64,000 bases of DNA, taken from positions 987,982 through 1,051,981 of the forward strand of contig NC_009976.1 of NCBI RefSeq assembly GCF_000018585.1, in the 5' to 3' direction. This document shows, in pieces, positions 1 through 64,000 of this stretch; position 1 is the stretch's first letter, and the number at the start of each line of letters is the position of its first letter. The DNA is from Prochlorococcus marinus str. MIT 9211 (GTDB taxonomy: Bacteria; Cyanobacteriota; Cyanobacteriia; PCC-6307; Cyanobiaceae). The notes beneath the pieces are model-generated. The model saw only the letters and a list, made by a program, of their open reading frames with translations, was not told the origin of the DNA and ran no database searches. Position numbers and translations under genes: made by a program.

Positions 1-333
1 TTAAGTCAACAAAACATCTCACGTAAAAACTATGACCGTCGAGACGATAGAGGCAGATCACGTCGAAAAAATAGCTTTAACTCCTCGCATCCTGATAAAG
101 ATAAAGAGCGTTATAAATTAGATGTAGGCCATAGAGATAGAGTAAAGCCAGGAAATATTGTAGGTGCTATAGCCAATGAGAGTGGTCTAAAAGGAAACAT
201 GATAGGCCGCATACAAATTTTTGATAATTACAGTTTAGTAGACCTACCTAAAGGTATGCCCACAAATATTTATAAAAGCTTGAAGACAGTTAAAGTAATG
301 AATAAAGAGCTAAATATTAATCTTTATAAATAA
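1..333 (+). CDS. deaD: DEAD-box RNA helicase, C-terminal end (partial)
   Basis: Frame 1 is open from the first base to the TAA at 331-333, so the gene starts upstream of the window. The visible 110 residues begin with a basic, Arg/Asp-rich, low-complexity linker (about residues 1-50). A DbpA-type RNA-binding domain follows, recognisable by VGAIANESGL and then IGRIQIFDNYSLVDLP. This domain closes DeaD/CsdA-type helicases, which unwind structured RNA during ribosome assembly and mRNA turnover, especially in the cold. The helicase core is not in the window. The next gene starts 12 bases downstream. The family is fairly certain; the exact paralog is not. Confidence 0.85.
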   Translation, partial: LSQQNISRKNYDRRDDRGRSRRKNSFNSSHPDKDKERYKLDVGHRDRVKPGNIVGAIANESGLKGNMIGRIQIFDNYSLVDLPKGMPTNIYKSLKTVKVMNKELNINLYK

Positions 334-345
334 GTAATTTTCAGA

Positions 346-639
346 ATGAATCGTCCTCTAACAACGAATTTATATATTATTCTTCTAATGTATACAGGTT
401 TATTTCTAGTAACAGGAAAAGCAAATAGTGAAGAAACAAATGACCTTGTTACTATGTTATGTATGGCAAGTTTCAAAGCACAGATGCAATTCACCAAAGA
501 GAAACCACTAGATGAAATGGGAGACTTTGCCTGTAAATGCTTTGTGAAACAAATAAACTCCGGTCTAACAATAAATAAGGCTCGTAACTTATGCAAAGAA
601 GAAGCTACTAAGAGATTTAATTTTTCAAAACAAAATTAA
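346..639 (+). CDS. Small exported cysteine-containing protein of unknown function
   Basis: 97 residues. The N-terminus (about residues 8-26) is hydrophobic and ends near KANSEE, like a Sec signal peptide, so the protein is probably periplasmic or thylakoid-lumenal. The mature part has four cysteines, one after TML, a C-K-C pair and one in RNLCKEE. This spacing could allow two disulfides, but the C-K-C pair makes metal binding another possibility. It lies between the deaD end and an ABC exporter, 12 bases after the former and 18 before the latter, so co-transcription is likely. I do not recognise the family. Confidence 0.7.
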   Translation: MNRPLTTNLYIILLMYTGLFLVTGKANSEETNDLVTMLCMASFKAQMQFTKEKPLDEMGDFACKCFVKQINSGLTINKARNLCKEEATKRFNFSKQN

Positions 640-657
640 CCCTTTCTTTTTATACGA

Positions 658-2448
658 ATGAATCGTTCAAAAATTAAAAATAAACCTCCTCTGCAAAGGC
701 TACTTAGAAGTCAAAAAAAACATAAGAAGTTGATATTAGCTGCCATAACCTGTTCAGTTTTAAATAAAATCTTTGATTTAGCGCCTCCTGTTCTAATAGG
801 TATATCTGTTGATGTAGTTGTTCGAGAAGATAAATCCTGGTTGGCTGGCTTAGGCTTTGAAGCAGTTACTTCTCAACTGGCCATTCTTGCCATTTCTTCA
901 TTCTTGATTTGGACAGCCGAATCATATTTTGAATACTTATATGGCGTTCTTTGGAGGAATCTTGCTCAAACAACGCAGCACAATCTTCGAATTCAAGCAT
1001 ATAGCCACATACAAAAGTTAGAGATGTCTTTTTTTGAGTCAGATAGTTCTGGAAGACTTCTGTCAATTTTGAATGATGATATTAATCAACTTGAAAGATT
1101 TTTAGACCACGGAGCAAACCAGATCCTTCAGTTAATTGTGACTGTGACCATAGTTGGTCTTGCTATGACTTATTTAGCACCAGGAGTTGCAATCTTTGCA
1201 TTTGTACCTATACCTTTAATACTTATCGGATCTATAAAATTTCAAAAAGGTCTTGCTCCTAGATATAAAGATGTGAGAGATAAAGCTGGAGATCTAGCAG
1301 CTCGTCTTAGTAACAACTTAGGTGGAATGTTAACAATTAAGAGCTTTGCCACAGAATCATGGGAACTAGAGAGAGTAAATAATGACAGTAATTTGTATCA
1401 AATAAGTAATCAAAAGGCAATTAAATTATCTGCTGCATTTATTCCATTAATTAGATTTGCAATTCTTTTCGCATTTCTTGCAATCCTAATTGTAGGTGGC
1501 TTACAAGCTTGGAAAGGAATAATTGAAATTGGAAGCTATAGTTTCCTTATATTTATTACTCAAAGACTTCTTTGGCCCTTAACTACACTAGGGCATGTTT
1601 TAGATGACTATCAAAGATCAATGGCATCTACAAATAGAGTCCTAGACCTAATAGATACCCCAGTAACAATATCTAGTGGAAGAATAAGGCTTGGTTTAAA
1701 AAGTTTAAAAGGTAGAATAGAGTTTAATAATGTAAGTTTCAAATATAATGATCGCCCACTACTTTTAAATAGGTTCAACCTAAATATTCATGAGGGAAGT
1801 ACTGTTGGAGTTGTAGGACCTACAGGTTCTGGGAAAAGCACATTAGTGAAATTAATACTAAGGCTTTATAAGTTAGATCAAGGCGATATTAAGATAGATG
1901 GAATTCCAATAGATCAAGTAGATCTATTGGATCTACGAAAGTGTATAGCGTTAGTTAGTCAAGAAGTTTACCTATTCCATGGCACAGTAAAAGAGAATAT
2001 TTCTTATGGCAATAAAGCAGCAGGCCATGATCAAATTATCAAAGCTGCCCAACTTTCGGAGGCAGCTGAGTTTATTGAAAAACTACCTGAAGGATATAAC
2101 ACCCTTGTTGGGGAAAGGGGGCAAAAGCTATCGGGAGGACAGTGCCAAAGAATTGCATTAGCAAGAGCAATCCTAAAAGATGCGCCGATATTGATATTAG
2201 ATGAAGCCACAGCATCTGTAGACAATGAAACTGAAGCAGCAATTCAGAGATCCCTCTCAAAGATAACTTCTAATAGAACAACTCTAGTAATAGCGCACAG
2301 ATTAAGTACAGTTAAAAATGCAGATGAAATAATTGTTTTAGACCAGGGTTTAATTAAAGAGAGAGGAACCCACCATTCACTACTAAAAAACAAAGGTATT
2401 TATTTTGATCTTTGGAAAGTACAAGCTGGTTATGAATCAAACGAATAG
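658..2448 (+). CDS. ABC exporter half-transporter (MsbA-like, TMD-NBD fusion)
   Basis: 596 residues, the usual size of a type IV half-transporter that works as a homodimer in the inner membrane. The first 330 or so residues hold the six-helix exporter domain. The nucleotide-binding domain has Walker A GPTGSGKST at about 387-395, the signature LSGGQ at 491-495, Walker B ILILDEA with D515/E516, and the H-loop in IAHRLS near 547. All ATPase motifs are intact. The family exports lipids, peptides or drugs; the substrate cannot be read from sequence. It probably shares a transcript with the two genes upstream and converges with the psbP-like gene. Confidence 0.9.
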   Translation: MNRSKIKNKPPLQRLLRSQKKHKKLILAAITCSVLNKIFDLAPPVLIGISVDVVVREDKSWLAGLGFEAVTSQLAILAISSFLIWTAESYFEYLYGVLWRNLAQTTQHNLRIQAYSHIQKLEMSFFESDSSGRLLSILNDDINQLERFLDHGANQILQLIVTVTIVGLAMTYLAPGVAIFAFVPIPLILIGSIKFQKGLAPRYKDVRDKAGDLAARLSNNLGGMLTIKSFATESWELERVNNDSNLYQISNQKAIKLSAAFIPLIRFAILFAFLAILIVGGLQAWKGIIEIGSYSFLIFITQRLLWPLTTLGHVLDDYQRSMASTNRVLDLIDTPVTISSGRIRLGLKSLKGRIEFNNVSFKYNDRPLLLNRFNLNIHEGSTVGVVGPTGSGKSTLVKLILRLYKLDQGDIKIDGIPIDQVDLLDLRKCIALVSQEVYLFHGTVKENISYGNKAAGHDQIIKAAQLSEAAEFIEKLPEGYNTLVGERGQKLSGGQCQRIALARAILKDAPILILDEATASVDNETEAAIQRSLSKITSNRTTLVIAHRLSTVKNADEIIVLDQGLIKERGTHHSLLKNKGIYFDLWKVQAGYESNE

Positions 2449-2488
2449 ATTAGAGGGCTTTGAAATTACTTAAATCAGGGAAATATTG

Positions 2489-3049
2489 TTATCCATAGAG
2501 GAAATTAAAGGAAGTAATAACACGACCAAATAGTTCTTTGACTCTAGGCCATCTATTCTCATTAGTACTAGCTGCCAAAGTGAATAGGGATCCTCGGTCA
2601 ATAACTACTGTAGCCAACTCATGTCTATCTCTATTAGGAAGATGTATAGAGTACTCAATATCATAAAAGGTATGACCATCAAATTCTCTTTTTTGGGCAT
2701 CTAATAATTCTGCCTGTCTACCAGCACCGTCAGCTGAAAAAACCTGCTCAATTAGTCTCTGCCCAACAGTTTTTGGTCCACCTAGTTCCTCGAGGTCAAC
2801 ATCTTCGTCTAGGTCTGAAACTACAAGACTAAGAGTTTCATCACTATTAATAACATCATGGAAAACAACTTCTGGGCCACCACTAACTGTTACTCGCGTC
2901 CATCCAGTTGGATAAAAGAATCCGTATCGACCATCGTTACTTTGAAAAGCTTCTAATCCAGCTGTTGATGAGGTATTACATGCAGTTACAGAGCAAATCA
3001 ATAGGAATGCAAGAAAAAAGTTTCGAAAAGCTTTTAAAAAATTAGACAT
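2489..3049 (-). CDS. psbP2: PsbP-family lipoprotein (CyanoP-like)
   Basis: 186 residues. The N-terminus is a lipoprotein signal: a basic start, a hydrophobic run and the lipobox VTAC, with the lipidated Cys at about residue 24. The rest has the PsbP fold signature: an early segment with YGFFYPTGW, then VVFHDVI, and a C-terminal stretch including FTLAASTNENRW. Length and lipidation match CyanoP, an assembly-associated, lumen-facing photosystem II protein. Cyanobacteria carry several PsbP-domain paralogs, so the exact one is uncertain. It converges with the ABC exporter and diverges from recR. Confidence 0.85.
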   Translation of the reverse strand: MSNFLKAFRNFFLAFLLICSVTACNTSSTAGLEAFQSNDGRYGFFYPTGWTRVTVSGGPEVVFHDVINSDETLSLVVSDLDEDVDLEELGGPKTVGQRLIEQVFSADGAGRQAELLDAQKREFDGHTFYDIEYSIHLPNRDRHELATVVIDRGSLFTLAASTNENRWPRVKELFGRVITSFNFLYG

Positions 3050-3166
3050 CGATAACCCTCAGTAACAAGTATTATGATAAAAAGTTGATTCAAAAATCTG
3101 AATACTTATTAAATTCTACTTTTGTTGTCAAAGACTGCTTAAATTTGTCTTATTCGCGAAAAACCT

Positions 3167-3766
3167 CTGAACGGCTTCACAAGACCACTTGCCCGTCTAA
3201 TTGATCAATTTGAGCAATTGCCTGGGATTGGCCCCAGAACAGCGCAAAGGCTTGCGTTGCATTTATTGCGTCAACCAGAAGAAAGAATAAAAGCTTTCGC
3301 CAACGCACTGCTAAACGCAAGGAACCAAGTTGGGCAGTGTCAGCAATGTTTCCACTTGACAGAAGGTAACGAATGTGAAATCTGTTTAAACCAAAACAGA
3401 CAAAGAAATTTGATCTGTGTTGTTGCTGATTCAAGAGATCTTCTTGCGTTAGAAAGAACCCGTGAATATAAAGGTCTCTATCATGTTCTTGGAGGGCTCA
3501 TCTCACCAATGGATGGTATAGGTCCTGAATTATTAAACATTTCACCACTTGTAAAAAGAATCACTAGTGAAGAAACCACCGAGGTTATTCTGGCTCTTAC
3601 ACCCAGCGTAGAGGGAGACACAACTAGTCTTTACCTCGCTAAATTACTAAATGCCTTTGTAAAGGTAACAAGAATTGCATACGGACTGCCCGTAGGAAGT
3701 GAGCTTGAATACGCTGATGAAGTCACTTTAGCCCGAGCCCTAGAGGGACGAAGGACTGTAGAATAA
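3167..3766 (+). CDS. recR: Recombination protein RecR
   Basis: RecR works with RecF/RecO to load RecA at gaps. The helix-hairpin-helix segment [11 protein letters not shown], the four-Cys zinc finger (CQQC then CEIC) and the Toprim domain starting ICVVADSRD are all present. Reading back from LPGIGP, the conserved N-terminal helix ([12 protein letters not shown]) is in frame, and the frame is closed by TAA at 3140-3142. Between that stop and the helix there is no ATG, GTG or TTG. I chose CTG at 3167 because it gives the family's usual N-terminal length; ATT codons at 3143 and 3152 are alternatives. A TTG at 3218 is in frame but would remove the helix. The lipA ATG is 16 bases downstream. Confidence 0.85.
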
Positions 3767-3782
3767 AAAACTACTTACACTC

Positions 3783-4703
3783 ATGACTACATTTAATAGA
3801 CAAACTAAATACAGTAAAGTTCTTCCAGAAGAACGTCTTCCTAGTTGGATTAAGCCAGGCATTGGGAAGGCATCGCAATTAGAAAAAGTTCAAAAACTGG
3901 TCAAACGCAATAGATTGCACACAATCTGCGAAGAAGGGCGTTGTCCCAATCGAAGTGAATGCTATGCATCTGGTACAGCCTCTTTTCTTCTAGGTGGGTC
4001 AATATGCACAAGAAGCTGCGCATTCTGCCAGGTTGAGAAAGGAAAGTCTCCCCAAGAAGTAGATGTAAATGAAGCTAAGCGTGTCGCACAAGCAATACAA
4101 CAGTTGAAACTCAATTATGTTGTACTTACTGCTGTAGCAAGAGATGATTTACATGATCATGGAGCAAGTATTTTTACAGAAACAATAGTTGCGATTAGAG
4201 AACTAGTGCCAAACATCAACATAGAAGTCCTAACACCAGACTTCTGGGGGGGGAGTTCAAATGAGGATACAGCTCTAAGACTTCAAAAGGAGCGTCTAGC
4301 TAAAGTACTCTCTGCAAAACCTGTATGTTTTAATCATAATCTTGAAACAGTTGAGCGACTCCAAAAAGAAGTCAGAAGAGGTGCAACTTACAGGCGATCT
4401 TTAGGTTTATTAAAAACAGCAAAAGAATTAGCTCCAAAGACTCCTACAAAGTCAGGTTTAATGCTTGGTCTTGGTGAAACTCTTGATGAAATAATCAAAA
4501 CCCTTAAGGACCTAAGAGATGTCAATTGTCAACAAGTAACAATTGGACAATACCTCAGGCCTTCTCTTTCACACTTACCAGTCCATAAATATTGGCACCC
4601 ATCAGAGTTCGATGACTTGGCTGATATCGCCAAAAATTTAGGTTTCCTCAAAGTAAATAGTGGACCACTAGTCAGAAGTAGTTATCACGCAGAAGAGAGC
4701 TAG
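3783..4703 (+). CDS. lipA: Lipoyl synthase
   Basis: 306 residues. LipA is a radical-SAM enzyme that inserts two sulfurs into octanoyl groups on E2 and H-protein lipoyl domains. Both iron-sulfur clusters are readable: the auxiliary cluster cysteines C49, C54 and C60 (in [13 protein letters not shown]) and the SAM cluster C75, C79 and C82 (CTRSCAFC). The C-terminal RSSYHA contains the conserved serine that ligates the auxiliary cluster. It follows recR by 16 bases and its stop overlaps the end of the convergent acetyltransferase-like gene by 4 bases. Cyanobacteria often have two LipA copies; only one is in this window. Confidence 0.95.
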
Positions 4704-5221
4704 GTCGAACTATTATTCATTGTCATCTCCCAAAGATTTCGACTGGATTTATAAACTTCATTACAGTTAGCTACCATTAAAGTTCCTGCACCTCCCCAAA
4801 CAACTCGTAACAGCAAGTCGGAAGGGGCAGAGCCAACATCTCTGACAAATTCAAATCCTCGCATTCTGAAATACCTAGTCAATCTCTTATGTTGTCGACT
4901 GTCATCATGTATTGCCAACAACCGAGCACTCTTGCATATAGTTTCTTCCAAAGCCCATGCCATAGTCGCTGCCCAAATCAAATGGCCAACACCTTCGGGA
5001 GATCCTTTTCGAACTTGCATAGTGTCTAATTGCAAGCCATTAGTTCCGTAATAGGCCCATGCCTTCATTTCACCTAATATTTGCACTTTTTCTGGGGATA
5101 AATGTCTGCCAACTAAAAGTCTAAATGCCCACAAATTAAGAGGACGTCTGACTTTAACCCTCAAAAGCAGTCCACATTCGGAGGCTTGCTTTTCTAAAGC
5201 TGTAAGGCCGGTAGTAGTCAT
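4700..5221 (-). CDS. GNAT-like acetyltransferase family protein, substrate unknown
   Basis: 173 residues. The central region reads like a GNAT fold: a strand around [12 protein letters not shown], then [17 protein letters not shown] as the acetyl-CoA-binding helix region, and a late segment with [10 protein letters not shown], typical of the last strand and helix. The cofactor-loop consensus is weak, so assignment rests on overall pattern. Its ATG overlaps the trhO stop by 4 bases, making it the last gene of the lysA-cdaA-uppS-bioB-trhO series. Substrate unknown. Confidence 0.6.
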
Positions 5222-6180
5222 GCACTAGGCCATATAGAGTTTCCAGGTAGGCGTTTGTTAATCTTATCTATATGCTTCTGCCTTTCTGCAAATCTAGCGC
5301 GATCGTCATCATTAAAACTTTCAATGCAATGGTGACATTGAATACCAGGTATATAGCTTTCTTTCTCACGATCAACTGGCGAAAGAGGCATACCACATGC
5401 ATAACAGAGTCGATGAACCCCTGGAAAGAGGCGATGGTCCAGAGCAACTCTTTGGTCAAAAACAAAACATTCACCTTTCCATCTGCTTTCAGTCTCAGGT
5501 ATTTCCTCTAAATATTTAAGGATCCCACCTTGCAAATGATAAACATCAGAAAAGCCTCTTTCATTCAGAAACGATGTCGCCTTTTCACAGCGAATCCCTC
5601 CAGTACAAAACATTGCAATTCTCTTAGTAGAAGTGTTATTTATTATTGTTTTTAAGTTTTCATCGACCCATTTAGGAAAGTCTCGAAAGACTTCAGTATT
5701 CGGATTAATTGCTCCTTCAAACGTACCAATTCCAATTTCATAGTCATTGCGAGTATCAATCAACAACGTTTCAGGGTCATCTACAAAATCATTCCAATCA
5801 GAAGGTTTCACATAAGTTCCTACAGATTCAACTGGGTCAATACCAGCTATCCCCATCGTCACGATTTCATTCTTGCGACGAGACTTAAATCGACGAAATG
5901 CTTGCTTGGATGTCCAACTAAATTTAAGTTGCAATGGATTACTCAAGGGCAAGCCTTCCAATCTCTCTATTAATTTCTTGACAGCTTCTTTTGATCCACA
6001 GACAGTCCCATTGACACCTTCAGAGCCAACCAAAACACTACCCCGTAGTTGATACTGATTAGCAAGAGCAATCAAATCTTTTGGCAATGAGGAAAGCATC
6101 TCTTCATCTAAATTAGAGAAGCTATAAAAAGCTGCCACTTGTAGTTGATTACTGATAGTTCCAGCTGAAGAGTTATTCAT
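5218..6180 (-). CDS. trhO: tRNA uridine(34) hydroxylase, rhodanese-like (TrhO/YceA)
   Basis: 320 residues. TrhO uses oxygen to hydroxylate U34 of several tRNAs (ho5U), the first step towards cmo5U or mo5U. An N-terminal region ends near [14 protein letters not shown] rhodanese domain (about 120-225) has [14 protein letters not shown] and the active-site loop [11 protein letters not shown] with C192, and a C-terminal cysteine-rich segment has CYACG and CHHC. The whole UPF0176 architecture is present. It overlaps the bioB end by 8 bases and the downstream gene by 4, so translation is probably coupled. Confidence 0.9.
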
Positions 6181-7171
6181 GCAATGACCAATTCACTTGA
6201 ACACCTGCTTTCGAAAGTAATTCTCTGTCTGCTTGGATGGCAGGATTTGATGTAGTAAGAAGAGTATCTCCATAAAAAATCGAGTCTGCTCCAGCAAGAA
6301 AACATAAAATTTGTGCTTCGTCACCTAATTGTTCTCGTCCAGCACTCAGTCGAACACGACTTAAAGGCATAAGAATTCTTGCAGTAGCTACCATGCGGAC
6401 CATCTCAATGGGGTCTATGGAAGGGAGATCCTGTAAAGGAGTCCCCTCTACAGCTACCAAAGCATTTATTGGGACACTCTCTGGATGAGGACTCATATTG
6501 GCTAAAACTTTCAACAAAGAAGCTCTATCTTTTAAAGATTCGCCAAGGCCGATAATTCCTCCTGTACAAAGGGTAATACCTGCTGAACGAACTCTTTCAA
6601 GTGTTTCTATACGTTCTTGATAAGTACGAGTGGTAATAATCTGATCATAGTTTTCAGGGCTTGTATCAAGATTATGGTTATAAGCTGTTAATCCAGCTTC
6701 GGCTAAACGGAGTGCTTGATTGTCAGTAAGCATGCCTGCTGTTACACATGCTTCCATTCCAAGATCTCTAACACCTCGAACCATTTTCAGCATTGATTCA
6801 AAAGGTTGGCCATCTCGAATTTCTCTCCACGCCCAACCCATGCAGAAACGATCTGCACCTGCATCTTTAGCAGTTTTTGCCCTTTTAAGAACTTCTTCAA
6901 CCTCAAAATCTGAATAGCTAGTGATATCGCTGCTGTTATGAATTGATTGCGAGCAATAAGCACAGTCCTCTTCACAGCCTCCTGTTTTAACACTTAATAG
7001 AGATGCAAGTTGAACCTTATAACCAGGATTAGTCAATCTATGAACTCTTTGCGCATCCCACAAAAGATCCATCAACGGTTTTTGTAAAAGTGATTCAACC
7101 TCAGAGAAAGACCAGTCATATCGGAGTTGAACTTCTTTTTGGTCAGCAGCTTTGTAATTAATCAAAGTCAT
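6173..7171 (-). CDS. bioB: Biotin synthase
   Basis: Radical-SAM enzyme that inserts sulfur into dethiobiotin. I start at ATG 7171 (MTLINYK...) giving 332 residues. A longer reading to 7225 is open but would overlap uppS by 44 bases and add residues not expected in BioB. With this start the SAM cluster cysteines are C66, C70 and C73 in [25 protein letters not shown] and [10 protein letters not shown] are further BioB signatures. The start lies 10 bases after the uppS stop and the end overlaps trhO. No other bio genes are in the window. Confidence 0.93.
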
Positions 7172-7181
7172 AAAGTTAAAA

Positions 7182-7982
7182 CTAGGTTTTGTTTCTATTA
7201 GAGGTAATTTGTTGTAGTCCTCCAAAGCGCCTAGAACGAGATTGGTAGTCTAAAAGGGCTTTTAAAAGTGAGCTCTTGTCAAAGTCTGGCCACAAAACAT
7301 CAGTAACATGGATCTCTGCATAGGCCAATTGCCAAAGAAGAAAATTACTTAATCTTCTTTCACCACTTGTACGAATAAGAAGATCTGGGTCTACATCATT
7401 TGCAGTACATAGTTCAGCTGCAAAAACATTCTCATCTATTAAGGAAGGATCCAAATCTCCATTAACAGATTTTTCTGCAAGCCTCTGTGCCACCTTTACT
7501 AACTCTCTTCTACCGCCATAATTAGTGCACACATTAAAATGTATACCTTTGTTCCCTGAAGTTAATACTGTTGCCTCAGTTATCAAATCTTGCAGTTGTC
7601 CTGGTAATTGATCTAAATCACCAAGAAACCTAATTCTTACTTCTTGTAGAATTAGAGCCTCAAGTTCTCTTTTTAATACACGCTGAAATAATGCCATTAA
7701 AAAAGTAACTTCTTCACTAGGCCTTGACCAATTCTCTGTTGAGAAAGCATAAACAGTAAGTGCTTTTAGACCCCAATCACTGCATAAACGCAAAGTTGCT
7801 TTTAAAGCATCAACGCCTGCAATATGACCCTTAGTTCGTGATAAGCCCCGAGCTTTAGCCCACCTTCCATTACCATCCATGATCACAGCAATATGCTCTG
7901 GTGTCCGAAGAGGATCAAGCCCTTCAGGTAAAGACTGAGCAAAATGCTTTTGATCAGAGGTAATTGACGAAGAGTTCGTCAT
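7182..7982 (-). CDS. uppS: Undecaprenyl (di-trans,poly-cis) diphosphate synthase
   Basis: 266 residues. A cis-prenyltransferase that condenses isopentenyl diphosphate onto farnesyl diphosphate to make the C55 lipid carrier for peptidoglycan and other glycans. The catalytic start [10 protein letters not shown] (D36), RTKGH, the downstream YAFSTENW and the terminal [15 protein letters not shown] are all intact. The ATG overlaps the diadenylate cyclase stop by 4 bases, so the two are probably translationally coupled, and bioB begins 10 bases later. Confidence 0.95.
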
Positions 7983-8890
7983 TGCAAGCTGTCCTTATTT
8001 GGAATCGAAGAAGAAAGTCCCGTATTTGGCTTTGAAGCTTTGTCATCAACAAGGTTATTAGAAACAGAGTCATTTAGACCGGAATTACTTGATGAGACTT
8101 TTGCAACCACTTTACCGGTTGGGGAACTCAAAAACTCCTTTAGAAGATCTAACAACCTACTACTAGTAATAGGCCTTTCAAGTCGCCCTTGATTAGCCAA
8201 AGATAAAGTACCACTTTCTTCAGAAACAACTACACATATACATCTATCAAACCTTTCTGTTATTCCAAGAGCAGCGAGATGCCTAGTTCCATAACGGCTT
8301 ATGGTTTGTCTTGATAAAGGCAAGATAACTCCTGCAGAAATTATTCTATTTCCCTTAATCAATACTGCTCCATCATGTAGTGGAGTATCTGCCGCAAAAA
8401 GGTTTAACAATAATTCTGTCGAGACCTGAGCATCAATAGGAACGCCAGGATAAAGGAAATCTTCAGGTCTCAAGTCACTGCCCATATCTAAAACAATAAG
8501 AGCCCCTCTCCTATTTTGAGAAAGTTTCCCTGCAGCCTCACTTAAGAAAGAAACTGTACTCGCACTTGCTTGAAACTCTTTTTGAGGATTACCCAATAAA
8601 ACAGCCAAGCGACCTGTCCCAAGCAATTCCATTAATCGGCGTAATTCTCCCTGCCATAAAATTGCTAATGATAATGAACAAACTAAAACTAAAGCATCAA
8701 TTAATTTTGATGTAATTGGTAGGTCGGCAAACCGATTTACAAACCAAGCTAGAGATACAAGAAATAAATACCCCCTAAGAAGCCAAAGGGTTCTTTGCTC
8801 ATTAACCCTTGAAAAAAGTAGGATCCCAAGTGCTGATGCAAACAATATGTCAAGCAAAAAGGGCAAATTTATTAGCCAGCCAAAATTCAC
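7979..8890 (-). CDS. cdaA: Membrane diadenylate cyclase (c-di-AMP synthase, CdaA type)
   Basis: 303 residues. It joins two ATP molecules into cyclic di-AMP, a second messenger for osmotic and potassium balance that in cyanobacteria is also linked to night survival and carbon storage. Three hydrophobic helices fill residues 1-80. The DAC (DisA_N) domain follows, with the metal-binding DGA at 173-175 (LHDGAVLI) and the ATP-binding RHLA at 203-206 ([10 protein letters not shown]), so the active site looks intact. The last 40 residues are a Ser/Asn/Lys-rich tail. It sits between lysA and uppS. Confidence 0.92.
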
Positions 8891-8918
8891 TCCATCAACC
8901 CAGTTTCACTAAATTTAC

Positions 8919-10286
8919 CTACCCTTTGGCAATAAAGCGATCTGGAAGGCGGTCATATCGCAATAGATCTTCAGGCAACTCTCTTACTTGAACAAGATCT
9001 GACTGTGCATTATTAACCAAAACTGAAGCCGGTCTTGGAATTCTATTGTAATTAGAGCTCATAGAAAGGTTATAAGCTCCTGTGCCAAAAACACCCAGGA
9101 CATCACCACTAGAAGCGGTGGGTAAAGCAATATTATTTAAAAGAATATCTCCTGATTCACAATGTTTTCCAGCAATTGTGACGACCTGATCAGTATTAGC
9201 CAATGGTCTGTCAACTAAACAAGCTGTATAAGTGGATTGGTAAGTTATTGGGCGAGGGTTATCACTCATTCCTCCATCTATTGACAGATAGGTCTTTCCT
9301 CCTGGAATATCTTTACGAGCTCCAATTCTATAGAGAGTTAGCCCTGCAGTAGCAATAATTGACCTCCCAGGCTCACAAATCAGTCTTGGCAATTCAATAT
9401 TTCTTGTATCAAATGCTTTAATAACAGCATTTGATACAGTTTCTACCCAACTATAAATATCTGGGGGATCATCAGAAGGAATATATTTAACACCAAGTCC
9501 TCCGCCAATATTTAAGTCTTTTATAGGATGACCTAGATCTTTTGCTCTTAAAAAGAAATCTGCCATAACTTCTACCAAATCCATATGAGGTGATAATTCG
9601 AAAATTTGAGAGCCTATATGTGCATGAAGACCAACTAATTTTGCCCATTTATAATCCTTTAATTGTGCAAATGTATCTGAAACTTGCTCAGGGTCAAACC
9701 CAAACTTACTATCTAAATGACCTGTACGAATATATTCATGCGTATGGCATTCTATTCCTGGGGTAAAGCGTAACATTAATCTAACACTACCTTCTTTATG
9801 GCTAATTAGTTTATCCAAGCGCTGTATATCATGTTGATTATCAATGATAATAGTTGCGTTACTCTCATGCGCTAGTAACAACTCCTTGTCAGACTTGTTA
9901 TTTCCATGTAAAACAATTTGTTCCCCTGCGACACCACTTTTTAAGGCTGTAATTAACTCACCCTCGGAAACTACGTCTATACCCAGTCCTTCTGAAGCAA
10001 CAATCCTATCAATAGCCAAAGAACTATTTGCTTTAGAGGCGTATAAAACAAAAGAATCCCCAGGGTAGCTTTGTTTGAGAGCCTTCCTATATGCCCTGCA
10101 AGAGCTTCTAATACTGGCCTCATCAATTACATAAAGAGGTGTCCCATATTGATTGGCAAGATCACTAAGCAAACATCCGCCAACTGTCATTCTATCTGAA
10201 TTGTCCAGTTCAGCAGTAATTGGAGTTATGTTTCTATTGGGACTGTTTTGATCCTTATTTAAGTCGAAGAGCCTTGAAACACCCAT
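8919..10286 (-). CDS. lysA: Diaminopimelate decarboxylase
   Basis: 455 residues. PLP enzyme that makes lysine from meso-diaminopimelate. An alanine-racemase-type barrel carries the cofactor lysine K85 in YASKANSS; HAHIGSQIF, NIGGGLG and CEPGRSI follow, and CESGDIL carries the cysteine of the dimeric active site. The first 30 or so residues are a short N-terminal extension. It heads the minus-strand series, 28 bases before the diadenylate cyclase, and diverges from the rimI-like gene across 58 bases. Confidence 0.95.
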   Translation of the reverse strand: MGVSRLFDLNKDQNSPNRNITPITAELDNSDRMTVGGCLLSDLANQYGTPLYVIDEASIRSSCRAYRKALKQSYPGDSFVLYASKANSSLAIDRIVASEGLGIDVVSEGELITALKSGVAGEQIVLHGNNKSDKELLLAHESNATIIIDNQHDIQRLDKLISHKEGSVRLMLRFTPGIECHTHEYIRTGHLDSKFGFDPEQVSDTFAQLKDYKWAKLVGLHAHIGSQIFELSPHMDLVEVMADFFLRAKDLGHPIKDLNIGGGLGVKYIPSDDPPDIYSWVETVSNAVIKAFDTRNIELPRLICEPGRSIIATAGLTLYRIGARKDIPGGKTYLSIDGGMSDNPRPITYQSTYTACLVDRPLANTDQVVTIAGKHCESGDILLNNIALPTASSGDVLGVFGTGAYNLSMSSNYNRIPRPASVLVNNAQSDLVQVRELPEDLLRYDRLPDRFIAKG

Positions 10287-10344
10287 GGTTTGGAAAGTAG
10301 AAAATTTAATAATGTAAATTTAATTAATTGATAGATTAACCAGA

Positions 10345-10833
10345 TTGAATCATGTGGACAAAGAATTAGCTAAAAGAAAAGACTTATCTCTAGATAGGCA
10401 GGTGGTTTCACTTAACGAAGTTCATCTAGATCAATGCATGAGGCTAAATGATATAGCTCTAAATGGACTTTGGTCAAAAAGTCAATGGGAATACGAATTG
10501 AAGAGTGATTACAGGCATTGTCTAGGGGTTTCAGAGCAGGAGTCGCTAATAGCTATATCTTGCGGGTGGATTGTAGCCAATCAACTAGACATTACAGCAG
10601 TGGCAGTCGATCCCAGGTATAGAAGACTAGGTCTAGGGAGTAAAATTCTTTGTGCCTTAATAAATCATGCAAAATCAAAGGGGGCAACAAATGCAACACT
10701 TGAAGTAAATGAAGAAAATATTGATGGCATTAATTTCTATCGAAGTCTAGGTTTTCTACAAGTTGGTTATAGAAAAAACTACTACAAGGACCTTTCGTCA
10801 GCAATATTATTTTCTCTTTATATCGACCAATAA
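10345..10833 (+). CDS. rimI: GNAT N-acetyltransferase, RimI-like
   Basis: 162 residues from TTG 10345; GTG 10354 is an equally possible start, and neither has a clear ribosome-binding site. The GNAT core is convincing: VAVDPRYRRLGLGSKIL is motif A with the R-R-x-G-x-G pyrophosphate loop, ATLEVNEENIDGINFYRSLGF is motif B, and GYRKNYY follows. RimI acetylates the N-terminal alanine of ribosomal protein S18; other alanine-type targets are possible. It is divergent from lysA and precedes clpC by 189 bases. Confidence 0.8.
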   Translation: MNHVDKELAKRKDLSLDRQVVSLNEVHLDQCMRLNDIALNGLWSKSQWEYELKSDYRHCLGVSEQESLIAISCGWIVANQLDITAVAVDPRYRRLGLGSKILCALINHAKSKGATNATLEVNEENIDGINFYRSLGFLQVGYRKNYYKDLSSAILFSLYIDQ

Positions 10834-11022
10834 TCTTTTTCTGAAAGCGAGGCAAAGAATATTAATTAGAAGCTATTTAAAACAAATACTTTGGGAAATT
10901 TCATAATAAAATATTGTTTTTAATTATACTCTTGGGAAATTACGGTATCCCGAAGGCTTACAAGCATCACATTAGCTTCTCAAGCCTGATAAGTTGGTTA
11001 TAGAAGCACATTGGCCTAGACC

Positions 11023-13602
11023 ATGTTCGAGAGGTTTACCGAAAAGGCCATCAAGGTGATAATGCTGGCCCAAGAGGAAGCAAGACGCCTTGGTCACAAC
11101 TTTGTTGGAACAGAACAAATACTTTTAGGCCTAATAGGGGAAGGCACTGGAGTTGCTGCAAAAGTCCTAAAATCAGTGGGTGTAAATCTTAAGGATTCAA
11201 GAGTAGAAGTTGAAAAAATTATTGGCCGAGGGTCTGGCTTTGTTGCTGTTGAGATTCCTTTTACCCCTCGAGCAAAAAGGGTTCTAGAACTCTCATTAGA
11301 AGAAGCAAGACAACTTGGTCACAACTACATAGGCACAGAACATCTTCTATTGGGTCTTATCAGAGAAGGGGAAGGAGTTGCTGCGAGAGTATTAGAGAAC
11401 CTAGGTGTGGATCTGACGAAAGTAAGGACACAAGTTATAAGAATGCTTGGAGAGACTGCAGAGGTAACTTCTGGCGGCGGCGGCGGCGGCGGCAAGGGGT
11501 CTTTAAAAACAGCCACGCTGGATGAATTTGGAACAAACTTAACCAAATTAGCTAGCGAGTCAAAATTGGACCCAGTCGTTGGCAGGTATGAAGAAATAGA
11601 TAGAGTTATTCAGATACTTGGCAGAAGGACAAAAAACAACCCAGTTCTTATAGGTGAGCCAGGTGTAGGAAAAACTGCAATAGCTGAGGGATTGGCTCAA
11701 CGAATTCAACAAGGAGATATTCCTGACATTTTGGAAGAGAAAAGGGTCCTAACCTTAGATATAGGTTTGCTTGTAGCTGGTACTAAGTATCGAGGCGAAT
11801 TCGAGGAAAGGTTAAAGAAAATAATGGAAGAAATTAAATCTGCTGGGAATGTAATTCTTGTGATTGATGAAGTGCATACTTTAATTGGAGCTGGTGCTGC
11901 TGAAGGGGCAATTGATGCAGCAAATATCCTTAAACCTGCTTTGGCCAGGGGAGAACTGCAATGCATTGGGGCTACAACACTTGATGAATATCGAAAACAT
12001 ATTGAACGAGATGCTGCTTTAGAGAGGAGGTTCCAACCAGTCATGATTGGAGAGCCTTCCATAGAAGACACAATTGAAATACTTAAAGGGCTAAGAGAAA
12101 GATATGAGCAACATCACAGACTAAAAATTACTGATCAGGCCTTAGAAGCCGCCGCAAATCTTGGAGATCGCTATATCTCTGACAGATTTCTTCCTGACAA
12201 AGCTATTGACCTTATAGATGAAGCAGGCAGTAGAGTCAGATTATTGAATTCCAAATTACCTCCTGAAGCGAAGGAAGTTGACAAACAATTACGCAAAGTT
12301 CAAAAAGAAAAAGAAGAAGCAGTAAGAGACCAGAACTTTACAGAAGCAGGTGAATTAAGAGAAAAAGAAGTAAACCTAAAAAATCAAATTGCCTCGATAT
12401 TAAATACTACAAAAGATAAAACCACTTTAAATGAAGGTGAAAAAGATAGTCAGCCTGACGCATCAGCTGAAGATAAAAAGGATAATAAAGAAAATATTTC
12501 ACAAGAAATCAAAGGTGTCAATAGATCCCCAATTGTTAACGAAGAGGATATTGCTCATATTGTTGCTTCATGGACAGGTGTTCCTGTTCAAAAACTAACA
12601 GAAAGTGAATCAGTAAAACTTCTAAATATGGAGGATACACTTCATCAAAGGTTAATTGGTCAAGATGAAGCAGTTAAGGCCGTTTCGAAAGCAATTAGAC
12701 GGGCAAGAGTTGGTCTCAAAAATCCAAATAGGCCTATAGCAAGTTTTATCTTTTCAGGACCTACTGGTGTTGGCAAAACAGAATTAACCAAGGCACTAGC
12801 TGCATATTTCTTCGGCAGCGAAGAAGCGATGATTCGACTAGACATGTCTGAATTTATGGAAAGACATACCGTCAGCAAACTAATTGGATCTCCACCTGGA
12901 TATGTTGGTTTCAATGAAGGCGGACAACTAACTGAAGCAGTTAGAAGAAGGCCATACACAGTCGTTCTTTTTGATGAAATAGAGAAATCGCACCCTGATG
13001 TATTTAATCTGCTACTTCAACTTTTAGAAGAAGGTCGACTAACAGATTCAAAAGGAAGAACAGTTGATTTCAAAAACACATTAATAATAATGACATCTAA
13101 CATAGGATCTAAAGTTATAGAGAAAGGAGGTGGCGGACTAGGGTTTGAATTCTCTGGTGAGAGCATCGAAGATAGTCAGTACAATAGAATTAAATCCCTC
13201 GTAAATGAAGAACTAAAGCAATATTTCAGGCCGGAATTCCTCAACAGGTTAGACGAGATAATAGTATTCCGTCAGCTATCTAGAGATGAAGTTAAAGACA
13301 TTGCAGAAATTATGCTAAATGAAGTATTCCTAAGAATTAAAGATAAAGGCATAACACTATCAGTCACAGAAGCTTTCAAAGAAAGACTTGTAGAAGAAGG
13401 CTATAACCCTTCTTATGGAGCAAGACCTTTAAGGAGAGCAGTAATGCGACTCCTAGAAGACAGCTTGGCGGAAGAAGTTCTTTCAGGAAGGATTAAAGAT
13501 GGAGACAAAGCAGAAGTAGATATCGATGAGAACAAGAAAGTTGTGGTTAAACACATTAACAAAGGTGCGACAAATTTAGAACTAGCCGGTGCAGGAGTAT
13601 AA
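11023..13602 (+). CDS. clpC: ATP-dependent Clp protease ATPase subunit ClpC
   Basis: 859 residues. HSP100 unfoldase that feeds proteins to ClpP/ClpR and is essential in cyanobacteria and plastids. Two Clp-N repeats (about 1-145) are followed by a linker with seven consecutive glycines (151-157). AAA1 has Walker A GEPGVGKT with K217, a UVR-type coiled middle lies near 410-450, and AAA2 has GPTGVGKTE with K585. The Ser/Lys-rich insert near residues 465-500 is low-complexity. A stretch of 189 bases upstream is free of genes and probably holds the promoter. It is followed by a hydrolase gene after 41 bases. Confidence 0.97.
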
Positions 13603-13643
13603 ATTTAACAAGCTAATAATTAATACAATCAAAGAGGTTCAAA

Positions 13644-14519
13644 TTGTATAATTACGAAGAAGGTTTTAATAAAACAATTGAAAATTTGCTTGACCCTTAC
13701 GCCAAATCTCTTGCCAGAAAAGTAGAATGGTTTTACCTAGAAGGTATCTCATCAGATTATAATCAGCAATATCCGATAGCTATAACTGGGAAGGGCTCAC
13801 CAGTTTTACTTATTCATGGTTTTGATAGTTGTTTCCTTGAATTTAGAAGACTAGTAAGTTATTTAGAAAGTTCACATAAGCTAATTATTCCTGATTTATA
13901 TGGATTTGGATTCTGCCCACGACCAGAAAACACTCAATATGGCATAAATAAAATCATCGAACACCTAGAAGCAGTAATAGAAAGCATTGTAGGAGATTCT
14001 TCCATTGGCTTAATAGGGGCCTCAATGGGTGGAGGTATAGCAATTGAGCTAGCTAGAAAGGTTAATTCAAAAATAGATCGTCTATTATTACTTTCACCAG
14101 CGGGCATAATAGGAAAAGTTAAACCATTGCCAAGGCCACTAGATCAATTAGGCGTCTGCATTCTTAAGAATAAATTTGTTAGGAAGCAATTGTGTATTAA
14201 AGCATTTGCTAATCCAACAAAGGATGTTGGGGTACAAGAACAGCAGATAGCATCAATACATATAAATGTCCCTGGATGGAGTAGTTCTCTTGCAGCCTTT
14301 GCCAGATCTGGAGGAGTTGCAAATTGCGGAAAACCTGTTCCAAATCAACCCATAAAAGTAATATGGGGAGATAAAGATAAAATCCTAAATAAGGAAATAA
14401 AGGAATCTTCTATGAAAATCTTAAAGTGCGAATATGAGGAGATTCCAGAATGTGGCCACCTACCTCACTTAGACGTGCCAGAAGTTGTAGCAACTAATTG
14501 GCTTAAGAAATGGAAGTAA
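13644..14519 (+). CDS. Alpha/beta hydrolase
   Basis: 291 residues from TTG 13644, with a ribosome-binding site (aaagagg, 13631-13637) at good spacing. The fold is clear: PVLLIHGF forms the oxyanion loop, GASMGGG holds the nucleophile S127, VIWGDKDKI contains the acid, and the histidine is in CGHLPHL near the C-terminus. There is no signal peptide. The group includes haloperoxidase- and esterase-like enzymes and I cannot name the substrate. The next gene starts inside its last 10 bases, which suggests linked translation and perhaps a lipid-related role. Confidence 0.85.
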   Translation: MYNYEEGFNKTIENLLDPYAKSLARKVEWFYLEGISSDYNQQYPIAITGKGSPVLLIHGFDSCFLEFRRLVSYLESSHKLIIPDLYGFGFCPRPENTQYGINKIIEHLEAVIESIVGDSSIGLIGASMGGGIAIELARKVNSKIDRLLLLSPAGIIGKVKPLPRPLDQLGVCILKNKFVRKQLCIKAFANPTKDVGVQEQQIASIHINVPGWSSSLAAFARSGGVANCGKPVPNQPIKVIWGDKDKILNKEIKESSMKILKCEYEEIPECGHLPHLDVPEVVATNWLKKWK

Positions 14520-15154
14520 AAAAACATAGCCCCAGAAGCAATAATTCGTTCACCTCTCTAATTGAAACCTCTTTAAAACTCTGGATAAAAACAAAATGTA
14601 ATAGCATTAAAGATTTATCTTTAGAAATTAATACTTCCCCTTCGAATCTTTTGAAAGGTCACGTATCCCAAGTCAATTTAGAAGCTAGCAAAGTAGACTT
14701 TAAAGGTATTATTATTGATAAAATAAATATCTGTGCAGAAGGTATAAAGCTAAAACTGCTTCTTTACAAATTAACTCCAAAAGTTTCACTATCGAAAGAA
14801 TTCCATATAGATTTTGAAATATTATTATCAAAGGATGGTATTAATAAAATCATCTCTTCTGAGAAATGGTCTTGGATAAGAAGTTGGTTTAAAAAAGAGT
14901 TCTCTTTGAATTATCATTTTAAAATCCTAGGTATTAGAAATAATCTATTGATTCTACAAACTCTAAATAGTATAGAAGATATTACTATTGAAAAAAACCT
15001 TAGTATTAAAGTAATTAATGGTACATTGGAAATTTCGGATATTGCTTCTAAGAAAACTTCTTTATTTCCAATGGATGAGTCTATCAATATCAAAGAAGCG
15101 ACAACAGATGATAATTCTATAAGAGTTAAGTGCTCCTCAAAAGTAACACCTTGA
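14510..15154 (+). CDS. DUF2993-like (LmeA family) protein
   Basis: 214 residues. The regularly spaced short strands, and a middle section with SQVNLEASKVDFKGIIID, fit the DUF2993 family of cyanobacteria and actinobacteria, whose members are thought to bind lipids. There is no signal peptide. Lysine and isoleucine are abundant. The start overlaps the alpha/beta hydrolase by 10 bases. The family call is by pattern and moderately sure. Confidence 0.6.
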   Translation: MEVKKHSPRSNNSFTSLIETSLKLWIKTKCNSIKDLSLEINTSPSNLLKGHVSQVNLEASKVDFKGIIIDKINICAEGIKLKLLLYKLTPKVSLSKEFHIDFEILLSKDGINKIISSEKWSWIRSWFKKEFSLNYHFKILGIRNNLLILQTLNSIEDITIEKNLSIKVINGTLEISDIASKKTSLFPMDESINIKEATTDDNSIRVKCSSKVTP

Positions 15155-15172
15155 TCAAGGTAAATACTTCTA

Positions 15173-16057
15173 CTAATTGATTAAAGGAATTATCAATATA
15201 ATTACATAGTAAACAATCGCTGGGGTAAAAAGATAACTGTCTATTCTATCCAATATGCCGCCATGTCCAGGTAAAACATTTCCAGAGTCCTTTAAGCCTG
15301 CATCTCTTTTCATCATTGATTCTGTTAAGTCTCCTACCAATGCAAAGAAGGCTACCAGCATACCTAGCATAGCCCCAATAAAAACTCCCATTTTCCATTC
15401 AAGTATAAATCCAGAAATAGCGCCGATCGATATAGCTGAAAGGAAGCCTGCTATGGCACCTTCAATAGTTTTAGAAGGGGAAATTGGAGAGAGAGGTCTT
15501 CTCCCATAAATTTGACCAAAGACATAAGATCCGATATCGAAAGCAACAATCATTAGGCACGTAATAAAAGTCATAACAAACCCAATATTAAATAGCCCTG
15601 ATAAACCATGTGTTAAAGAAGGTGAGCTTTGAGTGAGGTCTAAATGTGTGATGTTTCTTAATTTGATCCAATGACTTGGTAAGAAACCAAGGTAAAAAAG
15701 TCCAAATATTGAAGCGGCAATATCTGCTATCGATCCTGTCTTAGGTTGCAAAAGCAACCAACCACAAATAGCCGCCCCAGTAAGAGGTAATACTCCCGCC
15801 GAAATAAAACTTGTAAATCCTTCTCCTATACCAAAATGGGTCGTAAGAAGAAGTAATTGACAAGCAACAAGAGTTGTTTTCGTAGCAGGACGAATACCGG
15901 TAAATTCTGCCATTCGAAAATACTCAAGAAGCGCTAGGTGCACAATTAAGCAAAGAGATAAAGTAAACCACCACCCTCCAAGTCCAACAAATAAAAGGCC
16001 TAACATTCCTGCTACAAAACCACTAATAATTCTTTTTCGTGAAAGCCCTGAAAGCAT
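15173..16057 (-). CDS. cdsA: Phosphatidate cytidylyltransferase
   Basis: 294 residues. Membrane enzyme that makes CDP-diacylglycerol from phosphatidate and CTP, the gateway to phosphatidylglycerol, which is essential for photosystems. About seven or eight membrane segments are visible. The family signature is complete near the C-terminus: MKRDAGLKDSG then PGHGGILDRIDS. The start codon shares one base with the stop of the decarboxylase upstream (TAATG), so translation is probably coupled. Confidence 0.95.
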   Translation of the reverse strand: MLSGLSRKRIISGFVAGMLGLLFVGLGGWWFTLSLCLIVHLALLEYFRMAEFTGIRPATKTTLVACQLLLLTTHFGIGEGFTSFISAGVLPLTGAAICGWLLLQPKTGSIADIAASIFGLFYLGFLPSHWIKLRNITHLDLTQSSPSLTHGLSGLFNIGFVMTFITCLMIVAFDIGSYVFGQIYGRRPLSPISPSKTIEGAIAGFLSAISIGAISGFILEWKMGVFIGAMLGMLVAFFALVGDLTESMMKRDAGLKDSGNVLPGHGGILDRIDSYLFTPAIVYYVIILIIPLIN

Positions 16058-17454
16058 TAGTAAAGAACTCTGATTTGTGATGGAATTTGATTAGGCCAAA
16101 GTTTATTTTGTTCAATCATCCAGTTAACACGGTCGTGATCCAACGATTCTCCAGGGATAACAATAGGTATGCCAGGAGGGTAGGGACAAATCAGATCAGC
16201 TGATATAGAGCCTACTGCGTCATTTAACAAAACAAAATGCGACCGTCCTCTAGAAGCCAAGGAACATGAACATCTAGGAATTGTCAAAAAAGGAACTTTT
16301 GGGAAGGTAAATGGTGGGTATATCTCATCAGAGATTTTTTTTTCAAGCATTCCGTGCCATTGCTTGTCCAATGCCCTTACGAAACCTTTGGGAGATGCAA
16401 ACCCCATGCAAAATGTAAGTGTCCCAGGCTCTGGTAGTTCTGCAACGATTCTCTTCTTGATAAACCAGTCATCTGCTCTAAACCCACTTATTCCTTCAGA
16501 TGATGTATGCAAAATTATGCGTAATGGATCATCAGTTTTAAGTAAAGGTACTCCAAGAGTTAAAAGTCGCGAATAGACATCTCTACAAGAATCAATTTGA
16601 GAGATCAATCTTCTTTGGCCAGCCCTGCTGCACAAGTCTCGGAGTGTAGCCTCACAAGAAGAAAGCAATAAAGAGCTTGGACTAGTTGTCTGAAACATCC
16701 CCAAGCTCCTTTCGATTGTTATAGGGTCAATCAAATTTCCCTGGGACCAAAGAACCGCCGTCTGTCCAATACCGGTCGAAGATTTATGAAGTGAATGAAC
16801 AACAAGATCGGCGCCTGCTCTTAATGCCGAATGAGGTAAATCCCTGGAAATATTTGCTGCAAAATATGTCCCATGCGCTTCATCTACTAAAACTGATATT
16901 CCATAGTTATGAAGACGCTCTATTAATGGAGTCAAGTCAGATGCGTAGCCATGATAAGTAGGGTTTACCAATACAGCGGCTACGATCTTTATACCTGAAG
17001 AAACTACTGAATTAAGAACTTTATTTAACCAATTCAAGTCTGGAGGTGACGTATGACCTCTATCAGCCATATAAGGCAGGTCAAATAGAATTGGTTGTAT
17101 ATCACCAAGAACACAAGCCTGGATTAAACTTCTATGTATATTTCGTGGCATTAAAACAGCCTCAGAAGGCTTAGCCATTGACAAAAGGGAAGCTTGCAAT
17201 AATCCCGTAGCGCCATTGACGCCATACCAACAATGATCTACTCCGAAATCCTTCGCAGACTTCTCTTGACTAATTGCAATTGCCCCTGTTGAGACTAAGG
17301 TGCTTCCTATATCAGGAAGTTCAGGCAAGTCCCAAACCCCTGGACTTTGTCTTAAAAGTTTTCTGAACTCCCTTGGTAATGCAGCACCACGACCATGAGC
17401 TGGCAAGAATAAATTCTGGCCGCGATTAAAAGTAAGCAAGGCAGATAGCCTCAT
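16057..17454 (-). CDS. Orn/Lys/Arg-type PLP decarboxylase, short form
   Basis: 465 residues. Fold-type I PLP enzyme of the Orn/Lys/Arg decarboxylase group. The N-terminal LPAHGRGAALP, HCWYGVNGATG, the acidic pyridine-binding DEAHG (191-195) and the Schiff-base lysine K224 in HSLHKSSTG are intact. It is much shorter than the roughly 700-residue inducible enzymes because the N-terminal wing domain is absent and the C-terminal part is reduced. Substrate (arginine, lysine or ornithine) is not readable; polyamine synthesis is the likely role. It ends where cdsA begins. Confidence 0.85.
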   Translation of the reverse strand: MRLSALLTFNRGQNLFLPAHGRGAALPREFRKLLRQSPGVWDLPELPDIGSTLVSTGAIAISQEKSAKDFGVDHCWYGVNGATGLLQASLLSMAKPSEAVLMPRNIHRSLIQACVLGDIQPILFDLPYMADRGHTSPPDLNWLNKVLNSVVSSGIKIVAAVLVNPTYHGYASDLTPLIERLHNYGISVLVDEAHGTYFAANISRDLPHSALRAGADLVVHSLHKSSTGIGQTAVLWSQGNLIDPITIERSLGMFQTTSPSSLLLSSCEATLRDLCSRAGQRRLISQIDSCRDVYSRLLTLGVPLLKTDDPLRIILHTSSEGISGFRADDWFIKKRIVAELPEPGTLTFCMGFASPKGFVRALDKQWHGMLEKKISDEIYPPFTFPKVPFLTIPRCSCSLASRGRSHFVLLNDAVGSISADLICPYPPGIPIVIPGESLDHDRVNWMIEQNKLWPNQIPSQIRVLY

Positions 17455-17491
17455 GAGATTATGGTGGTATTTCTAAAGTGTTTGAATAAAG

Positions 17492-19210
17492 TTGAGGTTT
17501 AGGCAATTGGAGTTTCCCAATAAGTCTTCAGTCAAAATAGATTCCATGGTTATAGGTTATGACGCTAGCCGAGATTTCTTATGGTTACTAGTTCAGCCAT
17601 GGATATGGATACCTAGAATAATCATAATTATTGTCTCGATAAGCATATTTGCATTCAAATTATTTTTTCTTGGTCAAAGTAAGAGTAGCAATATTCAAAG
17701 AGGGCTAGCGAAAGATCTTCTGGAAAGTCTTACAACTCTGGGTCCTTGCTTCATAAAAGTTGGACAATCTTTATCAACACGACCTGATTTAATCCCAAAG
17801 GAATGGTTAGAAGAGCTTACTAAGCTTCAAGATAGTTTGCCTGCATTTAGCCATCCACGAGCAATTGAAATTCTACAAAATGAGATCGGCTATCCATTAG
17901 AAAGTTATTTCGAAGAGTTTCCTGATGAGCCAATAGCTTCTGCTAGTCTAGGAGTGGTTTACAAGGCGAAATTAAAAAACAAAAATACTGTAGCAGTAAA
18001 GATTCAAAGGCCAGGATTAACTTATATTATTAGAAGAGATCTTGTAATTATTAGGATTCTTAGTTCGTTAATAAGCCCAATACTTCCTTTAAATCTTGGC
18101 TTTGGACTCAGTGAAATTATAGATGAATTTGGAATAAGCCTATTCAAGGAGATTGACTATAAGCAAGAAGCAGATAATGCTGAAAGATTTTCAAGACTCT
18201 TTGCATCTAACAAATACGTCACTGTACCTAAAGTAGAACGGATGTATTCATCTTCTAAAGTTATTACTACCAGTTGGATTGAAGGAATAAAATTAAAAGA
18301 TAGCGAATACCTAAGGGAAAACTCAATTAATCCAACAGAAATAATCCGAACAGCGGTAACAAGTGGTATTCAACAACTACTCGAATTTGGATATTTTCAT
18401 GCAGACCCTCACCCTGGGAATATGTTTGCATTAAAGAATACTCTTGGAGGAATGGGCCACTTAGCCTATGTAGACTTTGGCATGATGGACTCAATCTCTA
18501 ATGAGGACAGAATAACTCTTACTGGCGCAATTGTTCATTTAATAAACAAGGATTTCCTTTCATTAGCAAATGATTTTGTAAAATTAGGGTTCTTAAATGA
18601 GGAAGAAGATCTAAGTAAAATAGTACCAATCCTAGAAGAAGTACTTGGTGGAGTACTTACTAAAGAAGTTAATTCATTTAATCTTAAAAGTATAACTGAC
18701 AAGTTTTCTGAATTAATGTATGACTACCCCTTTCGGGTACCAGCACGTTTCGCTCTAATAATAAGAGCAGTTGTTAGCCAAGAGGGCCTAGCTATAAAAT
18801 TAGACCCTAGCTTTAAGATACTGCGTTTTGCTTATCCCTATGTAGCGAAGCGTCTACTAGTAGAACAAAATGAAGAGATGATCGAAATACTTATGGATAT
18901 AATATTTGATAAGTATGATCATATAAGAGTTGATCGACTTGAAGCTTTATTAAATGTTTTAACAGAAGGTTCAGATACTCCCGGCAATGAATTACTCCCT
19001 GTTGCTAGAGATGGCTTGAAACTGCTTATCAGCTCTAAAGGTTCGCCAGTAAGAAGAAAACTATTGATGTCTCTTATAAAAGATGACAAGATTAATATTT
19101 CAGAAATGCAAGAGTTAGTAAAGTTACTTAAAAGTACCTTCAGCCCAATCTCTATTGCAAATGGATTTTTACCTTTATTAAAATCTAAAAGTAAATCTCC
19201 TCTTTCATAA
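17492..19210 (+). CDS. ABC1/UbiB-family atypical kinase
   Basis: 572 residues from TTG 17492; ATG 17546 is an alternative. Members control quinone (ubiquinone, plastoquinone or tocopherol) metabolism in bacteria and chloroplasts. Kinase elements: the A-rich loop ASLGVVY, the ATP-binding lysine K170 in VAVKIQRPG, the catalytic HADPHPGN and the metal-binding YVDFGMMD. An N-terminal hydrophobic stretch (about 39-56) suggests membrane association. The rest is helical, as in the family. It diverges from the PLP decarboxylase. Confidence 0.9.
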   Translation: MRFRQLEFPNKSSVKIDSMVIGYDASRDFLWLLVQPWIWIPRIIIIIVSISIFAFKLFFLGQSKSSNIQRGLAKDLLESLTTLGPCFIKVGQSLSTRPDLIPKEWLEELTKLQDSLPAFSHPRAIEILQNEIGYPLESYFEEFPDEPIASASLGVVYKAKLKNKNTVAVKIQRPGLTYIIRRDLVIIRILSSLISPILPLNLGFGLSEIIDEFGISLFKEIDYKQEADNAERFSRLFASNKYVTVPKVERMYSSSKVITTSWIEGIKLKDSEYLRENSINPTEIIRTAVTSGIQQLLEFGYFHADPHPGNMFALKNTLGGMGHLAYVDFGMMDSISNEDRITLTGAIVHLINKDFLSLANDFVKLGFLNEEEDLSKIVPILEEVLGGVLTKEVNSFNLKSITDKFSELMYDYPFRVPARFALIIRAVVSQEGLAIKLDPSFKILRFAYPYVAKRLLVEQNEEMIEILMDIIFDKYDHIRVDRLEALLNVLTEGSDTPGNELLPVARDGLKLLISSKGSPVRRKLLMSLIKDDKINISEMQELVKLLKSTFSPISIANGFLPLLKSKSKSPLS

Positions 19211-19257
19211 ATAATGAATATACTACTAACTGCTAATAAAGTTTATAGTCTTAGCTT

Positions 19258-19971
19258 ATGATTAAGCAAAGGCTGCAAAAAATTATTGCTGAGTCAGGAA
19301 TATGCTCTAGGCGTAAAGCAGAAGAGTTAATTATCCAACATAAAGTTCTGGTGAATGGATTTGCGGCAAAAATTGGGGATAAAGCAAATCCTGAAAACGA
19401 TCAAATAATTGTAAATGGTTATAGGATCCCAAAGGTAATTTTCAATAGAGTGATTCTTCTTAATAAGCCTAGAGGTATTATTAGCAGCTGTAATGATCAA
19501 TTTGGAAGAAAAACTGTTTTAAGCCTAATACCAAGCGATATTAGGAAAGGTCTATATCCAATAGGAAGATTAGATTATGAAAGTAGAGGTGCAATATTAC
19601 TAACCAATAATGGTGATCTAACTTTAAAGCTAACACACCCAAAATTCAACCATACAAAATCATATTTTGTATGGGTCAAAGGATTACCTAGTAGCTCAAC
19701 ACTTTCTGAGTGGAGGCAAGGAACAGTTCTTGATGGAAAGATAACAATGAAAGCAAAGGTTAATCTTATAAAGTCTCTCAAACATCAAAGTTTGATCCAA
19801 ATAGAAATGAAAGAAGGTAGGAATAGACAAATAAGACGGATATCCGAGAAATTTGGTCACCCAGTAATCGATCTAAAAAGAGTTGCCATATCAAAAATAA
19901 AACTTGGCAACCTTCAAGAAGGATGCTGGAGAGAAGTTAAAGAAGATGAGTTATCATGTTTATACCAATAA
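19258..19971 (+). CDS. rluB: Ribosomal large-subunit pseudouridine synthase, RsuA/RluB type
   Basis: 237 residues. An S4 RNA-binding domain spans about residues 1-60 (ICSRRKAEELI). The catalytic domain has GRLDYESRG with D106, the nucleophilic aspartate, and the later GRNRQIRR. The family modifies 23S or 16S rRNA uridines; the target site cannot be inferred. The HTH protein starts 21 bases downstream. Family confident, exact specificity not. Confidence 0.88.
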   Translation: MIKQRLQKIIAESGICSRRKAEELIIQHKVLVNGFAAKIGDKANPENDQIIVNGYRIPKVIFNRVILLNKPRGIISSCNDQFGRKTVLSLIPSDIRKGLYPIGRLDYESRGAILLTNNGDLTLKLTHPKFNHTKSYFVWVKGLPSSSTLSEWRQGTVLDGKITMKAKVNLIKSLKHQSLIQIEMKEGRNRQIRRISEKFGHPVIDLKRVAISKIKLGNLQEGCWREVKEDELSCLYQ

Positions 19972-19992
19972 ATAAGGTGCCATAGTCTAAAG

Positions 19993-20472
19993 ATGGATAA
20001 AGTCAAATCAAGACAACTGAAAGGAATAAATGATTTATCTTCCAAGAATATTATTTTTAATGAAAAGTTTTCAATTGCAAGTAAGATGTTAAAGGAAAAA
20101 AGAGAACAGAGAGGTTTATCAAGAACAGACCTATCATCTCAAACAAGAATCTCTGTTGCTGTAATTCAAGCTATAGAAAATGGATGGCTAAATCAGTTGC
20201 CTGAAAAAGCATACCTTTCAAAAATGCTTCTTATTTTAGAAGATCAATTGGGTCTTAAAAGAAACAGCCTAAAAATTTTTTGCGAAGAAGAAAGCAAGTC
20301 AGATAAAAGTCTAAGGTTATTCACACTAGGTAATATAAATATTTTCTCTAGTTGGCAAGGAAGTTTTATCTACTTCCTTTTAATTGGATTAAGTATCTTT
20401 ATGATCAACAAGCAACAGGAGTATCTTTCAATCAAAAATAGTCAAACAACCGCACCAATTATTATAAAGTAG
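19993..20472 (+). CDS. RodZ-like helix-turn-helix membrane protein
   Basis: 159 residues. An HTH_25 domain occupies about residues 28-95 (LSRTDLSSQTRISVAVIQAI is its core), followed by one hydrophobic segment (about 121-138) and a short tail. RodZ has the same order and helps organise MreB and cell shape, but the long periplasmic domain of RodZ is absent. It may be a minimal RodZ, consistent with cell-size reduction, or an unrelated HTH anchor. Adjacent to rluB with a 21-base gap. Confidence 0.65.
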   Translation: MDKVKSRQLKGINDLSSKNIIFNEKFSIASKMLKEKREQRGLSRTDLSSQTRISVAVIQAIENGWLNQLPEKAYLSKMLLILEDQLGLKRNSLKIFCEEESKSDKSLRLFTLGNINIFSSWQGSFIYFLLIGLSIFMINKQQEYLSIKNSQTTAPIIIK

Positions 20473-20505
20473 TACAGTCAGTTAGATAATTAAAATAGAC
20501 CTCTG

Positions 20506-22053
20506 TCATCCAATTAAAGTAGAAACTTCTGCGAAGCTTCTACCATATGATTTCGACAATTGTCCATATTTTTCAACACCTGCCAACACTGAGTCATTAA
20601 ATGCCTCTAGCCTCCAAGACCAATTACTTCTTTTAACAGTGCCAGGAGTATTAAAACGGGCTTCATTGCCTAGTCCAAGTATGTCCTGCATAGGAGCTAT
20701 GAATAAACATGCTTGTGTCTGTAAGCCAAGCTCTATTAATTGCCATGCAGGGGAATCATTTTCTTGATTGGATTGTTTTCTAAGCCTTGATTTAATTTCA
20801 GGTCCAACCTCTGCCCACCAACCAGTAGTAGTTTCATTGTCATGAGTGCCTGTGTAGACAATTGATCGATAATCTCTAATGTTTTCAGGCAAATAGGGAT
20901 TTTCTTGATTTCCATCAAAAGCGAATTGAAGAATTTTCATCCCGGGCAATCCAAAATAATTTCTTAATTTCTCAACTCGAGGAGTAATAACACCAAGGTC
21001 CTCAGCAATCAATGGAAGTTTTTGACCATAATCTTTTTTAAGAAGCTTAAGTAACTTAAGTCCAGGGGATGGAATCCACGAACCATCTTGAGCAGTTTTG
21101 TCATTACCAGGTACAGCCCAGAATGAATCAAGCGCTCGAAAATGATCTAGTCGTAATAAGTCAAATTGATTCCACTGTCGGGAAAGCCTTCTGCGCCACC
21201 ATCTAAAGTGAGATCTTTTATTGCTTTGCCAACGATAGACAGGCGTACCCCATAGCTGACCTGTTTCTGAAAAATAGTCAGGTGGAACTCCACTTTGCAT
21301 ATACATTTCTCCATTTGCAAGAATTGAGAATAAAGACCTATTACTCCAAACATCAGCACTGTCTCTTGAAACATAGAAAGGCAAATCTCCAAAAATCAAT
21401 ATCCCCAAATCATTTGCTAAAGACCTTATTGATGACCACTGACGATCTAAATGCCATTGCAATAAAGAGTGTTCTAGAAGAGCCTCCTTAAAATTAACTT
21501 TAAAATTATTTAGTTCTTTTTTGTTATGCAGAGCTAAGTCCTCAGGCCATTCCCACCAAGGAAGTTGATTGTTCTGAATACGAAGTTCCATAAACATCAC
21601 ATGATCTTCAAGCCAAAACTGATCAGCACACCAATCCAGAAATTCCTTGTGAGAAGAACTATTTTGGATAGGCCATTCTTTTCTTAATGCCTGACCTAAC
21701 TTTCTGCTATGTAAATTAGCCAAGTCAAAGTCCATACTTGAATTTATGTCTTGCTTACTGCTGGATAATTCATTGCAAACATCCATCGCAATAAATCCCT
21801 GTTGAGCAAGATCATTTACATCAAGCAGCCAAGGATTGAATGCAAAACTTGAAGGAGAACTATATGGAGAGCCAGTTGAGTCAGGGGGAGATAGTGGCAA
21901 TACTTGCCAAACACTGATTCCTGACTTTGCAAGTAACTCCAGCCAATCTCTTGCCTCTTGTCCAAACCCACCACATGTCCTTTTACCTGGTAAAGACGTG
22001 GGGTGAAGCAATACTCCACTAAATCGGGGTTTAGCTGAATTAACTTCTATCAT
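20506..22053 (-). CDS. malQ: 4-alpha-glucanotransferase
   Basis: 515 residues. GH77 amylomaltase that disproportionates maltodextrins during glycogen breakdown. GVLLHPTSLPG opens the protein. LLRLDHFRALD supplies the nucleophile aspartate, LIAEDLGVITP the acid/base glutamate, and YTGTHDNETTTGWW the transition-state aspartate. All catalytic residues are present and the size is normal. It fits with the GH57 branching enzyme and zwf-opcA elsewhere in the window, which together supply night-time carbon use. Confidence 0.95.
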   Translation of the reverse strand: MIEVNSAKPRFSGVLLHPTSLPGKRTCGGFGQEARDWLELLAKSGISVWQVLPLSPPDSTGSPYSSPSSFAFNPWLLDVNDLAQQGFIAMDVCNELSSSKQDINSSMDFDLANLHSRKLGQALRKEWPIQNSSSHKEFLDWCADQFWLEDHVMFMELRIQNNQLPWWEWPEDLALHNKKELNNFKVNFKEALLEHSLLQWHLDRQWSSIRSLANDLGILIFGDLPFYVSRDSADVWSNRSLFSILANGEMYMQSGVPPDYFSETGQLWGTPVYRWQSNKRSHFRWWRRRLSRQWNQFDLLRLDHFRALDSFWAVPGNDKTAQDGSWIPSPGLKLLKLLKKDYGQKLPLIAEDLGVITPRVEKLRNYFGLPGMKILQFAFDGNQENPYLPENIRDYRSIVYTGTHDNETTTGWWAEVGPEIKSRLRKQSNQENDSPAWQLIELGLQTQACLFIAPMQDILGLGNEARFNTPGTVKRSNWSWRLEAFNDSVLAGVEKYGQLSKSYGRSFAEVSTLIG

Positions 22054-22079
22054 TATAAAAAAGAAAGGACAGCAAAAAA

Positions 22080-22319
22080 CTATTCAGGGATTTTTAAATC
22101 AGCTAATATTTGAATTATGGGCTCAAAGTTTCTAATTTCAACGTATGATTTTGAAATATCCTGGAAGGACAATACATTTTTTAGGAGTTGTCCTACTTGG
22201 GTTTTGGATGACGGCGAAATTATTAGATAATTATTGGGCAGACACAAAAAAGCAAAATGCAGATCCATCAAAGACTTTAATAAATAGTTCAAACCAAAAA
22301 TAGAATTATCTTTAAGCAT
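22080..22319 (-). CDS. Hypothetical 79-residue protein (doubtful)
   Basis: An ORF of 79 residues, 26 bases upstream of malQ on the same strand. It has a leucine-rich first half (LMDLHFAFLCLP) and no recognisable domain. The codon pattern is not clearly coding and I know no family. It could be a small lineage-specific gene, a fragment of a larger lost gene, or chance. The 119 bases upstream (22320-22438) are AT-rich with long T runs and show no other ORF. Confidence 0.35.
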   Translation of the reverse strand: MLKDNSIFGLNYLLKSLMDLHFAFLCLPNNYLIISPSSKTQVGQLLKNVLSFQDISKSYVEIRNFEPIIQILADLKIPE

Positions 22320-22438
22320 AGCTTTTGCAAGCGAAAATCATTTTTTTCTTTTTTTGTTAAGTTCGTTTTAACTTTTTATTGCAAATCTATCAAAAAAGCA
22401 ATGATTAATATGAGTATTTATGTAGATAACTCTATTTC

Positions 22439-22975
22439 CTATTTAGTTAAATGGAAATATCTAGACTTTAAATTATAAATAACATTATGTAATTCAACTA
22501 AGGTATTGTTACGTGCATCATTATTATTTAAATCAACTTTAATTGCATCAGAAGGAATATGACCACACCAAGGAAGTCCATCAAGTCTTCTTAGTTGGGG
22601 CTTCCAGGGTCCTTCTAATTGCAAAATCCCTACTAATGGGACAGAGAGCTGCTTGCATAAAGCAACATATGCATATGCCGCTCCAGGTATGTGGCCTGAG
22701 GGCAATGGCATAGCGACGAGAATTACAGGAATTCTCCAAGCTGCCAATGCTTCTAACCAAGAACCTCCAGATACATTTGTGATAGCTGCATCTCCTCTTA
22801 GTCGAACTAATCCATCTAAAGAAGGCAAGGAACAAATAACTTCATTTGGGCTCTCTTCAATTGAAAATGAAATTAGCTCGCCACCCCAAAGCCTAGCCAA
22901 GGCAAGAGAACCTGTATTCATAGAATCATCTGGAATAGATCCAGCCTCTATAAGGAAAGGCATCTTAGAAATCAT
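22439..22975 (-). CDS. Conserved-looking protein of unknown function
   Basis: 178 residues from ATG 22975 (MISKMPFL; a second ATG lies four codons in). The sequence is well structured, with alternating strands and helices, for example GELISFSIEE, LDGLVRLRGDAAI and AAWRIPVILVAMP. This resembles a Rossmann-like alpha/beta fold, but no P-loop or catalytic motif is visible. Gly and Pro are common and composition matches neighbouring genes, so it looks like a real, constrained protein. It diverges from prs by about 85 bases. I do not assign a function. Confidence 0.7.
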   Translation of the reverse strand: MISKMPFLIEAGSIPDDSMNTGSLALARLWGGELISFSIEESPNEVICSLPSLDGLVRLRGDAAITNVSGGSWLEALAAWRIPVILVAMPLPSGHIPGAAYAYVALCKQLSVPLVGILQLEGPWKPQLRRLDGLPWCGHIPSDAIKVDLNNNDARNNTLVELHNVIYNLKSRYFHLTK

Positions 22976-23060
22976 TATCTGAACATATGATTATTAACAA
23001 GTTTGGTTAGTGCGGCTATGAGCATTAGCATTTGTAGAAAGCAAGTTGTTTGCGGCGACC

Positions 23061-24056
23061 GTGACAAGTTTTATCACCGCAGCTAATACAAAACAAAAGA
23101 ATATTAGCCATGACACTAGAAGGTTAAGGCTAATAAGCGGGACTTCCAACCCAGCTCTTTCAAAAGAAATAGCCCAATATATTGGGATTCCATGCGTTCC
23201 TCTTGTTTCCAAAAGATTTGCAGATGGTGAGCTTTATATCCAGATTCAACAATCCATTAGAGGGTGCGACGTCTTTCTAATTCAACCCACTTGCGCCCCT
23301 GTAAATGACAGTTTAATGGAACTAATGATAATGGTGGATGCCTGCAAAAGGGCTTCTGCAAGACAAATTACGGCAGTCATTCCTTATTACGGATATGCTC
23401 GAGCAGATAGAAAAACAGCAGGAAGAGAATCCATAACAGCAAAACTAACTGCAAATCTTCTTGTCTCATCTGGTGTTGATCGTGTACTCGCAATGGACCT
23501 TCATTCAGCACAGATACAAGGCTATTTCGATATCCCTTGTGACCATATATATGGGTCACCTGTTTTAGTCGATTATCTAGCTACAAAACAATTAGATGAA
23601 GTAGTTGTGGTTTCTCCGGATGTAGGGGGGGTTGCCAGAGCTCGGGCTTTTGCAAAACAAATGAAAGATGCGCCTCTAGCAATTATCGATAAGAGACGCT
23701 CAGCTCATAATGTTGCAGAGAGTCTTACCGTAATCGGTGAAGTTGCCAATAAAACAGCCATTCTTATTGACGACATGATTGATACTGGAGGGACAATTTG
23801 TGCAGGAGCTGAACTACTAAGGAAAGAAGGGGCAAAAAGAGTATTTGCCTGCGCATCTCATGCCGTATTTTCTCCTCCTGCTTATAGTCGACTATCTATT
23901 CCCAATCTTTTTGAACAAGTTATTGTTACTAATAGTATCCCAGTCCCTAATGACCTAAACTTCGAACAATTACAAGTGTTATCTGTAGCGAATATGCTTG
24001 GAGAAGCGATTCTAAGGATACACGAAGAAAGCTCAGTAAGCTCAATGTTTAGGTAG
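23061..24056 (+). CDS. prs: Ribose-phosphate pyrophosphokinase
   Basis: 331 residues from GTG 23061 (V/MTSFITA...), which fits the usual cyanobacterial N-terminus. A TTG at 23046 would add five residues. The enzyme makes PRPP for nucleotides, histidine and tryptophan. LRLISGTSNPALS is the first substrate strand, DLHSAQIQGYFD the flexible loop area, and VVVVSPDVGGVAR then LIDDMIDTGGTI the PRPP-binding sequence. All parts are intact. It converges with the 24099-24533 gene. Confidence 0.95.
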   Translation: MTSFITAANTKQKNISHDTRRLRLISGTSNPALSKEIAQYIGIPCVPLVSKRFADGELYIQIQQSIRGCDVFLIQPTCAPVNDSLMELMIMVDACKRASARQITAVIPYYGYARADRKTAGRESITAKLTANLLVSSGVDRVLAMDLHSAQIQGYFDIPCDHIYGSPVLVDYLATKQLDEVVVVSPDVGGVARARAFAKQMKDAPLAIIDKRRSAHNVAESLTVIGEVANKTAILIDDMIDTGGTICAGAELLRKEGAKRVFACASHAVFSPPAYSRLSIPNLFEQVIVTNSIPVPNDLNFEQLQVLSVANMLGEAILRIHEESSVSSMFR

Positions 24057-24098
24057 TAGAGCCACTTAGTTGTTATTATTTTTTGGATATCATTAAGC

Positions 24099-24533
24099 CT
24101 AATCCTTCTTCTTTAGCTCTTTATCAAGTGCACTTTTAACCTTCTCCTTAATATCATCAGGGACTTTATCTGGGCAAAATTGAATCGCTGCTGTTATCAC
24201 CTGAAATTCAGCTCCAGTATATAACTGTTCTCGGCCCAGCTTTTTCTTGCCTACACTCTTGACTTTGCCTCCATGTTTTCCTTCAAGCACTTGAACATAA
24301 GTACCAGAAGCGATGCCTACAGCTTTGGGAAATTCAATGCCAGCTGTTCTTGCATTACATATATAGCTACCTCCTAAGGTTCTATAAAGAAAAGTATCCT
24401 CGTCCGTAGCGGGCTTATTCTTTTGCTTGTTTTTCGCAGTTGCTGGTAGCTGGAAAAGGCAAAGAAGCGCTAGCAAGATAAAAAGCAGTCTGCCTGAGAG
24501 GCTACTCTGTATTAGAAAAGGATTTTTTTTCAA
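24099..24533 (-). CDS. Exported small protein, function unknown
   Basis: 144 residues. A basic start and a hydrophobic run (about 14-32) ending at LPATAKN form a clear Sec signal. The mature part is Lys-rich with a folded middle (FLYRTLGGSYICNARTAGI) and two cysteines, and the C-terminus is a charged helix rich in K and D. It converges with prs. No known family recognised. Confidence 0.7.
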   Translation of the reverse strand: MKKNPFLIQSSLSGRLLFILLALLCLFQLPATAKNKQKNKPATDEDTFLYRTLGGSYICNARTAGIEFPKAVGIASGTYVQVLEGKHGGKVKSVGKKKLGREQLYTGAEFQVITAAIQFCPDKVPDDIKEKVKSALDKELKKKD

Positions 24534-24588
24534 AAGTGAATTATTGGTCTAAAGCTTTATAAATATACTTGATTGTTGGAAACATCAC

Positions 24589-24852
24589 TTAATTATTTTC
24601 ATGGACTGGTCCAAGTAAACCATAATTCATAAGCTCATGGTAATTCTCGATGATGCTTAATTTCTCATCATCCCAAATATAAATAGCCTTTGATCACCAT
24701 CGATCTTGAAATATCAGTCTCTCTTGTTCTAGTAGTTAAGAGATTTCTTATGTTAATTCTAAGATAACTGCTTTTTCATCTACTTTTCTAATACTAGATA
24801 TACCAGAGAAATTACTTATATAACAATTATTTTGATTTATGTTTATAGTCAA
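24589..24852 (-). pseudogene. Candidate decayed small gene (two fragments in one frame)
   Basis: One minus-strand frame reads like protein in two blocks but carries internal stops. Block 1 runs from a TTG at 24852 to TAA at 24748-24750 (34 codons) and contains FSGISSIRKVDEKAVILEL. After in-frame TAA and TGA codons, block 2 ends at TAA 24589-24591 and contains KAIYIWDDEKLSIIENY and then MNYGLLGPVHENN. Both have the composition of folded protein in a region that is otherwise stop-rich. The retained frame suggests one small gene inactivated mainly by point mutations. Chance cannot be excluded. Confidence 0.4.
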
Positions 24853-24934
24853 AAACAGATTACCTTATAGATGATTCTTTACAATAAGCTAGTTCTTTAT
24901 CAAAAAAGGGAATTTAGATCTTCTACATTAAAGC

Positions 24935-25057
24935 TTATTCTCTACCTAAGAGCCGAAACTCCTTCTCTTGATGCCTTTCCAACTTAACAAACATCTGTAT
25001 ATTTAAGAAACCTTCATCTTGATAAATTCAATCTTTTAATACGCCATAAGTATGAAA
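24935..25057 (-). pseudogene. Second candidate gene remnant
   Basis: A minus-strand frame reads FHTYGVLKD, a TGA at 25028-25030, then IYQDEGFLNIQMFVKLERHQ continuing to LLGRE and TAA at 24935-24937. The post-stop part resembles the C-terminal end of a protein (amphipathic, with charged residues). Only about 40 codons are readable and upstream frames are full of stops. It may be a relic or a very short gene; I see no known family. Confidence 0.25.
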
Positions 25058-25263
25058 TCATATGAATACATTTTTCAAATTACTAAAATCAATCTAGAAG
25101 CATCATTAGATTATATAAATTTCAATTTCTCATACTTTTAATAAGTATATTCCATAAAATAACTTTTAATTAATAGTAGTCTTTTTCATCTTTTTATTTA
25201 GCAAATCCATAAAGTGACTCTTAGTAGCTTAAAGTATTCCTAACAATTTAAATAAATTGGGCT

Positions 25264-26376
25264 TTGGATGAGGAATATGAAAAGGGAAGAAGAAAGCTGA
25301 AGCTTCTTCTTGTTGCAAGTCGGCAACACCTCTCAAGAGGAGATATAAGGACACTTATTAATTTCTTGGAGTCCGAAGTGTCTGGTTTTGAGGTATCCCT
25401 TCAGTTTTCTGATCCTACTGAACAACCAGAAGTGCTTGAGCTTCATCGACTTGTTGCCATTCCAGCTCTAATAAAGATAAATCCCCAACCAAAACAAATT
25501 TTTGCTGGAAGTAAAATTTTTGATCAACTAAAGAACTGGTTGCCAAGATGGGAACAAGAGGGCCTTATTAGTGGTTTAGATCTCAATCTAAGAATTTCAG
25601 ATGCTGATGCTACTAGGACACGCAGAGAGGTTCTTTTAGAAGATGAATTATTAGTTTTGCGACAAGAAAATGAAACTCTCTCAGCACGAGTCGAGTCTCA
25701 AGAAAGACTCTTAAGGATGGTTGCTCATGAATTAAGAACTCCACTATCAGCAGCAGTACTAGCGATACAAAGTCAAGAGCTCGGTCAAATTAACCAAGAA
25801 AAATTTCAAGAAGTTGTCAAAAGAAGGCTTGAAGAGATCGAATTACTCTCAAAAGATTTACTGCAAGTTGGAAGTACAAGATGGGAAGCTTTATTTAACC
25901 CACAAAAGTCAAATTTATCCAATATTACTGCCGAGGTAATTCTAGAACTGGAAAAACTTTGGCTCGCAAGAGGAGTAGGGGTTAACACTGATATTCCATC
26001 TGACTTACCAATAGTTTTTGCCGATCAAAGAAGGATGCGTCAGGTCTTGCTTAACCTGATGGAAAATGCACTCAAATATTCAAGGAAAGGAGACACAGTA
26101 TCAATAACAATGTTACACAGAACTGACCAATGGGTTCAGTGCAGTATTTGCGACCAAGGGCCAGGTATTCCTGAAGATGAGCAACAACGGATCTTTTTAG
26201 ATCGTGTTCGTCTTCCTCAAACGTCCAGTGAGACTCCTGGCTTTGGCATAGGTCTTTCAGTATGTAGACGCATAGTTGAAGTTCATGGAGGAAAGATTTG
26301 GGTGGTATCTGAACCTGGCCAAGGTGCATGCTTTCATTTCACAGTGCCTGTATGGAATGGAGATAACAAGTCCTAG
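25264..26376 (+). CDS. sasA: Circadian output histidine kinase SasA
   Basis: 370 residues from TTG 25264. SasA binds KaiC through its N-terminal KaiB-like domain, then phosphorylates RpaA. Here the KaiB-like domain is about residues 12-100 ([14 protein letters not shown]..., [15 protein letters not shown]). A coiled connector precedes the HisKA domain with the phosphoacceptor H155 in [12 protein letters not shown]. The ATPase part has N, G1 ([12 protein letters not shown]) and G2 ([11 protein letters not shown]) boxes. No other clock gene is in the window. The large upstream spacer may contain its promoter. Confidence 0.95.
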
Positions 26377-26418
26377 TAAAGCTTGACGCAGGGCTCACCT
26401 GGCCCGTAGTTTTAAATT

Positions 26419-26437
26419 GTGATCAATTTTTGATCAC
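26419..26437. repeat. Perfect 8-bp inverted repeat (hairpin) between sasA and tRNA-Glu
   Basis: The arms GTGATCAA (26419-26426) and TTGATCAC (26430-26437) are exact complements around a TTT loop. It lies 42 bases after the sasA stop and 6 bases before the tRNA. No T-run follows, so it is not a standard terminator. It could be an operator or an RNA-processing hairpin ahead of the tRNA. Confidence 0.6.
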
Positions 26438-26443
26438 GGCCTT

Positions 26444-26516
26444 GGCCCCATCGTCTAGAGGCCTAGGACACCTCCCTTTCACGGAGGCGACAGGGGTTCG
26501 AATCCCCTTGGGGCTA
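26444..26516 (+). tRNA. trnE: tRNA-Glu (anticodon TTC)
   Basis: 73 bases with a complete cloverleaf. The acceptor stem pairs GGCCCCA with TGGGGCT (last pair G1:U72), the discriminator is A, the anticodon stem CCTCC/GGAGG encloses CTTTCAC with TTC at the centre, and the T arm is AGGGG-TTCGAAT-CCCCT. No CCA is encoded. In cyanobacteria this tRNA serves both protein synthesis and, as Glu-tRNA, the first step of chlorophyll and heme synthesis. Confidence 0.97.
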
Positions 26517-26529
26517 TAAATCAAAATAT

Positions 26530-27105
26530 TCAATTAGATTTGGCTAACATTTCGAAAGATGCCTTTTCGACTGCTAAAAGATTATTAGTCAAATCAATTC
26601 TTAATCTGTCCTCAATAAGAGATACAGGCATCCCAAAGCATCCTTGCACTATCAACTCATAAATGATTGAGGAGCCTTGGCCGCTTGCTGATTGCTTTAT
26701 TGCCCATGAGCCTTCAAAGCGTCTGAAATCTCCTTCTAGAAGTGAAAATTTCAAAATTCCATCCGCTTTATTTTCAATCAATTCCAACAAGACCTCTGCT
26801 GAAAAAGTAAAGCCAAAGAACTCTTGTGAACCCACTTGTCTTAGGTGAATTCTATTCTCATCTCTAAAAACCAGTTTGCTGCTCGCAAGATTTGGTATGA
26901 ATTCACTCAGATGATCGTAATTTGTAAGTACATTCCATAACGCATCAAAATTTGTCCTCGTTCTGAGTTGAGCTGCCAATCTACGAGTCCCTCCAGGAAG
27001 AACTTCCATAGTTTGCTCTATAGTTCGTTCGTTAAAATCCAATTGAGACAATGGATCATGAGACTCCAGAGCAAGATTTTGCTTAATAGTCCGAAGCGTG
27101 GACAA
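26530..27105 (-). CDS. SRPBCC (START-like/COQ10-cyclase) superfamily protein
   Basis: 191 residues. The START-like ligand-binding fold is suggested by the strands around FDALWNVLTNYDHLSEFIPN, EFFGFTFSAEVLLELIE and FRRFEGSWAI. The DHLSEFIPN motif is typical of the polyketide-cyclase/COQ10 group, where hydrophobic ligands bind. No signal peptide. It lies on the opposite strand to tRNA-Glu and diverges from petH. Ligand unknown. Confidence 0.8.
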   Translation of the reverse strand: MSTLRTIKQNLALESHDPLSQLDFNERTIEQTMEVLPGGTRRLAAQLRTRTNFDALWNVLTNYDHLSEFIPNLASSKLVFRDENRIHLRQVGSQEFFGFTFSAEVLLELIENKADGILKFSLLEGDFRRFEGSWAIKQSASGQGSSIIYELIVQGCFGMPVSLIEDRLRIDLTNNLLAVEKASFEMLAKSN

Positions 27106-27232
27106 ACTAATTGATTTTTAAAAACTTACGCAGATTACCTAAAAAAGAAGCAAATTGGGACTCAATTGGAAATGTTCTGACTTGTGCCAATCTCAAAACG
27201 TGAACTTTGAAATGGAATATATAAGCCAATAA

Positions 27233-28360
<1,128 letters not shown>

Positions 28361-28389
28361 AAAAATCACCTAGAAAACCACACAAGCAA

Positions 28390-28423
28390 CTAGCTTCTAT
28401 GAAGCAGTATTGCTTATAAAGCA
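28390..28423 (+). repeat. Two small adjacent hairpins after petH
   Basis: ACT-A-GCTTC-TAT-GAAGC-AGT (28390-28408) forms an 8-bp stem with one bulged A, and TGCTT-ATA-AAGCA (28411-28423) a 5-bp stem. They lie 29 bases after the petH stop. An A-run follows rather than a T-run, so a Rho-independent terminator for petH is not clear. They may stabilise the 3' end of the petH transcript or be chance. Confidence 0.35.
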
Positions 28424-28543
28424 AAAAAGAGGGTCAAATATTAGGTTTTTATTTTTGGTGATCTGACAACAAAACATAGCGTATTGCGAATAAGTAATTT
28501 GAATTTAATTATTAGTTGTTCAACCATCCGGCAAGGAGTTTAA

Positions 28544-30067
28544 ATGCGGACCCAGCCTACAAACCCCTTAAGGATAGGTCTTAGGCAAGAAAGAGTTGTA
28601 TCACCTCAGTGTTTGATAATTTTTGGTGCAAGTGGAGATTTGACACACAGGAAACTAATCCCTGCACTTTTTGAACTCTTTAAGCAGAGACGATTACCTA
28701 GTGAGTTTGCCATACTTGGATGCGCACGAAGACCATGGACTGATGAAGAATTCCGAGAAAAGATGGCATTTGCTCTTGAAAGCAAAGTCAAACAAAGTAC
28801 CAAGGAATGGGAACAATTTTCAGCCAATCTTTTCTATGAACCTGTAGATCTTCAAAGGTCGGAAGATGTCCTGAAACTATCAACACGTTTAGAAGAGATA
28901 GATCGTTTAAAAGCGACTCATGGCAATAGAACCTTTTACCTTTCTGTAGCACCTAAGTTTTATGCAATGGCTTGCAAATCCCTTGCAGGGGTGGGCCTTC
29001 TAAGTGATCCCAAACGCAATCGAATTGTCATAGAAAAGCCTTTTGGGCGTGACTACGCTAGCGCGCAAACTTTGAATCAAATAGTTCAAAGTTGTGCGCT
29101 TGAGAGTCAAATCTTCCGTATCGATCACTATCTGGGGAAAGAAACCGTACAGAATATTTTGGTACTAAGGTTCGCAAACACTATTTTCGAACCGATTTGG
29201 AATAGAAACTACATCTCAAATATCCAAATCACATCAGCCGAAACAGTTGGTGTTGAAGACCGAGCCGGTTTTTACGAAAGCGCAGGTGCTCTAAGAGATA
29301 TGGTACAGAATCATCTGACTCAAATGCTTGCGATAACAGCGATGGAACCACCTGGTCACTTTGACCCGGAAGCTATCCGAAATGAGAAAGCGAAGGTTCT
29401 ACAAGCCGCACATCTTGCTAACGAAAAAGAGCCCTGGAAATGTTGCGTAAGAGGTCAATATTCTCAAGGTGGAAATAAAAATAGCCCGATTCTTGGATAC
29501 AGACAGGAACCAGGAGTGGACCCAAATAGCACCACTGAAACTTATGTCGCGATGAAACTATTCGTAGACAATTGGCGATGGCAAGGAGTTCCTTTTTACG
29601 TTCGAACTGGTAAAAGGTTAGCCAAAAGGACAAGTGAAGTTGTTCTTACTTTCAGAGAAGCTCCTGTTCACCTTTTCGACGCAGCTGGTGGCTCTCCCAC
29701 GTCAAATCAACTGGTTTTAAGAATCCAACCAAATGAGGGGGCTGAATTTCGATTTGAGGTTAAATCCCCAGGTTCTGGGATGAGAAGTCGCCCAGTTGAA
29801 ATGGAATTTTCTTATGACGAATCTTTTGGAGAACCTTCTGACGAAGGTTATGTCAGACTTTTGGCTGACGTAATGCTCGGCGATCCAACACTGTTTACCA
29901 GAAGTGATGAAGTAGAAGCAGCATGGAGGTTATATACCCCTTTATTGGAATTAATAGAAGATAGCCCCTGGCAACTACCTGTTTACCAATATGAAGCTAG
30001 AACATGGGGACCAGCCGAATCTGATGCCCTATTAGCTAAAGACCAATTGCTTTGGCGTAGACCCTAA
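28544..30067 (+). CDS. zwf: Glucose-6-phosphate 1-dehydrogenase
   Basis: 507 residues. First step of the oxidative pentose phosphate pathway, which supplies NADPH at night. The dinucleotide site is GASGDLTHRK (28-37) and the substrate site RIDHYLGKET (192-201); EKPFGRD is also present. All family motifs are intact. A ribosome-binding site (aaggag) precedes the ATG. opcA begins 31 bases later, so the two are likely co-transcribed, as in other cyanobacteria. Confidence 0.97.
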   Translation: MRTQPTNPLRIGLRQERVVSPQCLIIFGASGDLTHRKLIPALFELFKQRRLPSEFAILGCARRPWTDEEFREKMAFALESKVKQSTKEWEQFSANLFYEPVDLQRSEDVLKLSTRLEEIDRLKATHGNRTFYLSVAPKFYAMACKSLAGVGLLSDPKRNRIVIEKPFGRDYASAQTLNQIVQSCALESQIFRIDHYLGKETVQNILVLRFANTIFEPIWNRNYISNIQITSAETVGVEDRAGFYESAGALRDMVQNHLTQMLAITAMEPPGHFDPEAIRNEKAKVLQAAHLANEKEPWKCCVRGQYSQGGNKNSPILGYRQEPGVDPNSTTETYVAMKLFVDNWRWQGVPFYVRTGKRLAKRTSEVVLTFREAPVHLFDAAGGSPTSNQLVLRIQPNEGAEFRFEVKSPGSGMRSRPVEMEFSYDESFGEPSDEGYVRLLADVMLGDPTLFTRSDEVEAAWRLYTPLLELIEDSPWQLPVYQYEARTWGPAESDALLAKDQLLWRRP

Positions 30068-30098
30068 TCCGATCTTAAAAACTCTCTCCATATAATCA

Positions 30099-31406
30099 AT
30101 GACACCTCAACTCACGCTTCAAACTCCTCTTCAGATACCTCCATCAGAAATACCTAATTACTTAAAACAACTTTGGGCCCAAGAGCAAGTTGATATAAAA
30201 GGAGCAAATACATTTTCTCTATTAATTTGGCAACCTGCTTGGATAGAGCAAAAGCTTGTAAAAACTGGAAGAGTCAAAGAACCAATTCTTGGGGACCAAA
30301 GGAATGAAGTTATTGAAGCTGCAAGACAAGTAGTTCTAGAGAATGATTTACCTCATTCAACGCCGCCTTTTGATACATCCGTTGCAGCTTCTATCGAGAT
30401 GGCACCTATAGCAAATCAAAAAGAAGACCTCAGAGGTCAACATATAGATAGTTCTATAAGCGAACTTCAACCAAGAAGGTTAATTACCCTAGCTCCCTCT
30501 ATTGATAAGGGAAAGAAACTAGAGGCTCTTGTGGCTGCCTATTGTCCTCTACCAGAAGAAGGTGGAGGTAGTTCGGCGTGTGGAGATGTCGTGGTTCTCA
30601 GAGGTGATCTGAATTCTCTAAAGAATGGTCTAAAAATAGTTGAAGAATTAATTCCAAATGATCTTCCTTCATGGTTGTGGTGGAATGGAAATCTTGATGA
30701 AGATCCAAGTCTATTAAATAAAATAGCCACACCAATTCGCAGGTTGATAATTGACAGTGCCCTAGGAAATCCCTTTAACTGTCTTGATTTACTTCAAAAA
30801 AGTATAAGTAGTGGTCAAGCAGTTAATGATCTCAATTGGCTTCGACTAAGATCATGGAGAGAAACTTTAGCAATGGTATTTGATCCTCCAGATAGACGTA
30901 TAATCCTCAAAAATCTAACAAGCATAGACATTGATATTGAAGGCGATCATCCTGTTCAGGCTCTTTTATTGGCAACATGGATTGCAGATCGACTTGGATG
31001 GAAATTACAAAATAATGTTTCTGCGGATGGGAATATTGTAAATGCCGAGTTTGTCCGTGATGACAAAGAGATAGTCAAATTCAAATTAATGCCATTGCCC
31101 GTAGGCAATCCAAGTATCCACCCTGGCCAAATTATTGGTATAAGGTTGATATCCAAACCTAAAGAGGAGCCTAAAAAATCTGTTTGTATTATTCTTGCTT
31201 CTGAATCAGGAGAATGTATGAGACTTGAGGCAGGAGGCATGGCAAGTATGGAGCTTTTAGAGGAAGTAGTCCCACACCAAAAAAACTCTGCTGAGATGGA
31301 TGTCGCAAGGCTACTTGCAACTAGTCGCGGCTCAACAAGTCCACTTCTTGCGAATGCTGCTCCTGTAGCCGCAAAATTGCTGCACTTAATTAAGCCTAAA
31401 AACTAA
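30099..31406 (+). CDS. opcA: Glucose-6-phosphate dehydrogenase assembly/regulatory protein OpcA
   Basis: 435 residues. OpcA binds Zwf and alters its activity and oligomerisation, and participates in redox control of night metabolism. Recognised by position directly after zwf and by family features such as GGGSSACGDVVVLRGD and LPSWLWWNG. Cyanobacteria-specific size and order. Cysteines are few in the visible sequence. The cobyrinate amidase begins 26 bases downstream. Confidence 0.93.
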   Translation: MTPQLTLQTPLQIPPSEIPNYLKQLWAQEQVDIKGANTFSLLIWQPAWIEQKLVKTGRVKEPILGDQRNEVIEAARQVVLENDLPHSTPPFDTSVAASIEMAPIANQKEDLRGQHIDSSISELQPRRLITLAPSIDKGKKLEALVAAYCPLPEEGGGSSACGDVVVLRGDLNSLKNGLKIVEELIPNDLPSWLWWNGNLDEDPSLLNKIATPIRRLIIDSALGNPFNCLDLLQKSISSGQAVNDLNWLRLRSWRETLAMVFDPPDRRIILKNLTSIDIDIEGDHPVQALLLATWIADRLGWKLQNNVSADGNIVNAEFVRDDKEIVKFKLMPLPVGNPSIHPGQIIGIRLISKPKEEPKKSVCIILASESGECMRLEAGGMASMELLEEVVPHQKNSAEMDVARLLATSRGSTSPLLANAAPVAAKLLHLIKPKN

Positions 31407-31432
31407 GTTTCTATAAATCAAAGGAATACTAA

Positions 31433-32815
31433 ATGGCATGTGTCATATCCGCACCTGCAAGTAGCAGTGGGAAAACAATACTAAGCCTTATTCTTGCGGC
31501 ATGGGCACGCTCTAAAGGAAAGAGCATTCAAACATTCAAGGTAGGGCCTGATTATCTAGATCCTCAGCAATTATCCTTAGTAACCAAAAGACCATGCAGA
31601 AATCTAGACCTGACTCTTTCAGGTCCGGAATGGGTGCAAAACAGTTTTTCTAGCCATAAGAATTCAGCTGAGTTAACTTTAATAGAGGGAGTTATGGGTT
31701 TATTTGATGGGGTAGGAAGCTCTAGAGAAGGCAGCACATCTGATATAGCTCGTTTATTAAATCTTCCAATAGTCCTTATCATTAATGCAAGTGGCCAGGC
31801 TGCATCTATTGGTGCACTGGTAAAAGGGTTTCGAGACACAGATCTCAATTTGAATATAGAAGGTGTCGTTCTTAATAATGTCAACACTTCACGTCATAGG
31901 AGTTTGTTAACTGAGGTTCTTGAAGACATGAATGTCAGAGTCCTTGGTTGTCTACCAAATAGCGAAGACCTCCATCTAAAAAGTAAAAATTTGGGACTTT
32001 CCCCACCCCATGAATTAGGAAGAATTGAAGCAAGAATTAAATTATGGAAATTTATAGCCGAGAAATATCTTGATCTTAATTATTTTGAAAAATTACTCGC
32101 TTCACCTAATTGCGAAAATAAAAAGTCTGCAAAGATTATTGAGCGAAAAGCTAAAAACAAAGTGTTAGATAAACCATTAATTGCTATTGCTGAAGACAAA
32201 GCCTTTCATTTTAATTATCCAGAAACCAAAGAATGCCTTATAGAAATGGGAATGGAAATCCTAACTTGGGAAATAATAAAAGACGAGCCTATACCTAAAG
32301 AAGTTAAAGGAGTAATTATTCCAGGAGGTTTTCCCGAAGAGTTTGCGGAAGAAATAAGTCAATGTAAAAGAAGCCTAAATTCATTACAAAAGATCTTCTG
32401 TAAGCGACCAATATATGCAGAATGTGGGGGGATGTTAATCCTAGGTAATGCCATAGAAGACATAAATGGAAATGAATATCCAATGACTGGTCTTTTGCCA
32501 TTTAAAGCAAGGGAAGGAAGTCTAAAAGTAGGTTATAGAAGACTAACAGCTCACAAACGAAGTCTTATTCTATCTCCACATCAAAAACTAGTTGGCCATG
32601 AATTCCATCGATGGCATCTAAGTATTAATGAAAATAAAAAGGATCTGTCTCCACCATGGTTAAGTACTGGCTGGGGCCTAGATCCGGTAAGCGAAGGATG
32701 GAGTAACAACCTACTTCATGCGAGTTGGATTCATCTTCATTGGCCAAGCTCTGAAAAAATATTAGATGCATGGTGTAATTCTATTGAGGCTATCAAGGGT
32801 ACAAGAGTAAAGTGA
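31433..32815 (+). CDS. cobB: Cobyrinate a,c-diamide synthase
   Basis: 460 residues. Amidates the a and c carboxylates of (hydrogeno)cobyrinate in B12 synthesis, using glutamine and ATP. The N-terminal P-loop variant is APASSSGKT (7-15). A switch-like GVMGLFDG follows, and the GATase-like C-terminal domain has the catalytic C331 in YAECGGML and the late HEFHRWH. Marine picocyanobacteria make pseudocobalamin, so this is expected; no other cob gene lies in the window. It follows opcA closely. Confidence 0.93.
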   Translation: MACVISAPASSSGKTILSLILAAWARSKGKSIQTFKVGPDYLDPQQLSLVTKRPCRNLDLTLSGPEWVQNSFSSHKNSAELTLIEGVMGLFDGVGSSREGSTSDIARLLNLPIVLIINASGQAASIGALVKGFRDTDLNLNIEGVVLNNVNTSRHRSLLTEVLEDMNVRVLGCLPNSEDLHLKSKNLGLSPPHELGRIEARIKLWKFIAEKYLDLNYFEKLLASPNCENKKSAKIIERKAKNKVLDKPLIAIAEDKAFHFNYPETKECLIEMGMEILTWEIIKDEPIPKEVKGVIIPGGFPEEFAEEISQCKRSLNSLQKIFCKRPIYAECGGMLILGNAIEDINGNEYPMTGLLPFKAREGSLKVGYRRLTAHKRSLILSPHQKLVGHEFHRWHLSINENKKDLSPPWLSTGWGLDPVSEGWSNNLLHASWIHLHWPSSEKILDAWCNSIEAIKGTRVK

Positions 32816-32828
32816 TTGTCAAATCAAG

Positions 32829-34289
32829 TTAATTAGTCATATCTTGATGAATCAAATCTATTTCTCTTTCCCATATGTCTCTTTTATGTAGTTTATCATT
32901 ACTTCCTAATAGCCAGACGCCTTTATTTGCTCTACTAACAGCCACATAAGCAAGCTGTCTCCTTAAAGAAATATCATTAGGCCAAAAGACATCTGAAGCA
33001 ACGAATACCTCACCAAAAGTGCTCCCTTGACTTCTATGAACTGTCAAAACTGAAGCTGGGCAAAGATAAGCAAAGGAATCTCTAAAATAGAAGAACATCT
33101 TCCAAAGCTTACGCGCTTCTTTACTACTGGCTTGCCTTGCTTTTGATGCCAAGTCTTCTAAAAAGCAATCTAAAGTTGCCCTTGAAGATGATCCAACTTC
33201 AGGCATGAGGCGAACCAAAAATTCTGAACCTCGGCAGCTAACTTTTGCAGTTAAAATTTTCATCTGGGGAAAGTCAATTAAACCCTGGTCAGCAAATTCA
33301 GAATTTCCAAAATCATTTAATTCTTCACTTACCTCCTTTACTATCATTTCTGTATTAGAACCAAAAAGCATTCCAGGCTCTTCTTCAGTACTAAATTGCT
33401 CAAGCGATGCATTACTCATGACTGCTCTGCGACTAATCAGTACTTCTCCTGGTAAAACAGACATTTCATCAGCAATAGCTCCATGAATAGCTCGACGAGC
33501 ATGGGGTATCAACCTTTCTAAAAATCTATTGGTATAGCAAAGAATTCTCGCCGCATCCGGATCATCTTTCTTGGAGGCTGAGTACAAAGAATCCTTAGCT
33601 TTTTCCAACCACTCTTTATGGTCAAGCGACCCAATACAGCATTGTGTATTAGCTACAACAGGGAAACAAGGCGGCGATGGGCAAAGAAAACTTTCATCCC
33701 TAAGCAAAGTAGCCAACTTCAAAACGGGCCCCTGATGACGCACAACTTCATTTAGTTGAATATGAGCTGCTTTTTTGATAGAGAAGACTGGGCTCTGAAC
33801 TTCACCAATTGGTGGTAACTGGGCTGGGTCTCCAACAAAAACAAGTCTGGTTTTATAAGTATGGGCACATTGAAGAATTATCTCTAAGAGTGTGCTACTT
33901 ATCATTGAGGCTTCGTCAACAAGTACTAGCTTTAGCTGTTCAAGTGATTTCATTGTTTGAGGAGTTTGTTCACATGCTTCTGTATCACCTTGTCTTTTTA
34001 GCTTTAATCGAAGCAATCTATGAATTGTTGAAGGGTAAAAAGTTGGTTTTAGATTTGCCCTAGACATAGACCTTCGAAGAACACCAACAGCTTTATGCGT
34101 TGGAGCAACAACCGTCCAACAAAGCTTGCGATTCTCTACAAGCTCAAGAAACTTTATTGATAAAAACGTTTTTCCTGTTCCTGCACACCCCTTAAGAATA
34201 AAAGGGTCTGTAAGCGAAGTCTTCTCAAGCCAAAGTTCAAAAGCTTTGATTGCTTTGCCTTGGTCAAATGTTAACGAAAGATTTTTCAA
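32829..34289 (-). CDS. RecD/Pif1-like superfamily I DNA helicase
   Basis: 486 residues. Walker A GCAGTGKT (34-41), VAPTHKAVGVLR (motif Ia), LVDEAS (motif II with D125/E126) and a C-terminal UvrD_C_2-type motif VHRSQGSTFGEVFV are present. This matches stand-alone RecD2-like helicases without RecB or RecC. A long N-terminal extension is lacking. The role is probably repair or unwinding. The ATG overlaps the DUF212 stop by 4 bases, an unexplained pairing with membrane and isoprenoid genes. Confidence 0.85.
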   Translation of the reverse strand: MKNLSLTFDQGKAIKAFELWLEKTSLTDPFILKGCAGTGKTFLSIKFLELVENRKLCWTVVAPTHKAVGVLRRSMSRANLKPTFYPSTIHRLLRLKLKRQGDTEACEQTPQTMKSLEQLKLVLVDEASMISSTLLEIILQCAHTYKTRLVFVGDPAQLPPIGEVQSPVFSIKKAAHIQLNEVVRHQGPVLKLATLLRDESFLCPSPPCFPVVANTQCCIGSLDHKEWLEKAKDSLYSASKKDDPDAARILCYTNRFLERLIPHARRAIHGAIADEMSVLPGEVLISRRAVMSNASLEQFSTEEEPGMLFGSNTEMIVKEVSEELNDFGNSEFADQGLIDFPQMKILTAKVSCRGSEFLVRLMPEVGSSSRATLDCFLEDLASKARQASSKEARKLWKMFFYFRDSFAYLCPASVLTVHRSQGSTFGEVFVASDVFWPNDISLRRQLAYVAVSRANKGVWLLGSNDKLHKRDIWEREIDLIHQDMTN

Positions 34290-34801
34290 CCTTGGATTAG
34301 ACCCAATAACTCAAAGAAATGAAGTGGTGAGCCAATAAAGAACATTCCTGGCAAAGCAATTGCTGGGCCCAAAAGACTTCCAACTAAAACTTCTTTACGT
34401 GTATGTCCCAAACTCTCCTTTAGTGGAGCTTCTGGCTTGATTGGCCAATTATCCGAAGGCAATTGATTAAGACGAGCAGCTGTTAGACCTGCTGCTCGTC
34501 TTATTCCACTGGCGTCGTACATGACTATGAATGCAATTGTGGAAGCAAGTGCAAATATTGGATCAGAAAATCCAACTTGAAATCCAATAGCAGAAGCTGT
34601 CCCTGTAACAAGCGCAGAGTGGCTAGAAGGCATACCACCAGTTTCAAAAAGAACTGAGGGCCTCCACTGTTGATAAAAAATCAATTCAAAGATCAATTTT
34701 GATAATTGTGCCAAACCACATGCTGCTAGCCCCCAGGCAAGAACTCCGTTGTCGAGCAACTCTAGGAAAGATGAATATGAAAGAGTATTAGCAAAGCTCA
34801 T
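34286..34801 (-). CDS. Divergent PAP2-family (DUF212) membrane protein
   Basis: 171 residues. The PAP2-like motif GGMPSSHSALVTG is clear, and there are four to five hydrophobic segments. DUF212 proteins resemble acid phosphatases that act on lipid phosphates but lack some catalytic residues. Its start overlaps the crtE stop by 4 bases and its stop overlaps the helicase start. A link to isoprenoid phosphates is inference from position only. Confidence 0.9.
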   Translation of the reverse strand: MSFANTLSYSSFLELLDNGVLAWGLAACGLAQLSKLIFELIFYQQWRPSVLFETGGMPSSHSALVTGTASAIGFQVGFSDPIFALASTIAFIVMYDASGIRRAAGLTAARLNQLPSDNWPIKPEAPLKESLGHTRKEVLVGSLLGPAIALPGMFFIGSPLHFFELLGLIQG

Positions 34802-35700
34802 CTATCTCTACTAATAATGTAGTCAGCCAAGGCAAGCAAAGGGGTTGCATCATCTTCCCAGGGTTCCAAGACACTCTTAGCTTTTTCTATAAGCACTTTC
34901 GCTCTCTGACGAGATTCGTCTACACCTAACAACTTGGGATAAGTAGTTTTGTCTGCAATTAAATCCTTACCAGCTGTTTTGCCGAGAACTTCACTACTTG
35001 AAGTCACATCTAAGATGTCATCAATAATTTGAAATGCCAAGCCTATGGCTTCAGCATAAGTTCTAAGAGCATCAAGCAAATCATCTTTTGCACCCCCAAT
35101 AAGAGCTCCGCAAACAACTGATGCCTTTAGAAGCGCTCCAGTTTTATGGATGTGAATATATTCAAGAGTATCTATATCAACATCCTTACCCTCACACTCA
35201 AGATCTGCCACCTGGCCTCCCACTAAGCCAGGCGCTCCAGCAACTAATGAGAGTTCACCAACAACTTTAATAAGTCTTTCTGCAGATATCCCAGGACTTC
35301 TTAGTGAAACCATCTCAAAAGCGCGTGTTAACAAAGCGTCCCCGGCAAGAATTGCTAAAGCGTCCCCATATACTTTGTGATTAGTCGGCCGTCCTCTTCT
35401 TAAATCATCGTTATCCATAGATGGCAAATCATCATGAATAAGAGACATTGTGTGAATCATTTCTATAGCTACTGCTGTAGGTAAAGCCGTTTCAGATTCG
35501 CCTGCTATAAGTTCACACGCTGCCAAACAAAGAATAGGTCTTAACCTTTTCCCTCCTGCCAGAAGGGAATACCTCATTGCTTCCCTTAATTGCTTTGGAC
35601 GCTCTGGACCAAGAGAAGCATCTAGAGCTGCTTCCACACGAATCTTCTCCTTAGCCAGATAAGCGGCAAAGTCAAAAGATGAAATGACCGCTTCTGACAT
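34798..35700 (-). CDS. crtE: Geranylgeranyl diphosphate synthase
   Basis: 300 residues. Makes C20 diphosphate for carotenoids, phytyl and quinone tails. The first aspartate-rich motif is DDLPSMD (90-96), followed by NDDLRRGRPTNH, and the second is IIDDILD (D227, D228, D231). The basic GGKRLRP lies earlier. Complete. It follows folD after 41 bases and precedes the DUF212 gene with a 4-base overlap. Confidence 0.95.
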   Translation of the reverse strand: MSEAVISSFDFAAYLAKEKIRVEAALDASLGPERPKQLREAMRYSLLAGGKRLRPILCLAACELIAGESETALPTAVAIEMIHTMSLIHDDLPSMDNDDLRRGRPTNHKVYGDALAILAGDALLTRAFEMVSLRSPGISAERLIKVVGELSLVAGAPGLVGGQVADLECEGKDVDIDTLEYIHIHKTGALLKASVVCGALIGGAKDDLLDALRTYAEAIGLAFQIIDDILDVTSSSEVLGKTAGKDLIADKTTYPKLLGVDESRQRAKVLIEKAKSVLEPWEDDATPLLALADYIISRDR

Positions 35701-35741
35701 AAAAAGAATTAATTAATCTGATTCTCTCAGAGGTTAGAACT

Positions 35742-36650
35742 TCATGGAAGTAAATCATCCAAACTCAAGGATAAGTCGCAATGCTGCTGCCAACTATTAA
35801 CAGTATTTACAAGCAACATTGCAACAGTCATAGGGCCAACGCCTCCAGGGACTGGTGTAATTGCACTTACAAAATCATCAACCTCTTCTCTACGAACATC
35901 ACCACAAAGCTTGTAACCGCCAGCATCTCCTAAGTTTTGATCCTTAAATACCCTATGAATTCCCACATCTACTACTACCGATTTTTCCTTGACATGCTCT
36001 AGGCCAATCAATTGAGGCTTCCCTGCAGCCACAACAAGTATTTCTGCTTGTTTTGTAAAGCCAATCAAATCCCTTGTATGAGAATGAACAAGAGTAACAG
36101 TTGCATTCGCAGCCTGAAGCATTAATGCCATTGGTTTCCCTACGAGAATGCTACGACCAATGACAACAGTGTTCTTACCCTTAATCTCTATCTGATTAGC
36201 AGCCAACAAAGCCATAACTCCAGCAGGAGTACAAGATCTAGGGCCTATTTCATCCTTGAGTAATCTTCCTAAATTTAAAGTGTGTAGTCCATCAGCATCT
36301 TTCCTGGGGTCTATAACCTTCAAAAGTCTTCCTGCATCAAGTCCTATAGGTAGAGGAAGCTGCAACAAAATGCCATCCACTTCTTGGTTGGAGTTCAACT
36401 TTATAATCTGTTCCTCAATTTCACGAAAAGAAGAATTTGCATCAAGATGGCAACCAAAACTTTTAATACCAGCCCTTCTACAGGCCTTTTCTTTATTCGA
36501 AACATAAACTTGACTGGCAGGATCATCACCAACTCGGATCACCGCCAACCCTGGTGGGCGGACACCTTTTTTTAAGCAAAGAGTTATCTCATGACTAAGT
36601 CTTTGCTCAATCTCTCCAGCTAATTGCTTACCATCAAGTTTATGGGCCAT
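35742..36650 (-). CDS. folD: Bifunctional methylenetetrahydrofolate dehydrogenase / cyclohydrolase
   Basis: 302 residues. Interconverts methylene-, methenyl- and formyl-tetrahydrofolate. Key signatures are [14 protein letters not shown] (with the active lysine), [25 protein letters not shown] for NADP, and the C-terminal [12 protein letters not shown]. Complete. It heads the folD-crtE-DUF212-helicase series and diverges from the 7TM-HD gene by 71 bases. Confidence 0.96.
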
Positions 36651-36721
36651 TTGTTTCTTAATAAATTAGATGAAGCATGCTTTTAATTAATAGCTAGGGT
36701 TATGGTCTACATCAAATTGAT

Positions 36722-38836
36722 TTGGCAAAGATTCTAAGCCTAAAAAGGATTTGGCGAAGCTTGTTAAATAGCCAATCGCCAAGAAGGGTCATAGTTCCAT
36801 GGGCATTAGCTGATAGAACAGGTTTGCTTATGGTTTGCCTAGTAATAGCAATAATTTCAAGCTATAAATTATTAGATGTTCCTGACCTTAAGCCTGGTGA
36901 TATTGCCCCATTTAACGCGACTGCACCAAAAACCGCTTTTGTAATAGATACTGCAGCTTTACAACAGCAAAGAAAAGACCTTATACCAAGAACCTCAGTA
37001 CAAGTAATTGACAAAGGAGAGTCTCAAAAAATTCAAGAAGAGTTAATTAAACAACTGGGCTATTTAGAAAAAGTTTCATCAGGCACTAAAGGTTCTAATT
37101 CTTTCAGGATAGGTCCAGTAAACCTAACTCCAAAAGAAAGGGAGTGGCTGGCGAACCAAACTACTAAATCAAGAAAACAATGGGAAGGCGAAATAATTCT
37201 CCTGTCACAAAAAATGCTAAGTCAGGGCCTTATAAAGACATTGGCTCATGACCAAATACTAGAATCAGCTAAATTCCAATTATCGGCCCAAGCTGAAAGC
37301 AATAATCCTTCTATAAACCTTGGCAGCAAATTAATTGCAAATACTTTATTTGGTAAAACAAATCTTCAGCATGATGCTGCCAGAAGCCAGCAATTACTTG
37401 AAGAACTTATAACCAAACAAGGAATCCCTGAGATAGAAGTTAAGAAAGGAGATCTAATCACAAAAAAAGGGGAAAGAATCACTGCTAAAGGATATGTTGT
37501 TCTTGATCATTTTGGCCTAATCAGAAGAAGTGCTAGACCACTGGAATGGTTCGGAAAATTTAGTGAGGCACTTGCAAGTTGTTTAGTTCTTTTAATGATA
37601 ATGAGAAGAGATAAACCCTCTTTGAAACCTAAGAATGGACTATTACCACTTGGTCTCCTATTAATTGTTCAAGCAAGTAAAGACTGGTTTGGAGCTGCAA
37701 TCAGTCCTTTGCAAATTCTTGTTCCACCAACATTACTTCTTTCCCAAGGCATTAGTACCACAACAGCCTTGGGATGGATGGCAATCGCTAGTTTGCTATG
37801 GCCCGTTCCCGTAAGTGGCATTGGAGAAGGACGTTTGATAATTGCAGTCCTTACTTCAACCTTAGTAGCGATACTTGGTGGGCGAATGAGAAGCAGAGCC
37901 CAGCTTCTTCAGGTAGTAGTTTTTGTACCTTTTAGTGCATACCTTAGTCAGTGGGTTCTGTTAAGGAGTCAACTATTTTCTTCAGGTGGGGTGTGGAGGA
38001 AGCTTTCGCCTAATTCAGAGACTTTGCTTACTGAAGCTTTGGTTTTAGGGGCAATTTTGATGTTTACTATTTTATTAATACCAATTATTGAAAATACTTT
38101 TGGCCTATTAACACGCGCAAGGCTCATGGAAATATCCGATCAAGAGAAACCTCTTTTAAGAAGATTGTCTAAGGAAGCACCAGGAACATTTGAACACACA
38201 TTGATGATCTGTGGACTAGCCGAAGAAGGTGCAAGAAGTATTGGGGCTGACGTTGACCTAATTAGATCAGGAGCTCTATATCATGACGTAGGGAAACTAC
38301 ATGCGCCAGAATGGTTTATAGAGAATCAAGAGAATGGAGTCAACCCGCATGAAACACTTGACGACCCACTTAAAAGTGCTGATATTTTACAAGCGCATGT
38401 AGATGAAGGCCTGAAGCTAGCTAGACGTTACCGACTACCAACTCCTATAGCTGATTTCATACCAGAACACCAAGGGACACTAAAGATGGGCTACTTCCTT
38501 CATAAGGCGAAAGAGAAGAATCCCTCAGTAGAAGAAAAGCGTTTTAGGTATAAAGGCCCCGTTCCACGCTCTAAGGAAACTGCAATTCTTATGATGGCCG
38601 ATGGATGCGAAGCAGCTCTTAGAGCTTTAGGGCCACAAAGTACTGATATAGATGCAGAGTCAACAATTAGAAAAATTATTCGCTCTCGTAAATTAGATGG
38701 ACAATTGCTAAAAAGTAGTATTAGCAATTCTGAGATTGAATTGGTTATAAGAGCCTTTATAAGTGTATGGAGAAGGATGAGGCATCGGCGTATTAAGTAT
38801 CCTATTAGTTCATTTAAAGCATCATATCCAGCTTAA
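36722..38836 (+). CDS. 7TM-HD phosphodiesterase, PgpH-like
   Basis: 704 residues from TTG 36722. An N-terminal helix is followed by a large extracytoplasmic 7TMR-HDED-type region (about 60-275), several membrane helices (to about 470) and a cytoplasmic HD domain. The HD doublet is H521/D522 in LYHDVGKLHAPEWF, followed by a second conserved segment ADFIPEHQG and later MMADGCEAALR. In Listeria and Bacillus the same architecture (PgpH) degrades cyclic di-AMP. With a CdaA-like cyclase elsewhere in the window it would complete a c-di-AMP cycle; that is inference. It diverges from folD. Confidence 0.88.
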   Translation: MAKILSLKRIWRSLLNSQSPRRVIVPWALADRTGLLMVCLVIAIISSYKLLDVPDLKPGDIAPFNATAPKTAFVIDTAALQQQRKDLIPRTSVQVIDKGESQKIQEELIKQLGYLEKVSSGTKGSNSFRIGPVNLTPKEREWLANQTTKSRKQWEGEIILLSQKMLSQGLIKTLAHDQILESAKFQLSAQAESNNPSINLGSKLIANTLFGKTNLQHDAARSQQLLEELITKQGIPEIEVKKGDLITKKGERITAKGYVVLDHFGLIRRSARPLEWFGKFSEALASCLVLLMIMRRDKPSLKPKNGLLPLGLLLIVQASKDWFGAAISPLQILVPPTLLLSQGISTTTALGWMAIASLLWPVPVSGIGEGRLIIAVLTSTLVAILGGRMRSRAQLLQVVVFVPFSAYLSQWVLLRSQLFSSGGVWRKLSPNSETLLTEALVLGAILMFTILLIPIIENTFGLLTRARLMEISDQEKPLLRRLSKEAPGTFEHTLMICGLAEEGARSIGADVDLIRSGALYHDVGKLHAPEWFIENQENGVNPHETLDDPLKSADILQAHVDEGLKLARRYRLPTPIADFIPEHQGTLKMGYFLHKAKEKNPSVEEKRFRYKGPVPRSKETAILMMADGCEAALRALGPQSTDIDAESTIRKIIRSRKLDGQLLKSSISNSEIELVIRAFISVWRRMRHRRIKYPISSFKASYPA

Positions 38837-38923
38837 TTATTTCAAATTATGAGCTTCAATTTTATAATTAAAGAACAAACAGAAGCTTTAGCATCAATAT
38901 ATCAATAAGCAATCCAAAATCCT

Positions 38924-39325
38924 CTATAACCTTATTCTCTTTGTTTTCCTATGTGCTGGCCTACACCAATAGATTAATGCCATTGAATTAAAAATAGAGA
39001 TTAAAAAGGCAATCAAACTTAAATTAGATAAATACTTCTCACTTTGAAGCAAGAAAATAGCATAAGTTAATGAGCCAATGATTGTCATTGACAATGCAAC
39101 TATCGCCAGAACTACTCCCCAACGTCTTTCTGCAAGGAGGCCAGAGCAGGCAACTATTCCAACGACAGCCGATGGCCAATGTATAGCAGCTGAAAAACTT
39201 ATATTTCCTGCTCTAAAACTTGGGTTATAAAAGCTGACCACAAAAGCAAAGAAAAGTATTGCCGCTACATTTGAAAGTAGGCCTAGCCACGTAAGTAACC
39301 AATAACCTTTAACACCACTAACCAT
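38924..39325 (-). CDS. Four-helix membrane protein, function unknown
   Basis: 133 residues with four hydrophobic segments (about 8-31, 45-62, 69-92 and 102-119) and a basic C-terminus (RKTKRIRL). No domain recognised. The C-terminus is Arg/Lys-rich, suggesting a cytoplasmic end. It lies between the 7TM-HD gene (+) and the UPF0045 gene (-). Likely a real cyanobacterial gene. Confidence 0.7.
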   Translation of the reverse strand: MVSGVKGYWLLTWLGLLSNVAAILFFAFVVSFYNPSFRAGNISFSAAIHWPSAVVGIVACSGLLAERRWGVVLAIVALSMTIIGSLTYAIFLLQSEKYLSNLSLIAFLISIFNSMALIYWCRPAHRKTKRIRL

Positions 39326-39414
39326 TAATAAAGTCTTTTAATCCTAATTAAAAAATAGCTCTTAAAAAGAAAAAAGCATTATGAGAAGTTAGTGATTGAT
39401 ACGAAGTTAATCAA

Positions 39415-39735
39415 TCATAAATCTACTTTATTCTTAGGTAAGGAAGCAGTAGTTACGCTTTTTACCTTTTCACGAAAAGACTGATGACGATCAATACGAG
39501 TATTGACCTTCACGCTTGAATAGATGCGATTCGCTCCTAATGAATGAATAGCTTCATGGCAAGCTCTAATACATTCAAAAACATCATTCCAATCTCCTTC
39601 AATAGCTGTTCCATTTGGCCCAAGTTCATAATCAAGTCCCTTCTCTTCGATAATGTCCCTACATACAGCTATGTACGGTGAGAGGGAAGTCCCTACCCCC
39701 AAAGGCAAAAGGCAAAGATCAATGCTAACCAACAT
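39415..39735 (-). CDS. UPF0045 / MTH1187-family thiamine-binding-like protein
   Basis: 106 residues. The ferredoxin-like fold of the YkoF/MTH1187 group is indicated by VSIDLCLLPLGVGTSLSPYI, GLDYELGPNGTAIEGDW and CHEAIHSLGANRI. Some members bind thiamine or pyrimidine moieties. The function here is not established. It lies 191 bases downstream of leuA on the same strand. Confidence 0.85.
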   Translation of the reverse strand: MLVSIDLCLLPLGVGTSLSPYIAVCRDIIEEKGLDYELGPNGTAIEGDWNDVFECIRACHEAIHSLGANRIYSSVKVNTRIDRHQSFREKVKSVTTASLPKNKVDL

Positions 39736-39926
39736 TTTCTTAACGGTAACTAGTATTTAATATCTCAGAAAAGGTCATCTATCAGTTAACAAAATCTAAT
39801 TGTTATCCAAAAACCGTTAGTTGTTATAACTTCAATCCCAAAAATTGTTTCAATAGAACCAGTCACATTAAACACTTTTATCTAAGCCCCAATTTTTTAA
39901 AAGCAAATAAAGTTGCGTTGGTAGAT

Positions 39927-41537
39927 TCATAGGTTTGCCTTGATCAGATCATGCTGAGGGTGAATAGGGTTCTTTTTTTCAAAATATATAAGCCTATTAA
40001 GAGCATTTACGTATGCCTGAGCTGCGGCAACAACAACATCTGTATCAGCAGAATGACCAGAAAAAATTTTGCCTTCTCTCCTTAGACGAATTGTAACTTC
40101 GCCCAAGGCATCAATTCCTTCCGTTACAGACTTAACTGAAAATTCAATCAATTCATTACTTTCTCCTGCTAAAGAGTCAAGTGCCTTGCAAACAGCATCA
40201 ACAGGCCCAGTTCCAAGGGCGACTGCCGTTTGCTCAGTACCATCTTGATCTGCAAGAGTGACTGTGGCTGTAGGCTTTAATGTCGTTCCACAACTTACTT
40301 GAACAAGTTGTAGTTGAAATCTTGCATCGGGTTGCATCACCTGTTCGCTAACTATCGCTTCTAAATCTCTATCAGTAATTTCTCTTTTACGATCTGCCAA
40401 ATCCTTAAATTTGGCGAATGCCTCATTTAAATCATCTCTCGTAAGATCATATCCTAATTCTTCAAGTCTTGCCCTTACAGCACTTCTTCCACTTAGCTTC
40501 CCTAATGAGATCCTATTATCTGTAAGACCGACTGTTTTTGCGTCAACTATTTCATAAGTTAGCCGATTTTTTAAAACTCCATCTTGATGAATGCCTGATT
40601 CATGAGCAAAGGCATTAGCGCCAACAATTGCCTTGTTTGGTTGAACCACCATCCCAGTTAAATTTGAGACCAGACGTGAAGTCTTTGTTATTTCTTCAGT
40701 ACGAATTGCTGTAAGTGGTGTAGGGCTTTCAGGATCTCTACCGAAAAAGGGGTTATAAAAACTCCTACGCACATGTAAAGCCATAACCAATTCTTCTAAA
40801 GCTGCATTCCCTGCTCTTTCTCCTATGCCATTAATTGTGCATTCCAACTGTCTCGCACCTCTCTTAATTGCTTCCAAGAAATTAGCCACTGCAAGACCCA
40901 GATCATTATGACCGTGCACGGATAAAATCGCCTCATCAATATTTGGCACATTGGCATCTATTCCTTGAATTAATTCTCCAAATTCTGATGGTGTTATATA
41001 ACCCACTGTGTCGGGAATGTTAATAGTGCCGGCACCTGCAGAAATAGCAAGCTCAATTAGTTCATATAAAAAATCTGGATCACTTCTAGCGGCATCTTCA
41101 CAAGAGAATTCAACATCTTCTGAGAAAGACTTCGCATAATGAACCATCTCAGGGACAATCTGAATCACTTCCTCTCTTGTTTTTCGAAGTTTATGCTCAA
41201 GATGTATATCACTAGTTGCAATAAATGTATGAATTCTCTTTTTAGGAGCAGGCGCAATTGCTTCTCCACAAGCTTTGATATCTGCTTTTGAAGCTCGGGC
41301 AAGACCGCAGATAATAGGCCCTTCTTCTCCACCGACTTGCTCAGCTATCCTTTGAACAGCAGTAAAGTCTCCTTGGCTTGCGTATGGGAACCCTGCTTCA
41401 ATTATGTCAACTCCTAACCTTGCAAGTTGCTGCGCAATGGCAAGTTTCTCTTCTAAATTCAAACTCGCACCAGGAGATTGCTCACCATCTCTTAAGGTGG
41501 TATCAAAAATTAAAACTCGGCCTGGATCCTTGGCCAT
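39927..41537 (-). CDS. leuA: 2-isopropylmalate synthase
   Basis: 536 residues. Commits carbon to leucine by condensing acetyl-CoA with 2-oxoisovalerate. [13 protein letters not shown] opens the TIM barrel, the metal-binding [13 protein letters not shown] and HESGIHQDG follow, and a C-terminal regulatory LeuA dimer domain (about 395-515) is present, so feedback by leucine is likely. It diverges from the GH57 gene by 85 bases. No leader peptide could be identified. Confidence 0.95.
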
Positions 41538-41622
41538 GTAATGACCTTTTTAATTTATGTACTAGTTTTATTCTAGCTAGCTACACAAACCTGTTTAAAT
41601 TCAATAAACCAATTTCTTTCAT

Positions 41623-43185
41623 TTGACAAAAGGCAAACTAGCTCTAGTACTTCATGCACATCTCCCATATGTGAGATCTGCTAACCCTGGCTCTCTAGAA
41701 GAAGACTGGTTCTTTCAGGCACTTTTGGAATGTTATTTACCTTTACTTGAAGTAATCGAAAACTCAGTAAATTCAAACGAACAAAATCCGAAAATCACAA
41801 TATCCCTTTCACCAACTCTTCTTTCTTTATTAAGTGATCAAGATTTAAAAAATCGTTTTCCAGACTGGGTAAAGTTAAGACTATCTCTCTTAGAAAAAAG
41901 CACTAAATCCCAAAATGAAGCAGGCAGATTCTTAAAGAAAAACATTATTAAACAATTAAAGAATTGGTCCTCTTGTGATGGAGAAATTATTGACAGATTC
42001 TCGCAACTAGAAAAGCTAAAAGCTCTTGACCTAATGACATGTGCCGCAACACATGGTTATCTGCCTCTTTTGCGAGAAACTCCTGAGGCTGTCAAAGGGC
42101 AACTAAAGACTGCCATTCGAGAACACCAAAGATTTTTTGGCAAAAAACCTAAAGGTATTTGGTTGCCTGAATGCGCTTACTACGAAGGGTTAGACCATTT
42201 GATGCGTGAATGTGATTTACGTTATTCAGTTTTAGATGGTCATGGAATACTCCATGGGAAGCCAAGACCTAAATATGGGATATATGCTCCTGTTTGTACC
42301 AAAAATGGTATAGCTTTTTTTGCTAGAGATAGTGAATCAACTCTTCCTGTTTGGTCAGCCAGAGAAGGATATCCAGGCAATCCTGAATATCGAGAGTTTC
42401 ACAAAGATTTAGGCTGGGATATACCGTTTGAAGAACTTGCGAAACTAGGCCTTGAAGGGAATCGGCCTCTAGGCTTAAAGCTTCATAAAGTTACTAGTAA
42501 GCAATCAATTAGAGAAAAAGATTTATATGATCCAACATCAGCATCCAAGCAGGTAAAAGAAGATGCAAAAGACTATTTAATAGGAAGAAAAAAGCAACTA
42601 ATAAAGCTAATCGATCAGACTGGGATAAATCCTTTATTAATAGCTCCTTTTGATGCGGAGCTATTTGGCCATTGGTGGTTTGAAGGGCCAATGTTTTTAG
42701 CTGAGATTTTTAAGCAAGCAAAGAATCATAAAGTCCAATTTACGACTTTAAAGGATTACCTCAGCTCAAAAAAAGAGTTGCAGTTGTGTGAACCCTGTCC
42801 TTCAAGTTGGGGGCAAGGTGGTTTCCACAATTATTGGCTAAATGAAACCAATGCATGGGTAGTCAATGAATGGAGCAAGGCGGGGAAAGCAATGGTTGAA
42901 TGCTGCAGTAATGGCGTCTCTAATCAATTAAATCTAAGGATCCTCCAACAAGCAGGAAGAGAGCTTCTTCTTGCTCAATCTTCTGACTGGAGTTTTATTC
43001 TTAAAGCAGGAACAACTACAGAATTAGCTAAAGAAAGAATTCATCGTCACCTAAATAGGTTTTGGAATTTAATGCAAGCAATTGAATCAAAAAATGGAAT
43101 GTCAGAGTCTGAACTAAAAGAGTTAGAACTAGAAGATTCGATATTCCCTTTAATCCATGCAAATGATTGGTACCAAATCTATTAA
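41623..43185 (+). CDS. GH57 1,4-alpha-glucan branching enzyme
   Basis: 520 residues from TTG 41623. A GH57 barrel starts with LVLHAHLPYVR. The likely nucleophile is E183 in WLPECAYYEG and the acid D344 in APFDAELFGHWWFEG. A DUF1957-type helical region (about 400-515) is C-terminal. Length and architecture match characterised GH57 branching enzymes, which differ from GH13 GlgB. In a glycogen-storing cyanobacterium it probably complements GlgB, but activity has to be inferred. It converges with crtL with only 7 bases between. Confidence 0.85.
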   Translation: MTKGKLALVLHAHLPYVRSANPGSLEEDWFFQALLECYLPLLEVIENSVNSNEQNPKITISLSPTLLSLLSDQDLKNRFPDWVKLRLSLLEKSTKSQNEAGRFLKKNIIKQLKNWSSCDGEIIDRFSQLEKLKALDLMTCAATHGYLPLLRETPEAVKGQLKTAIREHQRFFGKKPKGIWLPECAYYEGLDHLMRECDLRYSVLDGHGILHGKPRPKYGIYAPVCTKNGIAFFARDSESTLPVWSAREGYPGNPEYREFHKDLGWDIPFEELAKLGLEGNRPLGLKLHKVTSKQSIREKDLYDPTSASKQVKEDAKDYLIGRKKQLIKLIDQTGINPLLIAPFDAELFGHWWFEGPMFLAEIFKQAKNHKVQFTTLKDYLSSKKELQLCEPCPSSWGQGGFHNYWLNETNAWVVNEWSKAGKAMVECCSNGVSNQLNLRILQQAGRELLLAQSSDWSFILKAGTTTELAKERIHRHLNRFWNLMQAIESKNGMSESELKELELEDSIFPLIHANDWYQIY

Positions 43186-43192
43186 TTATTGA

Positions 43193-44416
43193 CTACTTTT
43201 TTACCAATCCAACCATTCCTAATTTTACTCCGATTGGAGAAAGGAAATATAACCTAATCATTACTATTAACAACCTAGGCAAGCGAAGCGTATTAGCTAG
43301 AAACCCAAACCATTCATCTTGTGGGAGCTTAAAAAAAGAAGTAAAGAAGCTTCTTAAAAGAGTCTCATCAAAGCTCATTAACCTTTTTAATCCAAATTGA
43401 TATAAGCGATGCCTTAAGACGAGGTCGGGAGTCCAAAGAACCTGCCAACCTCGCTTAGCCAAGCGAGCCGAATCCAAACTTGGATCGCTAGTTATAGCTT
43501 TCGATAGCTCATCGGCCAATGCTGGAGCTCGCCTCAAAAGAGCACCAACCATATAGCCAGAAGCGGGATGAACCATACTTGCAGCACCTCCAAAGGCAAG
43601 GAGGGGTTGATTCAAAAAGGGCAGTGGCAAATTCATAGGGAACAAGCAATGCTCTTCATGAACAACTTCTTGAATTTCGATTCCTCTATGAGACAACCTT
43701 AAAAGCAATCTTTCTTTCAACTTGCTCCATGTAAGTGGAGGAGCACAAGCCAAAGATGTTTCTTCAACAAAATAAAGTCCTTCACCAAAATCCATTGCAT
43801 ACAAAAATGAAGGTGGTTCTTCTAATTCATCTTTAGTTAAATGATCAGGTCGAAAATCCATTAGAACAAATTGATCTTTCTCAACAGGAGGAGAGCTAAA
43901 CCTTCCAACTATTCCATAGGCAGCTTGTTGAGCAATTGGTCCATGGTCTGGTCTCTTAACGAAAGGACTTCTATGTCCACTAGCATCAATAACTACTCTT
44001 GCTCGATATATTTTGCCTGAGGTACAAATGACCTCCGTTATCGAATCCCTATAGCGTATATCTTCGGCAGTTTCAATTATCCAATTAATACCATCACATT
44101 TATCTAAAAGATTCTTTTGAAAGAGTGATTGATCAAAAAGTCCATAATCAAAATTATGAAGAGTGGGCTTTAATCCTTCCTCCTTAACGCCATCTCCAAA
44201 GTAACTGACAGTATTAGTCCATCGGCTTCCTAATAAAGATGCCATCCCAAGGCTTTCAAGTTCTTCTGCCCAAATTCCATAAGTATTAGTCCATAATCTA
44301 TCTGGAGAATTCGAGGCAAGAGCGCTAACTTTCAATCCTTTCTGAACTAACTCCGAGGCAATACAAAGAGCTGCTGGGCCAGCCCCCATAACCAATACAT
44401 CAGAACAGGCTATCAA
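43193..44416 (-). CDS. crtL: Lycopene cyclase (CrtL type)
   Basis: 407 residues. FAD-dependent flavoprotein that closes the rings of lycopene to give beta-carotene and its derivatives. The N-terminal FAD-binding stretch is [15 protein letters not shown], a second motif [12 protein letters not shown] follows, and [21 protein letters not shown] is the cyclase signature. Prochlorococcus has two such cyclases (beta and epsilon); the position next to gyrA favours the beta form, but this is a judgement. Its start overlaps the gyrA stop by 4 bases. Confidence 0.88.
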
Positions 44417-47058
44417 TTTGATTCTGGCGAAGCATTATTTTCACTTTGTATTTCCTCAACTCCTGGAGAATCATCATCTTGCACTTCTTGCTCTGGCGGG
44501 ACCAAAACGACTTCAGAAAGATGATCCCCTGAATCTAGACGTTGAAGCCTAACCCCTGTAGCAGCTCTAGATTGCTGAGAGATCTTATCTGCACTTGTTC
44601 TTACGATAATCCCCTTTTCGGTAACAAATAAAAGCTCTTCGCCATGACCAAGAACTTTCAATCCCACCAAAGAATCACCATCATTTCTAAATTTTATAGC
44701 TCGCAACCCCATGCCTGCTCTCTTTTGAAGTCGAAACTGAGTAACAGGTACTCTTTTCCCTAAACCTGAGGCAGAAGCGACCAAAACCCAAGGGCCTTCT
44801 GCAATACCAACTTCATCTGAATCTGAATCTGAATCTGAATCTGAATCTGAATCATCATTATTAGTTCCCGCTATTCGATCAGCAAGTTCTCTAGGAAGAA
44901 CATCCATTCCAACCAAAGAATCACCCTTTCTCAAATTCATTGACCTTACACCTCTTGCAGTTCTTCCTAGTGGTCGTAGTTCGTCATCATTTAAACGGAA
45001 ATGTATTGTCATTCCTTTCCGTGAACCAATCAAAACGCTGTCTCCTGAAGCAGCCAACCTAACCCAAGTCAAAGCATCACCATCCTCAAGGCTTATAGCA
45101 ATAAGACCATTTGCTCTGATTTTACTAAATGCTGAGACTAACGTTCTTTTTATATATCCACCTTTAGTTAGCATTAATAGATGATTATCATCATCAAAAG
45201 AGCTAACAGATAAGAGTGACGTAATCGCCTCTTCCCGAGGAATAGGTAATAATTGAACTACTGGCGTACCTTTTGCAGAACGACTAGAGATAGGGACTCG
45301 ATAAGCAGGCAATGAATATGCCACACCTCGATCACTAAAAAGAAGAAGATTGTCATGGTCATTGCAACTTATAAATAGCTTTACCTCTTCCTCTCCCTGA
45401 CTGCGAGTACCAGACTTCCCTCTTGTACCTCTACTAGTTGCTTCAAATTGATTGACTGGCATTCTTTTTAAATAACCTGTTTCTGTAAGCAATACAACTG
45501 ACCTCTCATTTGCGATTAAATCAATATCATCAATACCTCCTCCAAGATCAAGGATTTCAGTACGTCTTGGCGCTTCATATTTCTCTTTCAACTGTATTAG
45601 CTCTTTCTTGATGAGATCAAATACTCTTGGTTTATTAGCCAAGATATCTTGGAAATCAGCTATTCTTTTTAAAAGATCTTCATGCTCTAGACGAATTTTA
45701 TCTGCCTCTAAAGCAGTCAATCTTCTTAGTTGCATTTGCAAAATTGCATCTGCTTGAACCTCAGTTAGGCGATGCAACTCTTGCAATTTAGCCTTAGCTA
45801 CTGATGTATCTGATGCTGCTCTAATAAGCTCTATTATGGGATCAAGTTGATCCAAAGCGACCAATAGGCCTAAAAGCAAGTGATTACGTTCTTCCGCCTT
45901 ACGTAATAAATAACTTGTTCTACGTTCTATTGTCTCTACTCTAAAGTCTAAGAAAACCTGAAGCATTCTTAGTAGTGAAAGTGTAACTGGTTCTCCATCA
46001 ACCAATGCCAACATATTCGCACTAAAGTTTGACTGAAGAGGTGTTAACTTAAATAAATTATTTAGTACTACTTGAGGGTACGAATCCCTCCTAAGTTCAA
46101 CTACTATTCTCATACCATCACGATCACTTTCATCTCTAATATCAGATATGCCTTCCAGTTTCTTATCGTTAACCATATCTGCAATCCTTTCGATTAAAGC
46201 AGCTTTATTTGTTTGATAAGGGAGTTGAGTAATAATAACTGCATCTCTGTCAGGCCTTCCTGCAACCTCAATCGTTTCAATATCGGCTACACCTCTCATA
46301 GTGACTGATCCTCTACCCGTTAAATAAGTCTCTTGAATACCATTCCTTCCTAGAATCTGACCACCTGTAGGGAAATCTGGTCCTTGGATAATCTTAAAAA
46401 GTTCATTGTTGGTTAATTCAGGGTTAGATATCAGAGCCATTAACCCTTCAATTAGTTCACCCAAATTGTGTGGAGGAATATTCGTCGCCATTCCAACTGC
46501 TATTCCAGAAGAGCCATTTAATAAAAGTTGCGGAATACGAGCTGGAAGGACAGTTGGTTCTTGCTGAGAACCATCAAAATTATCTAAGAAATCAACCGTT
46601 TCAGATTCAATATCTTCAAGAAGACTTTCAGTTGTAAGAGACTGAAGTCGTGATTCCGTATATCTCATAGCCGCAGGCGGGTCATTATCTATTGATCCAA
46701 AATTCCCATGGCCATCTACCAATGGCATGCGCATGGAAAAATCTTGAGCCATTCTTACCAAGGCGTCATAAACGGCAGTATCTCCATGAGGATGGTATTT
46801 ACCTAAAACCTCTCCCACAACACGCGCGCACTTTCTATAGGGCCTATCACTTGTTAGACCCAACTCATACATTGCATAAAGGATTCGCCTATGCACTGGC
46901 TTAAGACCATCCCTTGCATCGGGCAATGCTCTCCCAACAATTACACTCATCGCGTATTCCAAATAGGAACGCGACATTTCATTGCGCAGATCTGTCTGGA
47001 TTATCCGATCTTCGAACTCGCCAGGAACACCGTTATTGGGTTCCACTGGATCAGCCAT
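44413..47058 (-). CDS. gyrA: DNA gyrase subunit A
   Basis: 881 residues from ATG 47058 (MADPVEP...); an upstream in-frame extension to 47076 is less likely. The breakage-reunion domain has the catalytic tyrosine Y133 in MRYTESR and [13 protein letters not shown]. The C-terminal beta-propeller has the gyrase-box region SRGTRGKSG, less basic than in E. coli. Between two propeller repeats is a run of alternating Asp and Ser (about 736-748) encoded by six ATCTGA units on the given strand. Stop overlaps crtL by 4 bases. Confidence 0.96.
44815..44850. repeat. Six-copy hexanucleotide tandem repeat inside gyrA
   Basis: ATCTGA is repeated six times without error; the strand that codes for gyrA reads TCAGAT and gives alternating Ser and Asp. 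Hexamer copies keep the frame, so slippage would change the acidic run by two residues per unit. Confidence 0.95.
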
Positions 47059-47380
47059 GAAGGACAATTTTACCAATCAATAGATTATCTCGAAATAAGA
47101 TCAATTGATAGAGAAAAGTACCAAAAAGCACTAAATAGACTGAATTATTTTTCTATGTAAGAGCATCAAAACCAACTATTGGTATATCTAGTTGGATTCC
47201 AAAAATACTAGTTTTCCAGAGCTATTTTTTTACTCAATCGTTTTTAGGAGTCTATTCTTGAACCAAAACACGGACCAAAGAAATTGTTGATGCACTCACA
47301 AAACTTTGGTGACCAATCACTTTTAGATAAAAATGGTCCTATTCATTTGGTAACTTTTCCAAAATTGATTCGGTTCTGAT

Positions 47381-48544
47381 TTGAATATTCAACTTGGCCA
47401 CTCAAAATTTGTACGTCGGGCATATGGCATCGATGAAATAGCCCTAGTGCCTGGGGGAAGGACTGTAGATCCAGAGATAACAGACACTTCCTTAAAGCTG
47501 GGTGGCAAAACCCTAGAGGTTCCTATCATTGCAAGCGCCATGGATGGCGTTGTAGATGTTGAAATGGCTACAGCTCTATCAAGTATTGGAGCTCTTGGTG
47601 TATTAAACCTTGAAGGAATTCAAACAAGATATGAAAATCCAAAAGAAGTAATAAAAAAAATCACCTCTGTGGGAAAAGAGGATTTTGTACCCTTAATGCA
47701 AGATATTTATAGCCAACCAATACAAAAAGATTTAATAGTACATCGAATAAAAGAGATCAAATCCAAGGGTGCAATCGCTGCAGTTAGTGCAACCCCACAA
47801 GCAGCAATTAAGTTTAAAGAGACAATTCTTGAAGCAAAAACAGATCTGTTTTTCCTACAGGCCACTGTGGTTTCAACAGAACATATTGGCCCTCCCGATA
47901 GAGAAAGCCTAGATCTCTCTAAACTTTGTAAAACGATGAATATACCAGTATTAGTAGGAAACTGTGTTACATATGAGGTTGCATTAAAACTAATGCGAGC
48001 TGGTGCGAAAGGGATTCTTGTTGGAATTGGTCCAGGAGCTGCATGTACTTCAAGAGGTGTATTAGGTATTGGCACCCCTCAAGCCACAGCAATTGCGGAT
48101 TGCTCTTCTGCAAGAGAAGATTACAAAAAAGAAACTGGAGAATATGTGCCGATCATTGCCGATGGAGGAATAGTTACTGGTGGGGACATTTGCAAATGTA
48201 TTGCTTGTGGGGCAGATGGAGTAATGATTGGATCTCCCATAGCAAGAGCACAAGAAGCTCCAGGACAAGGTTTCCATTGGGGCATGGCAACACCTAGCCC
48301 TGTCTTACCAAGAGGAACTCGCATAAAAGTAGGGTCAACCGGAACTTTAGAAAGGATCATTAAAGGTCCAGCAGTGATTGATGATGGCACCCAAAACCTA
48401 CTAGGCGCTCTTAAAACTTCAATGGGGACCTTAGGCGCAAGAACAATTAAAGAAATGCAAGAAGTGGAAGTAGTTATAGCCCCTTCTCTTCTTACTGAAG
48501 GAAAGGTTTACCAAAAGGCCCAACAGCTTGGAATGGGCAAATAA
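47381..48544 (+). CDS. guaB: GuaB3-type IMP dehydrogenase family protein
   Basis: 387 residues from TTG 47381. The TIM-barrel IMPDH fold is plain: VEVPIIASAMDGV-like sequence near the start (EVPIIASAMDG), a catalytic Cys C222 in GAACTSRGVLGIGTPQ, and DGGIVTGGDICKC for IMP binding. There is no CBS module. It is much shorter than bacterial GuaB (about 490), and matches the GuaB3 group that is typical of cyanobacteria and was shown in Synechocystis to work as IMP dehydrogenase. The 220-base region upstream, shared with divergent gyrA, has no other gene; trxA follows. Confidence 0.9.
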   Translation: MNIQLGHSKFVRRAYGIDEIALVPGGRTVDPEITDTSLKLGGKTLEVPIIASAMDGVVDVEMATALSSIGALGVLNLEGIQTRYENPKEVIKKITSVGKEDFVPLMQDIYSQPIQKDLIVHRIKEIKSKGAIAAVSATPQAAIKFKETILEAKTDLFFLQATVVSTEHIGPPDRESLDLSKLCKTMNIPVLVGNCVTYEVALKLMRAGAKGILVGIGPGAACTSRGVLGIGTPQATAIADCSSAREDYKKETGEYVPIIADGGIVTGGDICKCIACGADGVMIGSPIARAQEAPGQGFHWGMATPSPVLPRGTRIKVGSTGTLERIIKGPAVIDDGTQNLLGALKTSMGTLGARTIKEMQEVEVVIAPSLLTEGKVYQKAQQLGMGK

Positions 48545-48755
48545 CGCCTATTTCATTTCGTGCAAAAATAAAAATAAGTTTCGTTTGTTAAAGGAACATC
48601 CGCTGTAAATAATTTTGCATAAACCTTCAAGAATGCTTGCTAGTCCTATTGTTTATATGAATGCTCCAATCAAAGTTAAAAGAAACAGATGGCAGGAATC
48701 ATTTTCTTCGGCAAAATACAATTACTTAATTCTGTCCAATAAATTTTTCAAAGGT
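48545..48755. other. guaB-trxA spacer; no Yfr1 core visible
   Basis: 211 bases between the two genes. In several marine picocyanobacteria the small RNA Yfr1 is encoded here, with a very conserved unpaired ACTCCTCACAC. I looked on both strands and found neither this string nor its complement. The 47 in-frame codons upstream of the trxA ATG lie in the same stretch but look non-coding. Confidence 0.6.
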
Positions 48756-49079
48756 ATGTCAAGCGCAGCAGCTGTAACTGATTCATCATTTGAACAGGAA
48801 GTCCTACAAAGTGACGTACCTGTGCTCGTTGACTTTTGGGCTCCTTGGTGCGGGCCCTGCCGAATGGTCGCTCCAATAGTCGATGAAATATCTAAAGATT
48901 TTGAAGGGAAAATAAAAGTCTGCAAATTAAATACAGATGAAAATCCAAACGTGGCCAGTCAATATGGCATACGCAGCATTCCGACTTTAATGATTTTTAA
49001 AGGAGGGCAAAAAGTTGATACCGTTGTTGGCGCAGTACCAAAAGCCACACTTTCAGGAACAATTTCTAAGCATATATAG
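48756..49079 (+). CDS. trxA: Thioredoxin (m/x type)
   Basis: 107 residues from ATG 48756 with an aaagg site just upstream. The open frame extends 47 codons further up to a TTG at 48615, but that part has no thioredoxin features and is rejected. The redox pair C32 and C35 is in WAPWCGPCR, and [15 protein letters not shown] carries the cis-proline. Complete. Probably reduces Calvin-cycle and other targets. It follows guaB and precedes hisH by 38 bases. Confidence 0.95.
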
Positions 49080-49117
49080 AACTATCTAAGAACAACTTCT
49101 AAGACTTTATAGTTTAA

Positions 49118-49756
49118 GTGAATACTAATATTGGTATAATCGATTATGGCATGGGTAATTTACACTCTGTCCAGCAATCTTTCAAACGATTAGACCAGTC
49201 AATAAGAATAGTCAAATCACCCAATGATGTACATGAATGCAATGCATTGATTCTTCCTGGAGTTGGTTCATTTGACCCTGCTATGGAAAATCTAAGAAGA
49301 ACAGATCTTATCCCAAAAATCAAATCATGGGTCAAAGATGGGAAACCTCTACTAGGGATATGCCTAGGATTGCAACTGATATTTGAATCCAGCGAAGAAG
49401 GAAATTCAGAAGGCTTAGGACTACTAAAAGGAAAGGTTTGTAATTTACCTAGAAATACAAAAGAAAGGATCCCTCACATGGGTTGGTCACTTTTAAAACA
49501 GATTAAAGAATGTCCTCTATTGGACAATGAAAATACTTCAAGATGGATGTATTTCGTACATTCTTATTCAGCAATTCCATCTCCAGAAGATCTAGCGGCA
49601 ACAGTAAGCTTTGGAGATAGTGAAGTCACTGCAATAGTTTGGAAGGATTCATTAGGAGCTTGTCAGTTTCATCCAGAGAAGTCAGGTAAATCTGGTCAAA
49701 GGCTACTTTCTAGCTGGCTCAAGTGGCTACATGAAAAAAACTCAGATTTATCTTGA
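49118..49756 (+). CDS. hisH: Imidazole glycerol phosphate synthase, glutamine amidotransferase subunit
   Basis: 212 residues from GTG 49118. Provides ammonia to HisF in histidine synthesis. The class I amidotransferase triad is C82 (LGICLGLQ), H185 and E187 (FHPEKSG). Typical GIIDYGMGNL start. The rsmD TTG start lies inside the last codons of hisH, so the two are translationally linked. No other his gene in the window. Confidence 0.95.
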   Translation: MNTNIGIIDYGMGNLHSVQQSFKRLDQSIRIVKSPNDVHECNALILPGVGSFDPAMENLRRTDLIPKIKSWVKDGKPLLGICLGLQLIFESSEEGNSEGLGLLKGKVCNLPRNTKERIPHMGWSLLKQIKECPLLDNENTSRWMYFVHSYSAIPSPEDLAATVSFGDSEVTAIVWKDSLGACQFHPEKSGKSGQRLLSSWLKWLHEKNSDLS

Positions 49757-50355
49757 AAGGTAGCCTAAGGCTATTAGGAGGGATGAAAATCAATAGTCCT
49801 TCAGGCCTTCATACAAGACCAACAACATCTATTGTTAGAGAAGCAGTAATGAATATGGTTGGAGAGAAAATAAACAATTGCAATTGGCTTGATCTATGCA
49901 GCGGTAGTGGAATAATGGGCTGTGAAGCTTTACAAAGAGGTGCAAAAACTGTTATAGCAGTTGAATTAAATAGTAATGCTGCAAGAGTTTGCAAATCAAA
50001 CCTTTCTCTTGTATCGGAAAGGAAGCAAACCAGCAGTAACTTTGAAGTAATTAATTCTGATGTAATTACATGGCTAAAAGAAGGGTTTGAAAGCCATATA
50101 ATTAAATCCAAACAAACTATGAAAGCTAATCTAAATAAATTTGACTTTGTTTATTTTGACCCACCTTACAAAGCAAAGATTTATTCTTCCGTACTTGAAA
50201 ACTTGATCAATGGAAAGTGGTTGCAAAAAAAATCATTAGTAATTTGTGAATTCTCCAAAAGTTCATTTCTAGAAATTTCTGAAAGTTGGACTATTACAAA
50301 TAAAAGACACTATGGGAAGAGCTCTTTAATTTTCCTTACTCCCAATCTGGCATAG
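49753..50355 (+). CDS. rsmD: 16S rRNA m2G966 methyltransferase RsmD
   Basis: 200 residues from TTG 49753, overlapping hisH by 4 bases. SAM-binding LDLCSGSGI (46-54) and the catalytic DPPY (136-139) are present; an early [13 protein letters not shown] is characteristic. It methylates G966 (E. coli numbering) of 16S rRNA. Its 3' end overlaps petG on the other strand by 20 bases. Confidence 0.93.
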
Positions 50356-50455
50356 CACTCTCACGCCGATACTGGTTCCAAGCACTCACAAACAAACCTA
50401 CAATGGTTATAGGGACTAAGCCCAAAACAATGCCACACAGAAGCGGTTCGATCAT
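50336..50455 (-). CDS. petG: Cytochrome b6f complex subunit PetG
   Basis: 39 residues, read on the minus strand from ATG 50453-50455 to TAA 50336-50338. The sequence begins [20 protein letters not shown] and ends ESAMPDWE, with a single hydrophobic helix. This matches the cyanobacterial PetG of 37-39 residues, an essential small subunit of the b6f complex. It overlaps the 3' end of rsmD by 20 bases and diverges from the cytochrome c gene by 56 bases. Confidence 0.95.
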
Positions 50456-50511
50456 TTTCTCTCAATTTATGAGAATGTTAAACACAATTCTTTCATATTA
50501 ATGATCATTTC

Positions 50512-50904
50512 GTGAAAAGGACTTCACCAATTGGGATAGAGGATAAGAGAAACCCAACCAAAGGGTTGTTGGCACTGATCATTATTAGTGCGACATCCTG
50601 CTTAATAATTCTATCTTGGTTGTTCATATACCTAGAAAAAGGGAGCCCTTATATTCAAAACTCTCTCGAGTTGAATGGATCAATAGAAAAAGGAGGCAAT
50701 CTTTTTAGAATGAATTGCGTTGGATGTCATGGAATATCCGCTCAAGGTTTAGTGGGACCTGACCTAAATAATGTTACCAATCAACTTAGTGACGAGAGAA
50801 TCATTAACCAAGTAATAAAAGGCCTTACTCCCCCAATGCCAAGCTTTGAAATGGATCCACAATCAATGGCTGATCTTCTGTCTTACCTACATTCACTAAA
50901 TTAA
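50512..50904 (+). CDS. cytM: Membrane-anchored c-type cytochrome, cytochrome cM-like
   Basis: 130 residues from GTG 50512. A single membrane helix (about 19-41) places the heme domain in the thylakoid lumen or periplasm. The heme site is CVGCH (C69, C72, H73) and a later PPMPSFEM contains a plausible axial methionine. It is a small class I cytochrome with one heme. Size, anchor and location next to petG fit cytochrome cM, implicated in repression of photosynthetic electron flow in dark or mixed growth. Exact name is moderately sure. Confidence 0.78.
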   Translation: MKRTSPIGIEDKRNPTKGLLALIIISATSCLIILSWLFIYLEKGSPYIQNSLELNGSIEKGGNLFRMNCVGCHGISAQGLVGPDLNNVTNQLSDERIINQVIKGLTPPMPSFEMDPQSMADLLSYLHSLN

Positions 50905-50906
50905 TT

Positions 50907-51647
50907 TTGGCTTTCAATCTTAAAAACATCAGAGTTGTTCTAGTTGAACCATTAGGAGAAATTAATCTAGGAAGCGTTGCTAGACTTTGCAAAAACTTTG
51001 GAATTAATCAGCTCAGACTAGTTTCACCTAGATGCGATCCTCTGGATATAACAACAAAAAAAATGGCCTTAAAGGGTTCAGATTTACTAGAAAACGCTCA
51101 AATACATTCAAACCTTTTAGAGGCAATTGATGATTGTGTTCGAGTAGTCGCCACTTGTGGTCGTATAGACCATGGTGAAATCCCATTGCATTCTTCAGAA
51201 ACTGCTTTGAATTGGCTATTGCAAGGTAGTTCTAAAGACCCCATTGCAATTATTTTTGGCAGAGAAGACCGTGGTCTTAGCAATCAAGAGCTTCAACTAG
51301 CTCAAAAAGTAATCACTCTCCCGTCATCTCTAACTTATCCATCACTCAATCTCTCTCATGCTGTTGCTATTATCTTGCACGACTTAATTCGCTACAGTCA
51401 AAAATATGAATACTCCATCAAAAACAAAGAATTACATAGCCTCTCGACACCAAAAGAATTAAGTAATTGTCTTGATCAAACAGAGGATTTTCTTCTAGAG
51501 ATAGGTTTTCTCCATAAGCACACATCCAAGTCTAGGATGTCAAAAATAAAGGGCTTACTGCAAAGAGCAGAGGTAAGGTCTGAAGAAGTTGCCTTAATAA
51601 GGGGCATATTAAGACAAACAAAATGGTTCATTGATAATCAAACTTAA
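50907..51647 (+). CDS. SPOUT-family RNA 2'-O-methyltransferase, TrmJ-like
   Basis: 246 residues from TTG 50907, only two bases after the cytM stop. SPOUT signature: VLVEPLGEINLGSVARLCKNFG at the N-terminus, IIFGREDRGLSNQEL in the middle and the knot-forming YPSLNLSHAVAII. TrmJ methylates position 32 of tRNAs; other members act on rRNA, so the target is open. Confidence 0.88.
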   Translation: MAFNLKNIRVVLVEPLGEINLGSVARLCKNFGINQLRLVSPRCDPLDITTKKMALKGSDLLENAQIHSNLLEAIDDCVRVVATCGRIDHGEIPLHSSETALNWLLQGSSKDPIAIIFGREDRGLSNQELQLAQKVITLPSSLTYPSLNLSHAVAIILHDLIRYSQKYEYSIKNKELHSLSTPKELSNCLDQTEDFLLEIGFLHKHTSKSRMSKIKGLLQRAEVRSEEVALIRGILRQTKWFIDNQT

Positions 51648-51681
51648 TCCTATTACCATTAAGAAAATACTCATAAGATAA

Positions 51682-52752
51682 TTGAAAACTAAACCTCACT
51701 CTAATCAATTAAGGATAGGCTATTTTATAAAGTCAATTGTTAATTTATCACTAATTGGATTAGGGCTTGGCGTAATATTAGGTACTTTACTTACATTTAT
51801 ATCTCCAGAAGAAAATACTTCAAAATCAAATAAATTATCACCTTTCTCCAGAAAATCTATTGCTAGAAAAAGAAATCAAAAGAAATCTACAATAACTTTT
51901 GGAGAGTACAAGCAATCTCAAGAGATAATACCATTAAGTAAAAAGTGGAAAGAGCTTGCAGACGAATATAAAGACTTAGAAGTAAGTGCTTATATTTTAT
52001 TTGAAGATGGTAGGTATGCCCAATTCAATGCTGAAAAATCCCTACCTTCAGCAAGCACAATTAAAATAGCAATTCTCTTTTTATCTCTAGAGATGTTAGA
52101 CGATGGAAAATTACGATGGGATGAAGAGATAGAGCTAACTAAAGAGTCAATAGCCAAAGGGGCTGGTTGGATGAGGTACCAATCATTAGGAAAGAAATTT
52201 CCTATTCATGAAATTACCACTGAAATGATAAGAGTAAGCGACAATACTGCTGCAAATCTTTTAATAGAAAGAGTTGGAGGTTTAGATATTCTAAATAAAC
52301 GCTTTAAAGAGCTTGGTTTAATGCAAACAGAAATCAATAGTCTTCTACCAGACCTAAGCGGAACAAATAAAACAAGTGCCAAAGATCTTTCTAAAATAAT
52401 GAAATTAGTTGATGTCTCAGGATTACTAAGTACAAAGTCCAGAGATATTTTTAGAGAAGTAATGAGTACTTCTATTTCAAACAATTTATTGCCAGAAGGA
52501 ATTCTAAAAGGACTAGGAGTTTATAAAGGGAATTCAGATTACAAACTTTTAATTGAAGGTTTTAGGGTGTACAACAAAGCAGGGGATATTGGGATAGCTT
52601 ATGGTGATGCAGCTCTAATAGAAATGCCAAATTCATCCAGAGCTGTTACTGCATTGTTAGTCAAGGGTCCCTTTAATGATCAACGTTCTACCAATCTCAT
52701 TAGGGATATGGCAGCACAGATAATTTCCTATATCAATTCTGAGAGCAGATAA
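51682..52752 (+). CDS. Class A beta-lactamase-like serine hydrolase
   Basis: 356 residues from TTG 51682. A membrane helix (about 21-40) is followed by a basic linker and the penicillin-binding fold. STIK (125-128, Ser nucleophile and Lys), SDN (186-188) and K-A-G (299-301) match the three class A motifs, the last being KTG in true lactamases. I could not place the general base Glu166 with confidence. It may be a peptidoglycan-active enzyme rather than an antibiotic hydrolase; no resistance context is present. Confidence 0.85.
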   Translation: MKTKPHSNQLRIGYFIKSIVNLSLIGLGLGVILGTLLTFISPEENTSKSNKLSPFSRKSIARKRNQKKSTITFGEYKQSQEIIPLSKKWKELADEYKDLEVSAYILFEDGRYAQFNAEKSLPSASTIKIAILFLSLEMLDDGKLRWDEEIELTKESIAKGAGWMRYQSLGKKFPIHEITTEMIRVSDNTAANLLIERVGGLDILNKRFKELGLMQTEINSLLPDLSGTNKTSAKDLSKIMKLVDVSGLLSTKSRDIFREVMSTSISNNLLPEGILKGLGVYKGNSDYKLLIEGFRVYNKAGDIGIAYGDAALIEMPNSSRAVTALLVKGPFNDQRSTNLIRDMAAQIISYINSESR

Positions 52753-52879
52753 CCCTAAAAGAGTTTAAAATCTAAAGAGGGTTTTAAATAAACATTGCTT
52801 TATCAGGCTTTTTAACACCTATATAGGCCTCAAGTCACCCGCCTATGAAACAATCCAAAACAGGGCAAACCATTAAACA

Positions 52880-53968
52880 GTGAGTTCATCTAGTAAGCGC
52901 AGGGTATTCCCCTTCGCAGCAGTTATTGGCCAAGAAGAGATGAAGCTAGCTCTTCTTCTCAACATTATTGACCCTCGAATTGGGGGAGTAATGATTATGG
53001 GAGATCGTGGAACAGGCAAGTCCACTACGATTCGCGCACTTGCGGATCTTCTGCCAGGCATAGATGTAGTACAAGGAGACCCTTACAACAGCTCGCCTAA
53101 TGACCCAGACTTACAAAGCACTGAAGTCAGGCAACTAATAGAACAGGGGAATGAGGTCTCCACGGAAGAACGACAAGTACCAATGATTGATCTTCCTCTG
53201 GGTGCAACTGAAGACCGACTCTGCGGAACAATAGATATAGAAAAAGCTCTATCAGAAGGAGTTAGAGCATTTGAACCAGGCCTTTTGGCAAAGGCAAATC
53301 GGGGTCTTTTATATGTTGATGAAGTAAATCTACTGGATGATCACTTAGTAGATGTACTCCTTGACTCTGCAGCTTCAGGCTGGAACACAGTTGAGAGAGA
53401 AGGAGTATCAGTTAGGCACCCAGCAAGATTCGTACTAATAGGCTCAGGCAACCCTGAAGAAGGAGAATTAAGGCCTCAATTACTAGATAGATTTGGCATG
53501 AGTGTTGAAGTTCGCACTGTTAGAGAAGCAGAACTAAGGGTCCAAGTCGTAGATCAAAGAACTGCTTTTGACGATGATCCAGATTCATTCATTTCGTCAG
53601 TTCAGGCAAAGCAAGATTCTTTGCAAAAGAAAGTAGTTAGCGCACAGGATCGCCTTCAGAATGTAGTTATTGATGAAGATCTGAGACTTAAGATTTCAGC
53701 AATTTGTGGAGAATTAGATGTTGATGGTCTTCGAGGAGATATTGTTTCCAATAGAGCAGCAAGAGCTTTGGCTGCTTTTGAAGGCCGTAATGAAGTTTCG
53801 GAAGAAGATGTGGCCAGAGTAATCACATGTTCATTAAGACATCGCCTCCGCAAAGACCCTCTAGAGCAAATAGATTCTGGAGACAGGGTAATAAAAGCCT
53901 TTTGCAATATCTTCGAAAGGAGTGATGAAGATGTTGCTAATAGTTTTGAACTAGCTTCAATAGATTAA
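52880..53968 (+). CDS. chlI: Magnesium chelatase ATPase subunit I
   Basis: 362 residues from GTG 52880. The AAA+ ring motor of Mg-protoporphyrin chelatase, which commits protoporphyrin to chlorophyll. Walker A is GDRGTGKST (41-49), and Walker B with its neighbours is LLYVDEVNLLDDHLVD. The sensor and arginine-finger region IGSGNPEEGELRPQLLDRFG and a C-terminal helical domain are intact. 127 bases upstream are free of genes and probably carry the promoter; ruvC starts 4 bases after the stop. Confidence 0.97.
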   Translation: MSSSSKRRVFPFAAVIGQEEMKLALLLNIIDPRIGGVMIMGDRGTGKSTTIRALADLLPGIDVVQGDPYNSSPNDPDLQSTEVRQLIEQGNEVSTEERQVPMIDLPLGATEDRLCGTIDIEKALSEGVRAFEPGLLAKANRGLLYVDEVNLLDDHLVDVLLDSAASGWNTVEREGVSVRHPARFVLIGSGNPEEGELRPQLLDRFGMSVEVRTVREAELRVQVVDQRTAFDDDPDSFISSVQAKQDSLQKKVVSAQDRLQNVVIDEDLRLKISAICGELDVDGLRGDIVSNRAARALAAFEGRNEVSEEDVARVITCSLRHRLRKDPLEQIDSGDRVIKAFCNIFERSDEDVANSFELASID

Positions 53969-53972
53969 TAAG

Positions 53973-54449
53973 TTGATAATTCTCGGGATAGATCCAGGAC
54001 TGGCAAGAGTTGGATATGGGCTAATAGATTGCAATATGACGCAGAAGAAAATGCTTGATTGTGGAATAATTAAAACCAGTCAAGACCATAATGATGGTGA
54101 AAGAATGGTTGAGATCACAAGGGATCTTCGTTACTTAATAAACAAGTGGAAGCCTCAAATAGCTTCTGTTGAAAAATTCTTTTTCTACCGATCTAGTACC
54201 ACCATTAAAGTAGTTCAAGCCCGAGGAGTAGTAATTATGACCTTAGCTAGATTTCGAGTCCCTATATTAGAGTTTCCACCAATGCAAATTAAACTTGCAG
54301 TGACAGGGTCTGGCAAGGCAAACAAAGATGAAGTTTCAATGGCAGTAATTAGGGAACTTGACCTAAGCAAGCCCCCTCGCCCTGATGATGCATCAGATGC
54401 ACTGGCTATTGCATTAACAGCCTATTATCAACAACGAATAGTTAAATAG
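53973..54449 (+). CDS. ruvC: Holliday junction resolvase RuvC
   Basis: 158 residues from TTG 53973, right after the chlI stop. The N-terminal ILGIDPGLARVGYG gives the first metal-binding Asp, VEKFFFYRSS the Glu, and PDDASDALAIA the two late aspartates. These form the resolvase DEDD set. Complete and of usual length. Coupling to chlI appears to be positional only. Confidence 0.95.
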   Translation: MIILGIDPGLARVGYGLIDCNMTQKKMLDCGIIKTSQDHNDGERMVEITRDLRYLINKWKPQIASVEKFFFYRSSTTIKVVQARGVVIMTLARFRVPILEFPPMQIKLAVTGSGKANKDEVSMAVIRELDLSKPPRPDDASDALAIALTAYYQQRIVK

Positions 54450-54499
54450 AATATTAAGGCTGAATAAAAAATGACAAGGGATTTATTATTATCTTTAAG

Positions 54500-55078
54500 A
54501 TGGACTTAATTGGTACAAAAGCCTATCAAAGGCAAAAGTATAAATCAATACGAAAGGAAGAGGTTAAAAGAAACTCAGATTTATTTAGCACTAAGTTAGA
54601 AGATGTATTGATAGAAATTGTTAACCAAGACGACAAAAGATGTATTGGTATATATTGGCCATTAGAAGGGGAAATTAACATAAAAGATCTTAAGTACTTA
54701 TCCAATCAATCTCTTGCATTGCCAGCAATTGACCAATCTGGAAGAATGAATTATTACGAATGGAAAACTAATTCCTTAAAAAAAGATGCTTATGGAATAC
54801 CTGCTCCAGTAAACCAAACTGCTCTTAAGCCAGAGGAAGTAAAACTATTGCTTGTACCTGCTTTAGCAGTTGACCTAAAAGGGTTTCGACTAGGTTATGG
54901 TGGTGGTTTCTTTGATCGCCTAAGGAGTGAAAAATCATGGAGATCAATCAAGGCAATAGTAATAATTCCGAAGGCATGTATTTCTTTAACTCCCTTACCA
55001 GTTGACCACTGGGATGTTCCATTTGATGGGTGGATTAGTGAAGAAGGTTATTTTGAAGCTCATAGCTCAAATAGTTAA
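54500..55078 (+). CDS. 5-formyltetrahydrofolate cyclo-ligase
   Basis: 192 residues. Recycles 5-formyl-THF to methenyl-THF with ATP. The family signature near the C-terminus is RLGYGGGFFDRL, with YWPLEGEIN earlier. Normal length. It precedes sufE, whose most likely start is 32 bases after the stop. Folate recycling also appears in folD elsewhere in the window. Confidence 0.93.
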   Translation: MDLIGTKAYQRQKYKSIRKEEVKRNSDLFSTKLEDVLIEIVNQDDKRCIGIYWPLEGEINIKDLKYLSNQSLALPAIDQSGRMNYYEWKTNSLKKDAYGIPAPVNQTALKPEEVKLLLVPALAVDLKGFRLGYGGGFFDRLRSEKSWRSIKAIVIIPKACISLTPLPVDHWDVPFDGWISEEGYFEAHSSNS

Positions 55079-55109
55079 GCTGATAGAAAAACACTGCATC
55101 GCCAATGTT

Positions 55110-55553
55110 ATGGCTGAGGAAACTAAAAAAGACTTTTCTCCAAATTTTGGAAGCATAGAGCTGAATAAATTAGTGTCCAAACTTCAATCTTCATCAGATC
55201 CTCGAAGAAAATATGAGTACTTGCTTTGGCTTGCGAAAAAGCTTCCCCTTCTCCCAGAAGAATCCTTACAAGAATCCATCAAGGTAAAAGGATGCATTTC
55301 ACAGGTTTATGTTCTTGGAGAGCTTGTGGACAAAAAATTGCGCTGGAGAGGCTACTCAGATGCATTGATAACCAAAGGAATGCTTTCCTTTCTTATTCAT
55401 GGCCTAGACAACCTTTCTCCTAAAGAAGTCTTAGAAATTAATCCAATATTTATTGAAGAGACTGGCTTAAATACAAGTCTTACCCCTTCTAGAGCAAATG
55501 GCTTCCTAAATATTTTTCTTAAAATGAATTCACAGGCTAAATTATTTCTATAA
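55110..55553 (+). CDS. sufE: Fe-S cluster assembly sulfur acceptor SufE
   Basis: 147 residues from ATG 55110; a longer frame back to 55002 overlaps the previous gene and is rejected. SufE accepts persulfide sulfur from the SufS desulfurase. The catalytic cysteine C62 is in VKGCISQVYV. Family pattern ESIKVKGC and DALITKGMLSFLI is present. The rest of the suf operon is not in the window. Confidence 0.93.
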   Translation: MAEETKKDFSPNFGSIELNKLVSKLQSSSDPRRKYEYLLWLAKKLPLLPEESLQESIKVKGCISQVYVLGELVDKKLRWRGYSDALITKGMLSFLIHGLDNLSPKEVLEINPIFIEETGLNTSLTPSRANGFLNIFLKMNSQAKLFL

Positions 55554-55603
55554 ATATATGCTCTTGAATTAATAGAGTTAAAAACAAAATCCATAGAATC
55601 CTT

Positions 55604-56920
55604 ATGACAAAGAATATTGGTATAGGCCTCCTAGGACTTGGAACAGTAGGGACTGGAGTAGCACAGATAATCAATTCTCCGGAAGGGCGCCACCCTTTGA
55701 CATCTAGAGTCGAGTTAAAGCGAATAGCTCTCAGAGATTCTAAGAAAATCAGAGCTCTGTCAATACCTAACAAATTAATCACAGAAGATGCCTGGGAAGT
55801 TGTCGAGGATCCTGATGTAGAAATTGTTGTTGAAGTTATAGGAGGTCTTGAGCCCGCAAGAAGTCTGATTCTCAAGGCAATCAAGTCCGGCAAATCTGTA
55901 GTTACTGCAAACAAAGCTGTTATCGCAAGACATGGTGAGGAAATTGCAGAAGCCGCAATTTCTTCAGGTGTTTATGTACTCATAGAAGCAGCAGTAGGTG
56001 GAGGGATCCCAATTATCGAACCGTTAAAACAATCACTAGGAGGCAACATAATTCAAAAGGTCACTGGAATTGTGAATGGAACTACGAACTACATTCTGAC
56101 CAGGATGGCAAAGGAAGGTGCTGACTACGAAGCCGTATTAAAAGAAGCTCAATCTCTTGGCTATGCAGAGTCTGATCCCATGGCAGATGTAGAGGGCCTC
56201 GATGCAGCAGATAAGATCTCGATACTCAGCAATCTTGCTTTTGGTGGGCCAATTAAAAGAGCATCTGTACCAACCAAAGGGATAAGCACTCTTCAAAATA
56301 GAGATGTTGACTATGCAAATCAGTTGGGTTATGAAGTCAAGCTTTTAGCTATAGCTGAGAGACTTGCTAGCAATCTTGAAAACAACTCTTCACTCCCATT
56401 AGCAGTAAGAGTTGAGCCAACACTATTACCAACCGGCCATCCACTTGCAGAAGTTAATGGAGTAAACAACGCAATTCTTGTTGAAGGAGATCCAATCGGA
56501 GAAGTAATGTTCTATGGACCTGGAGCAGGAGCAGGACCTACCGCCTCAGCAGTAGTGGCAGACATACTTAATATTGCAGGGATAAAACTTATGGGAGGGG
56601 AAAAGACGTCTCTAGACCCTCTACTCTCAGCATCTAGCTGGAGAGAATGCCATTTAGCAAAGCCAAAAGAAATTTTACAAAAGAACTATGTCCGTCTCAT
56701 TGCTAAAGATGCTCCAGGGGTAATTGGTCAAATTGGGAAAATATTTGGATCTCACAATGTCTCAATTCAATCAATAGTCCAATTCGATGCTAGTGAAGAG
56801 GATGCGGAAATCGTTGTAATTACTCACAAGGTGTTCAAAGGTTTACTGACAGATTCTCTTTCTGAGATACAGCAACTCCCAGAGATCAAACAAATTGCAG
56901 CCCATCTAAGTTGTCTTTAA
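55604..56920 (+). CDS. hom: Homoserine dehydrogenase
   Basis: 438 residues. Reduces aspartate semialdehyde to homoserine, a branch point to threonine, methionine and isoleucine. The NAD(P) site is GLGTVGTGVAQII, VTANKAVIA and NGTTNYILTRM mark the catalytic domain, and an ACT domain (about 350-430, PGVIGQIGKIFGSHNVSI) allows threonine feedback. Single-function form, not fused to aspartokinase. Complete. Confidence 0.95.
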   Translation: MTKNIGIGLLGLGTVGTGVAQIINSPEGRHPLTSRVELKRIALRDSKKIRALSIPNKLITEDAWEVVEDPDVEIVVEVIGGLEPARSLILKAIKSGKSVVTANKAVIARHGEEIAEAAISSGVYVLIEAAVGGGIPIIEPLKQSLGGNIIQKVTGIVNGTTNYILTRMAKEGADYEAVLKEAQSLGYAESDPMADVEGLDAADKISILSNLAFGGPIKRASVPTKGISTLQNRDVDYANQLGYEVKLLAIAERLASNLENNSSLPLAVRVEPTLLPTGHPLAEVNGVNNAILVEGDPIGEVMFYGPGAGAGPTASAVVADILNIAGIKLMGGEKTSLDPLLSASSWRECHLAKPKEILQKNYVRLIAKDAPGVIGQIGKIFGSHNVSIQSIVQFDASEEDAEIVVITHKVFKGLLTDSLSEIQQLPEIKQIAAHLSCL

Positions 56921-56993
56921 ACAAAGTCATATATGGCAAATTCATTCAGGAATTGTTAATTGTAGTGAGAGCGGGTTCATTCTTAGCAAGTCT

Positions 56994-57221
56994 ATGGACT
57001 TAAAGGAAAATAGGTTCCAACAAGCTAGCGAGAGGGTTGAGGAAGTACTTCATCAGGGTGATTGTGTGCAACTCGTAAATGACAAGAACCTCTTTCAAAT
57101 AATTGGAATAGATGATGAGCATGAAAAATGTTGGGTAAGACAATGGCCACTACTGCCACAAGGTTCGCCTGTTTTCGAAGTACCAATTGAACAAATTGCC
57201 TCTCCTGCAATCAAGGCATAA
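56994..57221 (+). CDS. Small conserved-looking cyanobacterial protein, function unknown
   Basis: 75 residues. It reads like a beta-rich small protein with a helix first (RFQQASERVEEVLHQGD), followed by strands (CVQLVNDKNLFQIIGIDDEHEKCWVRQWPLL). Its tail PVFEVPIEQIASPA is typical of a small barrel-like domain. No known family named. The peptide-binding-protein gene begins 39 bases downstream, but no functional link is apparent. Confidence 0.7.
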   Translation: MDLKENRFQQASERVEEVLHQGDCVQLVNDKNLFQIIGIDDEHEKCWVRQWPLLPQGSPVFEVPIEQIASPAIKA

Positions 57222-57260
57222 AAAACTTCTAGCCAACAATCCTGAGAAAGGAGTGCTTTG

Positions 57261-58865
57261 ATGACCTTATTATTTAAATCCAAAGCCAAGGCCTACAGAA
57301 AGCTATTAACATTACTAGCTACTTCTCTAATAATCATCACTCAAACCTCTTGTAAGGCAACTAAAGAATCAGATCGAATAATCGTTGCAAGCAAAGGGAA
57401 AATTGAATCGTTAGATCCTGCCCAAGCCAATAAGTTGTTGGCAATTCAACTTATTAGTGCTTTAGGAGACCCTCTATACAGAATTAATGAATCAGGTTTA
57501 CTTGAGCCAAGACTTGCAAAAGACTATCCTCAGATAAGCAAAGATGGTTTAACTATTTCAATAGCTTTGAGAGAAGATGTACTTTTTCATGACGGGACAC
57601 CTTTTAATGCAGATGCTATGGCATTTAGTATTAAACGTTTTATGGAAATAGGTACTCTTAATTATGTAATAGGAGAAAAAATAACCAAAATTGAAACACC
57701 AGGTCCTTTTTTGATTCGCCTTAGACTAAATAAACCTTCAAGTTCTATAAAAGGATTACTCAGTTCTATAAACCTGACCCCAGTATCTCCCAAAGCATAT
57801 TTAGAGCATCAGGATAAATTCTTAAACAAAAAATTCATTGGAACAGGTCCCTATCAATTAGATAGCTTTACTCCAGAAAGACAACGTTTAATACCATTCC
57901 CACGTTATTGGGATAAAGCCCCAAAAAACCTTGGAATTGACTATGTAAGTTACACAACTTCTACATCTCTTTTTAGCGCAATTAAAACTGGTCAGGTAGA
58001 TGTTTTATTGTCCAACTCAGTTGAAGATGGGCACCGATTAGCTCTTCATAAACTTTCAAAGAAAGGAAAGCTTATAGAAGGGATTGGACCGGCTATGCAA
58101 ATTGGATATATTGCCTTTCGTAGTAATTCAGCGCCACTGGATAATAAGATTTTAAGATCGGCCCTTTCATACAGCCTTGATAGAAATCTTATTTCTAGAA
58201 AAGTAGGTTATGGGTTAAGAGAGCCTTTAAGATCAATAGTTCCACCTATTCTAAAAACCAGTAAAACATCACCTTGGCCAAAATATAATCCTCAAATTGC
58301 AAGAGACTTGTTTAAGAAAGCAGGCTTATGTGATTCCAACAAAGTGACAATCCCTTTGACATTTAGATCAAACGTTCCTGCAGACAAACTATTAGCGCTT
58401 ACTTGGCAAGAACAATTAGGAAGAGATTTTTCAGATTGTATAACAGTTAAACTCAATGGAGTTGAGTCTACGACTGTATATAAGCAGCTTGCAGAAGGAG
58501 CCTATGAAGCAGTCATACTTGGCTGGACTGGAGAATACCCTGATCCAGAGGCATATTTATCACCGTTACTGGACTGCACTAAAAGTCAAGGTTCCACTTG
58601 CTTAGAGGGAGAGGCTGTTTATGGTGGAACTTTTTGGGCATCAAATCAAATTAAAACCTCACTTGAACAAAGCGAAAATCTACAAGGTTCTCAAAGACTA
58701 GAAAAATTATCCGAAATTGAATTTTTAGCGGCCGATGGAGCCGCAATATTACCTGTTTGGCTTGTAAAGCCTAGAGCTTGGGCTCAACCTAATTTTTCTC
58801 GACCAAAGTTTGATGGGAACGGAAGATTATTACTAGACCGTCTTCAAAAAGCAATAAATGAATAG
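57261..58865 (+). CDS. ABC transporter substrate-binding protein, family 5 (peptide/nickel type)
   Basis: 534 residues from ATG 57261, which has a good ribosome-binding site (aaaggag, 57247-57253); a TTG one codon upstream is also possible. The N-terminus is hydrophobic and ends at QTSC, a weak lipobox, so it may be a lipoprotein. The SBP family 5 pattern is clear: ESLDPAQANKLLAIQL, HDGTPFNADAMAFSI, KFIGTGPYQLDSF and SYSLDRNLISRKV. Family members bind oligopeptides or nickel. The permease overlaps by 8 bases. Confidence 0.9.
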   Translation: MTLLFKSKAKAYRKLLTLLATSLIIITQTSCKATKESDRIIVASKGKIESLDPAQANKLLAIQLISALGDPLYRINESGLLEPRLAKDYPQISKDGLTISIALREDVLFHDGTPFNADAMAFSIKRFMEIGTLNYVIGEKITKIETPGPFLIRLRLNKPSSSIKGLLSSINLTPVSPKAYLEHQDKFLNKKFIGTGPYQLDSFTPERQRLIPFPRYWDKAPKNLGIDYVSYTTSTSLFSAIKTGQVDVLLSNSVEDGHRLALHKLSKKGKLIEGIGPAMQIGYIAFRSNSAPLDNKILRSALSYSLDRNLISRKVGYGLREPLRSIVPPILKTSKTSPWPKYNPQIARDLFKKAGLCDSNKVTIPLTFRSNVPADKLLALTWQEQLGRDFSDCITVKLNGVESTTVYKQLAEGAYEAVILGWTGEYPDPEAYLSPLLDCTKSQGSTCLEGEAVYGGTFWASNQIKTSLEQSENLQGSQRLEKLSEIEFLAADGAAILPVWLVKPRAWAQPNFSRPKFDGNGRLLLDRLQKAINE

Positions 58866-59877
58866 AGCAACAGCTCTTCTTAAATACTCAGCAACGAGGC
58901 TTGCTTTAGCTCCAATCATGCTATGGCTTATATCAAGCATGGTTTTTCTTCTTTTAAGGGTTGCTCCTGGAGATCCTGTAGATGCAGTACTCGGCAACAG
59001 AGCCGACGCTCTAGCAAGGGAAGTAATGCGAGCAAAGCTTGGATTAGATCAACCACTATTCAATCAATATTTAAATTTCTTAAATGGTCTTATACATGGA
59101 GACCTCGGGGAATCACTAAATACCCAAGAACCAGTCAGTCAAATAATTGTCAAAGCCTTGCCAGCAAGTCTTGAATTAGGGCTTACAGCAATAATTGTTG
59201 CATTAGTAATTGGCTTTGGAGTCGGCTTTACTGGCATAGCCAGACCTGAAGGTAAAACAGATTTAGCAGGCCGCTTATATGGGATTGGAACATATGCATT
59301 GCCACCCTTCTGGGCAGCAATGTTAATTCAATTATTTTTTGCTGCGAACTTGGGTTGGTTTCCAGTTGGTGGTCGATTCCCAGTTACTTATTTACCCCCC
59401 GAAGGCACAGGGTTCTTAATAATCGACAGCCTTCTAAGTGGAAACTTTTTAGCTTTAAAAGATGCACTTATGCATTTATTTCTTCCAGCAGGAACTTTAG
59501 GCTTTTTACTAAGTGGTATCTTTAGTCGATCTTTAAGAGTAAACCTCGAAAAAACTTTAAAAGCAGGTCATATTGAAGCAGCAAGATGTAGAGGAATAAA
59601 AGAAAGAAAGATTCTTTTATTTCATGCACTTCCTAATTCTTTACTTCCTGTCCTCACAATTACAGGACTAACAGTTGCTTCTTTAATTGGAGGTGCTCTA
59701 CTAATAGAGATAACATTTTCTTGGCCTGGTATAGCCTTACGGTTGCAAGAGGCAATCAGTCAAAGAGACTATCCAATTGTTCAAGGAATTATTGTAGTAA
59801 TATCAATGTTAGTGGTGTTTATAGGTGTTTTTGTTGATTTATTAATTGCATTAATTGATCCTAGAGTTAGTTATTAA
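58858..59877 (+). CDS. ABC transporter permease, DppB/OppB type
   Basis: 339 residues with about six membrane helices. N-terminal signature LLRVAPGDPVDAV and the EAA loop (HIEAARCRGIKERKILLFHALPN) are intact, so coupling to an ATPase is expected. It overlaps the binding protein by 8 bases and its stop region overlaps the convergent hydrolase gene by 4. The second permease (DppC-like) and the ATPases are not adjacent. Confidence 0.93.
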   Translation: MNRATALLKYSATRLALAPIMLWLISSMVFLLLRVAPGDPVDAVLGNRADALAREVMRAKLGLDQPLFNQYLNFLNGLIHGDLGESLNTQEPVSQIIVKALPASLELGLTAIIVALVIGFGVGFTGIARPEGKTDLAGRLYGIGTYALPPFWAAMLIQLFFAANLGWFPVGGRFPVTYLPPEGTGFLIIDSLLSGNFLALKDALMHLFLPAGTLGFLLSGIFSRSLRVNLEKTLKAGHIEAARCRGIKERKILLFHALPNSLLPVLTITGLTVASLIGGALLIEITFSWPGIALRLQEAISQRDYPIVQGIIVVISMLVVFIGVFVDLLIALIDPRVSY

Positions 59878-61526
59878 TTTCCAATAACTTTTCTAGTAGT
59901 GGAATGATCTAAAATATGAAATTTTAAATTCATATTAGTTGTATTCTCTAAAGTCGGAAGAGGTTTACCATCCTCCAATTGATCCAGATAACGTATTATT
60001 TGTGAAGCAAGCAACCCTTGTACTGACAATGGATAAGTCCCGACCAAAGCCTCACCTAATTGAAAGAGGTCCTCTCCTTTAGAATGATCAGTCTGATTTT
60101 TAACTCTTATTGGGGAAAAATGACTTGCCCCTTCAATAACTAGGACTCTACTAAATGGATTAGGTTTAGTAGAAAGCAGTAGGCCTAATTGCTCACTAAG
60201 AGCTGGAGTAATTAAATCAAAGGTTCCTCCTGTAAGAAATACAGGTACATTTAATTTTAAGGTAGAAGGATCAGGCCAAAGCAAACTACCAAAACTATTA
60301 ATACCTACTATTGCCTCTAACTGAGTGATCTCAGAGAAAGTTGGGAGTGGAACATCTACCAATTGACATTGCAGAAGTCTTGAAAGGTTTGTAATAGAAA
60401 AATCATCAAGCGCATTTTTGCAACGTTCAAGCAACCCTGTTTGAGGGAGATTTCCTGATGCAAGAAATGCAGTTAGCGCTCCTAATGAATGACCCATTAA
60501 AACAACTTTTTCACCAGGAACCGTAAACAGCTCCTTCTCTCTAGCTAATAGAACCGCACGCAAATCAGAAAGCCTATAAGGAAATACTTCTGCTCCGCTT
60601 GGGGCAGGAAGGCTGCCATCAACCAATGAATTAAGAGCCTTCGAATCACTACCAGGGTGATCAAGAACTACAACTGGCCAACCCTGATGACTGAGACTTC
60701 GGGCAAGCCAACGGAAATGTAATTGATCACCACCTAATCCGGGCATAAAAACAATCCAACTTTTACGAGGCTCATCCCTTGCTAGTGGATTCCATACTTC
60801 AACATTCAAAGCTTCAGTTCGATGTGGAACATTCAATTTGACCACTTCATATATTGATTCTTTTAATTCATTAAGAGACTTACCTTCTTCTATATCGGAT
60901 TCTTTTGCCTTGAAGGCATCATTTGTTTCTAAAGAAAGTCTTCTTAGGTCTGTTAGAAGCTTTTGCTGACCTTTTAACTCATCTTTCCAACTACTAACCA
61001 CCTGAACCCATGCGTTTAAATCAAAATGAATGACTTCAGCTGGCAATGATTTCAATAAATCTAAAGCAGAGACCTTTTCTTGATCCTCAAGCAATGACTC
61101 CAAAGTATTAAAAACTTTTGTCCCGGAACTATCCTCATCTAATCGGACAACATCACTTACTTCATCTAACAGCTTTCGCCCAACCCAGCTCCTTAATAGC
61201 TGTCTTGCCATGCTTTTATCTTTAACAAGAGGAGCCTGTAGAGATTGAGATAATGCGAACCTACTTTCAAACCCAAGCATATTTAACCAAACAGCTAATT
61301 CTGAATTCATATCACTATCAGATTCGCCGGAATCCATTTTCGATTCAACATCTTTACTCCAATCTGACAATTCCTTTATAGAAATTGGAATAGTCACATC
61401 TTCAAAATGAAACTCAACTCTTTCAGCAGCATGCAGCTGACCAACTCTTAAATGGCAAGAAAACAAGTTGGTTAACAAACCAAGAGCAATTATTCTTCTT
61501 ATTGAACGTCTTGAAGACAACGCCAA
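59874..61526 (-). CDS. Exported alpha/beta hydrolase (DUF1400 type)
   Basis: 550 residues from TTG 61526. A Sec-type signal region (about 8-34, ending LHAAER) precedes a DUF1400-like N-terminal domain and helical spacer. The C-terminal hydrolase has FMPGLGGDQLHFRWLA and the nucleophile elbow GHSLG (near residue 344), with SHFSPI supplying a candidate His. Cyanobacteria-typical arrangement, substrate unknown. Its TTG start overlaps the divergent MFS gene's start region by 25 bases. Confidence 0.82.
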   Translation of the reverse strand: MALSSRRSIRRIIALGLLTNLFSCHLRVGQLHAAERVEFHFEDVTIPISIKELSDWSKDVESKMDSGESDSDMNSELAVWLNMLGFESRFALSQSLQAPLVKDKSMARQLLRSWVGRKLLDEVSDVVRLDEDSSGTKVFNTLESLLEDQEKVSALDLLKSLPAEVIHFDLNAWVQVVSSWKDELKGQQKLLTDLRRLSLETNDAFKAKESDIEEGKSLNELKESIYEVVKLNVPHRTEALNVEVWNPLARDEPRKSWIVFMPGLGGDQLHFRWLARSLSHQGWPVVVLDHPGSDSKALNSLVDGSLPAPSGAEVFPYRLSDLRAVLLAREKELFTVPGEKVVLMGHSLGALTAFLASGNLPQTGLLERCKNALDDFSITNLSRLLQCQLVDVPLPTFSEITQLEAIVGINSFGSLLWPDPSTLKLNVPVFLTGGTFDLITPALSEQLGLLLSTKPNPFSRVLVIEGASHFSPIRVKNQTDHSKGEDLFQLGEALVGTYPLSVQGLLASQIIRYLDQLEDGKPLPTLENTTNMNLKFHILDHSTTRKVIGN

Positions 61527-62752
61527 AACTCAAATCGTGGTGGAACCAGTTCCCCCCAAAATTACGCCTTCTAACTAGAGGTCGATTTTTTGCTTCTGTA
61601 GGAGCTGGTGGTGTTCTTTATTTAACTCCATTGGTTTTCAATGATCTATCTTTTTCAGCAAGTGAAATTGGCAGTGGTCTTACAGCAGCTGCAATTGCTG
61701 GAACTATTACAAGATTAATAACTGGCCTTTACCTAGATAAAGGGGTTCATTTAGCCACACCGTTAAAAATAGCTGCAATAAATGTAATTCTTGCTGATTG
61801 CATTCTCCTAAGTGCTCACTCATACAGTGCGTATGTAATAGGAGAACTTTTTTTGGGGGCCGCTGCAGGAGTGTATTGGCCATCAGTAGAGTTAGCGGTA
61901 CCTGCTAGCTGCGAAAGTTTCCAATCCAGCAAAGGCTTTGCTCTCGTGCGAAGCGCTGATGCACTAGGAGTCAGTATTGGTGCATTGATTGGAGCATTTT
62001 CGGCATTAATCGACGCTATTAGATTAATTTATTGTTTGGAAATTATTTGCATGTTTGGACTTATTGCTCTGTTAGATAATATAAAGAGCTTCCATAGTTT
62101 TAAGTCAATTGGCAAATCTAAAGAAGAGTTATCAAAACTAAAGTCCACACAGGAATCAAAAGACTATATAAGATTTATCCCTAAGCTTTTTCCAATACTA
62201 GTTGTAAGTTTGTTATCCACTGGGATTCTTTCACTTTTACAAAGCGCATTGCCAATTGATTTAGTATTAGGAGGAGTTAATAGGCCAGCAATTAATAATA
62301 GCTCTATTGGAATACTAATAGCAATACAACTTAGTCTACTATTATTAATTCAGTGGCCAATAGGCAATTGGCTAACAAAAAAGGATGTACGTTTTGGCTT
62401 AGGTTTAAGCCTTTACAGTTTTTCAATAGGTTGTTTATTATTGTCTTTGTCAAGCATATTTAAAGAAGGTCTTATTTTGACAGCGATAGGGTTAATAGCT
62501 GTCTCAATAGGACTAGCATCTTTTCTTCCTACCGCAACAGAGGCAATAGTACAGATTTCACCTGAGAGATATAGGGGAATTACAATGGCAGTATATTCTC
62601 AATGTTTTGGCATTAGCGCCTTATTAGCACCACTAATTGCAGGTATTATTATTGATACAAACGGCAACGCAGTGCTTCTTTGGTCACTTACGAGTTTTTG
62701 CTGTATAGCTGTTACACCATTAATCCAAAAGATAAAGCCTATTATTACCTAG
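61502..62752 (+). CDS. Major facilitator superfamily transporter
   Basis: 416 residues from TTG 61502; TTG 61511 is an alternative that would reduce the overlap with the divergent gene. About 12 hydrophobic segments are present. A loop motif LITGLYLDKGVHLATPLK resembles the MFS loop 2-3 signature. LFLGAAAGVYWPSVELAVPASC is MFS-like. The substrate is unknown; it is not obviously a known drug or sugar carrier. Confidence 0.82.
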   Translation: MNVLKTTPKLKSWWNQFPPKLRLLTRGRFFASVGAGGVLYLTPLVFNDLSFSASEIGSGLTAAAIAGTITRLITGLYLDKGVHLATPLKIAAINVILADCILLSAHSYSAYVIGELFLGAAAGVYWPSVELAVPASCESFQSSKGFALVRSADALGVSIGALIGAFSALIDAIRLIYCLEIICMFGLIALLDNIKSFHSFKSIGKSKEELSKLKSTQESKDYIRFIPKLFPILVVSLLSTGILSLLQSALPIDLVLGGVNRPAINNSSIGILIAIQLSLLLLIQWPIGNWLTKKDVRFGLGLSLYSFSIGCLLLSLSSIFKEGLILTAIGLIAVSIGLASFLPTATEAIVQISPERYRGITMAVYSQCFGISALLAPLIAGIIIDTNGNAVLLWSLTSFCCIAVTPLIQKIKPIIT

Positions 62753-62763
62753 ATTACCAATCA

Positions 62764-63135
62764 TTAATTATATTCAAAGATAAATCCATCTTTTTCTAGC
62801 TCTATCATTCGAAGCTCTCTTAAAAAGAGAAACAATGGAGCCGCGAATGCAAAAGCAATAACAAACATACTAATAATTACTAGCCAAAAATGCTTGATTT
62901 TTAATCTACGTGCTTCAGAAAACATCCATATAGTCGTTGCACCCGCTCCTATAAATAAATCTCTAGAAAGAGACTGTGCCGCTGGATTTATATTTGCAAG
63001 TTTTATAAAGTTATCAAGATCGAAAGACGGACCATAATTGTTTATAAAGTCAATATTAGCTAGCATAGGTAGAACAGCGCCGAGAATGGCAAGCAATACG
63101 TAAATACAACTCAGAAAGTAACGCTTGCTAGGCAT
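62764..63135 (-). CDS. DUF2834-like membrane protein
   Basis: 123 residues with three hydrophobic segments (about 8-27, 62-72 and 82-108). The middle reads LSRDLFIGAGATTIWMFSEARRLKIKHFW and then a hydrophobic run to FLFLREL, which fits the DUF2834 family of small membrane proteins. Function unknown. It converges with the MFS gene and diverges from the PfkB kinase by 77 bases. Confidence 0.75.
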   Translation of the reverse strand: MPSKRYFLSCIYVLLAILGAVLPMLANIDFINNYGPSFDLDNFIKLANINPAAQSLSRDLFIGAGATTIWMFSEARRLKIKHFWLVIISMFVIAFAFAAPLFLFLRELRMIELEKDGFIFEYN

Positions 63136-63212
63136 TTGATTTAAGTCCGTTAAATTAAAGACAAGAATCCCTAAGATAAAGTAGTCAAGGCATACTTAGC
63201 AAATCATTTTTT

Positions 63213-64000
63213 ATGGATACCTACACATCCAAAGATTTGCCTTTATTTCCCAATTTAAAACTTGCAGTTGTAGGGCACGTTGAGTGGATAAGTTTCATAG
63301 GTGTTAAAGGTCTTCCCAAGCCAGGAGATATTATTCACGCAAGCAACTTTAGAGAGGAACCAGCTGGAGGAGGAGCTGTAGCAGCAATACAACTCGGAAA
63401 GCTTACTAAGCAGACTGTTCATTTCTTTACATCATTAGGCAAAGACAGAAATGGAATAGAAAGTTATAAAAAATTAGAAGATAATGGTCTTAAGTTACAT
63501 GTTGCCTGGAAAGATGAGCCGACCAGGAAAGGGATTAGTTTCGTTGACGAAAAAGGGGAAAGGACAATAACTGTTATCGGTAAAAGACTACAACCTACTT
63601 CGAATGACTCTTTGCCATGGCAAATATTAGATGGTTTTGATGGTATTTTCATAACAGCTACAGACGCCAAGGGTATTCAACTTTGCAGAAATGCAAAAAA
63701 CATTGTTGCCACTCCTAGAGTGGGAGTTCAGACATTAAAAGAAGCCAATATTGAGCTAGATGCGTTAGTTGGGAGTGCACTAGATTTAGCTGAACAAATT
63801 CCAATAATGGACCTGTATCCTCAACCTAAAAAACAAGTGGCTACAGAAGGTGCTCAAGGTGGTTACGTAATCCCTGGAGGCAGGTATAAAGCAGTCAAAC
63901 TAAATCACAAAATAATTGACTCATATGGCTGCGGGGATAGTTTTGCAGCAGGACTAACTGCCGGGTTAGCAGCTGGCTGGGAAATTAACAAAGCCTTAAA
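63213..64000 (+). CDS. PfkB-family sugar kinase (partial, 3' end beyond window)
   Basis: 262 codons are readable from ATG 63213 to the window end with no stop. The ribokinase-like fold is indicated by VVGHVEWISF, AGGGAVAAIQLGKLTKQ and the late SYGCGDSFAAGLTAGLAAG; the catalytic Asp is in CGD, where most relatives have GAGD. Likely phosphorylates a sugar or nucleoside, substrate unknown. The 77 bases before the gene are free. Confidence 0.85.
   Translation, partial: MDTYTSKDLPLFPNLKLAVVGHVEWISFIGVKGLPKPGDIIHASNFREEPAGGGAVAAIQLGKLTKQTVHFFTSLGKDRNGIESYKKLEDNGLKLHVAWKDEPTRKGISFVDEKGERTITVIGKRLQPTSNDSLPWQILDGFDGIFITATDAKGIQLCRNAKNIVATPRVGVQTLKEANIELDALVGSALDLAEQIPIMDLYPQPKKQVATEGAQGGYVIPGGRYKAVKLNHKIIDSYGCGDSFAAGLTAGLAAGWEINKAL

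Follow-up and report, generated by a model that had tools for sequence, protein, structure and literature searches.

The question raised by this locus is what the long spacer upstream of sasA in Prochlorococcus marinus str. MIT 9211 represents, the window being the whole 64,000-nt stretch analysed (NC_009976.1:987,982-1,051,981), in whose coordinates the remnant is numbered. The first-pass annotation had singled out this spacer as long and gene-poor, and at 703 bases it is the longest run in the window that lacks a 90-codon stop-to-stop frame, the next being 358. The three minus-strand peptides placed there by the same annotation lie where it had put them: KAIY...HENN ends at a stop at 24589, FSGISS...LELT (24751-24810) at one at 24748, and the frame of DEGFLNIQMFVKLERHQ at one at 24935. 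The further claim that they share one minus-strand frame holds for the first two pieces and fails for the third, which is in a different frame. With a probability of about 0.96 the spacer is a unitary pseudogene, the dead copy of a single gene (labelled gene X here) in its original place between a small 144-aa ORF and sasA, on the minus strand and divergent from sasA (Table 1). This reading follows from several observations: the nearest relatives carry an intact orthologue at this position, the copy here is broken by more than one stop and frame change, its codon-position bias has been lost, and no second, functional copy was found elsewhere in the genome. On the far side of the small ORF, for which Pfam gave no match at E ≤ 1 and NCBIfam no match, lies an ORF that we take to be prs, encoding ribose-phosphate pyrophosphokinase.

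Table 1. Gene X remnant and neighbouring features, in window coordinates.
Feature	Position	Strand	Basis or remark
X remnant (pseudogene)	24592..25049	-	aligns over 24631-25049 (residues 39-178 of 191), with an open tail to 24592
X C-terminal block (first piece, KAIY...HENN)	24592..24690	-	matches C-terminus of intact X in relatives
X middle block (second piece, frame as first)	24751..24831	-	frameshift-tolerant alignment
X N-terminal-half block (third piece, other frame)	24968..25018	-	frameshift-tolerant alignment
Expected site of X codons 1-38, no longer alignable, and X-sasA spacer	25050..25263		alignment
sasA-like histidine kinase with KaiB domain, intact	25264..26376	+	PF07689 8e-26, PF00512 7.1e-8, PF02518 2.7e-30
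Small conserved ORF, 144 aa, downstream neighbour of X	24099..24533	-	conserved in relatives
prs-like ORF	23046..24056	+	ORF list, loci of relatives

Gene X is intact in the nearest relatives (L003/L155 and L022/L103) with about 190 codons, and its site between the small ORF and sasA is conserved, such that the intact ORF upstream of sasA that the first-pass annotation had looked for in relatives was found in the same place and aligns to the blocks. The C-terminal peptide alone matched 80 of 201 family genomes at E ≤ 1 (host included, many matches being weak), with the best matches outside the host terminating open frames of mostly 180-208 aa. When the L003 X protein was searched by tblastn against three genomes of the genus it was unbroken in two, while the host genome returned two broken matches running through in-frame stops (E 1.1e-18 and 3.2e-4), jointly covering X residues 42-189; at E ≤ 0.01 no further copy was present in the host genome. 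An alignment that tolerates frameshifts, made against a profile built from ten intact X homologues, mapped residues 39-178 of 191 onto 25049-24631 of the window, 59 of 138 residues being identical to L003 X. It scored 166.8, whereas 25 dinucleotide shuffles averaged 26.7 and reached at most 33.1 and the plus strand gave 23.1, in keeping with the earlier proposal that the blocks are remnants of decay. No alignment to X codons 1-38 was obtained in the host by this method; in the relative L155 the gap between X and sasA is 103 bases.

Coding constraint at the remnant has been lost, with the codon-position bias mostly gone and not fully flat. In place of the dN/dS check proposed in the first-pass annotation, changes were compared by codon position, counting the sites in the 138 codons at which the window alone differs from L003 and L022. 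Window-unique changes fell at 33 of 114, 36 of 128 and 32 of 70 eligible sites at positions one, two and three, a ratio of third to first-plus-second positions of 1.6, with the raw counts appearing flat because third positions have fewer eligible sites. The intact copies of X gave ratios of 7.8 for L003 (6/87, 2/94 and 20/58) and 6.7 for L022 (6/87, 6/98 and 29/67), and a sasA control of 370 codons gave 7.1 in the window, 7.7 in L155 and 9.9 in L022, such that the remnant stands at 1.6 against 6.7-9.9 in intact X and sasA. The G+C content of the aligned remnant is 28.9% compared with 32.3% and 33.5% in intact X. The residual third-position excess, being above 1.0, counts against a complete loss of constraint; it fits a trace of the constrained period preceding the loss, and weak constraint persisting on some piece of the remnant is also possible. 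Survival of a small functional part, either translated or regulatory (the C-terminal block, for instance, or an RNA), would be in keeping with the remaining third-position ratio of 1.6 and with the C-terminal block being the best-preserved part, but is very improbable, as first- and second-position changes affect 28-29% of eligible sites in the remnant compared with 2-7% in the intact copies, the remnant has no Rfam family match at the gathering threshold, and the C-terminal block as listed among ORFs of at least 25 aa comes after a stop and lacks its own start. A functional RNA was set aside as a candidate for the window as a whole, the Rfam scan at gathering thresholds returning one tRNA and nothing else.

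The aligned remnant carries five in-frame stops and four frame changes over 138 codons. Draft genomes can contain erroneous frame changes, as may be the case at two other loci (L069 and L076), but that a living X gene has here been split by errors of sequencing or assembly is barely credible given nine separate lesions in 138 codons, a genome held as one contig (1,688,963 bases, estimated completeness 99.99%) and substitutions whose codon-position bias has been lost, which random sequencing slips do not bring about. The decay of two unrelated small genes side by side, to which the spread of the pieces over more than one frame might point, is equally hard to credit since a single open frame in relatives matches every piece in the same order, such that from the earlier suggestion of one or two small genes undergoing loss the loss and the single gene stand and the second gene falls away, the pieces being collinear with a single X.

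As a unitary pseudogene, X would have become dispensable in the host lineage, with disabling mutations then fixed and the sequence drifting towards A+T. The remnant may eventually be deleted, and related lineages without recognisable X would represent the end state. Gene decay here is ordinary in kind, resembling the pseudogene-type loss of dispensable genes in small, streamlined Prochlorococcus genomes as presented in the available part of PMC3940434, and the repeated loss of X is mildly interesting. The locus offers a clear example of a gene decaying in the streamlined genome of a free-living bacterium, with X seen intact, in decay and missing among related lineages.

Matches to X were found in 285 of 334 family genomes (E ≤ 0.001), a count that includes broken copies such as that of the host. 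Across the phylum 24 of 244 genomes matched at the same threshold, all 24 in the host's own family, this number including the host and one other broken match and being one from which more distant relatives could be missed. A short broken match with three stops (E 2.1e-5) occurs in another genome of the family at G029:C8:15880-16089 (L104 and L105 aside) and is possibly a further decayed copy of X.

A census of 80 sasA-bearing loci found X open across the aligned core in 61 and open but truncated at a contig end in three (L052, L060 and L087), with frame changes only, possibly draft errors, in the L069 and L076 loci. X is decayed in three loci (L025, L026 and L039) and not recognisable in ten (L023, L024, L027, L038, L040, L043, L044, L046, L047 and L085), one locus (L029) being left unclassed at a contig end. 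The decayed copies scored 63.9, 58.3 and 83.0, respectively, whereas the best of 20 single-base shuffles for each reached 33.1, 35.6 and 42.1. L046, counted as being without X, scored 39.2 against a maximum of 33.1 in its 20 shuffles and may keep a trace of the gene, while L038 scored 35.6 against a shuffle maximum of 43.7; the remaining eight loci were classed as lacking X by alignment scores without shuffles.

A SasA tree comprising the window and 29 of 81 loci, 30 rows in all, requires seven changes between intact and lost X. The window groups with the intact L155 and L022 in a four-row clade with L023 (98/97), the forks within this clade being weaker (87/87 and 87/77) and the pairing of the window with L155 reaching only 87/77. 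Decayed L025 and L026 stand beside intact L028 (100/98), and decayed L039 groups with L043, which has no X, and with intact L030 and L037 (99/95). As such the losses in L025/L026 and in L039 are separate from that in the window, with the total number of losses being uncertain because the deeper forks of the tree are weak. The position of X in two Synechococcus loci (L056 and L062) as well as in many loci from Prochlorococcus suggests that the gene is ancestral.

The likely nature of the intact product was approached through its predicted structure. The model of L022 X (mean pLDDT 84.7, low for residues 1-23) consists of a lipocalin-like beta barrel together with a helix at the N-terminus, and Foldseek ranked 3bdr (E 1.3e-8) and 4tq2 (E 6.3e-7) first. 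The first of these is titled fatty acid-binding protein-like Ycf58 and is presumably a CpcS, while the second is CpeS of Guillardia theta. Structural comparison gave Z 15.9 for 3bdr (132 residues, 2.0 Å) and Z 15.8 for 4tq2 (144 residues, 2.8 Å), with the next at Z 13.0, a value shared by the DUF3598 protein 2o62 and chloroplast BFA1 5yvf, which have a related barrel but rank under both lyases, with longer chains and 12-16% identity. The likeness of X to the S-type lyases (CpcS/CpeS/CpeU; PF09367) thus lies in the predicted barrel and its two top structural matches, whereas X differs from them in falling below the Pfam cut-off, in its 14-17% identity to the structures and in adjoining sasA. 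Intact X proteins reached 15.9, 18.8 and 13.8 bits against PF09367, under the curated cut-off of 23.3, and the profile-profile match to this family had a probability of 17% (E 0.0014). At E ≤ 0.1 PF09367 was touched by 15 of 19 X proteins and UTRA by three of 19 (best E 0.0027). Sequence searches of solved structures, with a single protein or a profile, gave no match at E ≤ 10, and the NCBIfam search with X returned nothing useful. X therefore shares the bilin-lyase fold yet is not filed as CpeS, the sequence support being weak. Most likely X encoded a small beta-barrel protein of the S-type (CpeS/CpcS) bilin-lyase fold that would bind a bilin or similar ligand, both this ligand and any partner being putative.

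In the host a single canonical CpeS gene and two phycobilisome-domain genes are present and unbroken, the latter two presumably encoding phycoerythrin subunits. Above-cut-off matches to both PF09367 and PF00502 were present in 25 of 25 genomes tried, a chosen sample in which 17 had no X match, seven had X unbroken or unreported as broken and one was the host. Loss of X along with phycoerythrin is thus unsupported, and in this chosen sample the loss of X is untied to the loss of either gene family. X is retained in one genome (G151) with a single phycobilisome-domain match. That X can be lost while cpeS and the phycobilisome-domain genes are kept argues that its job was probably not phycoerythrin chromophore attachment. 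A more specific proposal, that X is an unrecognised picocyanobacterial ligand-binding barrel of the bilin-lyase fold acting in SasA clock output or in the sensing of tetrapyrroles and not for phycoerythrin, retained next to sasA in many lineages and with several independent losses in Prochlorococcus, is speculative and on balance unlikely.

Marine Synechococcus paralogues have been named cpcS, cpeS and cpeU, with X unmentioned in the accessible portion of that paper (PMC2246261), and Prochlorococcus gene losses have been reconstructed from gene content, again with no mention of the X locus in the corresponding portion (PMC3940434). In the parts available of these two papers and of PMC2327270 no description of the X locus was found, nor was any literature found combining sasA, Prochlorococcus and MIT9211. 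What emerges is a conserved gene, as yet unnamed and of bilin-lyase fold, that adjoins the clock kinase gene sasA and has been lost repeatedly.

Two further features of these loci were observed. In L038, a locus without X, an 867-aa ORF (647-3250) lies between prs and the small ORF, which are adjacent in the window; from a motif we take this ORF to be aminopeptidase N. Upstream of sasA, alignment of the stretch at 25229-25247 of the window (around TTAAAGTAT) held across the 19 upstream regions compared, with a TAA within it identical in all 19, and this stretch may be part of the sasA promoter.
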